Positions 1 through 52,154 of a stretch of 52,154 nucleotides of DNA are shown here, piece by piece. Position numbers and translations under genes: made by a program. This stretch comes from a virus. Location: IMG/VR virus record IMGVR_UViG_3300008517_000183, positions 1 through 52,154 of that record; one strand, given 5' to 3'. Numbering within the stretch: position 1 is the first letter of the stretch; every line of letters starts with the position of its first letter. The notes beneath the pieces were generated by a model that worked only from the letters and a program-made list of their open reading frames with translations, was not told the origin of the DNA and did not search any database.

Positions 1-119
1 CAGCCCTCCAGTTTTGCTCAGATAAATTGACCCCTGAGCAGATAGACAGATGGGGAGACGAATATCCATCGGTAGCCCTGGAATATTGCTCAGACAAATT
101 GACCGCTGAACAAATCGAG
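1..119. repeat. 119-bp exact terminal direct repeat, left copy
   Basis: Bases 1-119 are identical to 52036-52154. The length fits a k-mer overlap left by a de Bruijn assembler at the join of a circular molecule. It falls inside the solenoid-repeat gene, and a near-copy with a mismatch near its 3' end exists at about 47328-47446, so a repeat-induced join cannot be fully excluded. The join gives a paralogue of normal length, which favours real circularity. Confidence 0.9.
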
Positions 120-218
120 AGATGGGGAGATGTGGAACCGCGGGCAGCCTTGTTTTATTGCTCACATAAATTAACTCCTGAGCAAATAGACCGGTTTGGA
201 GGGATATATGACAATTAA
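1..218 (+). CDS. Solenoid-repeat protein E, C-terminal part (continues from 51684)
   Basis: This open frame has no start here because it is the 3' end of the gene that begins at 51684. Joining the ends after removing the 119-base overlap gives one 189-residue protein with five full 24-residue helical repeats. This part carries the last two repeats (WGDEYPSV and WGDVEPRA types) and an unusual tail ending RFGGIYDN, where the paralogues end in WRNR. The stop at 216-218 overlaps the start of the next paralogue (208). Function unknown; family described at 208-768. Confidence 0.85.
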   Translation, partial: ALQFCSDKLTPEQIDRWGDEYPSVALEYCSDKLTAEQIERWGDVEPRAALFYCSHKLTPEQIDRFGGIYDN

Positions 219-768
219 ACAAAAAAAACAATGGATCAAAAAAGCCACGGAAAGAGGGGCCTGTGAAGATTTTTTTATGTGGCTTGATGATAAAAATATC
301 GAGGACTTAGAGATTAGCGATATCCCTCCAGAGTACGGTTTATGGGCGGTTGGGGAAATAGATTTGCCTGTATCCCCTGAACAAATAGAAAAATGGGGGG
401 ATATTGACCCATCGACAGCCCTTGAATATTGCTCAAACAGATTAACCCATGAGCAAATCGAAAAATGGGGGGAGAAATGGCCATCGGCAGCCCTGGAATA
501 TTGCTCAGATAAATTAACCCCTGAGCAAATAGAAAAATGGGGAGATGTGGAACCGCGGGCAGCCCTGCGATATTGCTCACATAAATTAACCCATGAGCAA
601 ATAGACAAATGGGGAGATAGACAGCCATGGGTAGCTCTAATAGATTGCTCAAACAGATTGACTCCTGATCAGATAGAAAAATGGGGGGAGAAATGGCCAA
701 TAGTAGCTCTAAAATATTGCTCAGATAAATTGACCCCGGAGCAAATCGAGAGATGGAGGCACAGATGA
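208..768 (+). CDS. Solenoid-repeat protein A (24-residue TPEQI-W-AL-YC repeats)
   Basis: The ATG at 208 is chosen because all paralogues begin MTIKQK or similar and GGAGGG lies just upstream. The 186-residue product has a header of about 57 residues (charged helix, then a motif like EISDIPPEYGLWAVG), five full repeats and a short cap. Each repeat reads roughly LTPEQIEKWGDxxPxxALxYCSDK, two short helices, so a right-handed alpha solenoid is likely. Positions 12-13 (ID, KW, VE, RQ, KW) and 15-16 vary while the frame residues are fixed. No family name is recognised. Paralogues lie at 46975, 47604, 48090 and 51684. Confidence 0.9.
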   Translation: MTIKQKKQWIKKATERGACEDFFMWLDDKNIEDLEISDIPPEYGLWAVGEIDLPVSPEQIEKWGDIDPSTALEYCSNRLTHEQIEKWGEKWPSAALEYCSDKLTPEQIEKWGDVEPRAALRYCSHKLTHEQIDKWGDRQPWVALIDCSNRLTPDQIEKWGEKWPIVALKYCSDKLTPEQIERWRHR

Positions 769-817
769 AAGCTTCCGGTTAAATTATGAAAGATAATATA
801 ACAATATGAGGATTAAA

Positions 818-949
818 ATGAAAATATTAGAAATATTTTTAATGTTCTTTTTTATTTTGTCCATTGTTTGGCTGTCACATACATGCAGCACAAATTTAAA
901 ATTTATCCAGAATAAACTGGAACATAAATATATCGAAGTGTGGGAATGA
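818..949 (+). CDS. Small single-pass membrane protein
   Basis: A 43-residue frame starts at an ATG six bases after a GAGG site; an in-frame ATG at 806 is the alternative. Residues 4-22 (EIFLMFFFILSIVWL region) form one hydrophobic helix followed by a polar tail with one Cys. It lies between the repeat protein and the gene at 980. Function unknown; the membrane segment is the only support beyond the ribosome site. Confidence 0.5.
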   Translation: MKILEIFLMFFFILSIVWLSHTCSTNLKFIQNKLEHKYIEVWE

Positions 950-979
950 ATAATAATAATAAATTTATTGGAGGTAGAA

Positions 980-1261
980 ATGATAGAAATGGAAAAGATA
1001 AATGGTATTTGGTGTACTCATGTTATATCCGAACCAGGAGATGGGACAAGATACGATTTTATTGTTGGAAATGATGGGCCGGATAGGTATTGTTTTATGC
1101 CACATAGGAGTACGTTTAGATTTCCACAAAAAATAAATTATTATGATGTTTGTAATATAGAAGAAATAAACGATACAATACTGGAATTTGCTAAAAATGA
1201 TAATTGCAATCCTCACACAGTCCTTGAATGTGTGAGAATAATAAAAAAATTAAGAGAATGA
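980..1261 (+). CDS. Hypothetical early protein, 93 aa
   Basis: The start at 980 follows GGAGG at 970-974 with good spacing; an in-frame ATG at 968 precedes that site and is less likely. The soluble protein is mixed alpha/beta with several Cys and aromatic residues and a basic C-terminus (IIKKLRE). No known domain is recognised. It is transcribed rightward with the neighbouring small genes. Confidence 0.6.
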   Translation: MIEMEKINGIWCTHVISEPGDGTRYDFIVGNDGPDRYCFMPHRSTFRFPQKINYYDVCNIEEINDTILEFAKNDNCNPHTVLECVRIIKKLRE

Positions 1262-1289
1262 TTTACTTAGAAATGACGGAGGTGTGGGG

Positions 1290-1340
1290 ATGAATAATCT
1301 TTCGAGGATTGCAGAGGGTGAATTAAATGTATATACATAA
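1290..1340 (+). CDS. Short upstream ORF (16 codons) overlapping the next gene
   Basis: MNNLSRIAEGELNVYT is preceded by GGAGGTG and ends inside the first codons of the gene at 1327 in another frame. The 33-kb copy of that gene is preceded by an equivalent short frame, MRIAEVKLYELT (33324). Conservation of both frames suggests a translated leader or coupling peptide rather than chance. Confidence 0.35.
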   Translation: MNNLSRIAEGELNVYT

Positions 1341-1515
1341 TATAATCATACCAAAAGCAAGTAAAATGTCATATACAAGCGATATGAGCGATACAGCAAA
1401 CATAGCAAATACGCTATGTAACAAATATCTCTGTATCCCTGATTTAATGGCAGTACAGAAACTAAAAACACTTAAAAACAACAAAAAAGCACAAAAAAAG
1501 AGTAAAAAGCAGTGA
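1327..1515 (+). CDS. Small basic HNIIIPK protein, copy 1
   Basis: This 62-residue lysine-rich protein begins MYIHNIIIPK, carries a Cys pair in TLCNKYLCIPD and ends KKSKKQ. GAGGGTG lies eight bases before the start. A paralogue at 33349 has equal spacing between the HNIIIPK and CIPD blocks, which argues that both are coding. Its stop TGA overlaps the GTG start of the next gene. Despite the letters HN it has no HNH nuclease motif. Function unknown; a nucleic-acid-binding role would be a guess from its charge. Confidence 0.6.
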   Translation: MYIHNIIIPKASKMSYTSDMSDTANIANTLCNKYLCIPDLMAVQKLKTLKNNKKAQKKSKKQ

Positions 1516-1525
1516 AAAAGGGAAT
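1497..1525. repeat. 29-nt dispersed repeat, copy at 1.5 kb
   Basis: These 29 bases recur exactly on the minus strand at 43409-43437, and 19 of them recur at 33519-33537. At this copy the repeat contains the KKSKKQ end of one gene and the GTG start of the next. Reading frames differ between copies. Confidence 0.8.
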
Positions 1526-2039
1526 CAATAAACAATATCTGAAACAATATGTGTGTCCAATTTGTGGAGATGTACACAGGGTAGAAGGCCAAAAATCGAA
1601 CAACATAATGAGCGTGTTCGAAAAATGCCATAAATGCGAAGGAAGAAAAATGAAACTAACAAAAGAACAAATCGAGATACTTTTGAAACATCAAAATGAG
1701 CCTGCAAAAGCAAGAATAACATTAAATTTGTCGAATGAAGAAATATCTGAAATATTATTTACATTAAAAATGATAGAAAAAATTAACGAGCATATAGATG
1801 ATGACGAGATAATTAAAAAAATAGAAAAAATGTATTATAAGCAACGCTATGGAGGTAAGCCAAAAAGAATTGAGTGGAGGAATAATCATAAAATTGTTTG
1901 TCCTCACTGTCAAAAAAATAGTTATGTATTAAATTATTTTAGCACCGGATTAAACAACATAACCGGGACGTGCTACGAATGCGGGTATGAGCAAAACACT
2001 AATGATGAGGTTGTAACAAAGGGCGAAGTTGACAATTAG
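1512..2039 (+). CDS. Two-zinc-ribbon protein, 175 aa
   Basis: GTG start overlapping the previous stop (GTGA), implying translational coupling. The N-terminus has CPIC and CHKC pairs and the C-terminus has CPHC and CYEC pairs, each able to bind one zinc. The charged, probably helical middle contains KLTKEQIEILLKHQNEPAK. Such two-ribbon proteins often bind DNA or RNA, but no specific family is recognised. A strong promoter for the next transcription unit overlaps its last codons (2029-2057). Confidence 0.75.
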   Translation: MKKGINKQYLKQYVCPICGDVHRVEGQKSNNIMSVFEKCHKCEGRKMKLTKEQIEILLKHQNEPAKARITLNLSNEEISEILFTLKMIEKINEHIDDDEIIKKIEKMYYKQRYGGKPKRIEWRNNHKIVCPHCQKNSYVLNYFSTGLNNITGTCYECGYEQNTNDEVVTKGEVDN

Positions 2040-2057
2040 CTAAGATTGTGATAATAT
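2029..2057 (+). promoter_or_regulatory. Sigma70-type promoter of a structured RNA
   Basis: TTGACA (2029-2034) and TAATAT (2052-2057) are separated by 17 bases, close to the bacterial consensus. The predicted start is near 2062-2064, immediately before the first hairpin of the RNA described next. Confidence 0.75.
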
Positions 2058-2061
2058 ACTA

Positions 2062-2190
2062 ACGCTGGAGTGGCATCCAGCGGGCCTACACCGGGGCATC
2101 TGCAAAGGATTGTTTTTGTGTGGTAGTTGTAGACGGTGTTCTACAGCGTGCCGGGAGCCAACCGGGCCACACAAGAGCGATCCTTTTTTT
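2062..2190 (+). ncRNA. Structured RNA or leader with terminator-like closing stem
   Basis: The transcript would begin with a 7-bp hairpin (2063-2069 with 2076-2082). A 20-bp helix (2104-2123 with 2167-2186, some G-U pairs) then encloses two hairpins (2128-2133/2140-2145 and CCGG 2151-2154/2162-2165). The closing arm runs into T7 at 2184-2190, so the helix could act as an intrinsic terminator. It may be a free RNA of about 125 nt or an attenuator or antiterminator leader for the gene at 2206. No known RNA class was recognised. Confidence 0.6.
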
Positions 2191-2205
2191 ATTTGGAGGA
2201 CTAAA

Positions 2206-2538
2206 ATGGTGAAGATAATTGACATTGAATTGTTTCAGGGGTGTAAACATCGGAGTATAATTTTGGATGAAGAGGCATTAGTTGCAAAATGTAAAAAATG
2301 CGGAGAAATAATAAATCCTATGGCCTACATAATAGGACTAGCAAAAGAGCAGGAAGAGAATCTATATCAAAAAGACCTATTAAAGCACGAAAAGCAGTCA
2401 TTAGAATTTGATATTAAATATCTAAAGAAAGAGAAAGAACAATTAGAACGTGGTATAGATACCCAAAGAAAAATAAATAATGATATTAACACCCCTAAAA
2501 ACAGCACGGATAGTGATAAAAGAACCCCTAAAAAGTGA
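2206..2538 (+). CDS. Zinc-ribbon and coiled-coil early protein
   Basis: Start at the ATG after TTGGAGGACTAAA; the open frame upstream of it is the structured RNA. The 110-residue protein has a zinc-knuckle-like motif (GCKH near residue 12, CKKCGE near residue 35) followed by a long charged coiled coil (about 48-90) and a polar tail. It is first in the replication block. Function unknown. Confidence 0.7.
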   Translation: MVKIIDIELFQGCKHRSIILDEEALVAKCKKCGEIINPMAYIIGLAKEQEENLYQKDLLKHEKQSLEFDIKYLKKEKEQLERGIDTQRKINNDINTPKNSTDSDKRTPKK

Positions 2539-2544
2539 GGAGAA

Positions 2545-2802
2545 ATGATGAATAAACAAATACTATCAGAGCCAATGTCCGACGGTTATGGGATAATCCC
2601 TAGGGCAGTAATGAGATCACGAGAGTTAACAAATGATGAAAAATTAGTATTAGCCTATATTTTATCTATGACAGGGAATGGTGTCTATGATCCCGGGTGT
2701 GTTGATTATTTTAATATGGCTATCGATTTAGATATCGAGGAATTAGAAATAATTAGAATAATAGAAGGATTAATTAAAAAGGGATGGATATATGGAATAT
2801 AG
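2545..2802 (+). CDS. Winged-helix protein, possible replication accessory factor
   Basis: The 85-residue product has the pattern DGYGIIPRAVMRSRELTNDEKLVLAYIL, typical of the N-terminal helix-turn-helix of phage replication and DnaD-like proteins. It follows a GAGGAG site and overlaps the start of the next replication gene (2792), so the two are probably translationally coupled. It could represent the N-terminal half of an initiator split into two polypeptides. Confidence 0.65.
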   Translation: MMNKQILSEPMSDGYGIIPRAVMRSRELTNDEKLVLAYILSMTGNGVYDPGCVDYFNMAIDLDIEELEIIRIIEGLIKKGWIYGI

Positions 2803-3631
2803 TTTTGATATTGAACACGCTAAACAATACGGAGTTGATGAGGCAATAATGATAAAAAATATGCTTCATTGGATTATCCACAATAAGGCAAATAATAAGA
2901 ATTTATTCAATGAGCGGACGTGGACATATAACAGTGTCAGAGCCTGGGCTATTCAATTTCCGTTTTGGACTGAGAAACAAATCAGGCGAATATTGAAATC
3001 ACTTATTGATCAAGAGGTTTTGGTAAGTGGGAATTTCAATAAAACTTCTTACGATAAAACAAAGTGGTATGCGTTCAAAAATGAATCCAATTTTATGGGC
3101 CAATTGCAGATTGGGACAAAAAGCCTTTGCCCAAATGGGCAAATCGATTCGGTTAAACAGTCCAATCAATTTGTGAAAACGGGCCAACCTATACCATATA
3201 CTAATACATGTAATAAACACATATATATAGATAATGGTAAAAATAAAGAAGTAATTACTGAGATATTAGAATTTTGGAATAACCAGAAAATAACTATCCA
3301 TAATAAATCTATCGCTACTCGTTACCTGAAGAAAAAACATATCGACATAATCAAGGAAGTGGGTATGGATAAAATTAAAGTGGCTATAAGCAATTATAAA
3401 AAGGTTCTTTCCGGGAAAGCTTACTATTATAGTCACAAATATAGCCTGTGGGATTTCATCGCAAGAGGGGCGGTCAATTTTGTCCCCGAGGCAGATCCTT
3501 TGACAAATTATCTGGATTATAAGACAAAGCCGGAGAAAGCCAAAATCCCTGTGAAAATGTGTAAACATTGCGGAGATGAAGCGAGTCACACAGAGAGTTA
3601 TTGTCTGAATTGTGGAGAGGATTATGATTAA
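2792..3631 (+). CDS. Phage replication initiator-like protein (winged helix, C-terminal zinc ribbon)
   Basis: The 279-residue protein has an N-terminal winged-helix region (about 20-85, with WTEKQIRRILKSLIDQEVL as recognition-helix-like segment), a low-complexity linker, a middle helical region resembling DnaD/O-type initiators and a C-terminal zinc ribbon (CKHCG and CLNCG). It lies directly upstream of a methyltransferase and the DnaB helicase, the usual position of an origin-binding or helicase-loading protein. An origin may lie inside the gene or nearby but no iterons were seen. Confidence 0.7.
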   Translation: MEYSFDIEHAKQYGVDEAIMIKNMLHWIIHNKANNKNLFNERTWTYNSVRAWAIQFPFWTEKQIRRILKSLIDQEVLVSGNFNKTSYDKTKWYAFKNESNFMGQLQIGTKSLCPNGQIDSVKQSNQFVKTGQPIPYTNTCNKHIYIDNGKNKEVITEILEFWNNQKITIHNKSIATRYLKKKHIDIIKEVGMDKIKVAISNYKKVLSGKAYYYSHKYSLWDFIARGAVNFVPEADPLTNYLDYKTKPEKAKIPVKMCKHCGDEASHTESYCLNCGEDYD

Positions 3632-4223
3632 ATCATTATCATTTGACCAACATGAAATCATTAGATGGGTACAAGAGTTATACAACCCCATAGATTTAGA
3701 CCCAACCTATGGTAAGGGTAATTTCTACCCTGATAAAAAGCCTGAATATTGTTTTGACATCAATCCTAAATATGGGTGCAATGTAATTGACTATAAACAA
3801 TTGCCGTTTGCATGTAATTACAGCCAGATTAAAGCTATCATGTTTGATCCTCCATTTTTGGCTACAACAGGGCCGAGTTTGAAAAAGGAAAAGGGGAATA
3901 TTATCAACAAGAGATTCTCGGTTTATTCCTCAGAAAAAGAATTGATTGAGGAATATCAAAAAGCGACAAAAGAGATGTACAGAATTTTAGCCAAAGGCGG
4001 ATTTTTGTATTTTAAATGCCAAGATAAGGTATCAAGCGGCAAGCAATATTTTACACATATTGATGTTTATAATATGGCAGTTGATGCCGGATTTTACCCA
4101 AGAGATTTATTCATCCTTGGAGCTAAGAACAGGATCGTGGCTAATTGGCAGCGGGAACAACAACACGCACGAAAATTCCACTGTTATTTTTGGGTGTTTG
4201 AAAAAAAGAAATATTACCCATAG
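3624..4223 (+). CDS. Orphan DNA methyltransferase (DPPF-type)
   Basis: The ATG at 3624 is preferred over an in-frame GTG at 3612 because GGAGAGG lies before it. The 199-residue protein has a motif I-like segment LDPTYGKGNF (about 25-34) for S-adenosylmethionine and the catalytic motif DPPF (75-78) of amino-methyltransferases acting on adenine N6 or cytosine N4. Order I before IV is normal. No restriction nuclease is adjacent, so protection from host restriction or marking of phage DNA is the likely role. The target is unknown. Confidence 0.8.
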   Translation: MIKSLSFDQHEIIRWVQELYNPIDLDPTYGKGNFYPDKKPEYCFDINPKYGCNVIDYKQLPFACNYSQIKAIMFDPPFLATTGPSLKKEKGNIINKRFSVYSSEKELIEEYQKATKEMYRILAKGGFLYFKCQDKVSSGKQYFTHIDVYNMAVDAGFYPRDLFILGAKNRIVANWQREQQHARKFHCYFWVFEKKKYYP

Positions 4224-4233
4224 GAGTTAACAG

Positions 4234-4443
4234 ATGAGATTATATGATATATGGCGGGAGGGATATAGATGCTCCGGAAATGAAAGCAAGGCAGAATATG
4301 TGGTCACTATATTGGCCTCCTCATTTAAGGAAGCTTGCAGAATTCATTATAGTTTAGATAGGGATTTTGATATAGAAAGATTAACTGTATGGGGGTGTAG
4401 ATTATACTCAACCGAAGAGGAAGCGAGGGCCAGTTACGGATGA
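4234..4443 (+). CDS. Small hypothetical protein, 69 aa
   Basis: The frame follows AGGAGTT with good spacing. The soluble protein starts MRLYDIWREGYRCSGN and has the look of small conserved phage proteins that carry an alpha/beta fold, but no function is known. It sits between the methyltransferase and the helicase block. Confidence 0.6.
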   Translation: MRLYDIWREGYRCSGNESKAEYVVTILASSFKEACRIHYSLDRDFDIERLTVWGCRLYSTEEEARASYG

Positions 4444-4461
4444 TAAAAGGAGTTATAAAAG

Positions 4462-4809
4462 ATGAATAAATTTTGGGAATGGATGAATAATGTCAATAGG
4501 GGGGTAATCTCATTTGGTGTCGCAGATAGGATATATTTAGAATTATCAGAAAAGCAATTTACTGATGAAATAGCCTATATAGAAGTGGATTGCTGCGAAA
4601 GGCTTTTAGATAAGCGGCTACCGGAAAATATACTAATCGGATATATGCTGGAATACATCAGAGATCATGAAATATGGGAGTCTGAAAAATTCCCATACTT
4701 AGACGGGGATTTGGTAGGAATAGAGATGAGACTATCAATGGTGTGGAATCATGTTGATCAATACAACGAATTGAAACAGATCATTGAATTAATAGATGGT
4801 GAAGAATGA
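4462..4809 (+). CDS. Hypothetical protein, 115 aa, upstream of helicase
   Basis: An acidic, mostly helical protein with several Trp residues, preceded by AGGAG. Its stop overlaps the ATG of the DnaB helicase (ATGA-type overlap), so expression is coupled to replication. A helicase loader is conceivable from position only; no ATPase motif or known domain is visible. Confidence 0.6.
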   Translation: MNKFWEWMNNVNRGVISFGVADRIYLELSEKQFTDEIAYIEVDCCERLLDKRLPENILIGYMLEYIRDHEIWESEKFPYLDGDLVGIEMRLSMVWNHVDQYNELKQIIELIDGEE

Positions 4810-6029
4810 GTCAAGAAAAAATATTAGGCTGCATATTAAACGATAATACACTTATTAACGAGCTAAAAATAAACCCTGATTGGTTCCACCCGAAATATAA
4901 ATTGGTATTTGAGTCTATGCGGGAGATGTACGACAAATATCAGGCAATAGACAAAAAAGAGCTCACTATGAAATTCATCAAATCCGGGATAAATGTCCTG
5001 TCGTTTGGAGATTATAGCCACGAGGGGCTATTTGAAAAGTATCAAAAAGATATTGAAAATGAATATAAAACAAACCAACTAAGAAAAATGTCCCATGAGC
5101 TGATCGAGTACAGCGGTAGAAATGATCGGGATTCCGTGGATATGGTTAGCCTTATGGAAAAAACCCTGACAGAATTACAGGTCACCGGAAATAGTGACTA
5201 CCGTAAATTGGGGGAATATTGTCACGAGGTCACAGAGGAGATAGAGAGGGCCTATCATGCAAAATCTGATATAAGCGGGATACCTAGCGGGTTTGGAGAT
5301 TTGGACAGATTAACCGCGGGATTTCAACCTCAAAATCTCATCATCGTTGGAGCAAGGCCGAGTGTGGGGAAAAGTGCGTTTGTTTCAACGATTGTACAAA
5401 ACCTCTCAGTGCGCCGAGGATTCCACACAGGCGTTTTCTCGCTCGAAATGGGGGCAAAGGAATATTTGCGAAGAATAATTGCAGGAACGGCCAATATACC
5501 CCAATCCAGGCTAAAAAACGGGGCATTAAATACGGCAGCATTTTCAAGCCTCACTGACGCAATGGGAAAGATCTACGAGGCTCCAATATACATAGATGAC
5601 ACCGCCGGGATAAGTCTTTTTGATTTAAAAAACAGGGCTAGACGAATGAAGAGGAAAGATAAAATTCAAATATTGTTTATTGACTATATAGGGTTAATAA
5701 CCAACGGAAATAGGAAAATCCCCCGTCACGAACAAATGGCCGAGGTCTCAAAAGAGCTTAAGGGCTTGTCGATGGAATTGGATATCCCGGTGGTTGCTCT
5801 CTCACAGGTGGGCAGACAGTCTGAGGGTAAAATGCCTAATTTGGCAGACCTCAGAGAAACAGGTGCGATTGAACAGGACGCTGATGTAGTCATATTTTTA
5901 CACCGGACAGAAGATGAGGAAATGCTGTGTGCTGTAGCAAAACAACGTAATGGGCCTATAGGTACAATCGGGTTAACGTTTCGGAAAGAGATTGTTAGAT
6001 TTGAAGGAAAGATAACAAATAAACAATAA
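4806..6029 (+). CDS. dnaB: Replicative DNA helicase, DnaB family
   Basis: The 407-residue protein unwinds the phage replication fork as a hexamer. It has an N-terminal helical domain beginning MSQEKILGCILND, then a RecA-type ATPase with Walker A GARPSVGKSAF (about 179-189), Walker B ILFIDYIGLI (about 287-296) and the later DnaB blocks SQVGRQSEGK and LRETGAIEQDADVV. Length is slightly below bacterial DnaB (about 450-470). No DNA polymerase or primase was recognised in this window, so host enzymes are probably recruited. Confidence 0.95.
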   Translation: MSQEKILGCILNDNTLINELKINPDWFHPKYKLVFESMREMYDKYQAIDKKELTMKFIKSGINVLSFGDYSHEGLFEKYQKDIENEYKTNQLRKMSHELIEYSGRNDRDSVDMVSLMEKTLTELQVTGNSDYRKLGEYCHEVTEEIERAYHAKSDISGIPSGFGDLDRLTAGFQPQNLIIVGARPSVGKSAFVSTIVQNLSVRRGFHTGVFSLEMGAKEYLRRIIAGTANIPQSRLKNGALNTAAFSSLTDAMGKIYEAPIYIDDTAGISLFDLKNRARRMKRKDKIQILFIDYIGLITNGNRKIPRHEQMAEVSKELKGLSMELDIPVVALSQVGRQSEGKMPNLADLRETGAIEQDADVVIFLHRTEDEEMLCAVAKQRNGPIGTIGLTFRKEIVRFEGKITNKQ

Positions 6030-6055
6030 AAAAGATAAAAAAAACACATAAAAGG

Positions 6056-6083
6056 TTGACAAATAAAATAAATGGTGTATAAT
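6056..6083 (+). promoter_or_regulatory. Sigma70-type promoter with TTGACAAATAA box
   Basis: TTGACA (6056-6061) and TATAAT (6078-6083) are spaced by 16 bases. The 15-base string TTGACAAATAAAATA is also present at the promoter at 45180, and the start of it at 22215. It should drive the small-gene operon beginning at 6133. Confidence 0.8.
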
Positions 6084-6090
6084 TAATAAT

Positions 6091-6121
6091 GTAAGGTGGT
6101 AATAAAAACCGCCGACCTTAA
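6091..6121 (+). promoter_or_regulatory. Leader hairpin downstream of the 6056 promoter
   Basis: TAAGGT and ACCTTA can pair, with a further GG/CC, around an A-rich loop just before the first ribosome site. It could be a 5' stabilising hairpin or an operator. No T tract follows, so it is not an intrinsic terminator. Confidence 0.4.
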
Positions 6122-6132
6122 TGGGGGTCAAA

Positions 6133-6309
6133 ATGGAAACTTTGAGCAAACTGTTTTTAGAATTGGCACAGGTGGTGCCGGATAGAACGCATAGAGAAAG
6201 TAAGGCTAATGAGATATTAGTTTCAATCTTATTAGCGGGGAAAATCAGCTATAAAAATCATAAAAAAATTACGGAATGGGTGGCAGATTACGACTTATTT
6301 AAATCTTAA
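6133..6309 (+). CDS. Small hypothetical protein, 58 aa
   Basis: The ATG at 6133 is preferred to 6121 because GGGGG lies between them. The protein (METLSKLFLELAQVVPDRTH) is helical and soluble. It is the first gene of the operon driven by the promoter at 6056. Function unknown. Confidence 0.6.
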   Translation: METLSKLFLELAQVVPDRTHRESKANEILVSILLAGKISYKNHKKITEWVADYDLFKS

Positions 6310-6319
6310 GGGGGTTTAG

Positions 6320-6598
6320 ATGGAAATGACAAACGCACAAAGAAAAAGATTATTAACATTATCAGTTTTTAGAGCGCAATTAGCTGACAAAATTCCAACT
6401 ACAATGAGGCGTGGGAAAGCCTCTGTCGATGAGGGGTTTTGCGAAATGATGGATGGAATCTTGTCTTACTCTTTTGAATTGGTAAAAAAAATTGATGATA
6501 AACGTCGTGAGGCTTGCCGGGTAGTTATTGCAACAACACCAGAGGCATACTACATCGCAGTAGAGGCCGGGTTTAAGACAATAGAATTAGTTAAGTAA
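6320..6598 (+). CDS. Hypothetical early protein, 92 aa
   Basis: Preceded by AAGGGGGTTTAG. A mixed, basic N-terminal protein (NAQRKRLLTLSVFRAQLADK) with a C-terminal segment VVIATTPEAYYIAVEAGFKT that looks like a small alpha/beta unit. No family recognised. Part of a run of tightly packed small genes. Confidence 0.55.
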   Translation: MEMTNAQRKRLLTLSVFRAQLADKIPTTMRRGKASVDEGFCEMMDGILSYSFELVKKIDDKRREACRVVIATTPEAYYIAVEAGFKTIELVK

Positions 6599-6608
6599 GG
6601 GGGATAAA

Positions 6609-6863
6609 ATGAATTTAAATCTTGCAGTTAAAAGCGGTGAAAAAGCTACTGAGAAAGCTGAGAAACATGGAATTATTAATGCAAAAGGATACCATGTTGA
6701 AAAAGAAAAAAATGGAATAACTGTTTACGTTGCTTCCTTCAGGATTGAAAATATTGGGCATCATAAATATGCAAAATTGGTTTATTTCCCATGGGGGATC
6801 TATGGAAATCCTGAAGGACAAGAACCAACTGAAATTAAAAATCATAGAGTTAAAATTTATTAA
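6609..6863 (+). CDS. Hypothetical early protein, 84 aa
   Basis: Preceded by AAGGGGGAT. A probably beta-rich small protein with many Lys, His and Gly residues (IIVNAKGYHVEK-like opening, YFPWGIYGNPEG later). A likely terminator follows immediately at 6870. Function unknown. Confidence 0.55.
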   Translation: MNLNLAVKSGEKATEKAEKHGIINAKGYHVEKEKNGITVYVASFRIENIGHHKYAKLVYFPWGIYGNPEGQEPTEIKNHRVKIY

Positions 6864-6869
6864 TTTTCC

Positions 6870-6915
6870 AGTCCCTGGGGGATTTTGACCTCCTTACCCT
6901 CGGGGACTTTATTTT
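6870..6915 (+). terminator. Probable intrinsic terminator
   Basis: AGTCCC (6870-6875) pairs with GGGACT (6903-6908), with additional inner GGG/CCC pairing, and a T-rich run TTATTTTA follows. It ends the 6133-6863 unit. Confidence 0.6.
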
Positions 6916-6944
6916 ACAAGGAGGAAACTTCAAGGAGGGCTAAG

Positions 6945-7127
6945 ATGAAAGCAAAAGAAATTAAAGAGATTTTTGAGAGAGTTAATAAAATATTCCGCCC
7001 AATCTGCATTGGTACAGGGAGAGGTCTATCGGCAACAAGACAGTTGAGTGACGATTGTTACAAGGCAGCGGAATTTTTAGGCTATGGGTTGATAAAGGAG
7101 GAAGGGGATGAAACTAACAATCAATGA
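6945..7127 (+). CDS. Small hypothetical protein, 60 aa
   Basis: The ATG at 6945 follows AAGGAGGGC. The product begins MKAKEIKEIFERVNKIFRPI and is probably helical. It overlaps the next gene by 20 bases in another frame. Function unknown. Confidence 0.55.
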   Translation: MKAKEIKEIFERVNKIFRPICIGTGRGLSATRQLSDDCYKAAEFLGYGLIKEEGDETNNQ

Positions 7128-7308
7128 CGTTAGAGAATATGCAGCAATGTATCATGTAATGTTAAAATCAAGAGAAACATTGGAAAAATATTATACATCA
7201 AATACCACAACAGATGAGCAAATTGATGCCGCATTGAAAGAGGTAGAACAAAACCAAGAAAATGAGTTATCAAAATTAAGTGAAATCACCGAGGCGTTGA
7301 ATGAATGA
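7108..7308 (+). CDS. Small acidic helical protein, 66 aa
   Basis: Preceded by GGAGGAAGGGG. The sequence (LTINDVREYAAMYHVM, then TDEQIDAALKEVEQNQENEL) predicts two or three helices and a coiled coil. Overlaps both neighbours. Function unknown. Confidence 0.55.
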   Translation: MKLTINDVREYAAMYHVMLKSRETLEKYYTSNTTTDEQIDAALKEVEQNQENELSKLSEITEALNE

Positions 7309-7537
7309 GTTAAAACCTGATTCGCCTGAAGTTGACATATGCCGGATAAAATATGTGATGGAGAAAACTAAAGAAGAAAAATTGCAATATTTTACATTTG
7401 AAAACTGCCCGGGAGAATCAGAGATACACATATTTTTCTTGAATGATCAATTGAAACAATCGCTCAAAAAATATGATCATCTCAACAAAAAAATAGTAGA
7501 AGTTGAAGCTCAAAAAATAAAGGAAGGTAAAAAATGA
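7301..7537 (+). CDS. Small hypothetical protein, 78 aa
   Basis: Starts inside the end of the previous gene and ends overlapping the next one. Charged and soluble, with a C-terminal coiled-coil-like stretch (LKKYDHLNKKIVEVEAQKIK). No known domain. Confidence 0.55.
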   Translation: MNELKPDSPEVDICRIKYVMEKTKEEKLQYFTFENCPGESEIHIFFLNDQLKQSLKKYDHLNKKIVEVEAQKIKEGKK

Positions 7538-7941
7538 AAATATTTGAAAAAAATCCTGAATTAGAGGCAAAAAGAAATCATGAACTTTGGTTAGATGTTA
7601 TATTTGGTCGATGGTGTGGTGTGTTGTTGAGAAAAAAGGCAGCTGTAAAAATGATAAAATTAGTGCAACAACATCTAAAAGAGGTTAAAACTATGATGTG
7701 TGAAAATCTAGATGATCTTGAAATCACAGATTGGACGATTGATCATTCGGATGGACAAGAAAATGTGAAATATTTCATCCCATCCTCAGATAAAGAAAAA
7801 ATAGAAAAGATTGATAATTTAAACATCCAGAACTTAACTGTTAGCACAAACGGGAAATTAGAAAATGTATTTGAATTTGAATCAAGAGAGGAAGTAAAAA
7901 GAATAATTAAAAGGAGGGTAAAGAATGAAAAAAGAATTTGA
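7534..7941 (+). CDS. Hypothetical early protein, 135 aa
   Basis: Lysine-rich, alpha/beta. N-terminal half has WLDVIFGRWCGVLLRKKAAVKMIK and the C-terminal half alternates short strands with charged residues. ATG overlaps the previous stop, so translation is coupled. Function unknown. Confidence 0.55.
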   Translation: MKIFEKNPELEAKRNHELWLDVIFGRWCGVLLRKKAAVKMIKLVQQHLKEVKTMMCENLDDLEITDWTIDHSDGQENVKYFIPSSDKEKIEKIDNLNIQNLTVSTNGKLENVFEFESREEVKRIIKRRVKNEKRI

Positions 7942-8116
7942 TTGGGATTATGCTAGTGAAATGTTGGACACTGTATGCAAGGTCTACTGTGAGATAGGCA
8001 CGCATGGATTACTGGCCCTGACAATAACAATACTTCCCTTGAGGGATCGTCTTAGAAAGCAGGAAAAGACCGAAGAATTGTATAACGAAATTATGGAAGC
8101 TTATTATAGCCTTTAA
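7925..8116 (+). CDS. Small hypothetical protein, 63 aa
   Basis: Preceded by AAGGAGGGTAAAG inside the previous gene. Contains a moderately hydrophobic central helix (HGLLALTITILPLRDRL) that may be amphipathic rather than transmembrane. Function unknown. Confidence 0.55.
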   Translation: MKKEFDWDYASEMLDTVCKVYCEIGTHGLLALTITILPLRDRLRKQEKTEELYNEIMEAYYSL

Positions 8117-8127
8117 GGAGGGTAAAA

Positions 8128-8385
8128 ATGAATATTAGTTTTGCAACGTGTTGTAGGAAAACGGCATTAGAATACATCCAGTGGGTATACCCAAATAGAA
8201 GCATAGAGGACAGCCCTAAAAGTATAGGGCTGTTACTGGATTTAGTGTCAAAAGACGTAATTAGAATTCAAGATCCCATGATGTATGGAAATAGAATAGG
8301 GGTTGTCGAAGGAAAAAAATTCTCTGAAAAATATAGAGATGAGATAATGAAATTAACAAGAGAATTAATAGGAGGTGAGAAGTAA
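8128..8385 (+). CDS. Small hypothetical protein, 85 aa
   Basis: Preceded by AAGGAGGGTAAAA. Begins MNISFATCCRKTALEYIQWV; helical, with a Cys pair near the start. The following junction contains GGAGGTGAGAAGTAAAAA, which recurs 386 bases later without a gene. Function unknown. Confidence 0.55.
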   Translation: MNISFATCCRKTALEYIQWVYPNRSIEDSPKSIGLLLDLVSKDVIRIQDPMMYGNRIGVVEGKKFSEKYRDEIMKLTRELIGGEK

Positions 8386-8388
8386 AAA

Positions 8389-8751
8389 ATGAATGAAATC
8401 GGACATCGTACTAAAATATGTAAAAAATGCGGAATCGTGATTTCACAGTGTCGTTGTATAAAATGTGATAAAAAGAAAATCTATTCAATTTGTGAAAAAT
8501 GTAAAGAATTAGTAAGGAGACAAGAAATGAACAAAAACGATGCGAAAGAAAACAGAGCTTGGACAAGGGGGTTTATCTGTGCTATGGAAATCCTCTCCTC
8601 TGTTAAAGGATTGAATAAAAAAGAATTGTATATATTTTTCGAAAAAGCTGGGTTTACAAATAAAAAGGATTTTATGGAACCATTTGAAGGAGCTGGGAAA
8701 GAAATGAATGAGTGGGAGACAAATTTTACAAATGAAGTTTTTGGAGAATAG
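8389..8751 (+). CDS. Cys-rich zinc-ribbon early protein, 120 aa
   Basis: The N-terminal third carries CKKCG, CRCIKC and CEKC motifs, enough for one or two zinc sites; the rest is helical and charged. One of at least eight small zinc-ribbon proteins in this genome. Probably nucleic-acid or protein binding. Function unknown. Confidence 0.65.
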   Translation: MNEIGHRTKICKKCGIVISQCRCIKCDKKKIYSICEKCKELVRRQEMNKNDAKENRAWTRGFICAMEILSSVKGLNKKELYIFFEKAGFTNKKDFMEPFEGAGKEMNEWETNFTNEVFGE

Positions 8752-8756
8752 TTAAA

Positions 8757-8775
8757 AGGAGGTGAGAAGTAAAAA
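8757..8775 (+). repeat. Orphan duplicated ribosome-binding region
   Basis: The string GGAGGTGAGAAGTAAAAA that initiates the gene at 8389 is repeated here (first copy about 8372-8389) but no start codon follows. It looks like a relic of a duplicated or deleted small gene. The rest of 8752-8888 holds a small palindrome (CCATC/GATGG at 8801-8814) and the hairpin at 8842. Confidence 0.5.
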
Positions 8776-8841
8776 CGATTTTTCTTTTAATTAAAATTCC
8801 ATCGTATGATGGATATACGTTCAAATCTACATAATTAACAT

Positions 8842-8868
8842 CAACCCGGTTAGCCAGGCCGGGTAAAC
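8842..8868 (+). repeat. CCGGG hairpin repeat, upstream copy
   Basis: A hairpin of the form CCCGG-loop-CCGGG lies just before the lipoprotein gene. A close copy lies just after it (about 9280-9307), both ending CAGGCCGGGTAA. The pair brackets the lipoprotein gene as near-direct repeats. Confidence 0.6.
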
Positions 8869-8888
8869 TTTAATAACGGGGAGAACAA

Positions 8889-9269
8889 ATGAGGATATTT
8901 ATTATTTTATGCATTTTGATGGGTGCGTTAATATTTAGTAGTTGTGATTCGGATGCATACGTGGTGTCAGCTAACCTATCAAAAGAGGCAGACATGTTTA
9001 ATGTCAACCGGAGAGTCGTCTTTTACAACGGAATTACGGGTGAATACATATTAGTTATCGAGGGGCGGTGTTCTATCATGGATGATGGTCGGCAATTAGA
9101 ACTGACAGTAAAAGATGGTGTAAATAGTTACAAAAAACATTTTCTTGGATTATCCGACAATGTCACTTATTTTGCTGAACAGATAGAGTCATTAAATGTT
9201 GATAATTTTCACTATAAAGTTATTTTCAAGCCGAAAACAATTATCCCAGATATTGATTTAATCAATTGA
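8889..9269 (+). CDS. Phage beta-sandwich-type lipoprotein
   Basis: The 126-residue product starts with a lipoprotein signal (MRIFIILCILMGALIFSSC, lipid Cys at 19), so the mature protein should be anchored to a membrane face. The body has the blocks FNVNRRVVFYNGITGEY and KKHFLGLSDNVTYF that I recall from small phage-encoded beta-sandwich lipoproteins. Such proteins are candidates for superinfection exclusion by masking a receptor, but that role is inference. It stands alone, bracketed by two similar hairpins, like a self-contained cargo gene. Confidence 0.8.
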   Translation: MRIFIILCILMGALIFSSCDSDAYVVSANLSKEADMFNVNRRVVFYNGITGEYILVIEGRCSIMDDGRQLELTVKDGVNSYKKHFLGLSDNVTYFAEQIESLNVDNFHYKVIFKPKTIIPDIDLIN

Positions 9270-9279
9270 AATTGTGAGG

Positions 9280-9307
9280 CAACCGGCCCGGATAACCAGG
9301 CCGGGTA
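9280..9307 (+). repeat. CCGGG hairpin repeat, downstream copy
   Basis: GGCCCGG, loop, CCGGG directly after the lipoprotein stop, matching the hairpin before the gene. No T run follows (AATTATAG), so it is a weak terminator at best and may be a processing or stability element before the RNA island. Confidence 0.6.
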
Positions 9308-9312
9308 ATTAT

Positions 9313-9449
9313 AGGGACGTGGGCAAGTGGTCAAAGCCGCCTAACCATGCGCCTGTGGCAAAGTTCCACGGGGGTAACGCATGGGGTCAAGTCTAAGAGG
9401 TGTTGGAGAGTGAGGGCCAACAACGTAGGTTCGAATCCTGCCGTCCCTA
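9313..9449 (+). ncRNA. Oversized class II tRNA-like RNA (137 nt)
   Basis: A 7-bp acceptor stem (AGGGACG 9313-9319 with CGTCCCT 9442-9448), a short D arm (GGC 9321-9323 with GCC 9336-9338), a long variable arm (TGTTGG 9401-9406 with CCAACA 9417-9422) and a canonical T arm (9425-9441, loop TTCGAAT) are present. The anticodon region is 62 nt instead of about 20 and folds as an extended hairpin (9345-9351 with 9378-9384, inner stem 9353-9358 with 9366-9371). No anticodon can be assigned. It may be a Leu/Ser-type tRNA with an insertion or a tRNA mimic. No CCA is encoded. Confidence 0.6.
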
Positions 9450-9455
9450 CTAACC

Positions 9456-9473
9456 ATTTTGTCCGGACAAAAT
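9456..9473. repeat. Perfect 18-bp palindrome
   Basis: ATTTTGTCCGGACAAAAT is its own reverse complement and lies seven bases after the tRNA-like RNA. It could be an operator, an RNA-processing hairpin or a terminator stem. No T run follows. Confidence 0.6.
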
Positions 9474-9474
9474 A

Positions 9475-9619
9475 AGAGCCGGTCGTCTGTCAGAGCAATC
9501 TGACTTTGTACCAGCGAGATCTGGTGTAGGTTATGAGTGGCAAGAAAGGCAGCTATTCGTGACTGAAAAAGGTTTGTTTTTCTGATACGGATAAGTCCGG
9601 GCCTGGTGAAATTCCAGGC
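9475..9619 (+). ncRNA. Structured spacer between tRNA-like RNA and tRNA
   Basis: No credible gene lies here; the whole of 9270-9747 is non-coding. Three hairpins are visible: GTCAGA-GCAA-TCTGAC (9489-9504, a GNRA tetraloop), ACCAG-CGAGAT-CTGGT (9510-9525) and GCCTGG-TGAAATT-CCAGGC (9601-9619) just before the tRNA. These may be processing signals or a further degenerate RNA. The minus-strand frame across it encodes GGLEPPTYRF, the usual shadow of a tRNA. Confidence 0.4.
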
Positions 9620-9623
9620 AAAT

Positions 9624-9697
9624 AGCAGGGTAGTTCAGAAGGTAGAACAGCAGGATAACAAACCTGTAAGTCGGGGGTTCAAGTCCCCCCCCTGCCA
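9624..9697 (+). tRNA. tRNA with 8-nt anticodon loop (anticodon uncertain, AAC?)
   Basis: A full cloverleaf is present: acceptor AGCAGGG/CCCTGCC with an A1-C72 mismatch, D stem GTTC/GAAC, anticodon stem GCAGG/CCTGT, variable loop AAGTC, T stem GGGGG/CCCCC with loop TTCAAGT and discriminator A. The anticodon loop ATAACAAA has eight nucleotides. Taking its T as position 33 gives AAC (Val), but the extra base leaves the reading open. CCA is not encoded. Confidence 0.8.
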
Positions 9698-9726
9698 TTG
9701 ACATAGAATGAAAAAAATGGTAAACT
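9698..9726 (+). promoter_or_regulatory. Probable sigma70-type promoter for the SSB operon
   Basis: TTGACA (9698-9703) and TAAACT (9721-9726) are spaced by 17 bases. It lies immediately after the tRNA and upstream of the gene at 9748 and SSB. Confidence 0.55.
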
Positions 9727-9747
9727 GTTGGATAGATGGGGAAAACA

Positions 9748-9912
9748 ATGAAAACGAAAGAAAAAATGATTACTGTTAATTTCAGAATACGACAAAGTTT
9801 GTGGGAAAAATTACATAAATACGGGAAAGAGTTTGGGTGGCAATGCGCTCCACAAAATAAGGGAATAACGATGGTGTTAGAAGATTGGGGGAAAGAGAAT
9901 GACCACAAATAA
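9748..9912 (+). CDS. Small protein upstream of SSB, possible ribbon-helix-helix
   Basis: ATG at 9748 after GGGG; an in-frame ATG at 9736 is possible. The 54-residue protein contains ITVNFRIRQSLWEKLHKYG followed by a second helix ITMVLEDWGKE, consistent with a ribbon-helix-helix DNA-binding fold. The stop overlaps the SSB start, so it may regulate or be co-expressed with SSB. Function inferred only from pattern. Confidence 0.5.
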   Translation: MKTKEKMITVNFRIRQSLWEKLHKYGKEFGWQCAPQNKGITMVLEDWGKENDHK

Positions 9913-10264
9913 CTATATCAGTATAGAGGGAAATCTGACTAGAGATCCTGAATCACAACAAGTTCCTACGGGATCAATAATTGTCAAATTTGATGTGGCA
10001 GTAAATAAGAAAACCAAAAAAGGTGACAATTGGGATGAGGAAGTCAGTTATTTCACTATAAAAAAATGGCAAGGAAAAAATGAAAATCTTGGCACATTAA
10101 AAAAGGGTCAAAAGGTTAGAATTGTAGGAGAGTTAAAACAAGAACGGTGGGAAAAGGACGGGAAACAGAATAGTCGAGTTGTAGTCATGGCTAATGATAT
10201 TTGTCTTGTGAAAAAGCTATATGAAACAAAATCCGAATCATTTAAGGATGATATCCCTTTTTGA
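9899..10264 (+). CDS. ssb: Single-stranded DNA-binding protein
   Basis: The 121-residue protein opens NNYISIEGNLTRDPE and continues with the OB-fold blocks of bacterial SSB (VKFDVAVN, KGQKVRIVGELKQERW). It ends in DDIPF, the acidic, aromatic tail that recruits replication and repair partners. It protects ssDNA during phage replication and recombination. The start overlaps the previous gene. Confidence 0.95.
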   Translation: MTTNNYISIEGNLTRDPESQQVPTGSIIVKFDVAVNKKTKKGDNWDEEVSYFTIKKWQGKNENLGTLKKGQKVRIVGELKQERWEKDGKQNSRVVVMANDICLVKKLYETKSESFKDDIPF

Positions 10265-10271
10265 CCTCCTT

Positions 10272-10400
10272 ATATATCAAGGTAGGATTGTCATTGACGG
10301 TCGGCCCGTAAGGGTTAGGGTTTCGGTAGCGAGGCCGCCTTGATCTTAACAGTGACCCGGCATTGGGAGAGCATAACCCGGGGATATTTAAGAGGAAAAA
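10272..10400 (+). ncRNA. Structured leader RNA before the 10402 gene
   Basis: This 129-base gap has no gene. ATCAAGG (10276-10282) pairs with CCTTGAT (10338-10344) and encloses a CCC-GTAA-GGG tetraloop hairpin (10305-10314) and a CGG/CCG stem (10324-10337). GC-rich repeats follow up to the ribosome site. It could be a cis-regulatory leader; no known riboswitch consensus was recognised. Confidence 0.4.
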
Positions 10401-10401
10401 T

Positions 10402-10542
10402 ATGGAATGTAAATGTGGTGCAAAATTATTTTTCATACATGCCCGGCATTCACTTGTATGTTGGAAATGTTATAGATATTGGGATTTGGATGAGTTGATA
10501 GAATACAACAATGAAATAGAGGGGTCAGTATGCTCTCAATAG
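10402..10542 (+). CDS. Small zinc-ribbon protein, 46 aa
   Basis: Preceded by AAGAGGAAAAAT. The protein MECKCGAKLFF and later CWKCYRYWD gives a four-Cys zinc site. Its end overlaps the start of the RuvC-like resolvase. Function unknown. Confidence 0.6.
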   Translation: MECKCGAKLFFIHARHSLVCWKCYRYWDLDELIEYNNEIEGSVCSQ

Positions 10543-11003
10543 ATCTAGGGATGAAACAGATTTACCTGTATGATTGGCAATTCAACAAACAAATAATTCT
10601 TGATTATGATTTTACTCCCCACGGGGTAATGAAGCTGTACAAAGAATTGGTGGATATAATCTATCAAAAAACAGTGGTTGTCGTAGAGTTACCTACTCAC
10701 CAGTTCCCAAAGGTCACATTTCATTTCGGGAAACTGATCGGTTTGATCCATGGGGTATGTGGACATTTTGAAGCTAAGATGATAAGGAAAGTGGATGTAA
10801 TAGAAAAAAACAATAAATCGTGGAAAGCAAAAATAAAAGAAATTGATTGGGGATACATGCGAGAGCTAAAAAAGAAAAAGAGCAAAAAAGCCAATGACGA
10901 ATATTGCCAAATAGTAAAAGATAAACTGGGAGGAGAATTCATTGATCATAACATGGCAGATGCCTGGATGATAGGGTTAGCATATCATAGGGGGAACAAA
11001 TGA
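10530..11003 (+). CDS. RuvC-like Holliday junction resolvase
   Basis: The 157-residue protein fits phage RuvC-type resolvases: catalytic Asp in MLSIDLG (D5), Glu in VVVVELP (E53) and a C-terminal DHNMADAWMIG block (D144), all acidic residues that bind the metal ions. It would resolve branched replication or recombination intermediates before packaging. A basic helix (about 111-121) fits DNA binding. It overlaps genes on both sides. Confidence 0.8.
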   Translation: MLSIDLGMKQIYLYDWQFNKQIILDYDFTPHGVMKLYKELVDIIYQKTVVVVELPTHQFPKVTFHFGKLIGLIHGVCGHFEAKMIRKVDVIEKNNKSWKAKIKEIDWGYMRELKKKKSKKANDEYCQIVKDKLGGEFIDHNMADAWMIGLAYHRGNK

Positions 11004-11260
11004 AAGATCTAAATAATTGCATTTCGCATGATTTAAGAGATTTAAAATATTACTTAGAAGAGAAAATCGCAATTAATAACGCTGACCTGGAATTACTGGA
11101 AAACAATGAGGCAATTAAAAACGAGCTAAAGATTTTGAAATCATTTGTAGCCTCACTTAACAAAGCGCAGGAGACACTTAATGATATGGCCTATATAATC
11201 AATGACTCTATAAGCGAGCTACAGAAGGTCAATAATATTGTTGATGGGTATGATTTGTGA
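11000..11260 (+). CDS. Coiled-coil hypothetical protein, 86 aa
   Basis: Overlaps the resolvase stop by 4 bases (ATGA). The sequence is almost entirely helical and acidic with regular hydrophobic spacing (LKYYLEEKIAINNADLELLE), consistent with a dimeric coiled coil. Function unknown. Confidence 0.6.
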   Translation: MKDLNNCISHDLRDLKYYLEEKIAINNADLELLENNEAIKNELKILKSFVASLNKAQETLNDMAYIINDSISELQKVNNIVDGYDL

Positions 11261-11261
11261 A

Positions 11262-11543
11262 ATGACTGAAAACTATGAAGAATGGTATAAGAAAGTACAG
11301 ACAGGCAAGAAAAGAATGTCTTTTCTGCAACATAAAGGGTCAGCCCTTTGCATAGATTTGTATTGTGAATGTGGTAATCATTATCATTATGATGGTGATT
11401 TTTTGTATAACTGGAAATGTAATAAATGTGGATCTATATATGCGAGTGGGGATATTTTGGAAATGTATAAAGTTCCAAAAATACACCATAAAAGTATCAA
11501 TAAAATGTCGTGCCAAGAATTTGGAGAAGAAGATTATGAATGA
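11262..11543 (+). CDS. Zinc-ribbon protein, 93 aa
   Basis: The ATG at 11262 just after the previous stop is chosen; upstream in-frame starts lie inside the previous gene. The centre has CECGNHYHYDGDF and CNKCGSIYASGD, a classic four-Cys ribbon. Overlaps the next Cys-rich gene. Function unknown. Confidence 0.65.
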   Translation: MTENYEEWYKKVQTGKKRMSFLQHKGSALCIDLYCECGNHYHYDGDFLYNWKCNKCGSIYASGDILEMYKVPKIHHKSINKMSCQEFGEEDYE

Positions 11544-11814
11544 AAATTATAAATGCCTAAATCAAAATTGTACAGTTGAATATTATTACTCCGATACAAA
11601 CGGATTCTGCCCGGGATGTGAGTACAGAGGGCAAGTTGTATGTCGATGTCAAGAGTGTGGATGTGAAGGGAGTCTGTCTTGTAGTCATGATTGGCTGGAT
11701 GAGGAAAAGTTATGTACATTGGATGAATGGCTTGTCTGCCCGTGCTGCAATATAGACCCAAAACATATGGTAATAGGTGAGATAGGGCAAAAATTGCTGA
11801 ATATATTAGAGTGA
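11536..11814 (+). CDS. Cys-rich multi-zinc protein, 92 aa
   Basis: About a dozen Cys residues arranged in pairs (CLNQNC, CPGC, CRCQECGC, CPCC) suggest two or three zinc sites. Starts within the previous gene and ends overlapping a GTG that precedes the sugar cassette. Function unknown. Confidence 0.6.
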   Translation: MNENYKCLNQNCTVEYYYSDTNGFCPGCEYRGQVVCRCQECGCEGSLSCSHDWLDEEKLCTLDEWLVCPCCNIDPKHMVIGEIGQKLLNILE

Positions 11815-11825
11815 AAAGAGGAAAA

Positions 11826-12653
11826 ATGAATATATTTATAACAGGTGGTACTGGAAGTTTAGCGAAAAACTATATTAAAGAATTACTTAAAAAAGATATC
11901 CCTGGGAAAATTATTGTGTATTCCAGGAATGAGAAAAATCAATGGGAAATGAAACAAGAATTTGATGATAAAAGAATCCGTTATTTTTTGGGGGATATAA
12001 ATAATACTGAGAGATTAAACCTTGCAATGAGAGAAGCGAATGTCGTTATTCATGCGGCAGCTTTAAAACATATTGATATTTGCGAGTATAACCCTACAGA
12101 AGTCATAAGAACAAATATACAAGGGACTTATAATGTGATGATGGCTTGTATAGCAAATAATATAAAAAAAGCTGTTTTTATATCAACCGATAAAGCGGTT
12201 AAGCCAAAAGGTATTTATGGCAAATCGAAAGCATTAGGTGAGGATTTTTGGTTAAGATCAAATCATTATAAAAAGATATTCAGTGTTTGCAGATACGGAA
12301 ACATCGTTAATTCATCGGGTGCTTTGTTGCAAAAACTGCAACAATTTAAAGGTGGTGTATTCCCAATTACAGATGAAGAGTGTACAAGATTTTACGTAAA
12401 TGGGGAGATAATTTATAAATCAATTTTAGAAGGATTGGACAACCTGGGGTTATTTGTCCCTGAAATGGTGGGGTATAAAGTTAAAGATATGATAAATATT
12501 TTTGGGTATAAAACAAAGATCATAGGATTAAGAAAGAATGAGAAGCTCCATGAACAAGCATATTATTCATTTCAATCTAAAGGAAATATGTATTCTAATG
12601 ATGAAATAATGGACGATCTAGAGCAAAGATTAAAAGAGGATGGATATTTATGA
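11826..12653 (+). CDS. UDP-GlcNAc 4,6-dehydratase-like SDR enzyme (PseB/FlaA1 type)
   Basis: The ATG at 11826 follows GAGGAAAA; an in-frame GTG at 11811 is less likely. The 275-residue extended short-chain dehydrogenase has the nucleotide loop TGGTGSL (6-12), STDKA (T121, D122, K123) and YGKSK (Y131, K135). The D-to-Y spacing of nine matches the dehydratase PseB, which makes the first intermediate of pseudaminic acid from UDP-GlcNAc. It opens a five-gene cassette with overlapping stops and starts. Slightly shorter than cellular PseB (about 330). Confidence 0.85.
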   Translation: MNIFITGGTGSLAKNYIKELLKKDIPGKIIVYSRNEKNQWEMKQEFDDKRIRYFLGDINNTERLNLAMREANVVIHAAALKHIDICEYNPTEVIRTNIQGTYNVMMACIANNIKKAVFISTDKAVKPKGIYGKSKALGEDFWLRSNHYKKIFSVCRYGNIVNSSGALLQKLQQFKGGVFPITDEECTRFYVNGEIIYKSILEGLDNLGLFVPEMVGYKVKDMINIFGYKTKIIGLRKNEKLHEQAYYSFQSKGNMYSNDEIMDDLEQRLKEDGYL

Positions 12654-13258
12654 TTATTTTAGATTGTGGATCAGGGGAAACTTGCCGTAATGATGAAAAA
12701 ATTGTAAAGAAAATGATTGATTCGTTGGATTCTGTAGACACCCGAAAGAATCATGTGGTAATAAAATGGCAATTATTTGAGTATTTTCCATCATTAATAC
12801 CTTTAGATTGTGACGTTTATAAATATGCTTACGATTATGCTAAATCATTAAGATACGAAACTACTGCAAGTGTTTTTGATAAAAGAAGTTTGGATATTTT
12901 AATGAGGCTTAAAGTCCCGTTTGTTAAATTAGCAAATATCCCGAAATTAAAATCTTTGATTGGTGAGATCCCTAGGAAAGTTGAAGTTATAAGAAGTATT
13001 TCAAATCCAGAGGAAATGGATTTTAATTATCATGTTTATTATCTTAAATGTATCAGAAAATATCCGGCAAGGGCAGAAGACTATGAAAAAGATGATATAG
13101 GCAAATACTCCGGGATATCAGATCATACAGAAGATTTTGAATTGTATAAGAAATATTCCCCTGGAATATATGAAACACATTTTAAATTAGAAGATTCAAT
13201 AGGTGCTGATTCCGGGCCATGGGCGAAAACACCGGAACAATTAAGGGAGATATTATGA
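12650..13258 (+). CDS. Compact NeuB/PseI-like nonulosonic acid synthase
   Basis: NeuB-family enzymes condense an amino sugar with phosphoenolpyruvate to make sialic, legionaminic or pseudaminic acid. The 202-residue protein keeps barrel landmarks: an opening strand and helix (DEKIVKKMIDSL), the HVVIKWQLF strand, VPFVKLAN, then YSGISDHT, ETHFKLED and GPWAKTPEQL near the C-terminus. It is much shorter than cellular NeuB (about 340) because loops are trimmed and the C-terminal antifreeze-like SAF domain is absent. Activity without that domain is uncertain. Start overlaps the dehydratase stop. Confidence 0.75.
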   Translation: MIILDCGSGETCRNDEKIVKKMIDSLDSVDTRKNHVVIKWQLFEYFPSLIPLDCDVYKYAYDYAKSLRYETTASVFDKRSLDILMRLKVPFVKLANIPKLKSLIGEIPRKVEVIRSISNPEEMDFNYHVYYLKCIRKYPARAEDYEKDDIGKYSGISDHTEDFELYKKYSPGIYETHFKLEDSIGADSGPWAKTPEQLREIL

Positions 13259-13533
13259 ATGTAGATTATAAGGATGTTGTGATCAAGATAGAAGAAACAA
13301 TTTTGGGATTTTTGGGATGGGCTGAGAAATACAAAAAACATAGACCAAGAAATAAAGAAAAATATTTGAGAGGCCAACAAGATATTATTGGATTAATAAC
13401 ACACTCAATTTTGGGGATGGCCTTTATACAACAAAAAGAACAAAATGAAGAATATACTCAATTCGTAAAAATGTTCAATGATTATTATGCAACCTATAAG
13501 AAGGCACAAAATGTTATTAAAACCTCTAAGTAA
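13255..13533 (+). CDS. Hypothetical protein within the sugar cassette, 92 aa
   Basis: ATG overlaps the synthase stop (TATGA). The protein is helical with a basic centre (KKHRPRNKEKYLRGQQDIIG). No homology to sugar enzymes is recognised. It overlaps the acetyltransferase start. Its place inside the cassette suggests a supporting role but nothing in the sequence shows it. Confidence 0.6.
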   Translation: MNVDYKDVVIKIEETILGFLGWAEKYKKHRPRNKEKYLRGQQDIIGLITHSILGMAFIQQKEQNEEYTQFVKMFNDYYATYKKAQNVIKTSK

Positions 13534-14047
13534 AGAAGATATTGAAAAAGTAAGAGAGTGGAGACATGAAAATATGTTCTCTTTGAGGACTCCGTTTTTT
13601 CTGACAAAAGAGATGCAACAAGATTATTATGAAAAAGTAATCTGCAATAGAGAGTCAAAGACAAGATATTGGGGAGTCCATGACTCGCTAATAGAAACAA
13701 CTGAAAAATCCTGTCCACTTATATTTATAGGGTATGGAGGGATTGAGAATATTCATTGGGAAAATGGGAACGGAGAAATTAGTCTATTGATTGGCCCTGA
13801 CTGGGTCGGTAAAGGTTTAGGAAGTCGAGCGGTAAGTATGTTTTTAGATCAAGCATTTAATTATTTTAATTTACAAACAGTTTATGGAGAATGTTATTTA
13901 TGTAATCCAGCGTGGGTGTTTTGGGATAAATTAACCAAAAAATATAACGGGAAATCAACAACATTACCAAGACGTAAATATTATAAAGGTAAATATTGGG
14001 ATAGTTTTTACTTTACTATTTTCAAAGAGGGGTTTTTTAGTGAATGA
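13511..14047 (+). CDS. GNAT-family N-acetyltransferase (PseH-like position)
   Basis: Start at the MLLKPL methionine, which gives the usual GNAT opening LLKPLSKEDIEKVREWRHE. The 178-residue protein has strand 4 GNGEISLLIGPDWVGKGLGSRA with the acetyl-CoA loop GKGLGS, then a long helix. GNAT enzymes of this layout acetylate the amino sugar in pseudaminic or legionaminic acid pathways (PseH). The substrate is inferred from the neighbours only. Confidence 0.75.
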   Translation: MLLKPLSKEDIEKVREWRHENMFSLRTPFFLTKEMQQDYYEKVICNRESKTRYWGVHDSLIETTEKSCPLIFIGYGGIENIHWENGNGEISLLIGPDWVGKGLGSRAVSMFLDQAFNYFNLQTVYGECYLCNPAWVFWDKLTKKYNGKSTTLPRRKYYKGKYWDSFYFTIFKEGFFSE

Positions 14048-14651
14048 CACGATTGCGGTTATACTTGCACGGAAAGGATCAAAAAGAATCCCTGGGAAAA
14101 ACACTATAAATTTTCTTGGGAAGCCGATGATCCAATATACAATTGAAAATCTTAAAAAATGGGGAAAAGCGGATATTATAATTTCAACAGATGATGATAA
14201 AGCAAAAGAAGTAGCCCAAAAAAACAATGTGGCTATTTCCGATAGAAAAGATGGTGGGGATGATGTAACAATGTACCAATCATTAAGAGATGTCTTAAAA
14301 CACGCCCACCATGCTAAATATTTACTCGCTTATGCCTGTTGTCCATTTGATATTGTTGGGGACTTGGATAGAGCTTATCAAATGTTAAGTGAAACAGATA
14401 TGGTTACGACGTTACAGCCCTGTTCTAGGGAGAGATATATATTTGATGATAGATTAATCCCCCAAGGGAATTCATTAGATCTAAGATACACACACCCCGG
14501 ACAGTTTTTTATGGGGTGGATTGATCCACTAATGGAAGGGGGGACGATATTTGTAAGAAACAAAAAAGCTATAATTATTGACTGGAAAGAAGGACAAGAT
14601 ATTAATTACCCGGAAGATTTAGAAATAGCTAAATTGAAATTGAAGAGTTGA
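14040..14651 (+). CDS. CMP-nonulosonate cytidylyltransferase (NeuA/PseF-like)
   Basis: GTG start overlapping the acetyltransferase end. The 203-residue protein has the signature ARKGSKRIPGKN (about 10-21) that binds CTP, then IISTDDDKAKEVA and later QPCSRERYIF and INYPEDLEIAK, all typical of CMP-sialic or CMP-pseudaminic acid synthetases. It would activate the sugar acid as a CMP donor for a transferase. The aminotransferase and UDP-hydrolase of a full pseudaminic pathway are missing here, so host help is implied. Confidence 0.85.
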   Translation: MNDTIAVILARKGSKRIPGKNTINFLGKPMIQYTIENLKKWGKADIIISTDDDKAKEVAQKNNVAISDRKDGGDDVTMYQSLRDVLKHAHHAKYLLAYACCPFDIVGDLDRAYQMLSETDMVTTLQPCSRERYIFDDRLIPQGNSLDLRYTHPGQFFMGWIDPLMEGGTIFVRNKKAIIIDWKEGQDINYPEDLEIAKLKLKS

Positions 14652-14681
14652 AATAAATATATACATGAGGTATAATGAATT

Positions 14682-14930
14682 ATGGGAATTAAAGCGGTGT
14701 TTTATTTTTGTGTAGTTTTCTTATTAAGCATATTCATATTATTGATAACTTCCCCACTCCCTATTATTGCTATTATAACAATGATGAGATTTGTAGCTGA
14801 TACCAAAGAATTAGTATTAGATGTTGCTATAATTTGGGGGATATTTAGTATTGGAACTAGTTTGATATGGGTGGCTATGAATAATAAAATACTGGTGAAA
14901 CATTGGGAGAATATAAATGATGTGTCCTGA
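14682..14930 (+). CDS. Small multi-pass membrane protein, 82 aa
   Basis: Two or three hydrophobic segments (about 5-27 and 48-68) separated by a short charged loop, and a polar C-terminus. Lies after the sugar cassette. Could be an early host-takeover or exclusion protein; function unknown. Confidence 0.55.
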   Translation: MGIKAVFYFCVVFLLSIFILLITSPLPIIAIITMMRFVADTKELVLDVAIIWGIFSIGTSLIWVAMNNKILVKHWENINDVS

Positions 14931-15054
14931 TTGCGGAAAAAAGATGGAAGTTAAAGAAATTGATAAACGCAGAGAAGAATACCATTGCAAAAATCCTAAA
15001 TGTAGATGTGAAGGCGGGTGCAAAGCGGTCAGATTAAGAGGTGATAAAAAATGA
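14917..15054 (+). CDS. Small zinc-ribbon protein, 45 aa
   Basis: MMCPDCGKKMEV then CKNPKCRCEGGC gives a compact four-Cys zinc ribbon. Overlaps the membrane protein end and the next start. Function unknown. Confidence 0.6.
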   Translation: MMCPDCGKKMEVKEIDKRREEYHCKNPKCRCEGGCKAVRLRGDKK

Positions 15055-15314
15055 AATATAATTACGGAGAATATAATGATTACTGGATAGAAGATATTGG
15101 TGATTTCTTTGAAATCGATGACGGCGCATATAACAAAATGATAAGAAAAAGTAAAATAGATTGTATTATAAGATATCCTGATGGTGTTGAGATTTGGAAT
15201 TGTTATAGGCAATACCCGGAAAGAAGCTTTGTGACGATAGGGGACGATAAATCAGCGCCGGGACTTTATAACTGGATAAAAGAAAAATTAACTATTAAAA
15301 GTGACCCGGAATAG
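15051..15314 (+). CDS. Hypothetical protein, 87 aa
   Basis: Preceded by AAGAGGTGATAAAA. Acidic and aromatic-rich (YNYGEYNDYWIEDIGDFFE). No domain recognised. Short gap to the next gene. Confidence 0.55.
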   Translation: MKYNYGEYNDYWIEDIGDFFEIDDGAYNKMIRKSKIDCIIRYPDGVEIWNCYRQYPERSFVTIGDDKSAPGLYNWIKEKLTIKSDPE

Positions 15315-15322
15315 GAGTGGTA

Positions 15323-15844
15323 ATGGAGAATGCTTGTTATATGCTTATAGAACAATTAGGGTTCTATTTCACAAAAAAAATAAATAAAGATGAAGCTGAA
15401 CAGCTAAGAAAGGGAAATGAAATAGTCGTTAATGGTGTTAAGTATGAAAAGGAAAGTGATAAGGAAATATATATAAACGGCGGGTCAAATTACTCAGTTG
15501 GCGGAGAAAGGAATATATCCTATATAAGTGTATTAGCCTTACCAACAATAAAAGATGGGTGGAGCTGTAAAAAGAAAACAGAAGATTATAGAAGCTTGGA
15601 TTTTGGGGAAGATTGGGATGAGTATATTGAGAAAAAAGTAAAATTTGCCATAAAGATAAATGATAAAGAAAATGAGGCATTAAATAAGCATGAAAAAGAA
15701 AGGTTCGCCAGGGAAGCAGTCACCAAATACAAAAAGTATATAGTTAACTGGATTACAAACGCTGGTTATAGGAAAAAACAAAAAGAAGAAATATTATACG
15801 CTATTGAAACAGCCGGGAACTTCTTTCGGTGGTGGAACTTATAA
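15323..15844 (+). CDS. Hypothetical protein, 173 aa
   Basis: ATG at 15323 after AGGAGTGG. Mixed fold with a lysine-rich C-terminal helix region (FAREAVTKYKKYIVNWI) ending FFRWWNL. No recognised family. The stop overlaps the next ATG (TAATG). Confidence 0.55.
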   Translation: MENACYMLIEQLGFYFTKKINKDEAEQLRKGNEIVVNGVKYEKESDKEIYINGGSNYSVGGERNISYISVLALPTIKDGWSCKKKTEDYRSLDFGEDWDEYIEKKVKFAIKINDKENEALNKHEKERFAREAVTKYKKYIVNWITNAGYRKKQKEEILYAIETAGNFFRWWNL

Positions 15845-16017
15845 TGATGGAAAGAAAATACTACATTTATTTTGAATACGATAATAAATATATGTTTGTG
15901 AAAAACATATCAAATCAACAAAACGAAGACCTGCATAATGGAATAGCTATTAAAAAAACTCGGAATATCCATTATGTATATATCAGATATAGAGAACGGG
16001 AAAAGAATCCCCATTAA
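15844..16017 (+). CDS. Small hypothetical protein, 57 aa
   Basis: The ATG at 15844 overlaps the previous stop. Tyr-rich N-terminus (ERKYYIYFEYDNKYMFV) suggests beta strands. Overlaps an HTH-like small gene in another frame. Confidence 0.45.
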   Translation: MMERKYYIYFEYDNKYMFVKNISNQQNEDLHNGIAIKKTRNIHYVYIRYREREKNPH

Positions 16018-16111
16018 GGGGAAAGCTATAAAGGCATACGCAAAATATTTTAATGTTGAATATAGGGATTTGATAAACGTGGCGGTTACAGATAGATTGG
16101 AGCGTGAATGA
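15974..16111 (+). CDS. Short XRE-type helix-turn-helix fragment
   Basis: The 45-residue product MYISDIENGKRIPIKGKAIK matches the recognition helix and following helix of Cro/CI-type HTH domains (pattern YISDIENGKRIP). The open frame extends upstream to 15947 with residues LLKKLGISI, as expected for the domain, but no start codon gives the first helix. It is either a truncated regulator or one started at a non-standard codon. Confidence 0.5.
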   Translation: MYISDIENGKRIPIKGKAIKAYAKYFNVEYRDLINVAVTDRLERE

Positions 16112-16176
16112 TGGAATGGTCTGCACTCTTAGTATCTTTAGCAATGGCAATTATAGTATATTGGCTCTTATCATAA
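16108..16176 (+). CDS. 22-residue membrane peptide
   Basis: MMEWSALLVSLAMAIIVYWLLS is a single hydrophobic helix after a GGAG site, overlapping the previous stop. Such peptides occur near phage lysis or exclusion genes; function unknown. Confidence 0.45.
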   Translation: MMEWSALLVSLAMAIIVYWLLS

Positions 16177-16189
16177 AGGAGAAAACAAA

Positions 16190-16402
16190 ATGGAACAAAT
16201 GCTAAATATAAGTTTAATAATATTCCTTAGCCTGATTGTTATTGGGATAATAGCGACTATAACTCATTATTTATACACAGAGATAAAAGGCTCCCAGGAT
16301 AAAGTAAAAACCGAAGAATTTAGGGGTAGATTGATAGGTGCTACAATGTGCGCAATAGGTGGGGGAATAGGTCTTTTTGTAATGTGGGTGATAATAATAT
16401 AG
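16190..16402 (+). CDS. Small two-pass membrane protein, 70 aa
   Basis: Preceded by AAAGGAGAAAAC. Two hydrophobic helices (about 6-26 and 48-69) flank a charged loop. It ends the early accessory block; an AT-rich gap of 69 bases follows. The topology would suit a holin-like or exclusion protein, but no function can be assigned. Confidence 0.5.
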   Translation: MEQMLNISLIIFLSLIVIGIIATITHYLYTEIKGSQDKVKTEEFRGRLIGATMCAIGGGIGLFVMWVIII

Positions 16403-16471
16403 ATAAATAACTATATATTATATAAACTATATATAAGTTGTTAAACAAATACTATACAGGAGGGATGTAAT
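16403..16471 (+). promoter_or_regulatory. AT-rich gap before the packaging operon
   Basis: Contains an imperfect TATATA-rich inverted repeat and TATACA 12 bases before a perfect AGGAGGG ribosome site. A late promoter here is likely by position, but no convincing -35 box can be fixed. Confidence 0.35.
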
Positions 16472-16810
16472 ATGGATGATAAAAAAAAGACGGGGTTTGC
16501 AGCGCATCCTGAAAATATAAACCGAAAGGGTAGACCTCCTAAAGGCTCAACCATTACTGACCGTATTATGATGAAGTTAGAGGACACTATAAGTATGGTA
16601 AAACGTACCAAAGATGGTAAACGTCGGCGGGTTACATTGACATATGTGGATGCTTTAGTAGATACGTTATTCAGACTAGCCTTTAATGGAGATCGTAAGG
16701 CGATAAGGGATATCGTTGAGAGGGTTGAGGGTAAGCCTTTACAACAGGTAATTGCAGATATGAAACATACCATAGTAGTAGATTCGGAGGATGAACATGA
16801 AGAAGAATGA
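16472..16810 (+). CDS. Probable terminase small subunit-like protein (DUF5681-like)
   Basis: The 112-residue protein has the opening HPENINRKGRPPKGS resembling DUF5681-type proteins near phage terminases, then a helical DNA-binding-like region and an acidic tail. It is the first gene of the packaging block, two kilobases before TerL. The small-subunit role rests on this motif and position. Confidence 0.6.
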   Translation: MDDKKKTGFAAHPENINRKGRPPKGSTITDRIMMKLEDTISMVKRTKDGKRRRVTLTYVDALVDTLFRLAFNGDRKAIRDIVERVEGKPLQQVIADMKHTIVVDSEDEHEEE

Positions 16811-17093
16811 AGAATTATATGCGGTTAAGATTCCCGGGGAAATAGCACACATTGTGATTATCCAAACAAAAGACGATGAACGAAGAATAGAAAGAATAAG
16901 GGTAGATAATATTACCGGGGTGAAGATGACAGACTTATCCGGGGAAAATAAAGAATTTGAAATAGTGATACAAACTGAACAACCAATTGAGCCAATTACA
17001 GTAAATGATAAAGAATTGGCGGATAATCTATTCACATGGATAGAATGTGTTATTGAAGGAAAAGATATAGATGGCATTGAATATGAATTGTAG
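16797..17093 (+). CDS. Hypothetical protein, 98 aa
   Basis: ATG at 16797 chosen because GGAGG sits six bases upstream; overlaps the previous stop. Predicted beta-rich (IVIIQTKDDERRIERIRV) and acidic. Function unknown. Confidence 0.55.
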   Translation: MKKNEELYAVKIPGEIAHIVIIQTKDDERRIERIRVDNITGVKMTDLSGENKEFEIVIQTEQPIEPITVNDKELADNLFTWIECVIEGKDIDGIEYEL

Positions 17094-17101
17094 GAGCAAG
17101 T

Positions 17102-17380
17102 GTGAAAAAAGACAAGTATGATATAAGAGACGAGATAATAAGATACTATGACAATTGGGGAAGGGCGGAAGATTATAAAACACAGAAACCAGAGCTTTGT
17201 GCAGAATGCCAAAAGAGATTAACAAAATGGGAAGATGTAAACAGCAAATTAAAACAATTAGCTATGGCAATAAGCAAACAGAAAAAAATGTTTACTATGC
17301 CTCGTTTGAAAAGAGAAGAAAAAAGGATTATTAATAAATTCAGGGAAGCTATGAATAATATATTAGATGAGGGAATATGA
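17102..17380 (+). CDS. Hypothetical protein, 92 aa
   Basis: GTG start after AGGAGCAA. Helical, basic, with a Cys pair (LCAEC) near residue 34. No domain recognised. Confidence 0.5.
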   Translation: MKKDKYDIRDEIIRYYDNWGRAEDYKTQKPELCAECQKRLTKWEDVNSKLKQLAMAISKQKKMFTMPRLKREEKRIINKFREAMNNILDEGI

Positions 17381-17398
17381 TGATCTGTAGGAGAGTTT

Positions 17399-17572
17399 AT
17401 GAATAAGAGACTAAACAAATTAAGAACAAAAAAAAGCAAATTAAATAGAGAGAAGCTAAAGCGATGGTATGGAAAAGAAGACAGAGCATTTTATGGATAT
17501 AAAGGGATAGCAGAAAGAGCAATAAGTGAAAGGATGTGGGAAACAGTAATAGAATACAAATCCCAAAGGTAG
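17399..17572 (+). CDS. Small basic protein, 57 aa
   Basis: Preceded by GTAGGAGAGTTT. Extremely Lys/Arg-rich (MNKRLNKLRTKKSKLNREK), so likely DNA-binding. Function unknown. Confidence 0.5.
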   Translation: MNKRLNKLRTKKSKLNREKLKRWYGKEDRAFYGYKGIAERAISERMWETVIEYKSQR

Positions 17573-17581
17573 GATATTAGG

Positions 17582-17764
17582 ATGATGAATTATAATCCTG
17601 GATACGAAGAATTGTATGTGCAATATAGAAATTTGAAAGACAGGATAGAAAGAGTACAGGATGCCATGAGAACATGTGAAGCTCAAAGGAAGCTGGGAGA
17701 GAAGACAGTTAAGACATATACAAAAGAAATAGATGAAATCCTCTCAAAATTAAAAGGGAATTGA
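17582..17764 (+). CDS. Small coiled-coil protein, 60 aa
   Basis: Preceded by AGGATATTAGG. Charged helix (YRNLKDRIERVQDAMRTCEA) with heptad spacing. Function unknown. Confidence 0.5.
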   Translation: MMNYNPGYEELYVQYRNLKDRIERVQDAMRTCEAQRKLGEKTVKTYTKEIDEILSKLKGN

Positions 17765-17765
17765 A

Positions 17766-18257
17766 ATGACAATAATGTTCAAGGATGACATAACATTTGA
17801 AACAGTAAAAGGATTAATAGAAAAATTAGAAACCATGGAAAGCCCAAAAATAGTATATTTTTCATCAAGCGGTGGGAATGCGGCAGCTACAGAAGTACTA
17901 TTGAACTATATAGATCAAAACAGAGAAGATATTGAGATGATATTCTTCTGGGAAAATAGTTCGGCAGCATTTGAATTAGCCATGGAGGTAAAATGTATAA
18001 AGTCAGCTTTACCTACAGCGTTTGGATATATACACCCATTTACAAGAAACATTGCCACTAGAGAATTGTTAGACCCTAATACATACGACTCTTTAGACAT
18101 GGTTGATAAGCCGAGACAAAGGAAAGAAGAGATAGAGAAGTACAAAGGCTATGGTCTCAATGAGGATGAATTGAAAAGATTTACAAATGGGGATGATATC
18201 TGCTTATTTCATGATCGATGGCGTATTTTATTTAACCGATCTAATAAAAAAAGGTGA
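17766..18257 (+). CDS. ClpP/SDH-like serine protease-fold protein
   Basis: The 163-residue protein shows the order of ClpP-type enzymes: glycine-rich oxyanion segment YFSSSGGNAA (31-40), nucleophile-like FWENSSAAFEL (S65/S66) and a His in GYIHPF (H90). It lies just upstream of TerL, where phages sometimes carry a head-maturation protease, though those usually sit beside the coat gene. Activity is uncertain because the classic GxSxG or ASMG context is altered. Confidence 0.5.
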   Translation: MTIMFKDDITFETVKGLIEKLETMESPKIVYFSSSGGNAAATEVLLNYIDQNREDIEMIFFWENSSAAFELAMEVKCIKSALPTAFGYIHPFTRNIATRELLDPNTYDSLDMVDKPRQRKEEIEKYKGYGLNEDELKRFTNGDDICLFHDRWRILFNRSNKKR

Positions 18258-18328
18258 AATATTATTAGAGTAGAGGAATTAAGAAAAATATATGAATGAG
18301 ATAGAATTCATAAAAAGCGTAGTCGTGT

Positions 18329-19603
18329 ATGGCTGAGTTTCACGTTAAGATTAAACGCCGGGTTTATAATAAGGCCTACCTCCCTTATAGGGGGGCGTTT
18401 GACCCATTAGAGATATTTTACGGAGGGGCCGGATCAGGAAAATCTGTTTTTGTTGCTCAAAGATTTGTGGAAAGGATGATCAAATATCCTTGGTACAATG
18501 TTATCGCAATAAGAAAAACATCGGCTGAGAATCATGACTCTACATTTGCCCTAATTTGCCAAATAATAAACAAGTGGAATCTCTACCAGTTATTCACAAT
18601 CAACCGATCTAAGGGTGATGAAAAAATAACCTGCTTGAATGGCAGTGAGATGCTTTTCAAGGGGGCTAAAGACGAACGGGAATTAGAGAAGTTAAAATCA
18701 GTTACTTTTCAGAATGGGGTTGTTAACCACATCTGGCTTGAAGAAGCGACTGGGTTATTAGAAAATGATTATGATCAAATAGAATTAAGGTTAAGAGGAA
18801 CATCACGATACAAGAAACAAATCACAATGACCTTCAACCCAATCCGGGAGACCCACTGGATTAAGAAAAGGTTTTTTGACAGACATATAGATAATATAGC
18901 GAAAATTAAAACAACTTATAAAGATAATAGATTCCTCACTGAAGAAGATATAAAAAGAATCGAAGGGAAAAAAGAAGTTAACCCTTTGTATTACCAGATT
19001 TATGGATTAGGAGATTGGGGTCAGATTGAAGGAGTTGTTTTCACCAACTACACAATCAAAAAATGTTCTCAGGATGATGAATGGTATGATGATATTGACC
19101 AGGGGATGGACTTTGGATTTGAACATCCTTCGGTATTTATCCGAATAGGCTGGAAGGACGGAAAGCCCTATATATTCCAAGAGGTGTCAAGGAGACACAA
19201 GACTAACACGGAATACATCAACGAGGTAGAGCGAAAGTATGGTGAGGCCCTTAATAAAGTTAAGAAGAAAACGACAATTGCAGACTCAGCGGAACCCGCA
19301 AGGATAAAAGATTGGAAACAAAAAGGGTGGAATATCATCCCATCAAGGAAAGGCCGGGACTCATACGGGTATGGAATTGACTACTTGAAAAGCCATGAGT
19401 TGATAATTGATCCAAGTTGTGTTAGAATGATTGAAGAAGTACAAGGGTTTAGCAAGAAGAAAGATGGAAATGGAAACTGGATAGACGATTATGTCCGGAT
19501 AGATGATGATGCGATAGCCGCTTGCAGATATGCAACAGAAATGAGATGGAATAAATCTTACATTAGGGTAAGTGAGGTATCAGCCGGGAGGTTAGGATTG
19601 TGA
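18329..19603 (+). CDS. terL: Terminase large subunit (PBSX/SPP1-type)
   Basis: The packaging motor and headful nuclease. The 424-residue protein has Walker A GGAGSGKS (32-39), Walker B IWLEEA (135-140), a coupling region TMTFNP, and an RNase H-like nuclease with acidic residues in GMDFGF (D261), IADSAEP (D319) and IDDDAIAA (392-394). Length and order match the PBSX subgroup of terminases. The stop overlaps the portal GTG start. Confidence 0.95.
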   Translation: MAEFHVKIKRRVYNKAYLPYRGAFDPLEIFYGGAGSGKSVFVAQRFVERMIKYPWYNVIAIRKTSAENHDSTFALICQIINKWNLYQLFTINRSKGDEKITCLNGSEMLFKGAKDERELEKLKSVTFQNGVVNHIWLEEATGLLENDYDQIELRLRGTSRYKKQITMTFNPIRETHWIKKRFFDRHIDNIAKIKTTYKDNRFLTEEDIKRIEGKKEVNPLYYQIYGLGDWGQIEGVVFTNYTIKKCSQDDEWYDDIDQGMDFGFEHPSVFIRIGWKDGKPYIFQEVSRRHKTNTEYINEVERKYGEALNKVKKKTTIADSAEPARIKDWKQKGWNIIPSRKGRDSYGYGIDYLKSHELIIDPSCVRMIEEVQGFSKKKDGNGNWIDDYVRIDDDAIAACRYATEMRWNKSYIRVSEVSAGRLGL

Positions 19604-20883
19604 TTAAATTAAACTTCGAGACAAGAATAGATGAAGAAAAACTAAAGGAACTAATTGTAAATTTCACGGGCTATAGAGAACGCTATATAGAACAAGAACA
19701 ATACTACATAGGAAATAACCCTCCTATCCTGGGGAGGCAAAAAGATGCCAAGGCCACGTCTTCGGGTGCGCCTGATTGGAAAGTCCCGGTAGCGTATGGG
19801 AGGAAGTTAGTTAAAACAGTATCTGGATATTTATATAAGCCTGGGAATATTACCTACACATGGGGAGAAGGGGAAGACCAGGCAAAAGAGATATTCAAAA
19901 ACAATACCGAGCCATCTAAAACAAATACAATAAGATCTTACTCAGTGGTCAACGGGGTAAGTTATGAGCTTCATTACCTTAAGCCTGTCCTCGGGGATAC
20001 GGAATATAAATTCGCATTAGTAAAAGCGGCGGATGGATTCCCAGTGTACTCAGCGGACATTGAACCTATCTTAAGAGCTTTCATAATGTTAATCCCTGTG
20101 GAGAATAAATTCCAATATGAAGTTTATTATGATGATGAGATCATAACTTATGAAATTAATAAATCGGATGAATTGGTAATAATCGATACACGGGTTAATT
20201 TCCATAAGGTTGTTCCGGTAGTTGTGAATAAGAATAATGAAGAGCAAGTATCAGATATCCAGGTAGTGAAGAATCTGATCGATTCATATGATGTTTTATG
20301 CTCAGACAGCATGAATGAGTTCGATAGATTCGCCTGGGCTTATTTAGTGATGACCGGAAAGATAGATGAAGAAGATTTAAAGAACCTGAAAGATAGAAGG
20401 ATATTTGAAGGGATGGAAAATGGTGATGCGATTAAATTCCTAACAAAAGAGATCCCTTCTGACTTTATTCAGTTCATGAGTCAGTGGTTGAAAACTGAAA
20501 TCCACTCGCAAAGTTTTATTCCTAATATAGAAGATCTGAAATTCTCCGGTGCAGCTTCAGGAATTGCAATTGATAAATTTATTTATTTGATGGAATATAA
20601 TGTGTCAGATAAAGAGGCATTTACCAAGATTGCCATTCAAGAGCGTATTGATTTGATGAATAAAATCCCTGGGATGCCGACAATAGTATTAGATGATATT
20701 GTAATGAAGAGAAATCTTCCGGCAATGGAGAAGGAAAACGCTGAACTATTTGTACTGTATGATGGGAGAATCTCCAAGGAAACCAATATAAAACAACATG
20801 CAACATTTGTGAAAGATGTCGATGAAGAGATGGAAAGAATTAATCAACAGAAAGATCCTAGTGATTTTGGTCTAGAGGAATAG
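19600..20883 (+). CDS. Portal protein (SPP1 gp6-like)
   Basis: GTG start overlapping TerL. The 427-residue protein has portal blocks such as YYIGNNPPIL, NKIVKT-like GRKLVKTVSGYLY and the central VIPVVVNKNNEEQ region, plus SGAASGIAIDKFIYLME in the stem part. It forms the dodecameric ring through which DNA is packaged and to which the tail connects. Order TerL-portal-MuF is canonical. Confidence 0.9.
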   Translation: MIKLNFETRIDEEKLKELIVNFTGYRERYIEQEQYYIGNNPPILGRQKDAKATSSGAPDWKVPVAYGRKLVKTVSGYLYKPGNITYTWGEGEDQAKEIFKNNTEPSKTNTIRSYSVVNGVSYELHYLKPVLGDTEYKFALVKAADGFPVYSADIEPILRAFIMLIPVENKFQYEVYYDDEIITYEINKSDELVIIDTRVNFHKVVPVVVNKNNEEQVSDIQVVKNLIDSYDVLCSDSMNEFDRFAWAYLVMTGKIDEEDLKNLKDRRIFEGMENGDAIKFLTKEIPSDFIQFMSQWLKTEIHSQSFIPNIEDLKFSGAASGIAIDKFIYLMEYNVSDKEAFTKIAIQERIDLMNKIPGMPTIVLDDIVMKRNLPAMEKENAELFVLYDGRISKETNIKQHATFVKDVDEEMERINQQKDPSDFGLEE

Positions 20884-21825
20884 ATGTCATTTAACAAGAA
20901 CCAGGATAAAATAAATAAACGGATTTTAAATGATATTAAAGAATTAACGGGATTGATTGAACAGGATTTAAAAAATGCATTGGATAAAGTCCGGGTGCAA
21001 ATGGTCAAATTGTATGAAAAATATTCAGTTAAAGGAAAATTAACTAACGCTGAAATGACAAAATATAATCGGCTACAATCGATGGAAAAAGAACTCATTA
21101 AACAAATAGGGCCGGATTACACGAAGGCGAAAAGCCAAATGAAACGGTTAACAGATATTCAATATGACAGAACGTTCTTTCAATATGCTTGGGCGGTGGA
21201 TCAAGAGGCACGGGTGACGTTAAGTTGGGGATCTCCTTATGACCTCAAAGAAGTACTAAGTGTTAAAGAGATTAAAGATTTTGTAAGAGCTGATTCATTG
21301 AATAGATTTAAAGAGCAGGGGATAAGACGGATAAAGCAAACAATTGTCTCTGGAATTAACCAAGGGTTGACGATTAAAGAGATGATGAAAAATATCCGCG
21401 GGGCATTTGGGATAAGCAGGAATGAAGCCGAGAGGATTATAAGAACTGAAACAAATAGACTAGCTAATTTGGGGAAAAATGCTGAATATAGAAAAGCCCT
21501 CAGCTTAGGAATTGACACAGTCTTGAAGTTGGTCTCGGTACTGGACACAAGGACAAGGGCGCAATCAGCCCAAATGGATAGTCAATTATCTAATGAGAGA
21601 GGGGAGTTCAAATACCCTGATGGGTTATTTCATATCCCAGGAAGTACAGGGGTTGCGAAGTGGGACATAAATGATAGAGAAACTACAGTCCAGATCATAG
21701 AGGATTATTCGCCTCAATTAAGACGGGCAAGGGAAGAGGGAGTATTTGAATTTAAGGATTTTAAAACTTGGGCCAAGGACAAGGGTCTGAAAAAAAATAT
21801 ATACGGGCAAAAATTAGGAGTTTAA
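20884..21825 (+). CDS. Head morphogenesis protein, MuF/SPP1 gp7 family
   Basis: The 313-residue protein has a helical N-terminus and a C-terminal MuF domain with ISRNEAERIIRTETNRLAN and VLDTRTRAQSAQMD. In relatives it binds the portal and enters the head as a minor component needed for infectivity. It starts directly after the portal stop. Confidence 0.9.
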   Translation: MSFNKNQDKINKRILNDIKELTGLIEQDLKNALDKVRVQMVKLYEKYSVKGKLTNAEMTKYNRLQSMEKELIKQIGPDYTKAKSQMKRLTDIQYDRTFFQYAWAVDQEARVTLSWGSPYDLKEVLSVKEIKDFVRADSLNRFKEQGIRRIKQTIVSGINQGLTIKEMMKNIRGAFGISRNEAERIIRTETNRLANLGKNAEYRKALSLGIDTVLKLVSVLDTRTRAQSAQMDSQLSNERGEFKYPDGLFHIPGSTGVAKWDINDRETTVQIIEDYSPQLRRAREEGVFEFKDFKTWAKDKGLKKNIYGQKLGV

Positions 21826-21827
21826 CG

Positions 21828-22079
21828 ATGGAAAAGAAATCAGAAAAGAAGGCCGAAGAAAAAAAGCCTGAAGACAAATTAGGGAAGTATAAGTATTTGC
21901 TACTGATATTTAAGAAAAATAAGATAATTAAAACGCTTGGGTATGATGTACTATCCACTGCAGAAGTGGCAGCCGATGAGTTTTTCAAGAAGTCTGACGG
22001 CTCGAATTACAACCGGATTCTGATTGAGAAAGCCAGGGGGAAAGGGATTGTTTTTGATAAAAGGATCGTAAAAAAATGA
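21828..22079 (+). CDS. Small basic protein after MuF, 83 aa
   Basis: ATG at 21828, after AGGAGTTTAACG. A long Lys/Glu-rich N-terminus followed by a small alpha/beta region (KYLLLIFKKNKIIKTLGYD). Upstream in-frame methionines overlap the MuF gene. Function unknown. Confidence 0.55.
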   Translation: MEKKSEKKAEEKKPEDKLGKYKYLLLIFKKNKIIKTLGYDVLSTAEVAADEFFKKSDGSNYNRILIEKARGKGIVFDKRIVKK

Positions 22080-22225
22080 TCTTATCAAAAGAGGTTATCC
22101 AGAAAATCAATGATTACCTTGAGGCAATGGAATTTGGTGAGGTCATATTGATCCGTCACCAAAATAGGATTACGGTGGACGTAAAAAACAGAGATAGGAA
22201 ATTAGACATTAAAATTGACAAATAA
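22076..22225 (+). CDS. Small hypothetical protein, 49 aa
   Basis: ATGA overlap with the previous stop. MILSKEVIQKINDYLEAMEF then alternating strand residues ending DIKIDK. A promoter overlaps its last codons. Function unknown. Confidence 0.5.
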   Translation: MILSKEVIQKINDYLEAMEFGEVILIRHQNRITVDVKNRDRKLDIKIDK

Positions 22226-22243
22226 TTATATATAGAGTAAGAT
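22215..22243 (+). promoter_or_regulatory. Promoter upstream of scaffold and coat genes
   Basis: TTGACA (22215-22220) and TAAGAT (22238-22243) are spaced by 17 bases; the first 11 bases TTGACAAATAA match the promoters at 6056 and 45180. A terminator follows within about 30 bases of the expected start. Confidence 0.65.
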
Positions 22244-22268
22244 ATATATAGTAACCGACCAAATAACG

Positions 22269-22305
22269 GAGGTTCCTTTCATACGAAGGGAGCCTCTTTT
22301 TTTTT
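22269..22305 (+). terminator. Intrinsic terminator/attenuator before scaffold
   Basis: GAGG-TTCCTTTC, loop ATAC, GAAGGGA-G-CCTC followed by T9. It ends the portal transcript and also stands between the 22215 promoter and the scaffold gene. Confidence 0.85.
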
Positions 22306-22347
22306 GCACTTTGGAGGCAAGAACTCTAAAGGGCATAGGAGAGAGAA

Positions 22348-23052
22348 ATGGCAGAAGAGAAAAAAGATCAATCAGAACAAGAAGAAAAGACAAAAGGAAG
22401 TTCGGAATTTATTGACAATGTTATTGAATATATTAAAGTGAATAACGAAGATCCAAAAGTCCAACAATTTGTCGGCGATCTTAGCAAAGTAACTAAGGAT
22501 AAAGTTGAAGGGTGGCTTGAGACAGAAGAGGGTAAAGGATATATTCAGCCTCTTTTTGATCGGCGTGTATCACAAGGCATCAATTCATATAAAGAGAATC
22601 AATTTGCTCAAGCCGTAAAGGCTCAAGTTGATGCTGAAATGCTGAAACGCAATCCAGCGGAAACACCAGAGCAAATAAGATTGAGAGAAGTAGAAAAAAA
22701 ATTAGAAGAACAAGAGCGAGCGAGAAGAAAAGCCGAACAAACAAGTATTGCTGTGAAGTATCTCAGCGAAAGAGGGATGAACACGGGAGAATTAGTAGAT
22801 AGGTTGGTTGGAGAATCAGAAGAAGACACTAGGATGAGGATTGATCAGTTAGCCGCATTGATTGAGCTTGAAAAAAAGAAAGCTGTTAACCAGGTCTTAG
22901 CGAGTGAATCACGAGTGCCGAAAAGCGGAGAAAGTGAGGATCTAATGTTCACTGAGATAAGCCAATTAGAAGCATATCTTAAGAAAAACCCTGATAAATA
23001 CGAAGCTGTTCGACCACAATATATAAAGCTTGCAAATAAAAACGGAGGCTAA
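22348..23052 (+). CDS. Capsid scaffolding protein (DUF4355-like)
   Basis: The 234-residue protein is highly charged and helical, with an acidic N-terminus, a coiled coil (REVEKKLEEQERARRKAEQ, about 110-130) and a basic C-terminal region that usually binds coat. It lies directly before the coat gene, as scaffolds of this family do. Confidence 0.85.
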   Translation: MAEEKKDQSEQEEKTKGSSEFIDNVIEYIKVNNEDPKVQQFVGDLSKVTKDKVEGWLETEEGKGYIQPLFDRRVSQGINSYKENQFAQAVKAQVDAEMLKRNPAETPEQIRLREVEKKLEEQERARRKAEQTSIAVKYLSERGMNTGELVDRLVGESEEDTRMRIDQLAALIELEKKKAVNQVLASESRVPKSGESEDLMFTEISQLEAYLKKNPDKYEAVRPQYIKLANKNGG

Positions 23053-23054
23053 AA

Positions 23055-23903
23055 ATGGCACTTGAAGGATTTATTCCTGAAATATGGTCAGGTGAGCTAT
23101 TAATCAGATTAAGAAAAGCATTGGTTTTTGCAGGATTAGCAAACAGGGATTACCAAGGGGAAATTGTAAACTTTGGTGACAGAGTAAGAATCAATGAAAT
23201 TGGAATAATTGAAGTAAATGATTATACCCCTGACGTAACTACAGTAACTCCCCAAACATTAGGGGATGCACAAAAGATTTTAGAAATTGACCAACGGAAA
23301 TATTTTAGTTTTAAAGTTGATGACGTAACAGCAGCACAGATGAAGCCTAAAGTTATGGGTGCTGGGATGCAAGAAGCAGCTTACAGACTAAGAGATACAG
23401 CGGATCAATATTTAGCGGGATTTTACACCGAAGCAGGAATCACAAGCGGGCTGGGGACGACTGCTGCCCCGATCGAGATTACATCGGTTAATGTTATAGA
23501 GTACTTGAGTCTTGTATCACAGAAAATGACTGAGGCAGATGTTCCATTAGAAGGAAGATGGATGATAATTCCGCCTTGGTTTCATGCTAAGATAACACTA
23601 GCAAAAATCACTTTAGACACTAATAATAGTGCAACATTTACGGGTGGGTTTGTTGGTGCTGCGATGGGATTCCAATTTTTCATGAGTAACAATGTGGTAA
23701 CCGCAGCAAGTAATCAACAGTCAAGAATTATGGCAGGATACAACGGGACAATGACTTTTGCCGATCAGCTTTTAAAAATGGAAGCGTATAGGCCAGAGAA
23801 TAGTTTTTCCGATGCTGTCAAAGGGCTGTATGTGTATGGGGCAAAAATTGTAAGACCTAATACATTGGCAGTATTAACCGCTGATGAGACCGCAGAACCT
23901 TAA
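23055..23903 (+). CDS. Major capsid protein (P22 coat/gp5-like group)
   Basis: The 282-residue protein opens ALEGFIPEIWSGELLIRLRKAL, then VDDVTAAQMKP and a long alpha/beta body typical of HK97-fold coats of the P22-like group. AACGGAGGC gives a strong ribosome site. Its position after scaffold and before decoration supports the call. Confidence 0.9.
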   Translation: MALEGFIPEIWSGELLIRLRKALVFAGLANRDYQGEIVNFGDRVRINEIGIIEVNDYTPDVTTVTPQTLGDAQKILEIDQRKYFSFKVDDVTAAQMKPKVMGAGMQEAAYRLRDTADQYLAGFYTEAGITSGLGTTAAPIEITSVNVIEYLSLVSQKMTEADVPLEGRWMIIPPWFHAKITLAKITLDTNNSATFTGGFVGAAMGFQFFMSNNVVTAASNQQSRIMAGYNGTMTFADQLLKMEAYRPENSFSDAVKGLYVYGAKIVRPNTLAVLTADETAEP

Positions 23904-23914
23904 GGAGGGACAAA

Positions 23915-24346
23915 ATGGCTAGAGATTTAATAACCCCTGTGACTTTGAAAAAATCAGGCACCACAACCGCAATGACCAAGCTAGACACAAAATGGACATC
24001 TATTTCTACGGCGAATGGAGCATATATTACAACCACAGGAATTGACGCAACTAAGGTAATTTTCTTAGTTGACAGATCGTCCGGCTCGACAAGTGCGACC
24101 GGATCAACCGGAGCGGGGACGGTGACAATTGTTGCAGGGTCAACAGCTGGAAATGAAGATTATTCAGCTACCGGGATAGGGAACTTAGGCTTAACCAATA
24201 CATCAAGTACAGCCGCAGCAGCTGACCATATATTTGCAATGGGGCCTTTAGAGACCGCAAGGTTTAAAGACACTGACGAGTATATTAAGTTGAATTATTC
24301 GACCGCAATGGCAAAAGGAAGAGTTGCAGCGTTATTGCTGCCTTAA
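23915..24346 (+). CDS. Head decoration-like protein, Ser/Thr-rich
   Basis: The 143-residue protein follows AAGGAGGG and is rich in Ser, Thr, Gly and Ala, with long stretches such as RSSGSTSATGSTGAGTVT. It is probably a beta-rich surface protein on the capsid. The many Ser/Thr residues make it a candidate acceptor for the neighbouring glycosyltransferase, which is inference. A strong terminator follows. Confidence 0.65.
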   Translation: MARDLITPVTLKKSGTTTAMTKLDTKWTSISTANGAYITTTGIDATKVIFLVDRSSGSTSATGSTGAGTVTIVAGSTAGNEDYSATGIGNLGLTNTSSTAAAADHIFAMGPLETARFKDTDEYIKLNYSTAMAKGRVAALLLP

Positions 24347-24351
24347 TTAAC

Positions 24352-24373
24352 GGGGGCTTTATGCCCCCTTTTT
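24352..24373 (+). terminator. Strong intrinsic terminator after decoration gene
   Basis: GGGGGC-TTTAT-GCCCCC followed by T5. It lies between the very abundant coat/decoration messages and the glycosyltransferase gene, so later genes are read at lower level. Confidence 0.9.
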
Positions 24374-24382
24374 GGAGAGGTA

Positions 24383-25075
24383 ATGAATCAAATAAAGAAA
24401 AACAAAACAGTTGTGATTTTAGGCACAGCACATTCAATAAATGATGTGCCTTGGAATGTAGCGGAATATGATTATTGGGCTTGTGCGCCGACGATTGGAT
24501 ATCCTCAAGCAAAAGGAAATCGAATTGACGTATTGTTTGAATTCCACTCTATGGAAGTTTGGATGAAACGAGAAAAAGAAATGGTTGATTATGGTGTACC
24601 TGTATTGATGCAAAAAAAAGTCCCGAGCATTCCAAACTCAATGACGTATCCGATTAAAGAAATTCAAAAGAAGTTTTCTACATATACCGGGGTAAAATAT
24701 TTTACATCAACTATAAGTTATATGATTGCATTGGCAATTTATTTAGGGTATGAAGAAATTATATCCTATGGTGTTCATATGGCAGCGACGGATGAATACG
24801 GAGACCAAAGACAGTCATGTGAATATTGGTCTGGAGTAGCTAACGGGAAAGGGGTTATTATAACATATCCTCCTGAATCAACTATATGCAGAACAGCCTA
24901 TTTGTACGGGTACGAGCAAGAATCATCTATGATAGCACAATTGAAAAAAAGAAAAGCAGGGATTGAAGCAGGAGTAACACAACTGAAAACAAAAATGGAG
25001 ACCCTAAAAAAAGATATTGCTCAAAACGAAGGAGCGGTAAAAGAAATGGAATGGGAGATCCAAAGGTGGGGGTAA
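24383..25075 (+). CDS. GT42 sialyltransferase/DUF115-like glycosyltransferase
   Basis: The 230-residue protein opens VVILGTAHSINDVPW, the nucleotide-binding start seen in CstII-type (GT42) sialyltransferases and DUF115/Maf proteins. It continues with a strand naming the acceptor region (DYWACAPT, VLFEFHSMEVW) and the block FTSTISYMIALAIYLGYEEI, very like GT42. The C-terminus (about 185-228) is a coiled coil. These enzymes use CMP-sialic or CMP-pseudaminic acid. With the CMP-sugar cassette at 11.8-14.7 kb, capsid glycosylation is a plausible role. Confidence 0.65.
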   Translation: MNQIKKNKTVVILGTAHSINDVPWNVAEYDYWACAPTIGYPQAKGNRIDVLFEFHSMEVWMKREKEMVDYGVPVLMQKKVPSIPNSMTYPIKEIQKKFSTYTGVKYFTSTISYMIALAIYLGYEEIISYGVHMAATDEYGDQRQSCEYWSGVANGKGVIITYPPESTICRTAYLYGYEQESSMIAQLKKRKAGIEAGVTQLKTKMETLKKDIAQNEGAVKEMEWEIQRWG

Positions 25076-25311
25076 TGAAAAAGAAAAGAGACTATAAAAA
25101 AGAATACAAAGAATATCATGGGACAAAACAACAGAAAATAAATCGGGCTAAACGCAATGCCGCAAGAACTAAAATGGGTTGTGATGTAGGTGATGGAATG
25201 GAAGTTGATCATAAAACACCATTATCGAAAGGTGGGGGGAACGGTAAGAAAAACCTTCGTGTTGTTAAGCGTAGCACAAACAGGAAGAAAGGGTCGAAAA
25301 CAAAGAGGTGA
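25075..25311 (+). CDS. Small HNH endonuclease
   Basis: ATG at 25075 overlaps the previous stop (TAATG). The 78-residue basic protein has the HNH core MEVDHKTPLSKGG followed by KKNLRVVKRSTNRKK. Small HNH proteins near the head genes often assist terminase cutting, although a homing endonuclease is possible; packaging help is inferred from position. Confidence 0.8.
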   Translation: MKKKRDYKKEYKEYHGTKQQKINRAKRNAARTKMGCDVGDGMEVDHKTPLSKGGGNGKKNLRVVKRSTNRKKGSKTKR

Positions 25312-25315
25312 AGAT

Positions 25316-25609
25316 ATGGCGGAAGTATTTGGCACAAGCAAAAATATTGAGTTAATCAATCAATGCCAAAAAGAACAGAATGGTAAATATGGCACTGTGT
25401 TTATCAATGATACCTCAGTGACGTCGGGGCCTTTTTGGAGATTAAATTGTCTGACAGATTGCGTTGTGGATTCAATTAGTGCTACAGGAATAGACAATTC
25501 AAGTGATATTTCAAGCGGGACAACATACTCAGCAGGAACTAATATTACCGGAGAGATTGAGACGATACAAATGGTGACAGGGCAAGTGTTAGCATATAGG
25601 ACAACATGA
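25316..25609 (+). CDS. Small structural protein, 97 aa
   Basis: ATG at 25316 after AGGTGAAGAT; the open frame upstream is a shadow of the HNH gene. Beta-rich, Ser/Thr/Gly-rich C-terminus (SSDISSGTTYSAGTNITGEI). Probably a minor head or decoration component. Confidence 0.6.
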   Translation: MAEVFGTSKNIELINQCQKEQNGKYGTVFINDTSVTSGPFWRLNCLTDCVVDSISATGIDNSSDISSGTTYSAGTNITGEIETIQMVTGQVLAYRTT

Positions 25610-25716
25610 CAGATATAGACCTGGAAAGAATAGATTTTTTAAGAGGCAAAAATGATTGTTACATTATCAGAAGTAAAGAGTCTCCTGAGATTATCAGATA
25701 CATTTATTACAAATGA
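25606..25716 (+). CDS. Short overlapping ORF, 36 aa
   Basis: ATGA overlap with the previous stop and an open frame covering the start of the connector gene in another frame. MTDIDLERIDFLRGKND. It may only serve to carry ribosomes to the next start. Weakly supported. Confidence 0.25.
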   Translation: MTDIDLERIDFLRGKNDCYIIRSKESPEIIRYIYYK

Positions 25717-26467
25717 ATCTATTGAATTAATCGGCGTAAGAACTCAGCGGTTAGCAAACAAAAACGTTAATCAATTATATTCCGTTGCTGGTGGGGAGAC
25801 TTCAACAGCTACCGAATACACAACATTAGATTATAATTCAACACAAGATTTTGCCGGATACACTATATTGAATAGAATCTCCACTGGGAATATAAGTGAC
25901 GGATCAACGGTCTATATTGATTATGGGTATAATGACTACGATACCGATATAAGTTATCTAATCCCATTTGTACAAGATGACGTTGTAGAATATTTGAATA
26001 ATTGTTTTGAAGATAAAAACACCTCTTATGAATCTTGTAGATTTGAATTCAATAATACGTCGCCTCCGACGATTGATGACCCTGATGAACAGTTTATTCT
26101 TCAAGGATTTGAAAGTACAATGGACATTGCAATCCAAGGAACTTATAGAAATAAGGGAATATATACCATAGATACATTATCTGCCGGGACGTTAACATTG
26201 ATATCAAGCAATACATTATTGGATGAATCGTCAACAGATGAATATGGCAGGAATTGTATAAGGATATCAAGAGTAAATTGGCCGGATGGGATTAAATTAT
26301 TAACAAGTCAAATTATATGGGAAAATATTTCCAGAGGAAAAACAAAGGATGTAAAATCAAAATCCCTAGGTCCATCGGCAATTACATATCATTCAATTTC
26401 GAGCGGTGGATATTCTGAGTCAATAATGAATGGTTTGAAAAAATACAAAATAACGAGGGTTAGTTGA
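25652..26467 (+). CDS. Head-tail connector/adaptor protein
   Basis: The 271-residue protein begins VTLSEVKSLLRLSD and later has YLIPFVQDDVVEYLNNCFED, the pattern of gp6/gp15-type adaptors that extend the portal. Residues about 40-85 and 140-230 appear to be an inserted beta-rich region, so it is longer than typical adaptors (about 100-120). Confidence 0.7.
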   Translation: MIVTLSEVKSLLRLSDTFITNESIELIGVRTQRLANKNVNQLYSVAGGETSTATEYTTLDYNSTQDFAGYTILNRISTGNISDGSTVYIDYGYNDYDTDISYLIPFVQDDVVEYLNNCFEDKNTSYESCRFEFNNTSPPTIDDPDEQFILQGFESTMDIAIQGTYRNKGIYTIDTLSAGTLTLISSNTLLDESSTDEYGRNCIRISRVNWPDGIKLLTSQIIWENISRGKTKDVKSKSLGPSAITYHSISSGGYSESIMNGLKKYKITRVS

Positions 26468-27256
26468 ATGCCTGAAGTACAAGCAGTTACAAATATACTT
26501 TACAATAGCTATGACTCAGTAGTTGGGGGAATAAAAACGGTAGTTAGTAACTCAACTGATGTGATCGTAGATGTTTTGTGGAGTGAAAAATTAAACTCCG
26601 TAACAATAGCAAGTCAAATGCTGGTTGGAGATGAAACGGTGGCTCTTGCGGCTGGTCACAATGTAGTTGTGGGGAATTGGCTAGAATTCTGGGAAGGCCC
26701 TGCCCGAGAACAAGCAGAAGTAATCAGTGTTGTTGCTAATGACATAGGCATTGCAATGCCTATAGGTTTCCCTTTTTCGGTCAATGCTACAGTAAACCGA
26801 GTAAATGTTGACATGAACGTTAATGGATCTGTGACACCAAGATTTTTTACAATAGCACCGCTTGGGACAAAACCATTTCGAATAATCCGAACGATTGTAA
26901 AAATGGTACATGCAGCGGCGGCAGATGATTCAAAGTTTGGCGGGATAGCGGCAATAACGAACGGAGTATTTTTCAGGCAATGCCAGGTTATACCAGGTCT
27001 CGGGACAATTTACGGGAATTTATTTAATGCTAAAAACAATGGAGATTTTTCCATAAGAGCTTATGATGTTGTATATACGGATAAAGCCGGAGGCGGCCTT
27101 TTTGGGACAACCGTAAGGCGTACATTTGGTGGCCTGGATAAGAATAACGTGGAAATTGTTGTGGATGGGACTAATACAATAGAGGCCATTGTCAGAGATA
27201 ATTTAACCACATTGTCTAGTTTTAGGGTAGCCTTGCAAGGTAAAGAGATGGTATGA
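26468..27256 (+). CDS. Structural protein of head-tail region, 262 aa
   Basis: Starts directly after the adaptor stop. Beta-rich, with repeated short strands and a C-terminal domain ending SFRVALQGKEMV. No catalytic motif. It could be a head fibre, plug or minor tail protein; function unresolved. Confidence 0.6.
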   Translation: MPEVQAVTNILYNSYDSVVGGIKTVVSNSTDVIVDVLWSEKLNSVTIASQMLVGDETVALAAGHNVVVGNWLEFWEGPAREQAEVISVVANDIGIAMPIGFPFSVNATVNRVNVDMNVNGSVTPRFFTIAPLGTKPFRIIRTIVKMVHAAAADDSKFGGIAAITNGVFFRQCQVIPGLGTIYGNLFNAKNNGDFSIRAYDVVYTDKAGGGLFGTTVRRTFGGLDKNNVEIVVDGTNTIEAIVRDNLTTLSSFRVALQGKEMV

Positions 27257-27420
27257 CAAACAGATATGCAAAAAGATTAAAAGAATTAAAAACCAATGGG
27301 GCAAAACCCCTAACGGAGGAAATAAATGGCAAGCAAGAAACAGAGACGGTGGAAAGACTTGAGAGCGATTTTTATATCGACGACTGGAAGCACTGGGGAC
27401 AGAAGTACCGAAATAAATGA
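27253..27420 (+). CDS. Small acidic protein, 55 aa (overlapping pair, frame 1)
   Basis: ATGA overlap with the previous stop. MTNRYAKRLKELKTNGAKPL then acidic and Trp-rich end. It overlaps the next 55-residue frame along 95 bases. Either one could be the real gene, or both. Confidence 0.4.
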   Translation: MTNRYAKRLKELKTNGAKPLTEEINGKQETETVERLESDFYIDDWKHWGQKYRNK

Positions 27421-27493
27421 TTACCGGGATGAAAAAAAGATTCGTGAAGGATACATAGGCGGTTTGTATAGGCCCCTATCTAAAGATTTATAA
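27326..27493 (+). CDS. Small basic protein, 55 aa (overlapping pair, frame 2)
   Basis: An excellent ribosome site (ACGGAGGAAATAA) precedes this ATG, inside the previous frame. MASKKQRRWKDLRAIFISTT; the stop overlaps the head-closure start (TAATG). The ribosome site favours this frame. Confidence 0.5.
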   Translation: MASKKQRRWKDLRAIFISTTGSTGDRSTEINDYRDEKKIREGYIGGLYRPLSKDL

Positions 27494-27819
27494 TGGAATG
27501 GATAGATAATTTTGATCTTAATTTTGAAGCAAGCGTATATCAAAGGGCCTGGGTACCTGATGGAATGGGTGGGGGTTCATACACTGAAACATTAAGGTCA
27601 ACATTTAGGTGTGCATTGTGGCAAGCCTCTGCACGTGAGCAATTGTTTGCTGACCGGGTACACGATAAATCAACCCATAAGTTAGCGTGTAAACCTGATG
27701 CAAGGTTTGAAGCAGATGATATCGTTAAGGTCGGAGGGGTTGAATATAAAATGGGTCGTCCTGATGATGTGTTAGGGAACAATGAAATAATGGTAATTAA
27801 CTTGGAGCTGATAGAATAA
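27493..27819 (+). CDS. Head-closure protein (SPP1 gp16-like)
   Basis: The 108-residue protein with VYQRAWVPDGMGGGSYTETL and later DIVKVGGVEYKMGRPDD has the size and beta-barrel pattern of phage head-tail joining proteins that close the portal after packaging. Position after the adaptor supports it. Confidence 0.8.
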   Translation: MEWIDNFDLNFEASVYQRAWVPDGMGGGSYTETLRSTFRCALWQASAREQLFADRVHDKSTHKLACKPDARFEADDIVKVGGVEYKMGRPDDVLGNNEIMVINLELIE

Positions 27820-28235
27820 TGGCAGAAGTAAAGACAAATATAAAATGGGATGGGCCACAAGTAAAAGTCAGAGGTCGGAAAATCGTAAATAAATCTCCTT
27901 TTGAATCAGGACTCATTATCCAGACCCAAACAATAGCCTTATGCCCTAGAGATAAATCCAGATTAGCAGGGAGTTATGTCACTAGGAGTGTCGGAAAGAT
28001 TAACACGGATATATATTTTGCTAACGCTCAGCCCGGGGACATCATACCCACTACACAAAAGCCAAATGAGGCAGTTGTGGGGACAAATGTAAAATATGGG
28101 CCATATGTAGAATTTGGAACAAAAAGGCAAAAGGCCCAACCTCACGTAAGACCCGCCTTTGATCTTTCTCAAGGAAAAGTTTTGACCTTGTGGAATGTCA
28201 ACGGAAGAATAGAATTTGGGAATTATTTGAGATGA
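27819..28235 (+). CDS. HK97 gp10-like tail completion protein
   Basis: The 138-residue protein contains the motif DKSRLAGSYVTRS and later NVKYGPYVEFGTKRQKAQPHVRPAFD, which is the signature of the HK97 gp10 family found between connector and tail genes. The start overlaps the previous stop. Confidence 0.85.
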   Translation: MAEVKTNIKWDGPQVKVRGRKIVNKSPFESGLIIQTQTIALCPRDKSRLAGSYVTRSVGKINTDIYFANAQPGDIIPTTQKPNEAVVGTNVKYGPYVEFGTKRQKAQPHVRPAFDLSQGKVLTLWNVNGRIEFGNYLR

Positions 28236-28606
28236 AAGATTATCAATTAATAGGTTGGATGTTAAATAATAGCACAGCGGTAAATGATGTGGTAGAAGGT
28301 CGGATCTATCACGGGCTTATCCCTGAAACAGAAAGAAATCCAACTATTAACTATTTTATGGTGGATGATCCACTAATTGCGGATGGAGTTGCAAGACGGC
28401 CGAGATTCCAAATATCGTGCCGGGCGGATACTCCTAATGTAGCCGTGGATCTAGCAAGAGAGGTTCACGGGGTTTTCTCAAATAAGCAGGGGACGTTTAA
28501 CGGTTTTGACCTTCAAAAGTCGGTCTTTGATAGTTCAAGACTTATTTCTGAATCTGTTGATGAGTATAACGCCCCGGTGGACGTATTTATTTTATATGTA
28601 AATTAG
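28232..28606 (+). CDS. Tail terminator protein (DUF3168-like)
   Basis: ATGA overlap with the gp10-like gene selects the start at 28232. The 124-residue protein has VEGRIYHGLIPE near residue 21 and RRPRFQISCRAD in the middle, as in tail terminators that cap the tube and fix tail length. Confidence 0.75.
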   Translation: MKDYQLIGWMLNNSTAVNDVVEGRIYHGLIPETERNPTINYFMVDDPLIADGVARRPRFQISCRADTPNVAVDLAREVHGVFSNKQGTFNGFDLQKSVFDSSRLISESVDEYNAPVDVFILYVN

Positions 28607-28615
28607 GAGGGCAAA

Positions 28616-29449
28616 ATGCCTACTTATCAAACATCGGCGCAAAATCCTGATTCGATATGGTATGGATCAGCTAAAATCGAGGTCAGCCTTGATAACGGAT
28701 CAACTTATACGGATGTAGGATTAGCCAGAGGTGTAACAGTTAATGAAGTAATTGAAACCGCAGCTATTCAAGCGGACAATGGTGAGGATATAGCTAATAA
28801 TGTAAGTTCCCAAACAGTAGAGGTCACGTTTAATTCTTTGGAATTTTACTTACCGACTTTGTATAAAATGAGGGGAAATATTGACACACTGAGTCAAATA
28901 TCTACAGGAAGCACCACGGCAATAGATAGTTATTCAACAGGTGGAAGTTCTGCGGATAAATTTATCGCTTTGCAGAATCAAGGAACAGGCTCAACTGGGA
29001 TCACGATATCAAGTATTACACAGGTATCAACCGGAGGAACCACGTCAACGTTAACTGTTGACGACGATTATGTGAGATTAGAATACGTTGATGATGTCGG
29101 GGTTGTTATGAGAGATGACACCGGGTCTAGTTACAAATCAACTGAAAGCCTTGTGATTTCCTATGGATATGACAAAGTCCAGTCTAATAATCTTAGTTCT
29201 GGCGGGATCTCGATAATCGACCCACGATGGTATAGGTTAACTAGCGTCCAGATTGTTGATGGAGCGCAACAATTTAGATATATTTACTTGTACAACACAT
29301 CTCTTAACGGAGGTATGAATTTAGCATTGAAATCCAGTAATGACGCTGACCCAGTGTTAGAGGCCCCTATTAGTTTGGTGGCAAAAATTGACACTACAAG
29401 AAGCGTTGGTGATCAATTGTGGATGATTGAAGATCGGATCGGAGTATGA
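28616..29449 (+). CDS. Major tail tube protein
   Basis: The 277-residue protein has the tube pattern: short strands, EVTFNSLEFYLPTLYKM, a Ser/Thr-rich insertion (about 95-150) likely exposed as an Ig-like loop region, and a C-terminal core ending QLWMIEDRIGV. Preceded by a strong AGGAGGG site and followed directly by the chaperone gene. Confidence 0.85.
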   Translation: MPTYQTSAQNPDSIWYGSAKIEVSLDNGSTYTDVGLARGVTVNEVIETAAIQADNGEDIANNVSSQTVEVTFNSLEFYLPTLYKMRGNIDTLSQISTGSTTAIDSYSTGGSSADKFIALQNQGTGSTGITISSITQVSTGGTTSTLTVDDDYVRLEYVDDVGVVMRDDTGSSYKSTESLVISYGYDKVQSNNLSSGGISIIDPRWYRLTSVQIVDGAQQFRYIYLYNTSLNGGMNLALKSSNDADPVLEAPISLVAKIDTTRSVGDQLWMIEDRIGV

Positions 29450-29865
29450 AAGAAATAAACTTAGATGCATTAGTAACCCCTACCCGGAAATATACTTTAA
29501 AGGGTAGGGAGTTTTACGTAAAAGACATGAGTATTGAAAAATCATTTATGGCGACAGCATTATATCAAAATGCCGTGGATTATGTTCAAAGTGTCGGAGG
29601 GATGGAGACAATCAAGAAAGACGCAAAAGTAGCCAAGGAATACAGTAAAAGAATAATAAAGACCTGTTTGTTTATCGCAAAGAACCAATTACGATATTCA
29701 ACAACAAGAGAATGGTTATCAACTGTATGGTTAGGGTATAGATGGTTTATAAGAAATTGCTCAATCGAACCCATGGAAGAATTTATCAAGACAATTTTAG
29801 AGCCTATTATAGGAGAAGAGAGTAAAAAAAAAATAATGGCGATCGAAAGGCAAATGTCAGCATAA
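29446..29865 (+). CDS. Tail assembly chaperone, short product
   Basis: The 139-residue helical protein overlaps the tube stop. It lies where lambda gpG and relatives sit, before the tape measure. Its last codons contain an A10 run that permits a -1 shift into the following frame, giving the longer fusion product. Confidence 0.8.
   Translation: MKEINLDALVTPTRKYTLKGREFYVKDMSIEKSFMATALYQNAVDYVQSVGGMETIKKDAKVAKEYSKRIIKTCLFIAKNQLRYSTTREWLSTVWLGYRWFIRNCSIEPMEEFIKTILEPIIGEESKKKIMAIERQMSA
29824..29833 (+). promoter_or_regulatory. A10 slippery site for -1 frameshift
   Basis: In the chaperone frame the run reads AAA AAA AAA A. A -1 slip moves ribosomes to the frame of the gene ending at 30125, which is open from 29826 onward. 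This is the standard signal of siphovirus tail assembly chaperones. Confidence 0.75.
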
Positions 29866-29885
29866 ATTCTATTATCTGTCAATTG

Positions 29886-30125
29886 ATGATAATTTACGGG
29901 TGGACGAAAGAATATATATTAAGAAAAGTTAGCTTAAAGCAATTTAGCCTTTATTATAAATTAGGCTATCGTTTTGATATGGAACGGAGAGGGTTTAAGT
30001 TTAATAAATCCCTTGATGAAGACGGAAATGAGACATGGGAAGATCTTAGGAAATTGTATTACTCTCCTGAGCAACGGGAGAAGCAAGAAGAGATGTTAAA
30101 AAATAAATACGGCGGGGTTGAATAG
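29886..30125 (+). CDS. Tail assembly chaperone, C-terminal extension (frameshift product)
   Basis: Frame 0 is open from the A10 site through 30125 without a stop, so this region is probably made as a C-terminal extension of the 29446 protein rather than from its own ATG. Residues IYGWTKEYILRKVSLKQFSLYYK are helical and charged, as in gpT-like domains. An independent start at 29886 lacks a clear ribosome site. Confidence 0.7.
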   Translation: MIIYGWTKEYILRKVSLKQFSLYYKLGYRFDMERRGFKFNKSLDEDGNETWEDLRKLYYSPEQREKQEEMLKNKYGGVE

Positions 30126-32578
30126 TGTCATTTTTGGGTGAAATGGTTGTAAGGATTGTCGGTCAAAATGCAGAGTTTGACAAATCCATTGATCAGTCAG
30201 AATCTAAACTTAGAAAGTTCTCAAAAACGGCCACAAATATAGGGAAATCTCTGACAACATTTGTAACCCTCCCGATTGCAGGGGCAGCCGTTGCGTTAAC
30301 AAAAGCCGCAAGTGACGCAGAGGAAACAGAAGCTAAGTTCGGAACAGTTTTTGCCTCAATTTCAAAAACCTCAGAAGAGGCCGCCACGTCATTGGCTGAT
30401 AATTTTGGGCTATCATCGACAAAAGCAAAACAATTACTAGGAGACACCGGAGATCTTTTATCAGGATTTGGATTCACCGGAGAGGCTGCCCTAGAGTTAT
30501 CAACACAGGTTAATGAGTTAGCGGTAGATTTAGCCTCTTTTACCAACTTTTCAGGAGGTGCGGAAGGGGCCAGTGCTGCATTGACCAAGGCTTTACTTGG
30601 AGAAAGAGAGTCAATTAAATCTCTGGGGATTGCGATCACCGAGGCAGACATTAAACGATTGGCAGAAGACAAAGGGATTGTCGGGGAGCTTGATAGGCAG
30701 ACAAAAGCGGCCCTTACTCTAGAATTGGCATTAAGACAATCTAAGAATGCAATAGGTGATTTTGCAAGGACTCAAGACGGCCTCGCCAACCAAGTAAGGA
30801 TTCTACAAAGCGAATTCCAGGAATTGGTTGTTGGATTAGGAAAAGAATTGATCCCGATAGCGAAAGATCTAATAACATTCGTTAGAAACTTGGTCAAAGG
30901 ATTTTCTGGATTATCGAAAGAAAGCAAAAGAACAATTTTAGTAATTGCAGGAATTGCCGCCGCAATCGGGCCTTTAATATCGTTAATCGGGGCATTAAAT
31001 ACAGCTTTGTTATTTTTGGCCGCCAATCCTTTAGTGTTAGTTCTTGGGGGGGTTGCTGCACTAACTGTAGGAGTTATCGCATTAGGAAAAGCAATAGAAA
31101 AACAAAGAATAGATGATGTATTTGAAGGGGTCACCGATGAGCTGAAGAATTCAAATAAAAATGCGGATGAATTTATAGCAAAAATTAAACAGATATCAAA
31201 TGAAACAGGCTTTACTGTGACACAAGTTATCCAAATTGCAGAGCAACAAGGGCTTGTCACAGATGAGCTACAAAAGCAAGTTGATCTGTTAAAGAAAGCA
31301 GATGAGCAAAATAAAAACAATAAAAAAAGTATTCAAGAAGTCGCAAAAGAACAATCAGATTTAACACAAGATGTATTAAATTTATTTAATGAATTTGTAA
31401 ACACTGAAGAAGAAGTTGAAAGAATAGCCGCAGAATTAGGAACAACTAGGCAACGTGTTGCTGGAATATTGGTACAAGAAGAATTAATAACAGATGAGAA
31501 AAAGCAACAGCTAAATATATTGCGGAAGCAATTAGAGCGGCAAACACAAATACTTAAGGCGACGAGACAAGAAGAGAGTGAGATACAATCATCAAAAAGA
31601 GAAGCAAGATTAAAGGCCCAAAATGATTTAATTAAAAAAGGAATAATATTAACAGCAGAAGAAAAAAAACAACGAGATGAGATTAACTCAATATTTGCAA
31701 AACTGAATGCAGAGTTCGACAGGACAAATATAAATATAAAATTATACGGTGATGAAATAGACGGGGCTAAAGAAAAACAAGAATCTATTAGGGAAGCTAT
31801 TCAGAGCTTAATAGACTTAGGGTTAACCCCTCAATCTAAACTTATCCAAAGATTGATTAAACAATACGCTGAGTTGGGAGATGCAACAAAAGCCGCAACC
31901 GATAAGCAAGCTAAAGATATCCAAACTCTTAATGATGTAGCCGATAAAGCCTTTGCAGAGGCAGCAGCTAAGAGAGAAAAACAAACAAAAGAATCTCTAG
32001 AGGCTCAAACAAAATTATTTGAAGAACAAGTCGGAGCTTTAACACCTGTCCTAGCTAGTGTGTCTCAAGTATTTGCAACAACTCTTGTTGAAAGTGGTGG
32101 GGATGCCTGGTTAGCATTTAAGGAAGCAGGGAAAGAGGCGGTCGCTACCGTATTAGATTCTCTTGGACAATTAGCTGCAACTTATGCGGCAATAAGTTTT
32201 GTACCTGGCTTGACTTTTAATCCTGCAGCAGGAGCTGGATATTTAGCAGCCGCAGCAGGGGCATTTACAGCGGCTGGATTAGTAAGAGCCTTGGCGGATG
32301 GTGGGGTTGTCACTTCCCCTACTTTTGCACAAATCGGAGAGGCAGGAACAGAGGCTGTTTTACCTCTAGAAAGGCCGGATGTAATGCGACAAATAGGCCG
32401 TGCGATTGCAAGCCAGATGTCAGGGCCTGTTAATAATGTTTTCCAACCTGAGAATAATGTTTCCTTCCCGGAGCAAATGGTTTTACAAGTTGACGGCCAG
32501 CAGTTTAGAGCTTTTATAACAAACTCATCCAGGAACGGTCAGATATTAATCTCTGAATCAAAGGGGTTAACAAAATGA
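30125..32578 (+). CDS. Tail tape measure protein
   Basis: The 817-residue protein starts at GTG overlapping the previous stop. The N-terminus (SKLRKFSKTATNIGKSLTTFVTLPIAGAA) is the typical tape-measure opening; two hydrophobic segments lie near residues 275-320, then coiled coils, then a membrane-like stretch (about 680-720) and a Gly/Pro-rich end with GEAGTEAVLPLE. It sets tail length and may aid DNA entry. Confidence 0.95.
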   Translation: MSFLGEMVVRIVGQNAEFDKSIDQSESKLRKFSKTATNIGKSLTTFVTLPIAGAAVALTKAASDAEETEAKFGTVFASISKTSEEAATSLADNFGLSSTKAKQLLGDTGDLLSGFGFTGEAALELSTQVNELAVDLASFTNFSGGAEGASAALTKALLGERESIKSLGIAITEADIKRLAEDKGIVGELDRQTKAALTLELALRQSKNAIGDFARTQDGLANQVRILQSEFQELVVGLGKELIPIAKDLITFVRNLVKGFSGLSKESKRTILVIAGIAAAIGPLISLIGALNTALLFLAANPLVLVLGGVAALTVGVIALGKAIEKQRIDDVFEGVTDELKNSNKNADEFIAKIKQISNETGFTVTQVIQIAEQQGLVTDELQKQVDLLKKADEQNKNNKKSIQEVAKEQSDLTQDVLNLFNEFVNTEEEVERIAAELGTTRQRVAGILVQEELITDEKKQQLNILRKQLERQTQILKATRQEESEIQSSKREARLKAQNDLIKKGIILTAEEKKQRDEINSIFAKLNAEFDRTNINIKLYGDEIDGAKEKQESIREAIQSLIDLGLTPQSKLIQRLIKQYAELGDATKAATDKQAKDIQTLNDVADKAFAEAAAKREKQTKESLEAQTKLFEEQVGALTPVLASVSQVFATTLVESGGDAWLAFKEAGKEAVATVLDSLGQLAATYAAISFVPGLTFNPAAGAGYLAAAAGAFTAAGLVRALADGGVVTSPTFAQIGEAGTEAVLPLERPDVMRQIGRAIASQMSGPVNNVFQPENNVSFPEQMVLQVDGQQFRAFITNSSRNGQILISESKGLTK

Positions 32579-33324
32579 GAGTAATTTATGATAACGTAAT
32601 TGATTCTGCGGAAGTCGTCACCCCATCAACAGAGACAGCAAATTATGAAGGTACTAATGTCCAAGTCACTCAGTTAACAACCGTATGGCGGACAACAGGA
32701 ATCACGAGTGAAAATATAGTTTTTGATGCAGGATTAGGGAACACATTTACAGTTGACACAATTTCCCTTTTGAATCACAACTATACTGCGTCGGTTATTT
32801 TGAAATTCCAAATGAACGCAACGGATTCATGGGGGGGGCCTTCGGTTGATGAGACTTTAACGTACGACCAAGATATAATTCTGAAATTCATTGCATCATC
32901 TAGTTATCGATATATAAGAATTACAATCGCAGACACGACAAACACAGAAATGTATTTAGAACTAGGCAGAGTTTTTGCAGGAGAATATTTACAAGTAACC
33001 CCGTCAAGTTTGAGTAATTTTTCAATTACCAATGTAAGGACGGATGTAACTCAAAATAGTATTGCAAATCAAGCCTATTCAGATATCGGAGTAGGCTATA
33101 GATTATTCCGATATGATTTCCCCCCGTCAGGGTATACAATGATCCAATCATGGCGGACAGTTTGGGACACTGTAGGAAGACACACGCCTTTTGTTTTTTT
33201 AAATTTCGACCTAGATTACACAATGATTAAACCAGCATATGTGATATTTCAGGAGAATTTTGAGGAACAATTTACCCGGGTAAAAAGGGTGTCATATTCG
33301 TTAATATTACGAGAGACAAATTGA
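32575..33324 (+). CDS. Minor tail protein (distal tail-like)
   Basis: ATGA overlap with the tape measure. The 249-residue beta-rich protein fits the distal tail position, with a jelly-roll-like region (FTVDTISLLNHNYTASV) that could bind carbohydrate or neighbouring tail proteins. It ends next to the second HNIIIPK copy. Confidence 0.65.
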   Translation: MRVIYDNVIDSAEVVTPSTETANYEGTNVQVTQLTTVWRTTGITSENIVFDAGLGNTFTVDTISLLNHNYTASVILKFQMNATDSWGGPSVDETLTYDQDIILKFIASSSYRYIRITIADTTNTEMYLELGRVFAGEYLQVTPSSLSNFSITNVRTDVTQNSIANQAYSDIGVGYRLFRYDFPPSGYTMIQSWRTVWDTVGRHTPFVFLNFDLDYTMIKPAYVIFQENFEEQFTRVKRVSYSLILRETN

Positions 33325-33362
33325 TGAGGATTGCCGAGGTTAAACTTTATGAGCTTACATAA
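33324..33362 (+). CDS. Short upstream ORF (12 codons), second copy
   Basis: MRIAEVKLYELT starts at the stop of the tail gene (TGATG) and ends inside the first codons of the HNIIIPK gene, in another frame. It matches the short frame at 1290 in position and in the RIAE motif. Confidence 0.35.
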   Translation: MRIAEVKLYELT

Positions 33363-33537
33363 TATAATCATACCGAAAAGGAGTAACCATTCACATAACA
33401 ACAATACAAACGATATAGAGAGCATAGATAAAACTCTATGTAGAAAATATTTCTGTATCCCTGATATTAGGGCAGAACAGAAACTAAAAACATTAAAAAA
33501 GCACAAAAATACAACAAAAAAGAGTAAAAAGCAGTGA
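33349..33537 (+). CDS. Small basic HNIIIPK protein, copy 2
   Basis: MSLHNIIIPKRS, then TLCRKYFCIPDIRAEQKLKTLK and the same KKSKKQ end as the copy at 1327; 62 residues. GAGG lies nine bases upstream. The variable middle has the same length in both copies, with conserved flanks. It is inserted between tail genes where no such gene is expected, which suggests mobility or gene duplication. Function unknown. Confidence 0.6.
   Translation: MSLHNIIIPKRSNHSHNNNTNDIESIDKTLCRKYFCIPDIRAEQKLKTLKKHKNTTKKSKKQ
33519..33537. repeat. 19-nt dispersed repeat, copy at 33.5 kb
   Basis: The 19 bases AAAGAGTAAAAAGCAGTGA match the first part of the 29-nt repeat at 1497 and, reverse-complemented, at 43409. Here the stop TGA of the HNIIIPK gene ends the match. 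Confidence 0.75.
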
Positions 33538-33546
33538 GGTAAATAA

Positions 33547-34410
33547 ATGGCGTTAACACAAAAATCAGATAATGTGGATAGATATAATACAGGGCAAAAA
33601 GGATATAACGGAGTTAGCCTGACTAATTTTGATAATACATCTGCCCCCCAAATAGCGAGCGGGTCAGTTTTTGAAATAGGCGGGGCATTATTTGAGGCCT
33701 CAGTGGATGAGAGTATAACCGGATGGGCAGGGATTTCTAACGGTACGGATGCTTATATCTATGTAACCGACGGAGGATTAGGTACAGCCACGGCAGCATA
33801 CTCTGCAACAGCTCCGACATGGGACACATCAAAACAGGGATGGTATAACGGATTGACCCGTGCGATTGCCGGATTATATAAAGTTGATGCGGGTACATAT
33901 GCAAATAAGTATGTATACACTCTAAACGGTGATAAAGTGTTTTCAACAGATGATCAAAATTCATCTGTAGCACCAATATTTTATCTAAAATATATTTCAA
34001 ATACTCAAATCCCAACCACAGGGGGCGGGGCTAAAATCCCCTTAGACACAGTTGTATATAATAATATTGCTGGTGCATCATTGGTGTCAGGGGCTGCGAG
34101 ATTAAAGCCAGGAGTGTATAGGATAACGTCATACATTAAAATTACAGATGCGGGAGGTGTTCAAAATGCTCACTCTGGACAGATTTATGATTCCACCGGG
34201 GCTACTGTGTTAGAATATGTTGGTTTGTTTGATAGTGGTACAACAGATCATCTTAATGGGACTGTAAAAGGATCAACTATTATTAATCTGACAACTATTT
34301 CAGATATAGAATTAAGAATTATAGGCAGTGGGGGCAGTTATGTCAGTGGTGACGGATCAGCAATTAGCATTAATATGCCCGCATCTATGATAATTGAGAA
34401 AGTAGGCTAA
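33547..34410 (+). CDS. Tail fibre or tip protein with C-terminal jelly-roll domain
   Basis: The 287-residue protein has a Gly/Thr-rich N-terminus and a C-terminal module (about 160-285) with VSGAARLKPGVYRITSYIKI and ISINMPASMIIEKVG, resembling a trimeric C1q/TNF-like receptor-binding head. Preceded by GAGGTAAATA. Receptor binding is inferred. Confidence 0.65.
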   Translation: MALTQKSDNVDRYNTGQKGYNGVSLTNFDNTSAPQIASGSVFEIGGALFEASVDESITGWAGISNGTDAYIYVTDGGLGTATAAYSATAPTWDTSKQGWYNGLTRAIAGLYKVDAGTYANKYVYTLNGDKVFSTDDQNSSVAPIFYLKYISNTQIPTTGGGAKIPLDTVVYNNIAGASLVSGAARLKPGVYRITSYIKITDAGGVQNAHSGQIYDSTGATVLEYVGLFDSGTTDHLNGTVKGSTIINLTTISDIELRIIGSGGSYVSGDGSAISINMPASMIIEKVG

Positions 34411-36224
34411 TGAGTAAAAAAGAAATACTAATAGAATTAGACATCGGAAAGATAGTAGACTTGTTCATAAATGAATCAGCATTTGTGTGGAAGGTCAATT
34501 TAGATGGCGTTTACCCTGTGCCTGAAGCATTCCTATTGACAGGATATGAAGCGTTAGGGATTGTGAGCGTAGGATCGGTAAAATCAGATTCCATAAATCT
34601 TAATAGGCTTTCCTCGCTTGCAACAGTCCAGGCAGCTCCAGGGAGTTTTTATTATGATTCGGTGGCAAGAAATGTATTTATCCATTATCCTGATTCAAAC
34701 GACCCAGGAACGCATCAAACCCTTATAGGTGCGGTATTTGGATACTCTAATTTTTCGGTTAATTATAATGGAGTTGCTTATGAACCAAGGATATTAAGTC
34801 CACCGTCAATAACTCAATCAAAAGATCCGTTATATTTTGGACGAATATCCTTTCCAGGGGTTAATATACAAATTGGAAACGCAGACGGATCACTGGATAG
34901 GTTTGCAGAAGATAATGATTGGTACGGAAATGACGTAAGGTGTTATATAGCAGAAGACCCAAGTGATTTTTCTGATTTTACCCAAATATACCAAGGATAC
35001 ATGGAGAATATTAGATTTTCGGCAGGGGAAACAATGACTGTCCAGACAAGGGACAAGAGAAAACAATTATCTAACAGAATCCCTTTGGAAAAGTTTGATA
35101 TAACAACATACCCTAATATAAAAGAGAAAAATATCAATACCCCAATCCCGCTGACCTATGGGGTATTGCGGAATATTAAAGCAGTGTGTACAAATGAGGA
35201 AGAGACGCCGACCCCTACGAATTATAATTTTACATTTGCGGATACTACATACCATGATATCCAATCTGTAGACAATAGCGGGAAGGTATATGTTGAGGGA
35301 ATTTTAAAAACCCCTGCAAGCATAGATCTAACTGCGGGGACATTTGTAATCACTTCGGCTTCAGGAGACTATTCCCCAGGGGACGATGTAACACTTGATA
35401 TCCATGGATATGAGGATATTTCAGGAAATCTAATCGAAAACGGCCTTGATGTAATTAAGGATATTTTGGTTAATTATACAACCTATAAATTCTCTAATGA
35501 TATTTATAATGTTGGAGAATGGACTGTAGCGACTAATCTAGTGAGTGATGTAGGATACTCGGTTGAAGAGTACCAAAAAGTAGACAAAGCGATTGAAGAT
35601 ATTTCGGCATCGATCCAAACAGATATCTACTTTCAAGGAGATGGGAGATTGACGGCTAAAAAGTATGACTCAAGTTTTCCATCATTACAGACTTTTACCA
35701 GGTTCGAGTTAATGGAGATCCCGAGCATTGACTATGACACAGATGAGATCATCACGACTCCGATTATAAACTATGATAGAGATTGGAACGAAAATGAATT
35801 CTTTGGAAAATTAGTTGATGACTCTCAAGAGGAAGAGTTATTCGCAGTTAATAAAACGAGTGTCACAGAAACATTTCCCACATTTCTAACAACTCAGGCC
35901 GACGCCCAGGCATTTTCTAACACGGTCATAGAGATCTCAGGATTACCGAGGAAATTAGTTACAACAAAATATAAGCTACAACCTCTATTAAGGAAAATCG
36001 GGGATTTTATAACTGTGCCTATATGGAGACCGACGACTCAAATACTAGAGGATGCAAAAGTTGAGATAATTTCAATCACATTTAATTTGAGTGATTTTAC
36101 AACTCCGATTGTAGGCCGAGTATTAGAATTCATCGTACCAACTGTAACCCAAAGGGGCAGTTATTGGGGGGGAACCTATTGGGGTGGAGATTATTGGAGC
36201 AAAACAGAGGAGAAGGAGATATAA
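34410..36224 (+). CDS. Large tail tip/baseplate protein, 604 aa
   Basis: Overlaps the previous stop (TAATG). Beta-rich with repeated strands; middle block RFSAGETMTVQTRDKRKQLS resembles tail-hub proteins that connect tube and fibres. The C-terminus (RGSYWGGTYWGGDYWSK) is Gly/Tyr/Trp-rich and flexible. Size and position fit a hub or central fibre. Confidence 0.65.
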   Translation: MSKKEILIELDIGKIVDLFINESAFVWKVNLDGVYPVPEAFLLTGYEALGIVSVGSVKSDSINLNRLSSLATVQAAPGSFYYDSVARNVFIHYPDSNDPGTHQTLIGAVFGYSNFSVNYNGVAYEPRILSPPSITQSKDPLYFGRISFPGVNIQIGNADGSLDRFAEDNDWYGNDVRCYIAEDPSDFSDFTQIYQGYMENIRFSAGETMTVQTRDKRKQLSNRIPLEKFDITTYPNIKEKNINTPIPLTYGVLRNIKAVCTNEEETPTPTNYNFTFADTTYHDIQSVDNSGKVYVEGILKTPASIDLTAGTFVITSASGDYSPGDDVTLDIHGYEDISGNLIENGLDVIKDILVNYTTYKFSNDIYNVGEWTVATNLVSDVGYSVEEYQKVDKAIEDISASIQTDIYFQGDGRLTAKKYDSSFPSLQTFTRFELMEIPSIDYDTDEIITTPIINYDRDWNENEFFGKLVDDSQEEELFAVNKTSVTETFPTFLTTQADAQAFSNTVIEISGLPRKLVTTKYKLQPLLRKIGDFITVPIWRPTTQILEDAKVEIISITFNLSDFTTPIVGRVLEFIVPTVTQRGSYWGGTYWGGDYWSKTEEKEI

Positions 36225-37453
36225 TGTATATACCAAAAATAAATAAAGATGTGACGGGGATTACATTCACGGACGAATTACACGCAAATGTAGGGGCAAG
36301 TGCATTTCAGATAGACCATGATTATTTTTTAGGCGGGCTAGATTTAACAATTAGAACAGCGAGCGGAGGCGGTGGAACGTTGCTAACTCCTCCCCCTGGT
36401 GGAGATTATGTTTTAGGCAGCCAAAACGCAGAACTTGAGACAGCGGTTAACGCTGCAATAGGGCCTGGGAAAACAGTATATAAAACCATACAGGTAACAA
36501 ACGCAACGTATCAAACAGGTAATTTGTATTTTTCTGGGAAATATATCGCTGATGACAACTCTTACCCGGATGTGGAATATTTAAAACGACACTCTAACAA
36601 ATTAGCCGGTTCAGCAACCCCTTACACGATAGATGAGGCAGATAATTATAGTCTGTACAAAATCACGACCGGGGGAAGCCTAAATATTGTTAACCTCCCG
36701 GCAGCAGCCGACGCCGAGGATCAGGTATTTAAAATCAGAAAAGAGGATTCAGGGGTAGGATGTATAAGGATAACTCCAGATGGATCGGAAAAGGTTGTTG
36801 CTTCATCCGGGGCAGAGTTAGGTTATGTATTTTTATTTACCAAAGGGGATATTGTCGAGATAATGTCTAATGGAACGGATTGGTTTATCATTAACTCGTT
36901 TAAACCTTATTTTTTATCCGGTTGGAGAAACTGGAGTGTCTGGGGGAACAAACATTTAGGCTTTTTACAAATAGCATATGGAACGTTGACAGGATCATTT
37001 ACAACAGGGGAAATTATAACTCTTGCAAGTGGAGTTACCGGGATAGTTATTGATGACACGACAAGTGTATTAACATGTGTTAGTGCCACAGGCGTGGGAA
37101 ATGGTGTATCCGCTGAGTCCATTACTGGTAACACCTCCGGGGCAACAGCGGTTGTCTCAACTAGTACAAAAAATCTGGATACTGATATTTTGTATAATTG
37201 GAGTACTAATATAAAAAATATTAGATTTGAATTCAGAATATCGAGTGACGGAAGTGAGAACAACGCAAAAACATTATCTCAAGGAACAGTTACTCCAGGA
37301 GGAAACGGAATCGTTGTTTTCCAAATCGATGCAAACACCGCAAAAGGGCAAACCGGATCAAATGCAGCCGGGACGACTTGTAATGATAGCGGTGTCGCCA
37401 ATAATATAGATACAGATGATTGGTATTTTAATATCAGAGTAAATATTTTATAG
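36224..37453 (+). CDS. Tail fibre-like protein, 409 aa
   Basis: The ATG at 36224 overlaps the previous stop; the open frame upstream is a shadow. Gly/Ser/Thr-rich with a central YKITTGGSLNIVNLPAAADA block common in phage fibres and a C-terminal repeat-like region. It is a likely host-recognition or structural fibre. Confidence 0.65.
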   Translation: MYIPKINKDVTGITFTDELHANVGASAFQIDHDYFLGGLDLTIRTASGGGGTLLTPPPGGDYVLGSQNAELETAVNAAIGPGKTVYKTIQVTNATYQTGNLYFSGKYIADDNSYPDVEYLKRHSNKLAGSATPYTIDEADNYSLYKITTGGSLNIVNLPAAADAEDQVFKIRKEDSGVGCIRITPDGSEKVVASSGAELGYVFLFTKGDIVEIMSNGTDWFIINSFKPYFLSGWRNWSVWGNKHLGFLQIAYGTLTGSFTTGEIITLASGVTGIVIDDTTSVLTCVSATGVGNGVSAESITGNTSGATAVVSTSTKNLDTDILYNWSTNIKNIRFEFRISSDGSENNAKTLSQGTVTPGGNGIVVFQIDANTAKGQTGSNAAGTTCNDSGVANNIDTDDWYFNIRVNIL

Positions 37454-37464
37454 GAGGAGAGCAT

Positions 37465-37980
37465 ATGTCATGGATACAGTATGATAACATATCAACGGAT
37501 AATAAACGACAAATAATGAGTCGGTCAATACCTGAGCCACAACCATATCCTGATTGGGTCAATGTTAAATTAACACCGACTAATCAAGATCCTGGGGTTA
37601 ATGGAAGACCTGAAGAGGAACTCTATTGGGATTATGCCGCATCGATGTTGAGGGTTTACACTAATCAGGAGATTCTTGATTTTTACAAAACGTTTAAATT
37701 AAAAAAAATACAGGAAATGGCATTACAGGTAATACGTCTATACGAGTATGAGATTGATTTTTACCGGGATAAAAAAGAGCTTGGCCAGACATATAACCAG
37801 GTTAATTATAATTCTGCAATGACAAAAAGAGTAAATGTTAAAAAATGGGTACATGATAGGAGATTAGAAATAGAGGCAGTTGTTTTGTCAGGTACAGCAA
37901 AAAGTGAGGTTGATGCAATTTTTGATCTGGTTGTAGAAAAATATGAAAAAAGATTAGATGATCTTGGATTGATCATATGA
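37465..37980 (+). CDS. Fibre-adjacent protein, possible assembly factor, 171 aa
   Basis: Preceded by AGGAGGAGAG. An N-terminal Pro/Asp-rich part (SIPEPQPYPDWVNVKLTP) and a helical C-terminus. Similar layouts occur in tail-fibre assembly proteins, but no firm match is recognised. Overlaps the endolysin start. Confidence 0.5.
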   Translation: MSWIQYDNISTDNKRQIMSRSIPEPQPYPDWVNVKLTPTNQDPGVNGRPEEELYWDYAASMLRVYTNQEILDFYKTFKLKKIQEMALQVIRLYEYEIDFYRDKKELGQTYNQVNYNSAMTKRVNVKKWVHDRRLEIEAVVLSGTAKSEVDAIFDLVVEKYEKRLDDLGLII

Positions 37981-38561
37981 AGCTCATAAAAAACCATCTC
38001 CCTATAAATCTCTTTTCCAACCCTGGGACACCGTTAAGAGGGGTAATGGCGTTGGCGGTACATAACACTGGGAACCCTGGAACAGATAATAATCATACAT
38101 TTAGGTATTTTAGAAATCTGCAACTACAAAATCCTAATGATGATAGGTTAGACAGGTATGCCGGGACTCACTACGGGACAGATCCTACCGGATCAATGCA
38201 ATATATCCGAGAGGAATATAGGACGTATAATTGTGGGGCCTATAAATACACTGAGTTTAAAAAACAATTGTTCGGATCAAAATATCCAAACGATTGGGTG
38301 ATATCTGTGGAAATGCATCATCCAGATTCAACGGGAAAACCTGAGATAAAAACGTATAATCATTTAATCGACCTATCGGTTAATATTTGTGACAGATATA
38401 AACTTGATCCGATGACTCAGATTATTAGGCACTATGATGTCACGGGTAAAATCTGCCCTAAATGGTACGTAGATCATCCTGAGTTATTTGAGGAATTCAA
38501 AAAATCTGTTAAACTATCTCTTGATAAATGGAGAGGTAGAGAAAAATTAGACATGAGGTAG
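37977..38561 (+). CDS. N-acetylmuramoyl-L-alanine amidase endolysin
   Basis: The 194-residue protein is an Amidase_2-type zinc enzyme that cuts peptidoglycan between muramic acid and the stem peptide. Zinc ligands are in AVHNTGNPG (H29) and RHYDVTGKICPKW (H152, C160), with a further block EMHHPDSTG. No signal sequence is present, so a holin should release it. It lies at the start of the lysis genes. Confidence 0.9.
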   Translation: MKLIKNHLPINLFSNPGTPLRGVMALAVHNTGNPGTDNNHTFRYFRNLQLQNPNDDRLDRYAGTHYGTDPTGSMQYIREEYRTYNCGAYKYTEFKKQLFGSKYPNDWVISVEMHHPDSTGKPEIKTYNHLIDLSVNICDRYKLDPMTQIIRHYDVTGKICPKWYVDHPELFEEFKKSVKLSLDKWRGREKLDMR

Positions 38562-38565
38562 AAAA

Positions 38566-38778
38566 ATGAAAGAAACATTTAAAGAGAGAATTAAGAACTT
38601 TATTAAGAAACTGATTTCTGTGAAAGTTATTTTTGGGGTAGGAATCCCTACAACATTATTAGTTTTGGGGATGTTGTCAGAGGGGTTGTGGTTAATGGCG
38701 TTTTTTGCAGCAATTGGTTTGAGAAGTTTGGAAAAAATTGCCCCTTCAATTTCCTGGAGTAAGAAAAATGAAAAGTGA
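38566..38778 (+). CDS. Small membrane protein, holin candidate
   Basis: Preceded by GAGGTAGAAAA. The 70-residue protein has a basic amphipathic N-terminus and one or two hydrophobic helices (about 18-60) with a basic C-terminus. It directly follows the endolysin, a common position for a class II holin. Confidence 0.55.
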   Translation: MKETFKERIKNFIKKLISVKVIFGVGIPTTLLVLGMLSEGLWLMAFFAAIGLRSLEKIAPSISWSKKNEK

Positions 38779-39127
38779 ACTAATCTTAATTATCCTTGGG
38801 GCTGCTGGGGCCGGGGTTTTATATTTTTTAGGGCGGTATTTAGGGAGGTTTTTAGGTGAAAATTTTAATATTCCTATTATTGGCGAGTTGTTTAGGAAGT
38901 CTCCAAGCGCAAACAATCGAGATAGAAATAGAAGAATTAAAACAATTAGAGACAATATTAATAGCAGCCGAGACCAAAATAATCGAATTAGAGAACGAAT
39001 TAGCGGAAGCGAAAAGAGAATTGAGCGAAGCGAAGAGCTTGCAGGAGACGCAAGAACAGAGGTTCGAAAGGGTCTCCAAATCATTCGAGGTATTCTTGGA
39101 AAAAGAAAATCAGGAAAAAATAAATAA
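38768..39127 (+). CDS. Rz-like protein (N-terminal anchor plus charged helix)
   Basis: Start at ATG 38768, after GGAG. The 119-residue protein has one transmembrane segment (about 4-30, ELILIILGAAGAGVLYFLG) and a long charged helical part rich in Arg and Asp. The next gene is nested inside it in another frame, as in Rz/Rz1 lysis pairs of Gram-negative phages. Confidence 0.6.
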   Translation: MKSELILIILGAAGAGVLYFLGRYLGRFLGENFNIPIIGELFRKSPSANNRDRNRRIKTIRDNINSSRDQNNRIRERISGSEKRIERSEELAGDARTEVRKGLQIIRGILGKRKSGKNK

Positions 39128-39197
39128 AGAGATAGAACTCTGGATATGGAGAGTGGCTGCATTAGGCTCTTTTGCCTGGGGATTATCAAGGAGATAA
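38856..39197 (+). CDS. Nested spanin-like protein: lipobox plus C-terminal membrane helix
   Basis: GTG start seven bases after a GGGAGG site inside the previous gene. The 113-residue protein opens MKILIFLLLASC, where LASC fits a lipobox (Cys 12), continues as a regular coiled coil (about 22-93) and ends with a hydrophobic helix (LWIWRVAALGSFAWGL, 95-110). An outer-membrane lipid anchor plus an inner-membrane helix is the layout of unimolecular spanins such as T1 gp11. A signal peptidase I site (LQAQ) is an alternative to the lipobox. Confidence 0.6.
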   Translation: MKILIFLLLASCLGSLQAQTIEIEIEELKQLETILIAAETKIIELENELAEAKRELSEAKSLQETQEQRFERVSKSFEVFLEKENQEKINKEIELWIWRVAALGSFAWGLSRR

Positions 39198-39199
39198 AA

Positions 39200-39721
39200 A
39201 TGGAAACACAATATGAAATATTAGTGGAAAATATTGCAAAAACAATGAATTTAACAAAAGCAGAAAAAAATAAACTACTTAAAAACAAGGCGGCTAGACT
39301 AGTGGCATCAACTCCATATCTTGCAGAAGCGGACGATGTAGAAAGAAAGGCGGCAACTAGATTGCTTATTTTTGTTGCCGGGTCGATGCACGGAAGAAAA
39401 TTACACGTATATAATTGTCGGCCCAAAGATACTCTAAATAAATTATGGCAAAGAATTGATTATATATGTCCATGTGATCCGACAGGGGATTATCACATAA
39501 TTAACGCCGCACGATATAGATTGATGTATTTACAATTGGCGGATTTCAAACGGGATTTAGATGATGACAGCGGCAAAGGAAAATACAATCCTTTTGCGGA
39601 TCATGCCTCAATTTGTGATATGGACGAGCTGTATAATGATGTAATTAAGCACCAAACAATCAATGATAAAATTGACACTATCCTCCCGATTGAGGATGCA
39701 AGAGCAGGATGGTGGTGGTGA
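39200..39721 (+). CDS. Hypothetical protein, 173 aa
   Basis: ATG at 39200 after AAGGAGATAAAA; upstream residues are a shadow of the spanin gene. Helical, moderately basic, with a CPCDP motif and ending RAGWWW. Function unknown. Confidence 0.55.
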   Translation: METQYEILVENIAKTMNLTKAEKNKLLKNKAARLVASTPYLAEADDVERKAATRLLIFVAGSMHGRKLHVYNCRPKDTLNKLWQRIDYICPCDPTGDYHIINAARYRLMYLQLADFKRDLDDDSGKGKYNPFADHASICDMDELYNDVIKHQTINDKIDTILPIEDARAGWWW

Positions 39722-40356
39722 TAGAGTTCAAACGAAACTACGGATTGATAACGGGGCTATTTTGTTTGGTTGCCCCGATTGCCCCATTGGTGGAAAAAGG
39801 AATTAGTCATTTTTGTAGTATCAACGTCTGGTTGACGTGGGTGTTAGGCGGGGTGCTGTTGTTAACTATAATCCTCCCCTCACGATTAGGGAGTATAATC
39901 CAAATCGTTTTAACTCTCGGGGCCGGGGTGCTCTCAATGATCAGTCAATATGACAATGCATTTATTGTCCTGATAGGGATCATAGGGTTTAACCTTATTC
40001 GGGTTTATGGGTATTTTAATACAAAAAGGATCCCTAAAATTGTGGTGAGTTTTGTCACGGTTATCTCGTTATGGTTGGTAACAGCGATTATCCAAACTCA
40101 AGGTCAATCATTTTATTCCCCTGTACAATTCGTACTATTTATGGGTATGGCTGTATTGGTTTATTACAATACCTACCTATTTGATCAAAATAAAAAACAG
40201 GATAAGCTCAATCAAAAAGAAAAAGAATTAAAAGAAAAAGAATCCCAGTTACAAAATATAGAAAAATCACAAAAAGACCTGACCAAATTTATAAAAGATA
40301 TTCAGAATCATCTACATAAAATCGTGCGTGAGGTGGGGGATGGAAAAACAAACTAA
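39709..40356 (+). CDS. Multi-pass membrane protein with C-terminal coiled coil
   Basis: The 215-residue protein has about six hydrophobic segments in the first 160 residues and a charged coiled-coil tail (LNQKEKELKEKESQLQNIEK). It is coupled to the next gene, which is another coiled-coil membrane protein. Lysis or membrane-associated role is possible; holin function is not demonstrated. Confidence 0.55.
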   Translation: MVVVIEFKRNYGLITGLFCLVAPIAPLVEKGISHFCSINVWLTWVLGGVLLLTIILPSRLGSIIQIVLTLGAGVLSMISQYDNAFIVLIGIIGFNLIRVYGYFNTKRIPKIVVSFVTVISLWLVTAIIQTQGQSFYSPVQFVLFMGMAVLVYYNTYLFDQNKKQDKLNQKEKELKEKESQLQNIEKSQKDLTKFIKDIQNHLHKIVREVGDGKTN

Positions 40357-40618
40357 CACACAAAAAATAGAGCATATCAAAGAGATGGTGGACACAATGG
40401 ATAGACGGATAAGTCTGCTAGAAAATACCCAAAACCTAACAGTTGAGGTCAAAGAAACGATGTTCAAAAACAATATGCTCTTAGAACAGCATTTAGAACA
40501 GCATGAAAGAGAAGAAGGCCAAGGTAGATTTAAAACTCAGAATAAAATCACAATAACCGCTATTTCGTTGACAGGGATTATTGGCATCGCAGGATTGATA
40601 ATTAATCTGATAAAATAA
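40340..40618 (+). CDS. Coiled-coil protein with C-terminal membrane anchor (XhlA-like layout)
   Basis: ATG at 40340 after GGTGGGGG. The 92-residue protein is helical with heptads (IKEMVDTMDRRISLLENTQ) and ends in a single hydrophobic helix (ITAISLTGIIGIAGLIINL). This matches haemolysin XhlA-type lysis accessory proteins. The structural operon ends here. Confidence 0.6.
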   Translation: MEKQTNTQKIEHIKEMVDTMDRRISLLENTQNLTVEVKETMFKNNMLLEQHLEQHEREEGQGRFKTQNKITITAISLTGIIGIAGLIINLIK

Positions 40619-40648
40619 AAAACCCCGCAGGAAACAGCCGCAGGGTTA
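40615..40648 (-). terminator. Minus-strand terminator 2
   Basis: Read on the minus strand, AACCCTGCGG pairs with CCTGCGGGGTT around CTGTTT and is followed by T-rich TTTTATTTTA. It backs up the nearer terminator of the leftward operon and separates it from the convergent structural operon. Confidence 0.7.
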
Positions 40649-40710
40649 AATCAAAAACAAAATGAATCAAATCTTTGTATTAATAATATACTACATTAAT
40701 ATATAAAAAG

Positions 40711-40746
40711 CAATAAAAAACCCATTATCACCAGAAGGCAGTAATG
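40711..40746 (-). terminator. Minus-strand terminator 1
   Basis: On the minus strand CCCATTA pairs with TAATGGG and is followed by T6. It lies 60 bases after the last leftward gene (40806). Confidence 0.85.
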
Positions 40747-40805
40747 GGCGTGTAAGTTACACCTAAGCAATGTAATTTTCGCATACTTTTAATAATTTGT
40801 CAAAT

Positions 40806-41294
40806 CTAACATAAATATTCTTCCCCCCAATTGAATGTGTCTAATACAAAAAGTTCCACTTGCCACAAATAAAGTTTTATTCCGTCTTCATTAAGTTCTG
40901 GGATATTGGATAGAAACATCCACCGCTCTATCCCTTTTTTATATGGCAAATACCCATAAATGGCGGCAAATGCCACAGTAGCATGAACAATATTACTATA
41001 TTTTTCAGTATTAAACCATTTAAAGTTTAATACATTTTTTGCTGATTCCTCTGTTCTATCTTTTCCAGTCAACCAGTTATCAGCCCAGGAGGTATATATT
41101 TTACAAAATTTACAATTACAGAAACATTCATCTGAAAAACTGTTTGTAATCGCTGATTTTATAGCAACCTCAAAATTAGACAATCTATTACAAACATCGT
41201 ATAACCATTTTTTTACTTTTTTTGACCACTCTTCCCCCATATCAGGGGTGATCATGTTGGCGCAAAATATTTCGTAATCTTTTAATAAGTTCAT
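40806..41294 (-). CDS. Hypothetical protein with Cys cluster, 162 aa
   Basis: Last gene of the leftward operon. Helical, aromatic-rich, with CFCNCKFC near residue 57, a possible zinc or iron-sulphur site. Preceded by a strong AAGGAGGAA site on the minus strand. Function unknown. Confidence 0.6.
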   Translation of the reverse strand: MNLLKDYEIFCANMITPDMGEEWSKKVKKWLYDVCNRLSNFEVAIKSAITNSFSDECFCNCKFCKIYTSWADNWLTGKDRTEESAKNVLNFKWFNTEKYSNIVHATVAFAAIYGYLPYKKGIERWMFLSNIPELNEDGIKLYLWQVELFVLDTFNWGEEYLC

Positions 41295-41342
41295 TTTCTA
41301 TTCCTCCTTAAAATAGGCCCCGGTTAAGGGGCCATGGATAAA

Positions 41343-41489
41343 TTAAATACTATTTAAGATTTTTTCTTCGATGTTTTTGACTTCATCATCACTCATGTTA
41401 TCAGTGATCATCTCGTCAGCCATCTCATTCAATTTTTCCAATTCTTTGTCGCTGTAACCGTTGGTGTTGTTTTCGTTAAATCTTTTCAT
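41343..41489 (-). CDS. Small acidic helical protein, 48 aa
   Basis: Preceded by AAGGAGGACGAA. MKRFNENNTNGYSDKELEKL and many Asp/Glu. It lies downstream of the CAAGATGA repeat cluster and of a candidate promoter. An antirepressor or antitoxin-like role would be a guess. Confidence 0.6.
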   Translation of the reverse strand: MKRFNENNTNGYSDKELEKLNEMADEMITDNMSDDEVKNIEEKILNSI

Positions 41490-41526
41490 TTCGTCCTCCT
41501 TAAGACTTCAGGGTTTTTATTACCCT

Positions 41527-41555
41527 ATACTATATATAAGCACAAACCGTGCCAA
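41527..41555 (-). promoter_or_regulatory. Minus-strand promoter candidate in the operator cluster
   Basis: On the minus strand TTGGCA (41555-41550) and TAGTAT (41532-41527) are spaced by 17 bases. The -35 box overlaps one CAAGATGA motif, so a protein bound there would control it. Confidence 0.5.
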
Positions 41556-41731
41556 GATGACACAAGGTCTATTGGCTGATATTAGCTGATATAGACAAAA
41601 CCACTTATAAATAGGTAAAATAGAAATGTATATAGTGCGTCAAGATGATACAACAATTTTAGTAAAACTGTATACAGTGTGTCATCTTGCTACCCTTTTT
41701 CAGTGGTTTCTGTATACGTTGGCTCATCTTG
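41553..41731. promoter_or_regulatory. Cluster of four CAAGATGA operator-like repeats
   Basis: CAAGATGACACA (41553-41564), CAAGATGATACA (41641-41652), the reverse TGTGTCATCTTG (41678-41689) and reverse TCATCTTGACACAC (41724-41737). The last two follow TATAC by exactly six bases and are 42 bp apart, about four helical turns. They lie in a 200-base gap with overlapping promoters. Confidence 0.7.
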
Positions 41732-41935
41732 ACACACTTCCTTAGACCGCAAATATCTGTCCCTTCTTTTGACAGGATCATAGTTATATTTTTGTACATT
41801 TTTATAATATTCGCTCATTTTTTGTATTTTTTTCTCTTTATTTTTTGCGTACCACTCTTTAGCGGCTTGCTTAGCTCTCTCTTTGTTTTTTAAATATCGT
41901 TCTTTTCTTTTCTCCCGGTCATATTTGCGTGGCAT
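41690..41935 (-). CDS. Very basic Lys/Arg/Tyr-rich protein, 81 aa
   Basis: MPRKYDREKRKERYLKNKER opens a highly charged protein with repeated KRKERY-like and YKN blocks, probably nucleic-acid binding. Its last codons overlap two of the CAAGATGA motifs. Function unknown. Confidence 0.55.
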   Translation of the reverse strand: MPRKYDREKRKERYLKNKERAKQAAKEWYAKNKEKKIQKMSEYYKNVQKYNYDPVKRRDRYLRSKEVCQDEPTYTETTEKG

Positions 41936-42006
41936 GAGTTACCCCCTATATATTATATGCAATAACTATGCCAAGGAATTATTTTAACTCCTATATTCAT
42001 AACTCT

Positions 42007-42204
42007 CTAAACTTCTGTTTCTTCGAGATAATATTCGGTGCTGACCACGCCACCCTCATCTATATCTACGCTTTTCCCAAAAATATTTCCATATCTATAT
42101 TTCCATACAGCTGTATAAGGGAAGTTGCCCTGTATGTGTGGATGCACGTTTTTTGCCCCATCATAAATACGCTTATAGAATTCTTTTTCTGTAACTTTAA
42201 CCAT
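42007..42204 (-). CDS. Hypothetical protein, 65 aa
   Basis: Immediately downstream of the 42208 gene on the minus strand. MVKVTEKEFYKRIYDGAKNV, with a C-terminal DEGGVVSTEYYLEETEV strand-like part. Function unknown. Confidence 0.55.
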   Translation of the reverse strand: MVKVTEKEFYKRIYDGAKNVHPHIQGNFPYTAVWKYRYGNIFGKSVDIDEGGVVSTEYYLEETEV

Positions 42205-42207
42205 TTT

Positions 42208-42495
42208 TTAATCCTCCTCAATCTCAATATCATAAACCGTTTTAGGCGTAATAGATTTCACAAATACATTGTTTTTGGATAATTTAGGCTTGCCTTTCAA
42301 CCATTCATCGTTTTCTATAGGGATGATAAAATCTTTTCGAGCAATACTATTCAGAGGGACTCTGTTTTTTTGCCAGCTAAATAATGCTTTAATTGCTTTA
42401 TTGTTGGGAGAAACAGGCTCTCTGTACCACCCGTCTTTCATGGCTATATGTTTGGTTATATTTTTGATCCTGTTTTTTATCTTTTCAAAAATCAT
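42208..42495 (-). CDS. Hypothetical protein with GKPKLSKNN motif, 95 aa
   Basis: Overlaps the previous gene (ATGA). Basic N-terminus, then WLKGKPKLSKNNVFVKS. The neighbour at 42492 carries the matching GKPKIAKNNLYVKA, so the two share a C-terminal module despite different N-termini. Confidence 0.55.
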   Translation of the reverse strand: MIFEKIKNRIKNITKHIAMKDGWYREPVSPNNKAIKALFSWQKNRVPLNSIARKDFIIPIENDEWLKGKPKLSKNNVFVKSITPKTVYDIEIEED

Positions 42496-42839
42496 AATAA
42501 CTCCTCAAAATTATCATTTACAAGGTCAGTTATTTTAGGATCAATATTTTTCATTTTATGTAAACCTTTTGCCTTGACATATAGATTGTTTTTCGCAATT
42601 TTCGGCTTGCCGTTTAGCCTCTTATCTTTGTTTTTAGGGAAAACACGGACTCCTTTTTCATCCTCAACGTATGAAAATTTTGGCAAATTGGCATCAACAT
42701 AAATATTCCCTGTTGGTTTAGCTGTTAGCCCCCTAATTTTCTTCCTATTTTCAAAAGCCGTTGCAATCCAAAACCCTACAAACCCGCCGATTGTCAGCCC
42801 TAAAAATAAGGCGTATAAAAACATTCCTGGATTATTCAT
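42492..42839 (-). CDS. Membrane-anchored protein with GKPKIAKNN motif, 116 aa
   Basis: The ATG at 42839 follows AAGGAGAACC. One N-terminal hydrophobic helix (MFLYALFLGLTIGGFVGFWI) anchors it; the cytoplasmic part ends with the module shared with 42208. Function unknown. Confidence 0.55.
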   Translation of the reverse strand: MNNPGMFLYALFLGLTIGGFVGFWIATAFENRKKIRGLTAKPTGNIYVDANLPKFSYVEDEKGVRVFPKNKDKRLNGKPKIAKNNLYVKAKGLHKMKNIDPKITDLVNDNFEELL

Positions 42840-43056
42840 TTGGTTCTCCTTCTGGAAATATTGATTCCTGGAATATAGATAGATTAGTTTCTGACTCAAT
42901 ATAGGCGTCGTATAGATAGGATCTGTGTTGTGTAATTATTCCGTATAATTCAATTTTAGTTTTTGCCTCATCAATAATTCCATATCCAAACAATCCATCT
43001 CGATGCGGATCTCGATACTCTTTCATTCTATTTTTTATCTCTTTAATTGTCATCAT
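42832..43056 (-). CDS. Hypothetical protein, 74 aa
   Basis: Start at ATG 43056 (or 43053) after GAAGGAGAAA. MMTIKEIKNRMKEYRDPHRD suggests helices with a basic patch. Overlaps both neighbours. Function unknown. Confidence 0.55.
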   Translation of the reverse strand: MMTIKEIKNRMKEYRDPHRDGLFGYGIIDEAKTKIELYGIITQHRSYLYDAYIESETNLSIFQESIFPEGEPNE

Positions 43057-43237
43057 TTTCTCCTTCAAACAATTTAATAGCACTTTCAATCACATCGAGA
43101 TGATTGATAAAATTGTCAATATCATCTGACATCAGTCGATGATTAGAAATTGCTGAATAAGATAGAATATCACGGATTATTTTTATCAATCTGTATTTCT
43201 CTATTTTTAATGTCTCTAATGCATAATTACCCATCAT
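43043..43237 (-). CDS. Small helical protein, 64 aa
   Basis: Start at 43237 after AAGGAGGAAA. Mostly helical (LETLKIEKYRLIKIIRDIL), acidic end. Function unknown. Confidence 0.55.
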   Translation of the reverse strand: MMGNYALETLKIEKYRLIKIIRDILSYSAISNHRLMSDDIDNFINHLDVIESAIKLFEGENDDN

Positions 43238-43245
43238 TTTCCTCC

Positions 43246-43422
43246 TTACACCCAACTATTTTGATTGTTATACCAATTTATAAATTTCTTTGCGCCACCT
43301 CTGTAAATTTTCCCGTCGTATTTCCACCGTCCGGTATGGGGATAGAAATCGACATTCGGCTTATTTTCCTCTCGAAAAAGGCAAACAGTTTCTTTGAATG
43401 TAAAATTCATTCCCTTTTTCAC
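43246..43422 (-). CDS. C-terminal half of a split small phage protein (VDFYPHTGRW)
   Basis: GTG start at 43422 (MKKGMNFTF) or ATG at 43410. It has VDFYPHTGRWKYDGKIYRGG, the end pattern of a single 60-80-residue phage protein I recall as starting MGEVFKAL. That start is present in the overlapping frame upstream (43498). A +1 shift near the 29-nt repeat would join them. Confidence 0.55.
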   Translation of the reverse strand: MKKGMNFTFKETVCLFREENKPNVDFYPHTGRWKYDGKIYRGGAKKFINWYNNQNSWV

Positions 43423-43498
43423 TGCTTTTTACTCTTTTATTGTGCCGTTTTTGTCTGTTTTTCTGTAGGGCCTTAAAAACTTCTCCCATTTCACCCAT
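43361..43498 (-). CDS. N-terminal half of a split small phage protein (MGEVFKAL)
   Basis: MGEMGEVFKALQKNRQKRHN starts after GAGGAG. This is the usual opening of the small family whose end appears in the overlapping frame (43246-43422). The two frames overlap by 62 bases around the 29-nt repeat at 43409-43437. Either they are two genes or one gene frameshifted by that repeat. Confidence 0.55.
   Translation of the reverse strand: MGEMGEVFKALQKNRQKRHNKRVKSSEKGNEFYIQRNCLPFSRGK
43409..43437. repeat. 29-nt dispersed repeat, copy at 43.4 kb (inverted)
   Basis: Reverse complement of 1497-1525, 29 of 29 bases. It carries the GTG that starts MKKG in both places. It lies exactly where the split small protein changes frame. 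Confidence 0.8.
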
Positions 43499-43853
43499 TG
43501 TAAAAACTCCTCTTAATCTCTTCTAACCTGTTATATACCTCATCTCCGACAAGAGACCTCAGTATTTCCTCCCGCTGCCCCTCTGTCATAGGTTTACCGG
43601 TCTGAGGGTCAATATTTTGATCTATTAGAGAGTGTATATACCTACACAAAGGGATCACATTAGCCGGGATAAATGCCATGTGAGGACTTGAGCCTCTCCC
43701 GAACACGTGAGCGGGGTCGATTTTGGATAACAATCCGCTCCAATGAGGTTTAACTATGTATATATATTTACGACTATATAGACATTCTCCCCCCCAATGT
43801 TTAAATGATAATCGTTTGCATTGTATCCACGTTTTAGCGGGTTTATAGATCAT
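43491..43853 (-). CDS. HNH-type endonuclease (DPAH group)
   Basis: The 120-residue protein has a Cys pair near the start (CKRLSFKHWGGEC) and the core IDPAHVFGRGSSPH, then IPLCRYIHSLID, the layout of DUF968/NinG-like HNH nucleases that process recombination intermediates. It is overlapped by the genes on both sides. Confidence 0.7.
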   Translation of the reverse strand: MIYKPAKTWIQCKRLSFKHWGGECLYSRKYIYIVKPHWSGLLSKIDPAHVFGRGSSPHMAFIPANVIPLCRYIHSLIDQNIDPQTGKPMTEGQREEILRSLVGDEVYNRLEEIKRSFYNG

Positions 43854-44316
43854 CCTCTACCTCCGGTAATTCGACGTTGTATTTTCCCGCAACTAATGTT
43901 AATGCCCAATAAGCCGTCAACAATTGATTATTAGATATTTTAGGTGACGAGGTTGAAGGGGACGGGATTAACCCAATGTCAAACGACCCGTCAATTGTCC
44001 TGATTCGTTGCTCTCGGGTAGGCCACGGGGCGTATCCCTCTAATAGAGAGTCGTCCGGGATCGAACAGGCATAGAATAAAATCCTTATTTTGAACTCATC
44101 CCGAGTATACCCTGATAGCTCATCAATGTTATGCACAGCCCATTTCCACAGATGTGTAAGATGGGCGTGAAACCGTTTCAAAAGCTCTCCTGAATGCCTG
44201 ATATCGTTCGACAGGACGATCTTAAATGGCTTGTCTGCCTTCGAGACAATATCAACCATCTCTTCGCACACAGGGCCTATATTCTCGGGTGTGAGGGATT
44301 TATAGGTCTTTGTCAT
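43843..44316 (-). CDS. Possible NinB-like recombination protein, 157 aa
   Basis: Between a Cas4-like nuclease and an HNH nuclease. IRHSGELLKRFHAHLTHLWKW has the flavour of NinB/Orf proteins, which load onto ssDNA during phage recombination, but the match is weak. An alternative is an unrelated structural partner of the nuclease. Confidence 0.45.
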   Translation of the reverse strand: MTKTYKSLTPENIGPVCEEMVDIVSKADKPFKIVLSNDIRHSGELLKRFHAHLTHLWKWAVHNIDELSGYTRDEFKIRILFYACSIPDDSLLEGYAPWPTREQRIRTIDGSFDIGLIPSPSTSSPKISNNQLLTAYWALTLVAGKYNVELPEVEDDL

Positions 44317-45116
44317 TTGTCACTCACCTTTTCCTCTCCATACCATAACCCGGATTTAGATAGATATTCTTGCCAGCAGGTATCCCGCCAACTACAATAC
44401 CCACATTCCCAATCGGATTTATACTGAATTTTATTTCGTTGCCTTAAAGCGTGAAATCCCCCACCATGGATAAGCTGTTTTTTCTCCCGGTTAGGGATAT
44501 TTTTAGTCTCGACAGCTTTTTCAATGCGTTTCAATTTTGATACGACATCATCAAAACTAAAACGGTATAGATCATTGCCGACCTGTAACCCCTCGGGAAC
44601 TCGTAACACCTCAAACTCTGTACGATATCCAGAATCTCGGCCTATATAAGGATGTAACCATTTTGTAATCTGGAAAATCTCTGAATAAATAAAAATCTGT
44701 TTGAGATAATCTATCTTAGGCTTACCTGTTTTCTGGATATTAACAATCCCCCGTCCGAACATAGATTTTAATTCCACTCCTACGTCTCCGTCGGGGGTAG
44801 TGATAATGTAATCCGCTGTACACGAGATAGGATATTTAAGCCCAGGATAAGAGACTTTTTTCTTAATCTGAGATTGTAGCCTATACCCAGTTTCCTCGCA
44901 ATAAAATTCGAGGAATTCCTCGAACAGATGTTCGGTCAGATATCCGTATCGCTGTTTTAATATCCCTCCCGGGGTATCGGGGTTGGTTATAGGCTCATCA
45001 ATCCACCTATAGTAGAGCTGCCTAGAGCAATTACCTACACTAGATCCATGATGAGAGGTTGTCTCCCATTTTGGCCTATCCATAAGCCATTTATCGAAAT
45101 CGTTTAATAGTTTCAT
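44313..45116 (-). CDS. Cas4/AddB-like PD-(D/E)XK nuclease with Fe-S site
   Basis: The 267-residue protein is the first gene of the leftward operon. It has Cys in VGNCSRQLYYR (C30), TEH (H63), ADYII (D102), VELKS (E115, K117) and C-terminal CGYCSWRDTC (C238, C241, C247). One Cys far from three C-terminal ones is the iron-sulphur arrangement of Cas4 and AddB, and D/E-K gives the nuclease core. It probably processes DNA ends during recombination. Confidence 0.8.
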   Translation of the reverse strand: MKLLNDFDKWLMDRPKWETTSHHGSSVGNCSRQLYYRWIDEPITNPDTPGGILKQRYGYLTEHLFEEFLEFYCEETGYRLQSQIKKKVSYPGLKYPISCTADYIITTPDGDVGVELKSMFGRGIVNIQKTGKPKIDYLKQIFIYSEIFQITKWLHPYIGRDSGYRTEFEVLRVPEGLQVGNDLYRFSFDDVVSKLKRIEKAVETKNIPNREKKQLIHGGGFHALRQRNKIQYKSDWECGYCSWRDTCWQEYLSKSGLWYGEEKVSDK

Positions 45117-45124
45117 ACTTTGAT

Positions 45125-45151
45125 TCTATACCAAAAATAAAAATAAGTCAA
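45125..45151 (-). promoter_or_regulatory. Leftward promoter candidate for the nuclease operon
   Basis: On the minus strand TTGACT (45151-45146) and an extended -10 TGGTATAGA (TATAGA 45130-45125) are spaced by 15 bases. Spacing is short, but the extended -10 may compensate. It is divergent from the promoter at 45180. Confidence 0.35.
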
Positions 45152-45179
45152 TAAAAAGATATAAAAAGAATAAAAATAG

Positions 45180-45207
45180 TTGACAAATAAAATATAGAGT
45201 ATATAAT
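45180..45207 (+). promoter_or_regulatory. Rightward promoter with TTGACAAATAAAATA box
   Basis: TTGACA (45180-45185) and TATAAT (45202-45207) are spaced by 16 bases. The 15-base -35 region is identical to the one at 6056. It drives the right-arm accessory genes. Confidence 0.8.
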
Positions 45208-45226
45208 TGATATTAAGGGGGACGAA

Positions 45227-45541
45227 ATGGAATGGGTAATTAAATTAGGCGGGACAGAATGGAAAAAGGGAGATAAACATAGGATATATTTTGATAGTGA
45301 TGTGGTTAATGAAATAGCCGGATGGAAGATCGGTTACTATAACACAGGGAATATATCATGGGCCTCATTTCAAGGAGAGGATGTATCAAATACATTCGCT
45401 CGTAAAAACGCAATGACCGGGGCTGAAAGATTATACTACGATGTTAAGACAAAAAAATGGGTTAATTGGATGGTTCCAGAAGTGACGTTCAATGCATTTG
45501 TAGAAAGGATGGGGGTGAAAAATGGAATGGTTAATAATTAG
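45227..45541 (+). CDS. Hypothetical protein, 104 aa
   Basis: Preceded by AAGGGGGACGAA. Aromatic, mixed fold (IKLGGTEWKKGDKHRIYFD). First gene of the right arm. Function unknown. Confidence 0.55.
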   Translation: MEWVIKLGGTEWKKGDKHRIYFDSDVVNEIAGWKIGYYNTGNISWASFQGEDVSNTFARKNAMTGAERLYYDVKTKKWVNWMVPEVTFNAFVERMGVKNGMVNN

Positions 45542-45908
45542 TTTTTTCCTGGAAACAGGGATATTTACGAGTAATCAAGAGCTTTTTTTGGATTCGTATT
45601 ATGATTATAGAATTTATGACGTGTCTCAGAGCCTGTACACAGATATAGGTGTAGAGCTGAGAGCATTTGACCTGGTAATAATCAATGGCTCATCTTTTAT
45701 TATGATGCAGCAAAAACGGAGTACTTTTCTTGACCCGTTTCAGGCTGATTTTAAATTCGGTGTAGCGGTAGAGAGAGGGCCGATTAAAATAGGATATGAA
45801 CACCTATGCAAACACCCCTTTACACCCTCACCTGATTTGGATATGCCGACCCCTAAATACGGGGGGTATGATAAATTATACATCCGGTTTGAAGGGACAT
45901 TAAAGTGA
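45522..45908 (+). CDS. Hypothetical protein, 128 aa
   Basis: Starts inside the previous gene after GGGGGTG. N-terminus is hydrophobic, then a beta-rich part with FKFGVAVERGPIKIGYEHLC, somewhat like an outer-membrane strand pattern. Function unknown. Confidence 0.55.
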   Translation: MEWLIISFFLETGIFTSNQELFLDSYYDYRIYDVSQSLYTDIGVELRAFDLVIINGSSFIMMQQKRSTFLDPFQADFKFGVAVERGPIKIGYEHLCKHPFTPSPDLDMPTPKYGGYDKLYIRFEGTLK

Positions 45909-46093
45909 CTACCAAAGATTTTGAAAATATCGTTAAGAAAATCCGGGATAAATATCCTGAGAGAATATTCCCCGAGCCTACAGCAGGGTGTGCAGTAGGT
46001 AGATACACCGCCGCAGGGTGTAGATTAGCCTGTGATTTGATATTAATGGAGGTGAAAAATGAACGCAAGAAAAGCTACAAAAGAAACATTTGA
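45905..46093 (+). CDS. Small protein, 62 aa
   Basis: GTG start overlapping the previous stop. MTTKDFENIVKKIRDKYPER, with Cys residues in AGCAVGRYTAAGCRLAC. Possible metal site. Function unknown. Confidence 0.5.
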   Translation: MTTKDFENIVKKIRDKYPERIFPEPTAGCAVGRYTAAGCRLACDLILMEVKNERKKSYKRNI

Positions 46094-46235
46094 AAAATTA
46101 TATAAATGTAACAATACCAAAGAAGCACACCGATTTCATAGTAACTCAATTCAATTATACTGCCCCGCTTGTGGGTGTACGGTAACAGAAATTCATAGGG
46201 AGGCTAACGATGGCAATATTTCCAGAAATAAATGA
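46059..46235 (+). CDS. Small zinc-ribbon protein, 58 aa
   Basis: Preceded by GGAGGTGAAAA. LYCPACGCTV near residue 34 with KC near residue 17 could bind zinc. Overlaps the neighbours. Function unknown. Confidence 0.5.
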   Translation: MNARKATKETFEKLYKCNNTKEAHRFHSNSIQLYCPACGCTVTEIHREANDGNISRNK

Positions 46236-46413
46236 AAAGGAACTTATAGAGAGGCTGGAAAAAGCCCAATTAGAGATATCAAAGGCCCTGATAATGCAGA
46301 TTAAAAAATGGATCGACGATAATGAATTTGAATTATCAGGGCCTTTGATGAATAGTAAATATGTGGATTCGAATGAATTTAAAAAGGCTTTAGGGGTAAA
46401 GGATGAACTATAA
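46210..46413 (+). CDS. Small helical protein, 67 aa
   Basis: Preceded by AGGGAGGC. Mostly helical (ELIERLEKAQLEISKALIMQ). A perfect 18-bp inverted repeat lies within it (46278-46295 and 46332-46349). Its tail GPLMNSKYVDSNEF resembles GPCINSEYKISGSG in the next protein. Function unknown. Confidence 0.5.
   Translation: MAIFPEINEKELIERLEKAQLEISKALIMQIKKWIDDNEFELSGPLMNSKYVDSNEFKKALGVKDEL
46278..46349. repeat. Perfect 18-bp inverted repeat inside a gene
   Basis: The arm ATCAAAGGCCCTGATAAT (46278-46295) is the exact reverse complement of 46332-46349, separated by 36 bases. In mRNA this forms a long stable hairpin in the coding region. Confidence 0.85.
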
Positions 46414-46810
46414 TAATTTCAAATTCATCGATCCGACCCCGGATTGGCTAAGGCGGATTCTAATTGATACAGATAGGAGTGTAACAATGGTTGGAGAAAA
46501 ATTATCAGATTTTATGTTTAGAATCCAAATTACTAATGAGGATATGGAAAAACTGTGGGATGTGTGGACGAGTTGGCATCACATGGATTTGGAGTTTGAA
46601 CAATATTGGTTTGGGTATGATAAACTTAGTGAGGAGACAAATATCCCTATTCCCAAATTGAGGAAAATTATCAAATATTTCCGGGATAACAATATGGCCT
46701 ATCATGGGCCATGTATTAATAGTGAGTATAAAATTAGCGGGTCAGGAAGTTTTTTAAAATATAAATATATTGACCTACTATGGAATGAAATGAAGGAGTT
46801 GATAAAATGA
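46403..46810 (+). CDS. Winged-helix-like protein, 135 aa
   Basis: Overlaps the previous gene. The middle has a possible HTH (LSEETNIPIPKLRKIIKYFRDNN, about residues 75-97) followed by a beta hairpin (HGPCINSEYKI). Probably a transcription factor or replication accessory protein; function unknown. Confidence 0.5.
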   Translation: MNYNNFKFIDPTPDWLRRILIDTDRSVTMVGEKLSDFMFRIQITNEDMEKLWDVWTSWHHMDLEFEQYWFGYDKLSEETNIPIPKLRKIIKYFRDNNMAYHGPCINSEYKISGSGSFLKYKYIDLLWNEMKELIK

Positions 46811-46974
46811 ATGTAGATGTGAAGGAATTGATTGAAACATTGATTGATAATACAAAAACAATGATATCCTTGGATGGGTACACCATAGGATGGGGGCTGA
46901 CAGAAAAGATAGAAAGAAACAAAAAAATAATAGAATCAGCCACCGGGAAATTCTGGAATGAAATGGAGGAATAG
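46807..46974 (+). CDS. Small helical protein, 55 aa
   Basis: ATGA overlap with the previous stop. MNVDVKELIETLIDNTKTMI; ends MEE just before the first repeat gene, and its last codons supply that gene's GGAGG ribosome site. Function unknown. Confidence 0.5.
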   Translation: MNVDVKELIETLIDNTKTMISLDGYTIGWGLTEKIERNKKIIESATGKFWNEMEE

Positions 46975-47607
46975 ATGACAATTAAACAAAAAGAAAAATG
47001 GATCAAAAAAGCCACGGAAAGAGGGGTTTGCACAGGTTTTTTGAGCTGGATTAAGGATAAAAGTATCGAGGACTTAGAGATTAGCGATATCCCTCCAGAG
47101 TACGGATTATGGGCGTTTGGAAAAATAGATTTACCCGTATCCCCTGAGCAGATAGAAAAATGGGGTGACAGAGTGCCACGGGCAGCCCTAGAATATTGCT
47201 CACATAAATTAACCCCTGAGCAGATAGACAGATGGGGAGATAGACGGGCAGGGGCAGCTCTAATCTATTGCTCAGATAAATTAACTCCTGATCAAATCGA
47301 GAGATGGGGAAATCTAAAGCCAGAGGCAGCCCTCCAGTTTTGCTCAGATAAATTGACCCCTGAGCAGATAGACAGATGGGGAGACGAATATCCATCGGTA
47401 GCCCTGGAATATTGCTCAGACAAATTGACCGCTGATCAAATCGAGAGATGGGGAGATAGACGGCCATGGGAAGCCCTAGAATATTGCTCAGATAAATTAA
47501 CCCCTGATCAGATAGAAAAATGGGGGGAGAAATGTCCATGGGAAGCTCTTGAATATTGCTCAGATAAATTAACCCCCGGGCAGATAGAAAAATGGAGGAA
47601 TAGATGA
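46975..47607 (+). CDS. Solenoid-repeat protein B, six repeats
   Basis: The largest member (210 residues): header, six full 24-residue repeats and cap WRNR. Residues 12-13 of its repeats are RV, RR, LK, EY, RR, KC. It contains a near-copy of the window-terminal 119 bases (mismatch near its 3' end). The stop overlaps the next paralogue's start and GGAGG lies in the cap codons, so the tandem genes are coupled. Confidence 0.9.
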   Translation: MTIKQKEKWIKKATERGVCTGFLSWIKDKSIEDLEISDIPPEYGLWAFGKIDLPVSPEQIEKWGDRVPRAALEYCSHKLTPEQIDRWGDRRAGAALIYCSDKLTPDQIERWGNLKPEAALQFCSDKLTPEQIDRWGDEYPSVALEYCSDKLTADQIERWGDRRPWEALEYCSDKLTPDQIEKWGEKCPWEALEYCSDKLTPGQIEKWRNR

Positions 47608-48089
47608 CATTTAAAAAGAAATTAGCCTGGATCAAAAAAGCCAAGGAAAATAACGCCTGTAGAGAGTTTTTTATTTGGCTTGAGAATAAAAATATAGAAA
47701 AATTAGAGATTTCTGACCTTGATCCGATGGATGGATTATGGGCGGTTGGAAAAATAGACCTCCCCGTATCCCCCGGGCAAATCGATAAATGGGGAGATAA
47801 ATATCCAGGGGTCGCCCTGAGACATTGCTCAAACAGATTAACCCATGAGCAAATCGAAAAATGGGGAGATAGACGGCCAATAGAAGCCCTAAAATATTGC
47901 TCAGATAAATTGACCCCGGAGCAAATAGATAGGTGGGGGGATAGACAGCCATGGACAGCCCTAAAATATTACGCAGACATATTAACCTCTGATCAAATCG
48001 AAAAATGGGGGGATAGATATCCAGGGGCAGCCCTAGAATATTGCTTAGACAGATTAACTCCTGAGCAATATTTTAGATGGAGGAAATAG
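47604..48089 (+). CDS. Solenoid-repeat protein C, four repeats
   Basis: The shortest member (161 residues). Header MTFKKKLAWIKKAKENNAC, four full repeats (variable pairs KY, RR, RQ, RY) and an altered cap EQYFRWRK. Two repeats carry YYADILT and YCLDRLT instead of the usual YCSDKLT, variants also found in D and E. Overlaps B. Confidence 0.9.
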   Translation: MTFKKKLAWIKKAKENNACREFFIWLENKNIEKLEISDLDPMDGLWAVGKIDLPVSPGQIDKWGDKYPGVALRHCSNRLTHEQIEKWGDRRPIEALKYCSDKLTPEQIDRWGDRQPWTALKYYADILTSDQIEKWGDRYPGAALEYCLDRLTPEQYFRWRK

Positions 48090-48650
48090 ATGACAATTAA
48101 ACAAAAACAAGAATGGATCAAAAAAGCCAAGGAAAATAACGCCTGTACAGAGTTTTTTATGTGGCTTGATGATAAAAATATTGAGGACTTAGAGGTTTCT
48201 GACCTCGATCCGATGGATGGATTATGGGCGGTTGGGGAAATAGACTTACCTGTATCCCCTGAGCAAATAGAAAAATGGGGTGACAGACGGGCATGGGCAG
48301 CCCTAGAATATTGCTCAGATAAATTAACCCCTGATCAGATAGATAAATGGGGAGATAGATGGCCACGGGAAGCCCTGAGATATTGCTCAGATAAACTAAC
48401 CCCCGGGCAAATCGATAAATGGGGAGATAGACAGCCATGGGTAGCTCTGCGATATTGCTCACATAAATTGACCGCTGAACAAATAGATAGATGGGGAGAT
48501 AGACGGCCATCGGCAGCCCTAAAATATTACGCAGACATATTAACCCCTGATCAGATAGAAAAATGGGGGGATATTGACCCATGGACAGCCCTTGAATATT
48601 GCTCAAACAAATTAACCCCTGAGCAAATAGAAAAATGGAGGAACAGATGA
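48090..48650 (+). CDS. Solenoid-repeat protein D, five repeats
   Basis: The 186-residue product has the common header, five repeats (variable pairs RR, RW, RQ, RR, ID) and WRNR cap. Its DIDPWT repeat resembles DIDPST in A and DIDPLT in E; DRQPWV is shared with A. Starts one base after the stop of C. Confidence 0.9.
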   Translation: MTIKQKQEWIKKAKENNACTEFFMWLDDKNIEDLEVSDLDPMDGLWAVGEIDLPVSPEQIEKWGDRRAWAALEYCSDKLTPDQIDKWGDRWPREALRYCSDKLTPGQIDKWGDRQPWVALRYCSHKLTAEQIDRWGDRRPSAALKYYADILTPDQIEKWGDIDPWTALEYCSNKLTPEQIEKWRNR

Positions 48651-48820
48651 AAGAAAAATATTTGTTCTGTTGGGATGAGAATTATGAGGCATGGGTACCG
48701 ACACCGGAAAAAATCGAGGATCTAATAGATATAGATCTAATAGACCTTGGTGATGAACAAACGATCCGGTTTAGAGTTTGTGAAATGACGGAAAAGGAAT
48801 TTGAGGCGTTGGAGGAATAG
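48647..48820 (+). CDS. Small acidic protein, 57 aa
   Basis: ATG at 48647 overlaps the stop of the repeat gene and uses its GGAGG. MKEKYLFCWDENYEAWVPTP; acidic, probably a small alpha/beta fold. Function unknown. Confidence 0.5.
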   Translation: MKEKYLFCWDENYEAWVPTPEKIEDLIDIDLIDLGDEQTIRFRVCEMTEKEFEALEE

Positions 48821-49063
48821 ATGAATGAATTGAGAGGAAGGCTTACAATTGAATTCAGTGATACAAATATGCATATAATGTGTACAAATCGAAATTGCCA
48901 ATATGGCAAGGCAGATTATGCACATAGCTGGAAAGAGGCATTTGAGAGAGTTAAATGGACGGCTGAAGAAACACATAAAATCCCAGGCGATATTGCCCTA
49001 AAAACAACGGATGGAAAATTTGCCTTGATGTACTGTCCAAAATGTTCAAACTCGGAGGAATAG
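48821..49063 (+). CDS. Small zinc-ribbon protein, 80 aa
   Basis: CTNRNCQYG near residue 21 and CPKCSNSEE at the end give a four-Cys zinc site. Preceded by GGAGGAATAG. Function unknown. Confidence 0.55.
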   Translation: MNELRGRLTIEFSDTNMHIMCTNRNCQYGKADYAHSWKEAFERVKWTAEETHKIPGDIALKTTDGKFALMYCPKCSNSEE

Positions 49064-49465
49064 ATGGCCGATGATAAACTATCCAATAAAATCCAAGAAT
49101 TACCAGAAACCAAAATTATGAAATTAAAAACAGAAAATGAGAAACTCAAACGGCAAATAATCGGCCTTAAAAAATGCTGGGATGATTATGAGAGTGCCTG
49201 TCAAGAGATCGTTGCATTGAGGAAATTCTTGAGTCAAATATATGACTATGCACACAAAGTATTCTTGGGGGTGCGTAGTGCTATGAAAATATTTTACACC
49301 ATTTTAAGCCTTGCTGTGAAAATTATACCGAGGAAGCATAAATACACACGTAATAAAATGTTACGCAGACTCAGGAAAGCAAGACAGGGACAGGACAAGG
49401 TAAACAAATTACATACGCAGTGGTTGTATAAGTGGGCTGATGACCCGTTGTATAAATTTTATTAG
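49064..49465 (+). CDS. Coiled-coil protein with central hydrophobic helix, 133 aa
   Basis: N-terminal coiled coil (LPETKIMKLKTENEKLKRQ), a hydrophobic segment (IFYTILSLAVKII) and a strongly basic end. Possibly membrane-associated. Function unknown. Confidence 0.55.
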   Translation: MADDKLSNKIQELPETKIMKLKTENEKLKRQIIGLKKCWDDYESACQEIVALRKFLSQIYDYAHKVFLGVRSAMKIFYTILSLAVKIIPRKHKYTRNKMLRRLRKARQGQDKVNKLHTQWLYKWADDPLYKFY

Positions 49466-49474
49466 GAGGAAAAT

Positions 49475-49846
49475 ATGACTAAAAAAGAAATGTTAAGCAA
49501 GGCCAAAAAATATTTTGAGCGAGCCTCTATTTACGGTGGAGATGAGATAATATTAGAGCCTAAGAGAAATATATATATTTGTATAGGGGAAATCGGGACT
49601 GAACTAGATTTTGATTGCAAGATGTTGGAATATTTAATCAGGCCCGCACATAAGGGGCTTGATTTAACTGGTCAAAAATATTTCAGACGACGGTTATTTA
49701 AATATTTTGGAGTTGAATGGACTCAAAAAGAGATGGGCAAAATATATGCGTACATTGGTTGTGGAGTGGATAGGCCACTAACAAAATTATTTATTCAAAA
49801 TGGTTTTGATTTGTCTCTACTAGAGGAAAGATATGAAAATACCTAA
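49475..49846 (+). CDS. Hypothetical protein, 123 aa
   Basis: Preceded by AGGAGGAAAAT. Alpha/beta with IYICIGEIGTELDF and basic helices. No recognised domain. Confidence 0.55.
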   Translation: MTKKEMLSKAKKYFERASIYGGDEIILEPKRNIYICIGEIGTELDFDCKMLEYLIRPAHKGLDLTGQKYFRRRLFKYFGVEWTQKEMGKIYAYIGCGVDRPLTKLFIQNGFDLSLLEERYENT

Positions 49847-49872
49847 ACCTGGAAAATTGTTAGGAGAAAATG

Positions 49873-50205
49873 ATGGCAATATGTAACAAATGTGGGGAAT
49901 ATTATTATTGTGAGAATCACAAATGTTCTCCCCAATACAAAATATTCCACGAAAATGAAGACGCTGAATATGATGATATAAAGGATGAATATTACAAAAT
50001 TATCTATGCACATGATCACGGAGAGGCTGCGGAAAAATATGCTGAATGGGATGACAAAATTAGTGAGCAATACAGGATTGCAGAAGGCCAAGAATTGATT
50101 GTGGAGGTTGAAGATGAAGCCGGGAAAAGAGAAAAATGGCGGGTCACAGGTCATGCTGAACCCGTGTATGATGCGTATAAGATGGAGGATAAAAATGAAA
50201 ATTAG
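49873..50205 (+). CDS. Cys-rich N-terminal protein, 110 aa
   Basis: The second ATG (49873) has better spacing to AGGAG. MAICNKCGEYYYC...C gives a zinc knuckle, followed by an acidic middle and a strand-rich end. Function unknown. Confidence 0.5.
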   Translation: MAICNKCGEYYYCENHKCSPQYKIFHENEDAEYDDIKDEYYKIIYAHDHGEAAEKYAEWDDKISEQYRIAEGQELIVEVEDEAGKREKWRVTGHAEPVYDAYKMEDKNEN

Positions 50206-50416
50206 AGCTGTTAACCTATACAGTAATGGGATCGTTGCTGTTTTTGGTGCAAATAATAAACCTATCCCTGAACTGCAGGGGCCGTTTTTAGTTGCACGAG
50301 AAAAAATAAAGCCTTATATAGATGATGAAACAGAATATTTTATCGCTATTTGGGGCGTACGTGCATTTAAAATACCGAGAGAACATTTTTTCTGCGAAAC
50401 GTGGGGGGAGAGATGA
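50195..50416 (+). CDS. Small protein, 73 aa
   Basis: ATG at 50195 follows GGAGG inside the previous gene. Beta-rich (IRAVNLYSNGIVAVFGANN). Function unknown. Confidence 0.5.
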   Translation: MKIRAVNLYSNGIVAVFGANNKPIPELQGPFLVAREKIKPYIDDETEYFIAIWGVRAFKIPREHFFCETWGER

Positions 50417-50619
50417 AAAAAGATAAATGTAGTGGGTGTGATAAAGATTTCTATAATACAGACAAAAAAAAATGTTGGAGTCTAAAAACAGCGAAAATTG
50501 TGTGGAGAAAAAAAATCTCCATAGACCAGGATCCACCATGGAACCAACCATATCAAAAGTACCCTGATTGTTACTCTCAACAAAGATATTTTTTCAAAGA
50601 TAAAGGAGGCGGGGAATGA
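50413..50619 (+). CDS. Small Cys-containing protein, 68 aa
   Basis: ATG at 50413 after GGGGGGAG. MKKDKCSGCDKDFYNTDKKK with two further Cys suggests a zinc site. Function unknown. Confidence 0.5.
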   Translation: MKKDKCSGCDKDFYNTDKKKCWSLKTAKIVWRKKISIDQDPPWNQPYQKYPDCYSQQRYFFKDKGGGE

Positions 50620-50861
50620 GTAAAATTAGAGAAATATTTAGAACAAAAAATACAATAATTGAGGAAACCCCATTACGGTGGCTTGACAAGGGGGTGTTTG
50701 CGATTAATACCCGTACAGGTGAGCATGTTGTTTTTAGGTACCCAAATGTAGATCCAAAATTTGAATTAGTAGATGAGTCCTCGGTAGAAATACTTAAGCT
50801 ATCAGCGATTAAAAAAGCAATAGACCGCTGTATTATATGGGAGGCAGGAAATGATGACTAA
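50616..50861 (+). CDS. Small protein, 81 aa
   Basis: ATGA overlap. TRTGEHVVFRYPNVDPKFE middle, alpha/beta. Overlaps the lipase start. Function unknown. Confidence 0.5.
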   Translation: MSKIREIFRTKNTIIEETPLRWLDKGVFAINTRTGEHVVFRYPNVDPKFELVDESSVEILKLSAIKKAIDRCIIWEAGNDD

Positions 50862-51483
50862 AGACGCAGTAGAACTAATTTATAAGAATGAAACAAGAGA
50901 CGATGATTATTTAGGTTTGTTTTTTTCGAAATGGGAGAGAGTCAAGGGAAATCTTGACCTTGATTTCACAATCGGGAAAAGAAACGATGAGACATATATC
51001 ATTTTTGAATCAACCAAACCCTACGTGGATTGGATTGTTAATTTCCTTTTCAAGCCAATTTTCGGGATACATAGGGGATTTTGGGCCGGATATCACATTA
51101 ATGAGAAATTGATTAAAGAGAAGCTGAAGGAATATGAAACCCAAAAATTATGTATACTTGGTCATTCTCAAGGCGCAGCCTACGCACTAATTGCAACAAA
51201 AAGAGAAATTGAAACTTGCTATATGGCTAGAAAACCGTTTGATCACATTGAGGCTGTTGTAACCGGAGGGCCAAGAGTTTTTGCAATTGGTCAGATATTT
51301 GGCCAACCAAGTATTGATCTTGTCCACAATGGAAACGATATTGTAACAAAACTACCTCCCAAATGGCTGTGGGGATATCGTAATGTTGGCCAAGTTATCC
51401 ACATAGGCAAGCCCAAAAAATGGTGGAAAATCTCCTTCAAGGATCATGAGATTTCTGAGTATTTAAAAAGAATGGAGGAATAG
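50851..51483 (+). CDS. Class 3 lipase-like alpha/beta hydrolase
   Basis: The 210-residue protein has the nucleophile elbow LGHSQGAA (S106), then GGPRVFA, VHNGNDIVTKLPP (D163) and a C-terminal His (H199 in DHEISEY), which is the order and context of class 3 lipases. No signal peptide is visible, so it acts inside the cell or after lysis. It may hydrolyse host lipids. All catalytic residues appear intact. Confidence 0.8.
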   Translation: MMTKDAVELIYKNETRDDDYLGLFFSKWERVKGNLDLDFTIGKRNDETYIIFESTKPYVDWIVNFLFKPIFGIHRGFWAGYHINEKLIKEKLKEYETQKLCILGHSQGAAYALIATKREIETCYMARKPFDHIEAVVTGGPRVFAIGQIFGQPSIDLVHNGNDIVTKLPPKWLWGYRNVGQVIHIGKPKKWWKISFKDHEISEYLKRMEE

Positions 51484-51687
51484 ATGGTTGACTTTGCAGA
51501 ATATTTACGGGACAACAAGCTGGATAAAATATCTAAATCATTACAAAAACATGTAGAAAAATATACGAAATTAAAGCAGATAGAAATTCTACAGAAGACG
51601 CTAAATCAGTACAAATCAGAACTATCGTGTAGAAGATTTGCTATGCAGATTAATAAAATTAAAACAGATATTAGGAGGAATAGATGA
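51484..51687 (+). CDS. Small coiled-coil protein, 67 aa
   Basis: Follows GGAGGAATAG at the lipase end. Charged helix (VEKYTKLKQIEILQKTLNQY) and basic tail RRNR. Its last codons carry the GGAGG site of the next repeat gene. Function unknown. Confidence 0.5.
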   Translation: MVDFAEYLRDNKLDKISKSLQKHVEKYTKLKQIEILQKTLNQYKSELSCRRFAMQINKIKTDIRRNR

Positions 51688-52154
51688 CAATTAAACAAAA
51701 ACAAGAATGGATCAAAAAAGCCAAGGAAAATAACGCCTGTACAGAGTTTTTTATTTGGCTTGATGATAAAAATATTGATGATTTAAATATTTCTGACCTT
51801 GATCCGACAGACGGACTATGGGCAGTAGCAAAAATAGATTTGCCCGTATCCCCTGATCAGATAGAAAAATGGGGGGATATTGACCCATTGACAGCCCTTG
51901 AATATTGCGCAGATAAATTGACCGCTGATCAAATCGAGAGATGGGGGGATAGACGGCCATCGACAGCCCTTGAATATTGCTTAGACAGATTAACTCCAGG
52001 GCAAATTGAAAAATGGGGAGATAAAGCACCCTGGTCAGCCCTCCAGTTTTGCTCAGATAAATTGACCCCTGAGCAGATAGACAGATGGGGAGACGAATAT
52101 CCATCGGTAGCCCTGGAATATTGCTCAGACAAATTGACCGCTGAACAAATCGAG
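51684..52154 (+). CDS. Solenoid-repeat protein E, N-terminal part (continues at 1-218)
   Basis: ATG at 51684 after GGAGGAATAG. Header MTIKQKQEWIKKAKENNACT and repeats DIDPLT, DRRPST, DKAPWS, DEYPSV run to the window end; the frame continues at base 120 of the left end after removing the 119-base overlap. Total 189 residues. Adjacent to protein A on the circular map, so A and E form a second tandem pair. Confidence 0.9.
   Translation, partial: MTIKQKQEWIKKAKENNACTEFFIWLDDKNIDDLNISDLDPTDGLWAVAKIDLPVSPDQIEKWGDIDPLTALEYCADKLTADQIERWGDRRPSTALEYCLDRLTPGQIEKWGDKAPWSALQFCSDKLTPEQIDRWGDEYPSVALEYCSDKLTAEQIE
52036..52154. repeat. 119-bp exact terminal direct repeat, right copy
   Basis: Identical to 1-119. 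See the left copy for interpretation. Confidence 0.9.

What the first reader, a model, noticed from the sequence alone, without database searches (positions are those of the whole stretch)
46975..48650. Family of 24-residue solenoid repeats with variable residues at positions 12-13, reminiscent of TALE layout
Seen: five paralogues (208, 46975, 47604, 48090, 51684) hold 25 full repeats of the form LTPEQIxxWGDxxPxxALxYCSxK. Backbone positions are nearly fixed while residues 12-13 (ID, KW, VE, RQ, RR, EY, LK, RY, RW, KA and others) and 15-16 vary. Known: TALE repeats begin LTPEQV and carry their base-reading pair at positions 12-13 between two helices, though in 34 residues. Inference: a modular binding surface, for DNA, RNA or protein. 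Homology to TALEs is not claimed; the shared layout may be convergent.
Basis: partly seen in the sequence, partly recalled or inferred. Interest (0 to 1): 0.85.

Follow-up and report, generated by a model that had tools for sequence, protein, structure and literature searches.

The report
Phage helical-repeat proteins with hypervariable face
A bacterial virus carries five copies of a small protein built of identical-length helical building blocks whose exposed face changes fast while the scaffold stays fixed, and unrelated environmental viruses carry the same unnamed kind of protein, which looks like a natural kit for making binders to other molecules and is not a TAL effector.

Summary
A tailed-phage genome holds five paralogues with 25 full 24-residue repeats. 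Variation concentrates at positions 12, 13, 15, 16 and 19, with pN/pS 1.68 there against 0.26 elsewhere. AlphaFold2 gives a confident short alpha-solenoid (pLDDT 93.7): helix A 3-12, a one-residue hinge at 13, helix B 14-20, a 3-10 turn at 22-24. Database scans first gave nothing. A degenerate pattern for the repeat core then found ten IMG/VR records with clear relatives, often as tandem paralogues. A profile built from those relatives alone scores the window proteins at 114-164 bits; the best of 1,005 decoys scores 29. The relatives independently show excess non-synonymous change at the same columns. Pfam, PHROGs, NCBIfam and PADLOC do not name the family; it is distantly similar to DUF4116. 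It is not a TAL effector: repeat length, profile and variable positions all differ. Best reading: a phage family of modular helical binders whose helix-B face diversifies under selection, more likely to bind host or rival-phage proteins than to read nucleic acid one base per repeat. The target is unknown; the function is inferred.

The parts
46975..47607 (+). Paralogue A, 210 aa: N-terminal cap (1-54) plus 6 full 24-aa repeats (first codon of repeat 1 at 47137)
47604..48089 (+). Paralogue B, 161 aa, 4 full repeats; start overlaps A's stop (ATGA)
48090..48650 (+). Paralogue C, 186 aa, 5 full repeats
51684..52154 (+). Paralogue D, 189 aa with 5 full repeats if the contig closes on itself (continues at 120-218)
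3..218 (+). 3' part of paralogue D across the contig junction (bases 1-119 are identical to the contig's last 119)
208..768 (+). Paralogue E, 186 aa, 5 full repeats; start overlaps the end of D
46962..46974 (+). Shine-Dalgarno-like sequence GGAGGAATAG before paralogue A; similar sequences precede B-E, and in A the C-terminal codons (W-R-N-R-stop) contain the next gene's signal, so gene and signal form a unit that could be duplicated in tandem
45180..45207 (+). Perfect sigma-70-type promoter match (TTGACA-16-TATAAT) at the divergent junction upstream of the rightward gene cluster; predicted only
50851..51483 (+). Class-3 lipase-like gene two ORFs upstream of paralogue D; a Lipase_3 gene also adjoins repeat genes in relative L079. 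Association, not shown to be functional

Best explanation
A multi-copy family of phage-encoded short alpha-solenoid proteins. Each 24-residue unit packs as helix A (3-12), a one-residue hinge (13), helix B (14-20) and a 3-10 turn (22-24) on a nearly fixed core (L1, I/L6, A17, L18, Y20), with an N-terminal helical cap. SHOWN: the repeats, the confident predicted fold, clear relatives in ten environmental phage records, tandem paralogues in several of them, and excess non-synonymous change at the hinge and outer helix-B positions 12/13, 15/16, 19 in the window and independently in the relatives. INFERRED: those residues line one continuous binding face; copies arise by tandem duplication of a gene-plus-ribosome-binding-site unit and exchange repeats by recombination; the proteins are early-region accessory adaptors that bind and block or recruit host or competitor proteins (for example defence components), the repertoire being diversified by an arms race. 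The target is unknown.
For: Repeats and paralogues. AF2 pLDDT 93.7, pTM 0.84. Relatives: pattern scan; relatives-only HMM gives 114-164 bits against window proteins, best of 1,005 decoys 29 bits, hhalign probability 99.7%; N-terminal cap of the window proteins aligns with L079/L078. Tandem paralogues: 4 genes in the L060 record, at least 3 in L079. Selection: window hv pN/pS 1.68 (bootstrap 1.27-2.48), rest 0.26, core 0.02; relatives hv 1.78 (1.22-3.97), 15/16/19 1.88 (1.52-6.79), rest 0.32. Same most variable columns 13, 15, 16, 19 in relatives. Mosaic exchange: 109 identical bases shared by A and D. Protein rather than nucleic-acid ligand: 4 of 5 window proteins have pI 4.4-5.0 and most relatives are acidic; 24 different five-residue faces in 25 repeats, more states than a four-letter code needs. 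Engineered alphaRep solenoids bind protein targets on a hypervariable concave face (PMC6362204) and appear among the structural matches. Neighbours in relatives include RecT and a C5 methylase.
Against: No target, interaction or expression data. Structure matches are weak (best Foldseek E 0.07, VIA Z below 9), which for helical repeats may mean only a common arrangement. Repeats exchange sequence, so pN/pS values are not independent and the bootstraps are rough. 'Anti-defence' rests on variability and early-region context alone. B, L078 and L106 proteins are basic.
Confidence: 0.55

Rival explanations
1. Nucleic-acid reader: each repeat contacts one base or base pair through hinge and helix-B residues, as in PUF (RNA) or TALE (DNA) proteins.
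For: PUF domains are among the best PDB matches and appear weakly by sequence (E 1.3). PUF repeats read bases through residues i, i+1, i+4 of a helix (12, 13, 16; PMC2848763), the same spacing as 15, 16, 19 here. Variable diresidue 12/13 at the hinge as in TALEs.
Against: Most members acidic; only 4-6 repeats in the window proteins, so at most 4-6 bases; 13 diresidues and 24 of 25 unique faces, no small code; PF03377 match about 9 residues, 12.7 bits, cut-off 28.
Confidence: 0.15
2. Structural or self-assembly role: paralogues bind each other or a phage structural or lytic protein, the variable face encoding partner specificity.
For: Tandem paralogues in one genome; a lipase gene and a lysozyme gene adjoin repeat genes in L079, and a lipase gene is near D in the window.
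Against: Lipase in only 2 of 18 records examined (window plus 1 of 17); in the window the genes lie outside the structural cluster; diversifying selection is stronger than expected for intramolecular or self partners.
Confidence: 0.15
3. The face varies by relaxed constraint plus repeat recombination, without selection for binding diversity.
For: Tandem repeats recombine and drift; window pS at positions 15/16 is low, which inflates the ratio; units are not independent.
Against: pN exceeds pS, not merely equals it, at the same columns in the window and across unrelated records, while adjacent core columns are near invariant.
Confidence: 0.1

Closest known systems
DUF4116 (Pfam PF13475)
   Same: Short helical repeat, 24 residues in phage protein L030 (member at 124.5 bits); AF2 model has the same layout of a 10-residue helix, 1-residue hinge, 6-residue helix and 3-10 turn; core TPE..I, AL.Y; relatives' HMM scores L030 at 35 bits; proteins annotated DUF4116 hit by tblastn at E about 1e-8 to 1e-7; top BFVD fold match is a DUF4116 protein.
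   Different: PF13475 does not match the window paralogues; direct hhalign of window alignment to DUF4116 alignment 0.25%; other DUF4116 proteins seen here mostly have a 22-residue period; insertion and deletion offset between helices.
TAL effector repeats (PF03377) and STAR proteins
   Same: First five residues of the unit; helix-loop-helix unit with variable residues at 12-13.
   Different: 24 not 34 residues; HMM below cut-off; additional variable positions 15, 16, 19; no small diresidue code. STAR proteins have 34 positions per repeat and TALE-type diresidues (PMC11417379).
PUF/Pumilio RNA-binding domain
   Same: Helical solenoid; weak structural match; recognition residues spaced i, i+1, i+4.
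   Different: Longer three-helix repeats, eight per domain (from general knowledge); no significant sequence match.
alphaRep / HEAT-like engineered binders
   Same: Fixed solenoid framework with a hypervariable face; alphaRep chains among the structural matches.
   Different: Engineered, longer repeats (from general knowledge); no sequence relation shown.
Leucine-rich repeat variant (LRV, PF01816)
   Same: Short helical repeat with 3-10 segments (recalled, a lead only).
   Different: No HMM match at E 10.

Membership tests
TAL effector (PF03377) | 33-35-residue repeat | tested here: not met
   24-residue period in all 25 units
TAL effector (PF03377) | Match to the family profile above cut-off | tested here: not met
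   12.7 bits against cut-off 28, about 9 residues, one of five proteins
TAL effector (PF03377) | Variation confined to diresidue 12/13 | tested here: not met
   15, 16 and 19 are also hypervariable
TAL effector (PF03377) | Sequence-specific DNA binding | not testable with these tools
   needs EMSA or SELEX
DUF4116 (PF13475) | Match to the family profile above cut-off | tested here: not met
   no match in the paralogues; relative L079 19.3 bits, cut-off 24.9
DUF4116 (PF13475) | Short helix-hinge-helix-3/10 unit | tested here: met
   same DSSP layout in both AF2 models
DUF4116 (PF13475) | Common ancestry by profile comparison | tested here: inconclusive
   window direct 0.25%; via relatives 35 bits and 54%
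LRV (PF01816) | Match to the family profile | tested here: not met
   no match at E 10
PUF | Pumilio fold | tested here: inconclusive
   Foldseek E 0.07-0.3, VIA Z about 6
New phage 24-aa solenoid family (relatives L060, L061, L072, L074, L078, L079, L081 and others) | Profile of relatives alone recognises the window proteins | tested here: met
   114-164 bits, decoys at most 29
New phage 24-aa solenoid family (relatives L060, L061, L072, L074, L078, L079, L081 and others) | Same hypervariable columns with pN above pS | tested here: met
Diversity-generating retroelement target | Reverse transcriptase nearby | tested here: not met
   no RVT_1 match in the 52-kb record

The most novel reading that the evidence does not exclude
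A previously unnamed system of natural repeat-protein binders spread over many phages: tandemly duplicated solenoid genes whose helix-B face is diversified by selection and repeat exchange to track changing host or rival-phage proteins, comparable to a natural alphaRep library.
Probability: 0.35. Interest if true: 0.85.

Novelty: new variant of a known kind. Interest (0 to 1): 0.64.

Why it matters
If the inference holds, phages carry a ready-made modular binder scaffold under diversifying selection, whose targets could reveal new host defence proteins. The stable core with five variable positions per 24 residues is compact compared with repeat binders in use and could be tested as a scaffold. 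It also gives a profile to proteins that the family libraries used here leave unannotated.

Tried and rejected
Seed-peptide searches for relatives found none in viral or genome contigs, nor did tblastn in phage records. Plasmid hits of paralogue A: the two loci inspected are antisense to annotated genes next to a replication gene, probably iteron DNA. A 'TPExI' repeat pattern gave mostly low-complexity chance hits but one DUF4116 phage protein (L030). 'QIxxW..AL' patterns gave only chance hits. Genome matches with the profile: one antisense low-complexity hit; the broader profile found none in 398 genomes of one phylum, with no positive control. HMM hits cover short stretches or fall below cut-offs and name no family. 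TAL effector, LRV and DGR readings rejected as above. TALE chains are not among the listed structural matches, but this does not exclude them. A first hhalign test of window repeats against L030 repeats was too weak to claim kinship.

Full report
OBSERVATION. The window is one virus record of 52,154 bases, 37% GC, with 119 identical bases at its ends. It has a PBSX-type terminase, a phage capsid protein, an amidase and a DnaB helicase, so it is a tailed phage. Five same-strand paralogues lie at 46975, 47604, 48090, 51684 and 208. They share an N-terminal region of 54 residues and 4-6 repeats of exactly 24 residues, 25 full units in all. The finding is real. Caveat: the end overlap lies inside the repeat array and matches gene A at 118 of 119 bases, so gene D's completeness depends on circular closure.

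VARIATION. Columns 5, 6, 9, 10, 17 and 18 are invariant. The five most variable columns are 12, 13, 15, 16, 19 (entropy 2.1-3.1 bits; next 1.39). On these columns pN/pS is 1.68 (bootstrap 1.27-2.48), for 15/16/19 2.29 (1.40-4.89); on the others 0.26 and on the core 0.02. Positions 12, 15, 16 and 19 have helical spacing i, i+3, i+4, i+7. Paralogues share mosaic identical blocks, the longest 109 bases between A and D. Gene order and overlaps suggest tandem duplication of a unit that includes the next ribosome-binding site (inference). No reverse transcriptase was found, so a diversity-generating retroelement is not supported.

STRUCTURE. AlphaFold2 on paralogue A with the five-sequence alignment gave mean pLDDT 93.7 and pTM 0.84: per repeat helix 3-12, hinge 13, helix 14-20, 3-10 turn 22-24. 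Foldseek gave no significant PDB match; the first rows include Pumilio domains (E 0.07). VIA-align 2 lists PP2A scaffold, symplekin, alphaRep, CAND1, PUF and importin chains at Z 5-9, all alpha solenoids, at a level that may mean only a common arrangement. The top BFVD match is a DUF4116 protein (E 0.1, probability 0.99). Coordinates could not be read, so the concave or convex side and exposure were not measured.

RELATIVES. Seed-peptide and BLAST searches found none. A degenerate pattern for the AL-Y core plus the next LT, repeated at 72 bases, found ten IMG/VR records with the same repeat (L060, L061, L062, L066, L071, L072, L074, L078, L079, L081), with two to four genes in several. A 3-repeat HMM from relatives only scores the window proteins at 114-164 bits; the best of 1,005 permuted or reversed decoys scores 29; hhalign probability 99.7%. 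The N-terminal cap also aligns. One isolate, Dolichospermum phage Dfl-JY45, holds a divergent member annotated hypothetical. In the relatives the most variable columns are 19, 13, 15, 16 and 11, and within records hv pN/pS is 1.78 (1.22-3.97), rest 0.32. This independent repetition is the strongest evidence for a selected variable face. Caveat: the unit-finding expression fixed A at column 17, and repeats within a record are not independent.

CONTEXT. In the window a perfect promoter match stands at 45180-45207, upstream of the rightward genes that contain A-E; a replication initiator, methyltransferase and DnaB follow E. In relatives the neighbours include RecT (L078), a C5 methylase (L061) and a weak N6 methylase match (L060), and a Lipase_3 gene plus a lysozyme gene in L079. 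Lipase_3 occurs in the window and in 1 of 17 other records, and the two lipases are only weakly alike: a lead only.

WHAT IT WORKS LIKE. A fixed solenoid with a fast-changing helix face, several copies per genome, mostly acidic proteins and 24 different faces in 25 repeats fits modular protein binding better than a base-reading code. The engineered alphaRep family shows that such a surface can bind many protein targets (PMC6362204). PUF recognition residues have the same i, i+1, i+4 spacing (PMC2848763), so RNA binding stays open. That the targets are host or rival-phage proteins is inference from early-region context and diversification.

WHAT IT IS A MEMBER OF. Not TAL effector. STAR proteins, the recent TALE-like discovery, have 34-position repeats (PMC11417379), and an earlier TALE-inspired screen covered only repeats of 30-43 residues (PMC5472282). 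Not LRV by profile. Distantly similar to DUF4116: same unit layout in a phage DUF4116 model, 35 bits and 54% via the relatives, tblastn E about 1e-8 to annotated DUF4116 proteins, but no direct profile match. I found no known function for DUF4116; a published contact-based model is an alpha-solenoid (PMC8078820). I therefore file it as a new family of a known kind, short alpha-solenoid repeats.

Noticed in passing
window 11811-14651: Phage-borne sugar genes: Polysacc_synt_2 dehydratase, NeuB-like, GNAT acetyltransferase and CMP-sugar cytidylyltransferase, suggesting nonulosonic-acid synthesis or modification.
   Followed up: partly
window 50851-51483 and L079 11546-12190: Class-3 lipase-like genes close to the repeat genes in two otherwise dissimilar phages.
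   Followed up: partly
L030 4165-4986: Phage DUF4116 protein with an exact 24-residue period, near a methyltransferase-like ORF and an SSB-like ORF.
   Followed up: partly
L019 1-2202: A 227-kb viral contig encodes an ORF of at least 734 residues of another 24-residue repeat (LTTPELVKLYINKY..LS..GEL..); no profile match to the window repeats.
   Followed up: no
window 44313-45116 (-): Cas4-like exonuclease family (PHROG 1706/1990) divergent from the repeat-gene cluster.
   Followed up: no
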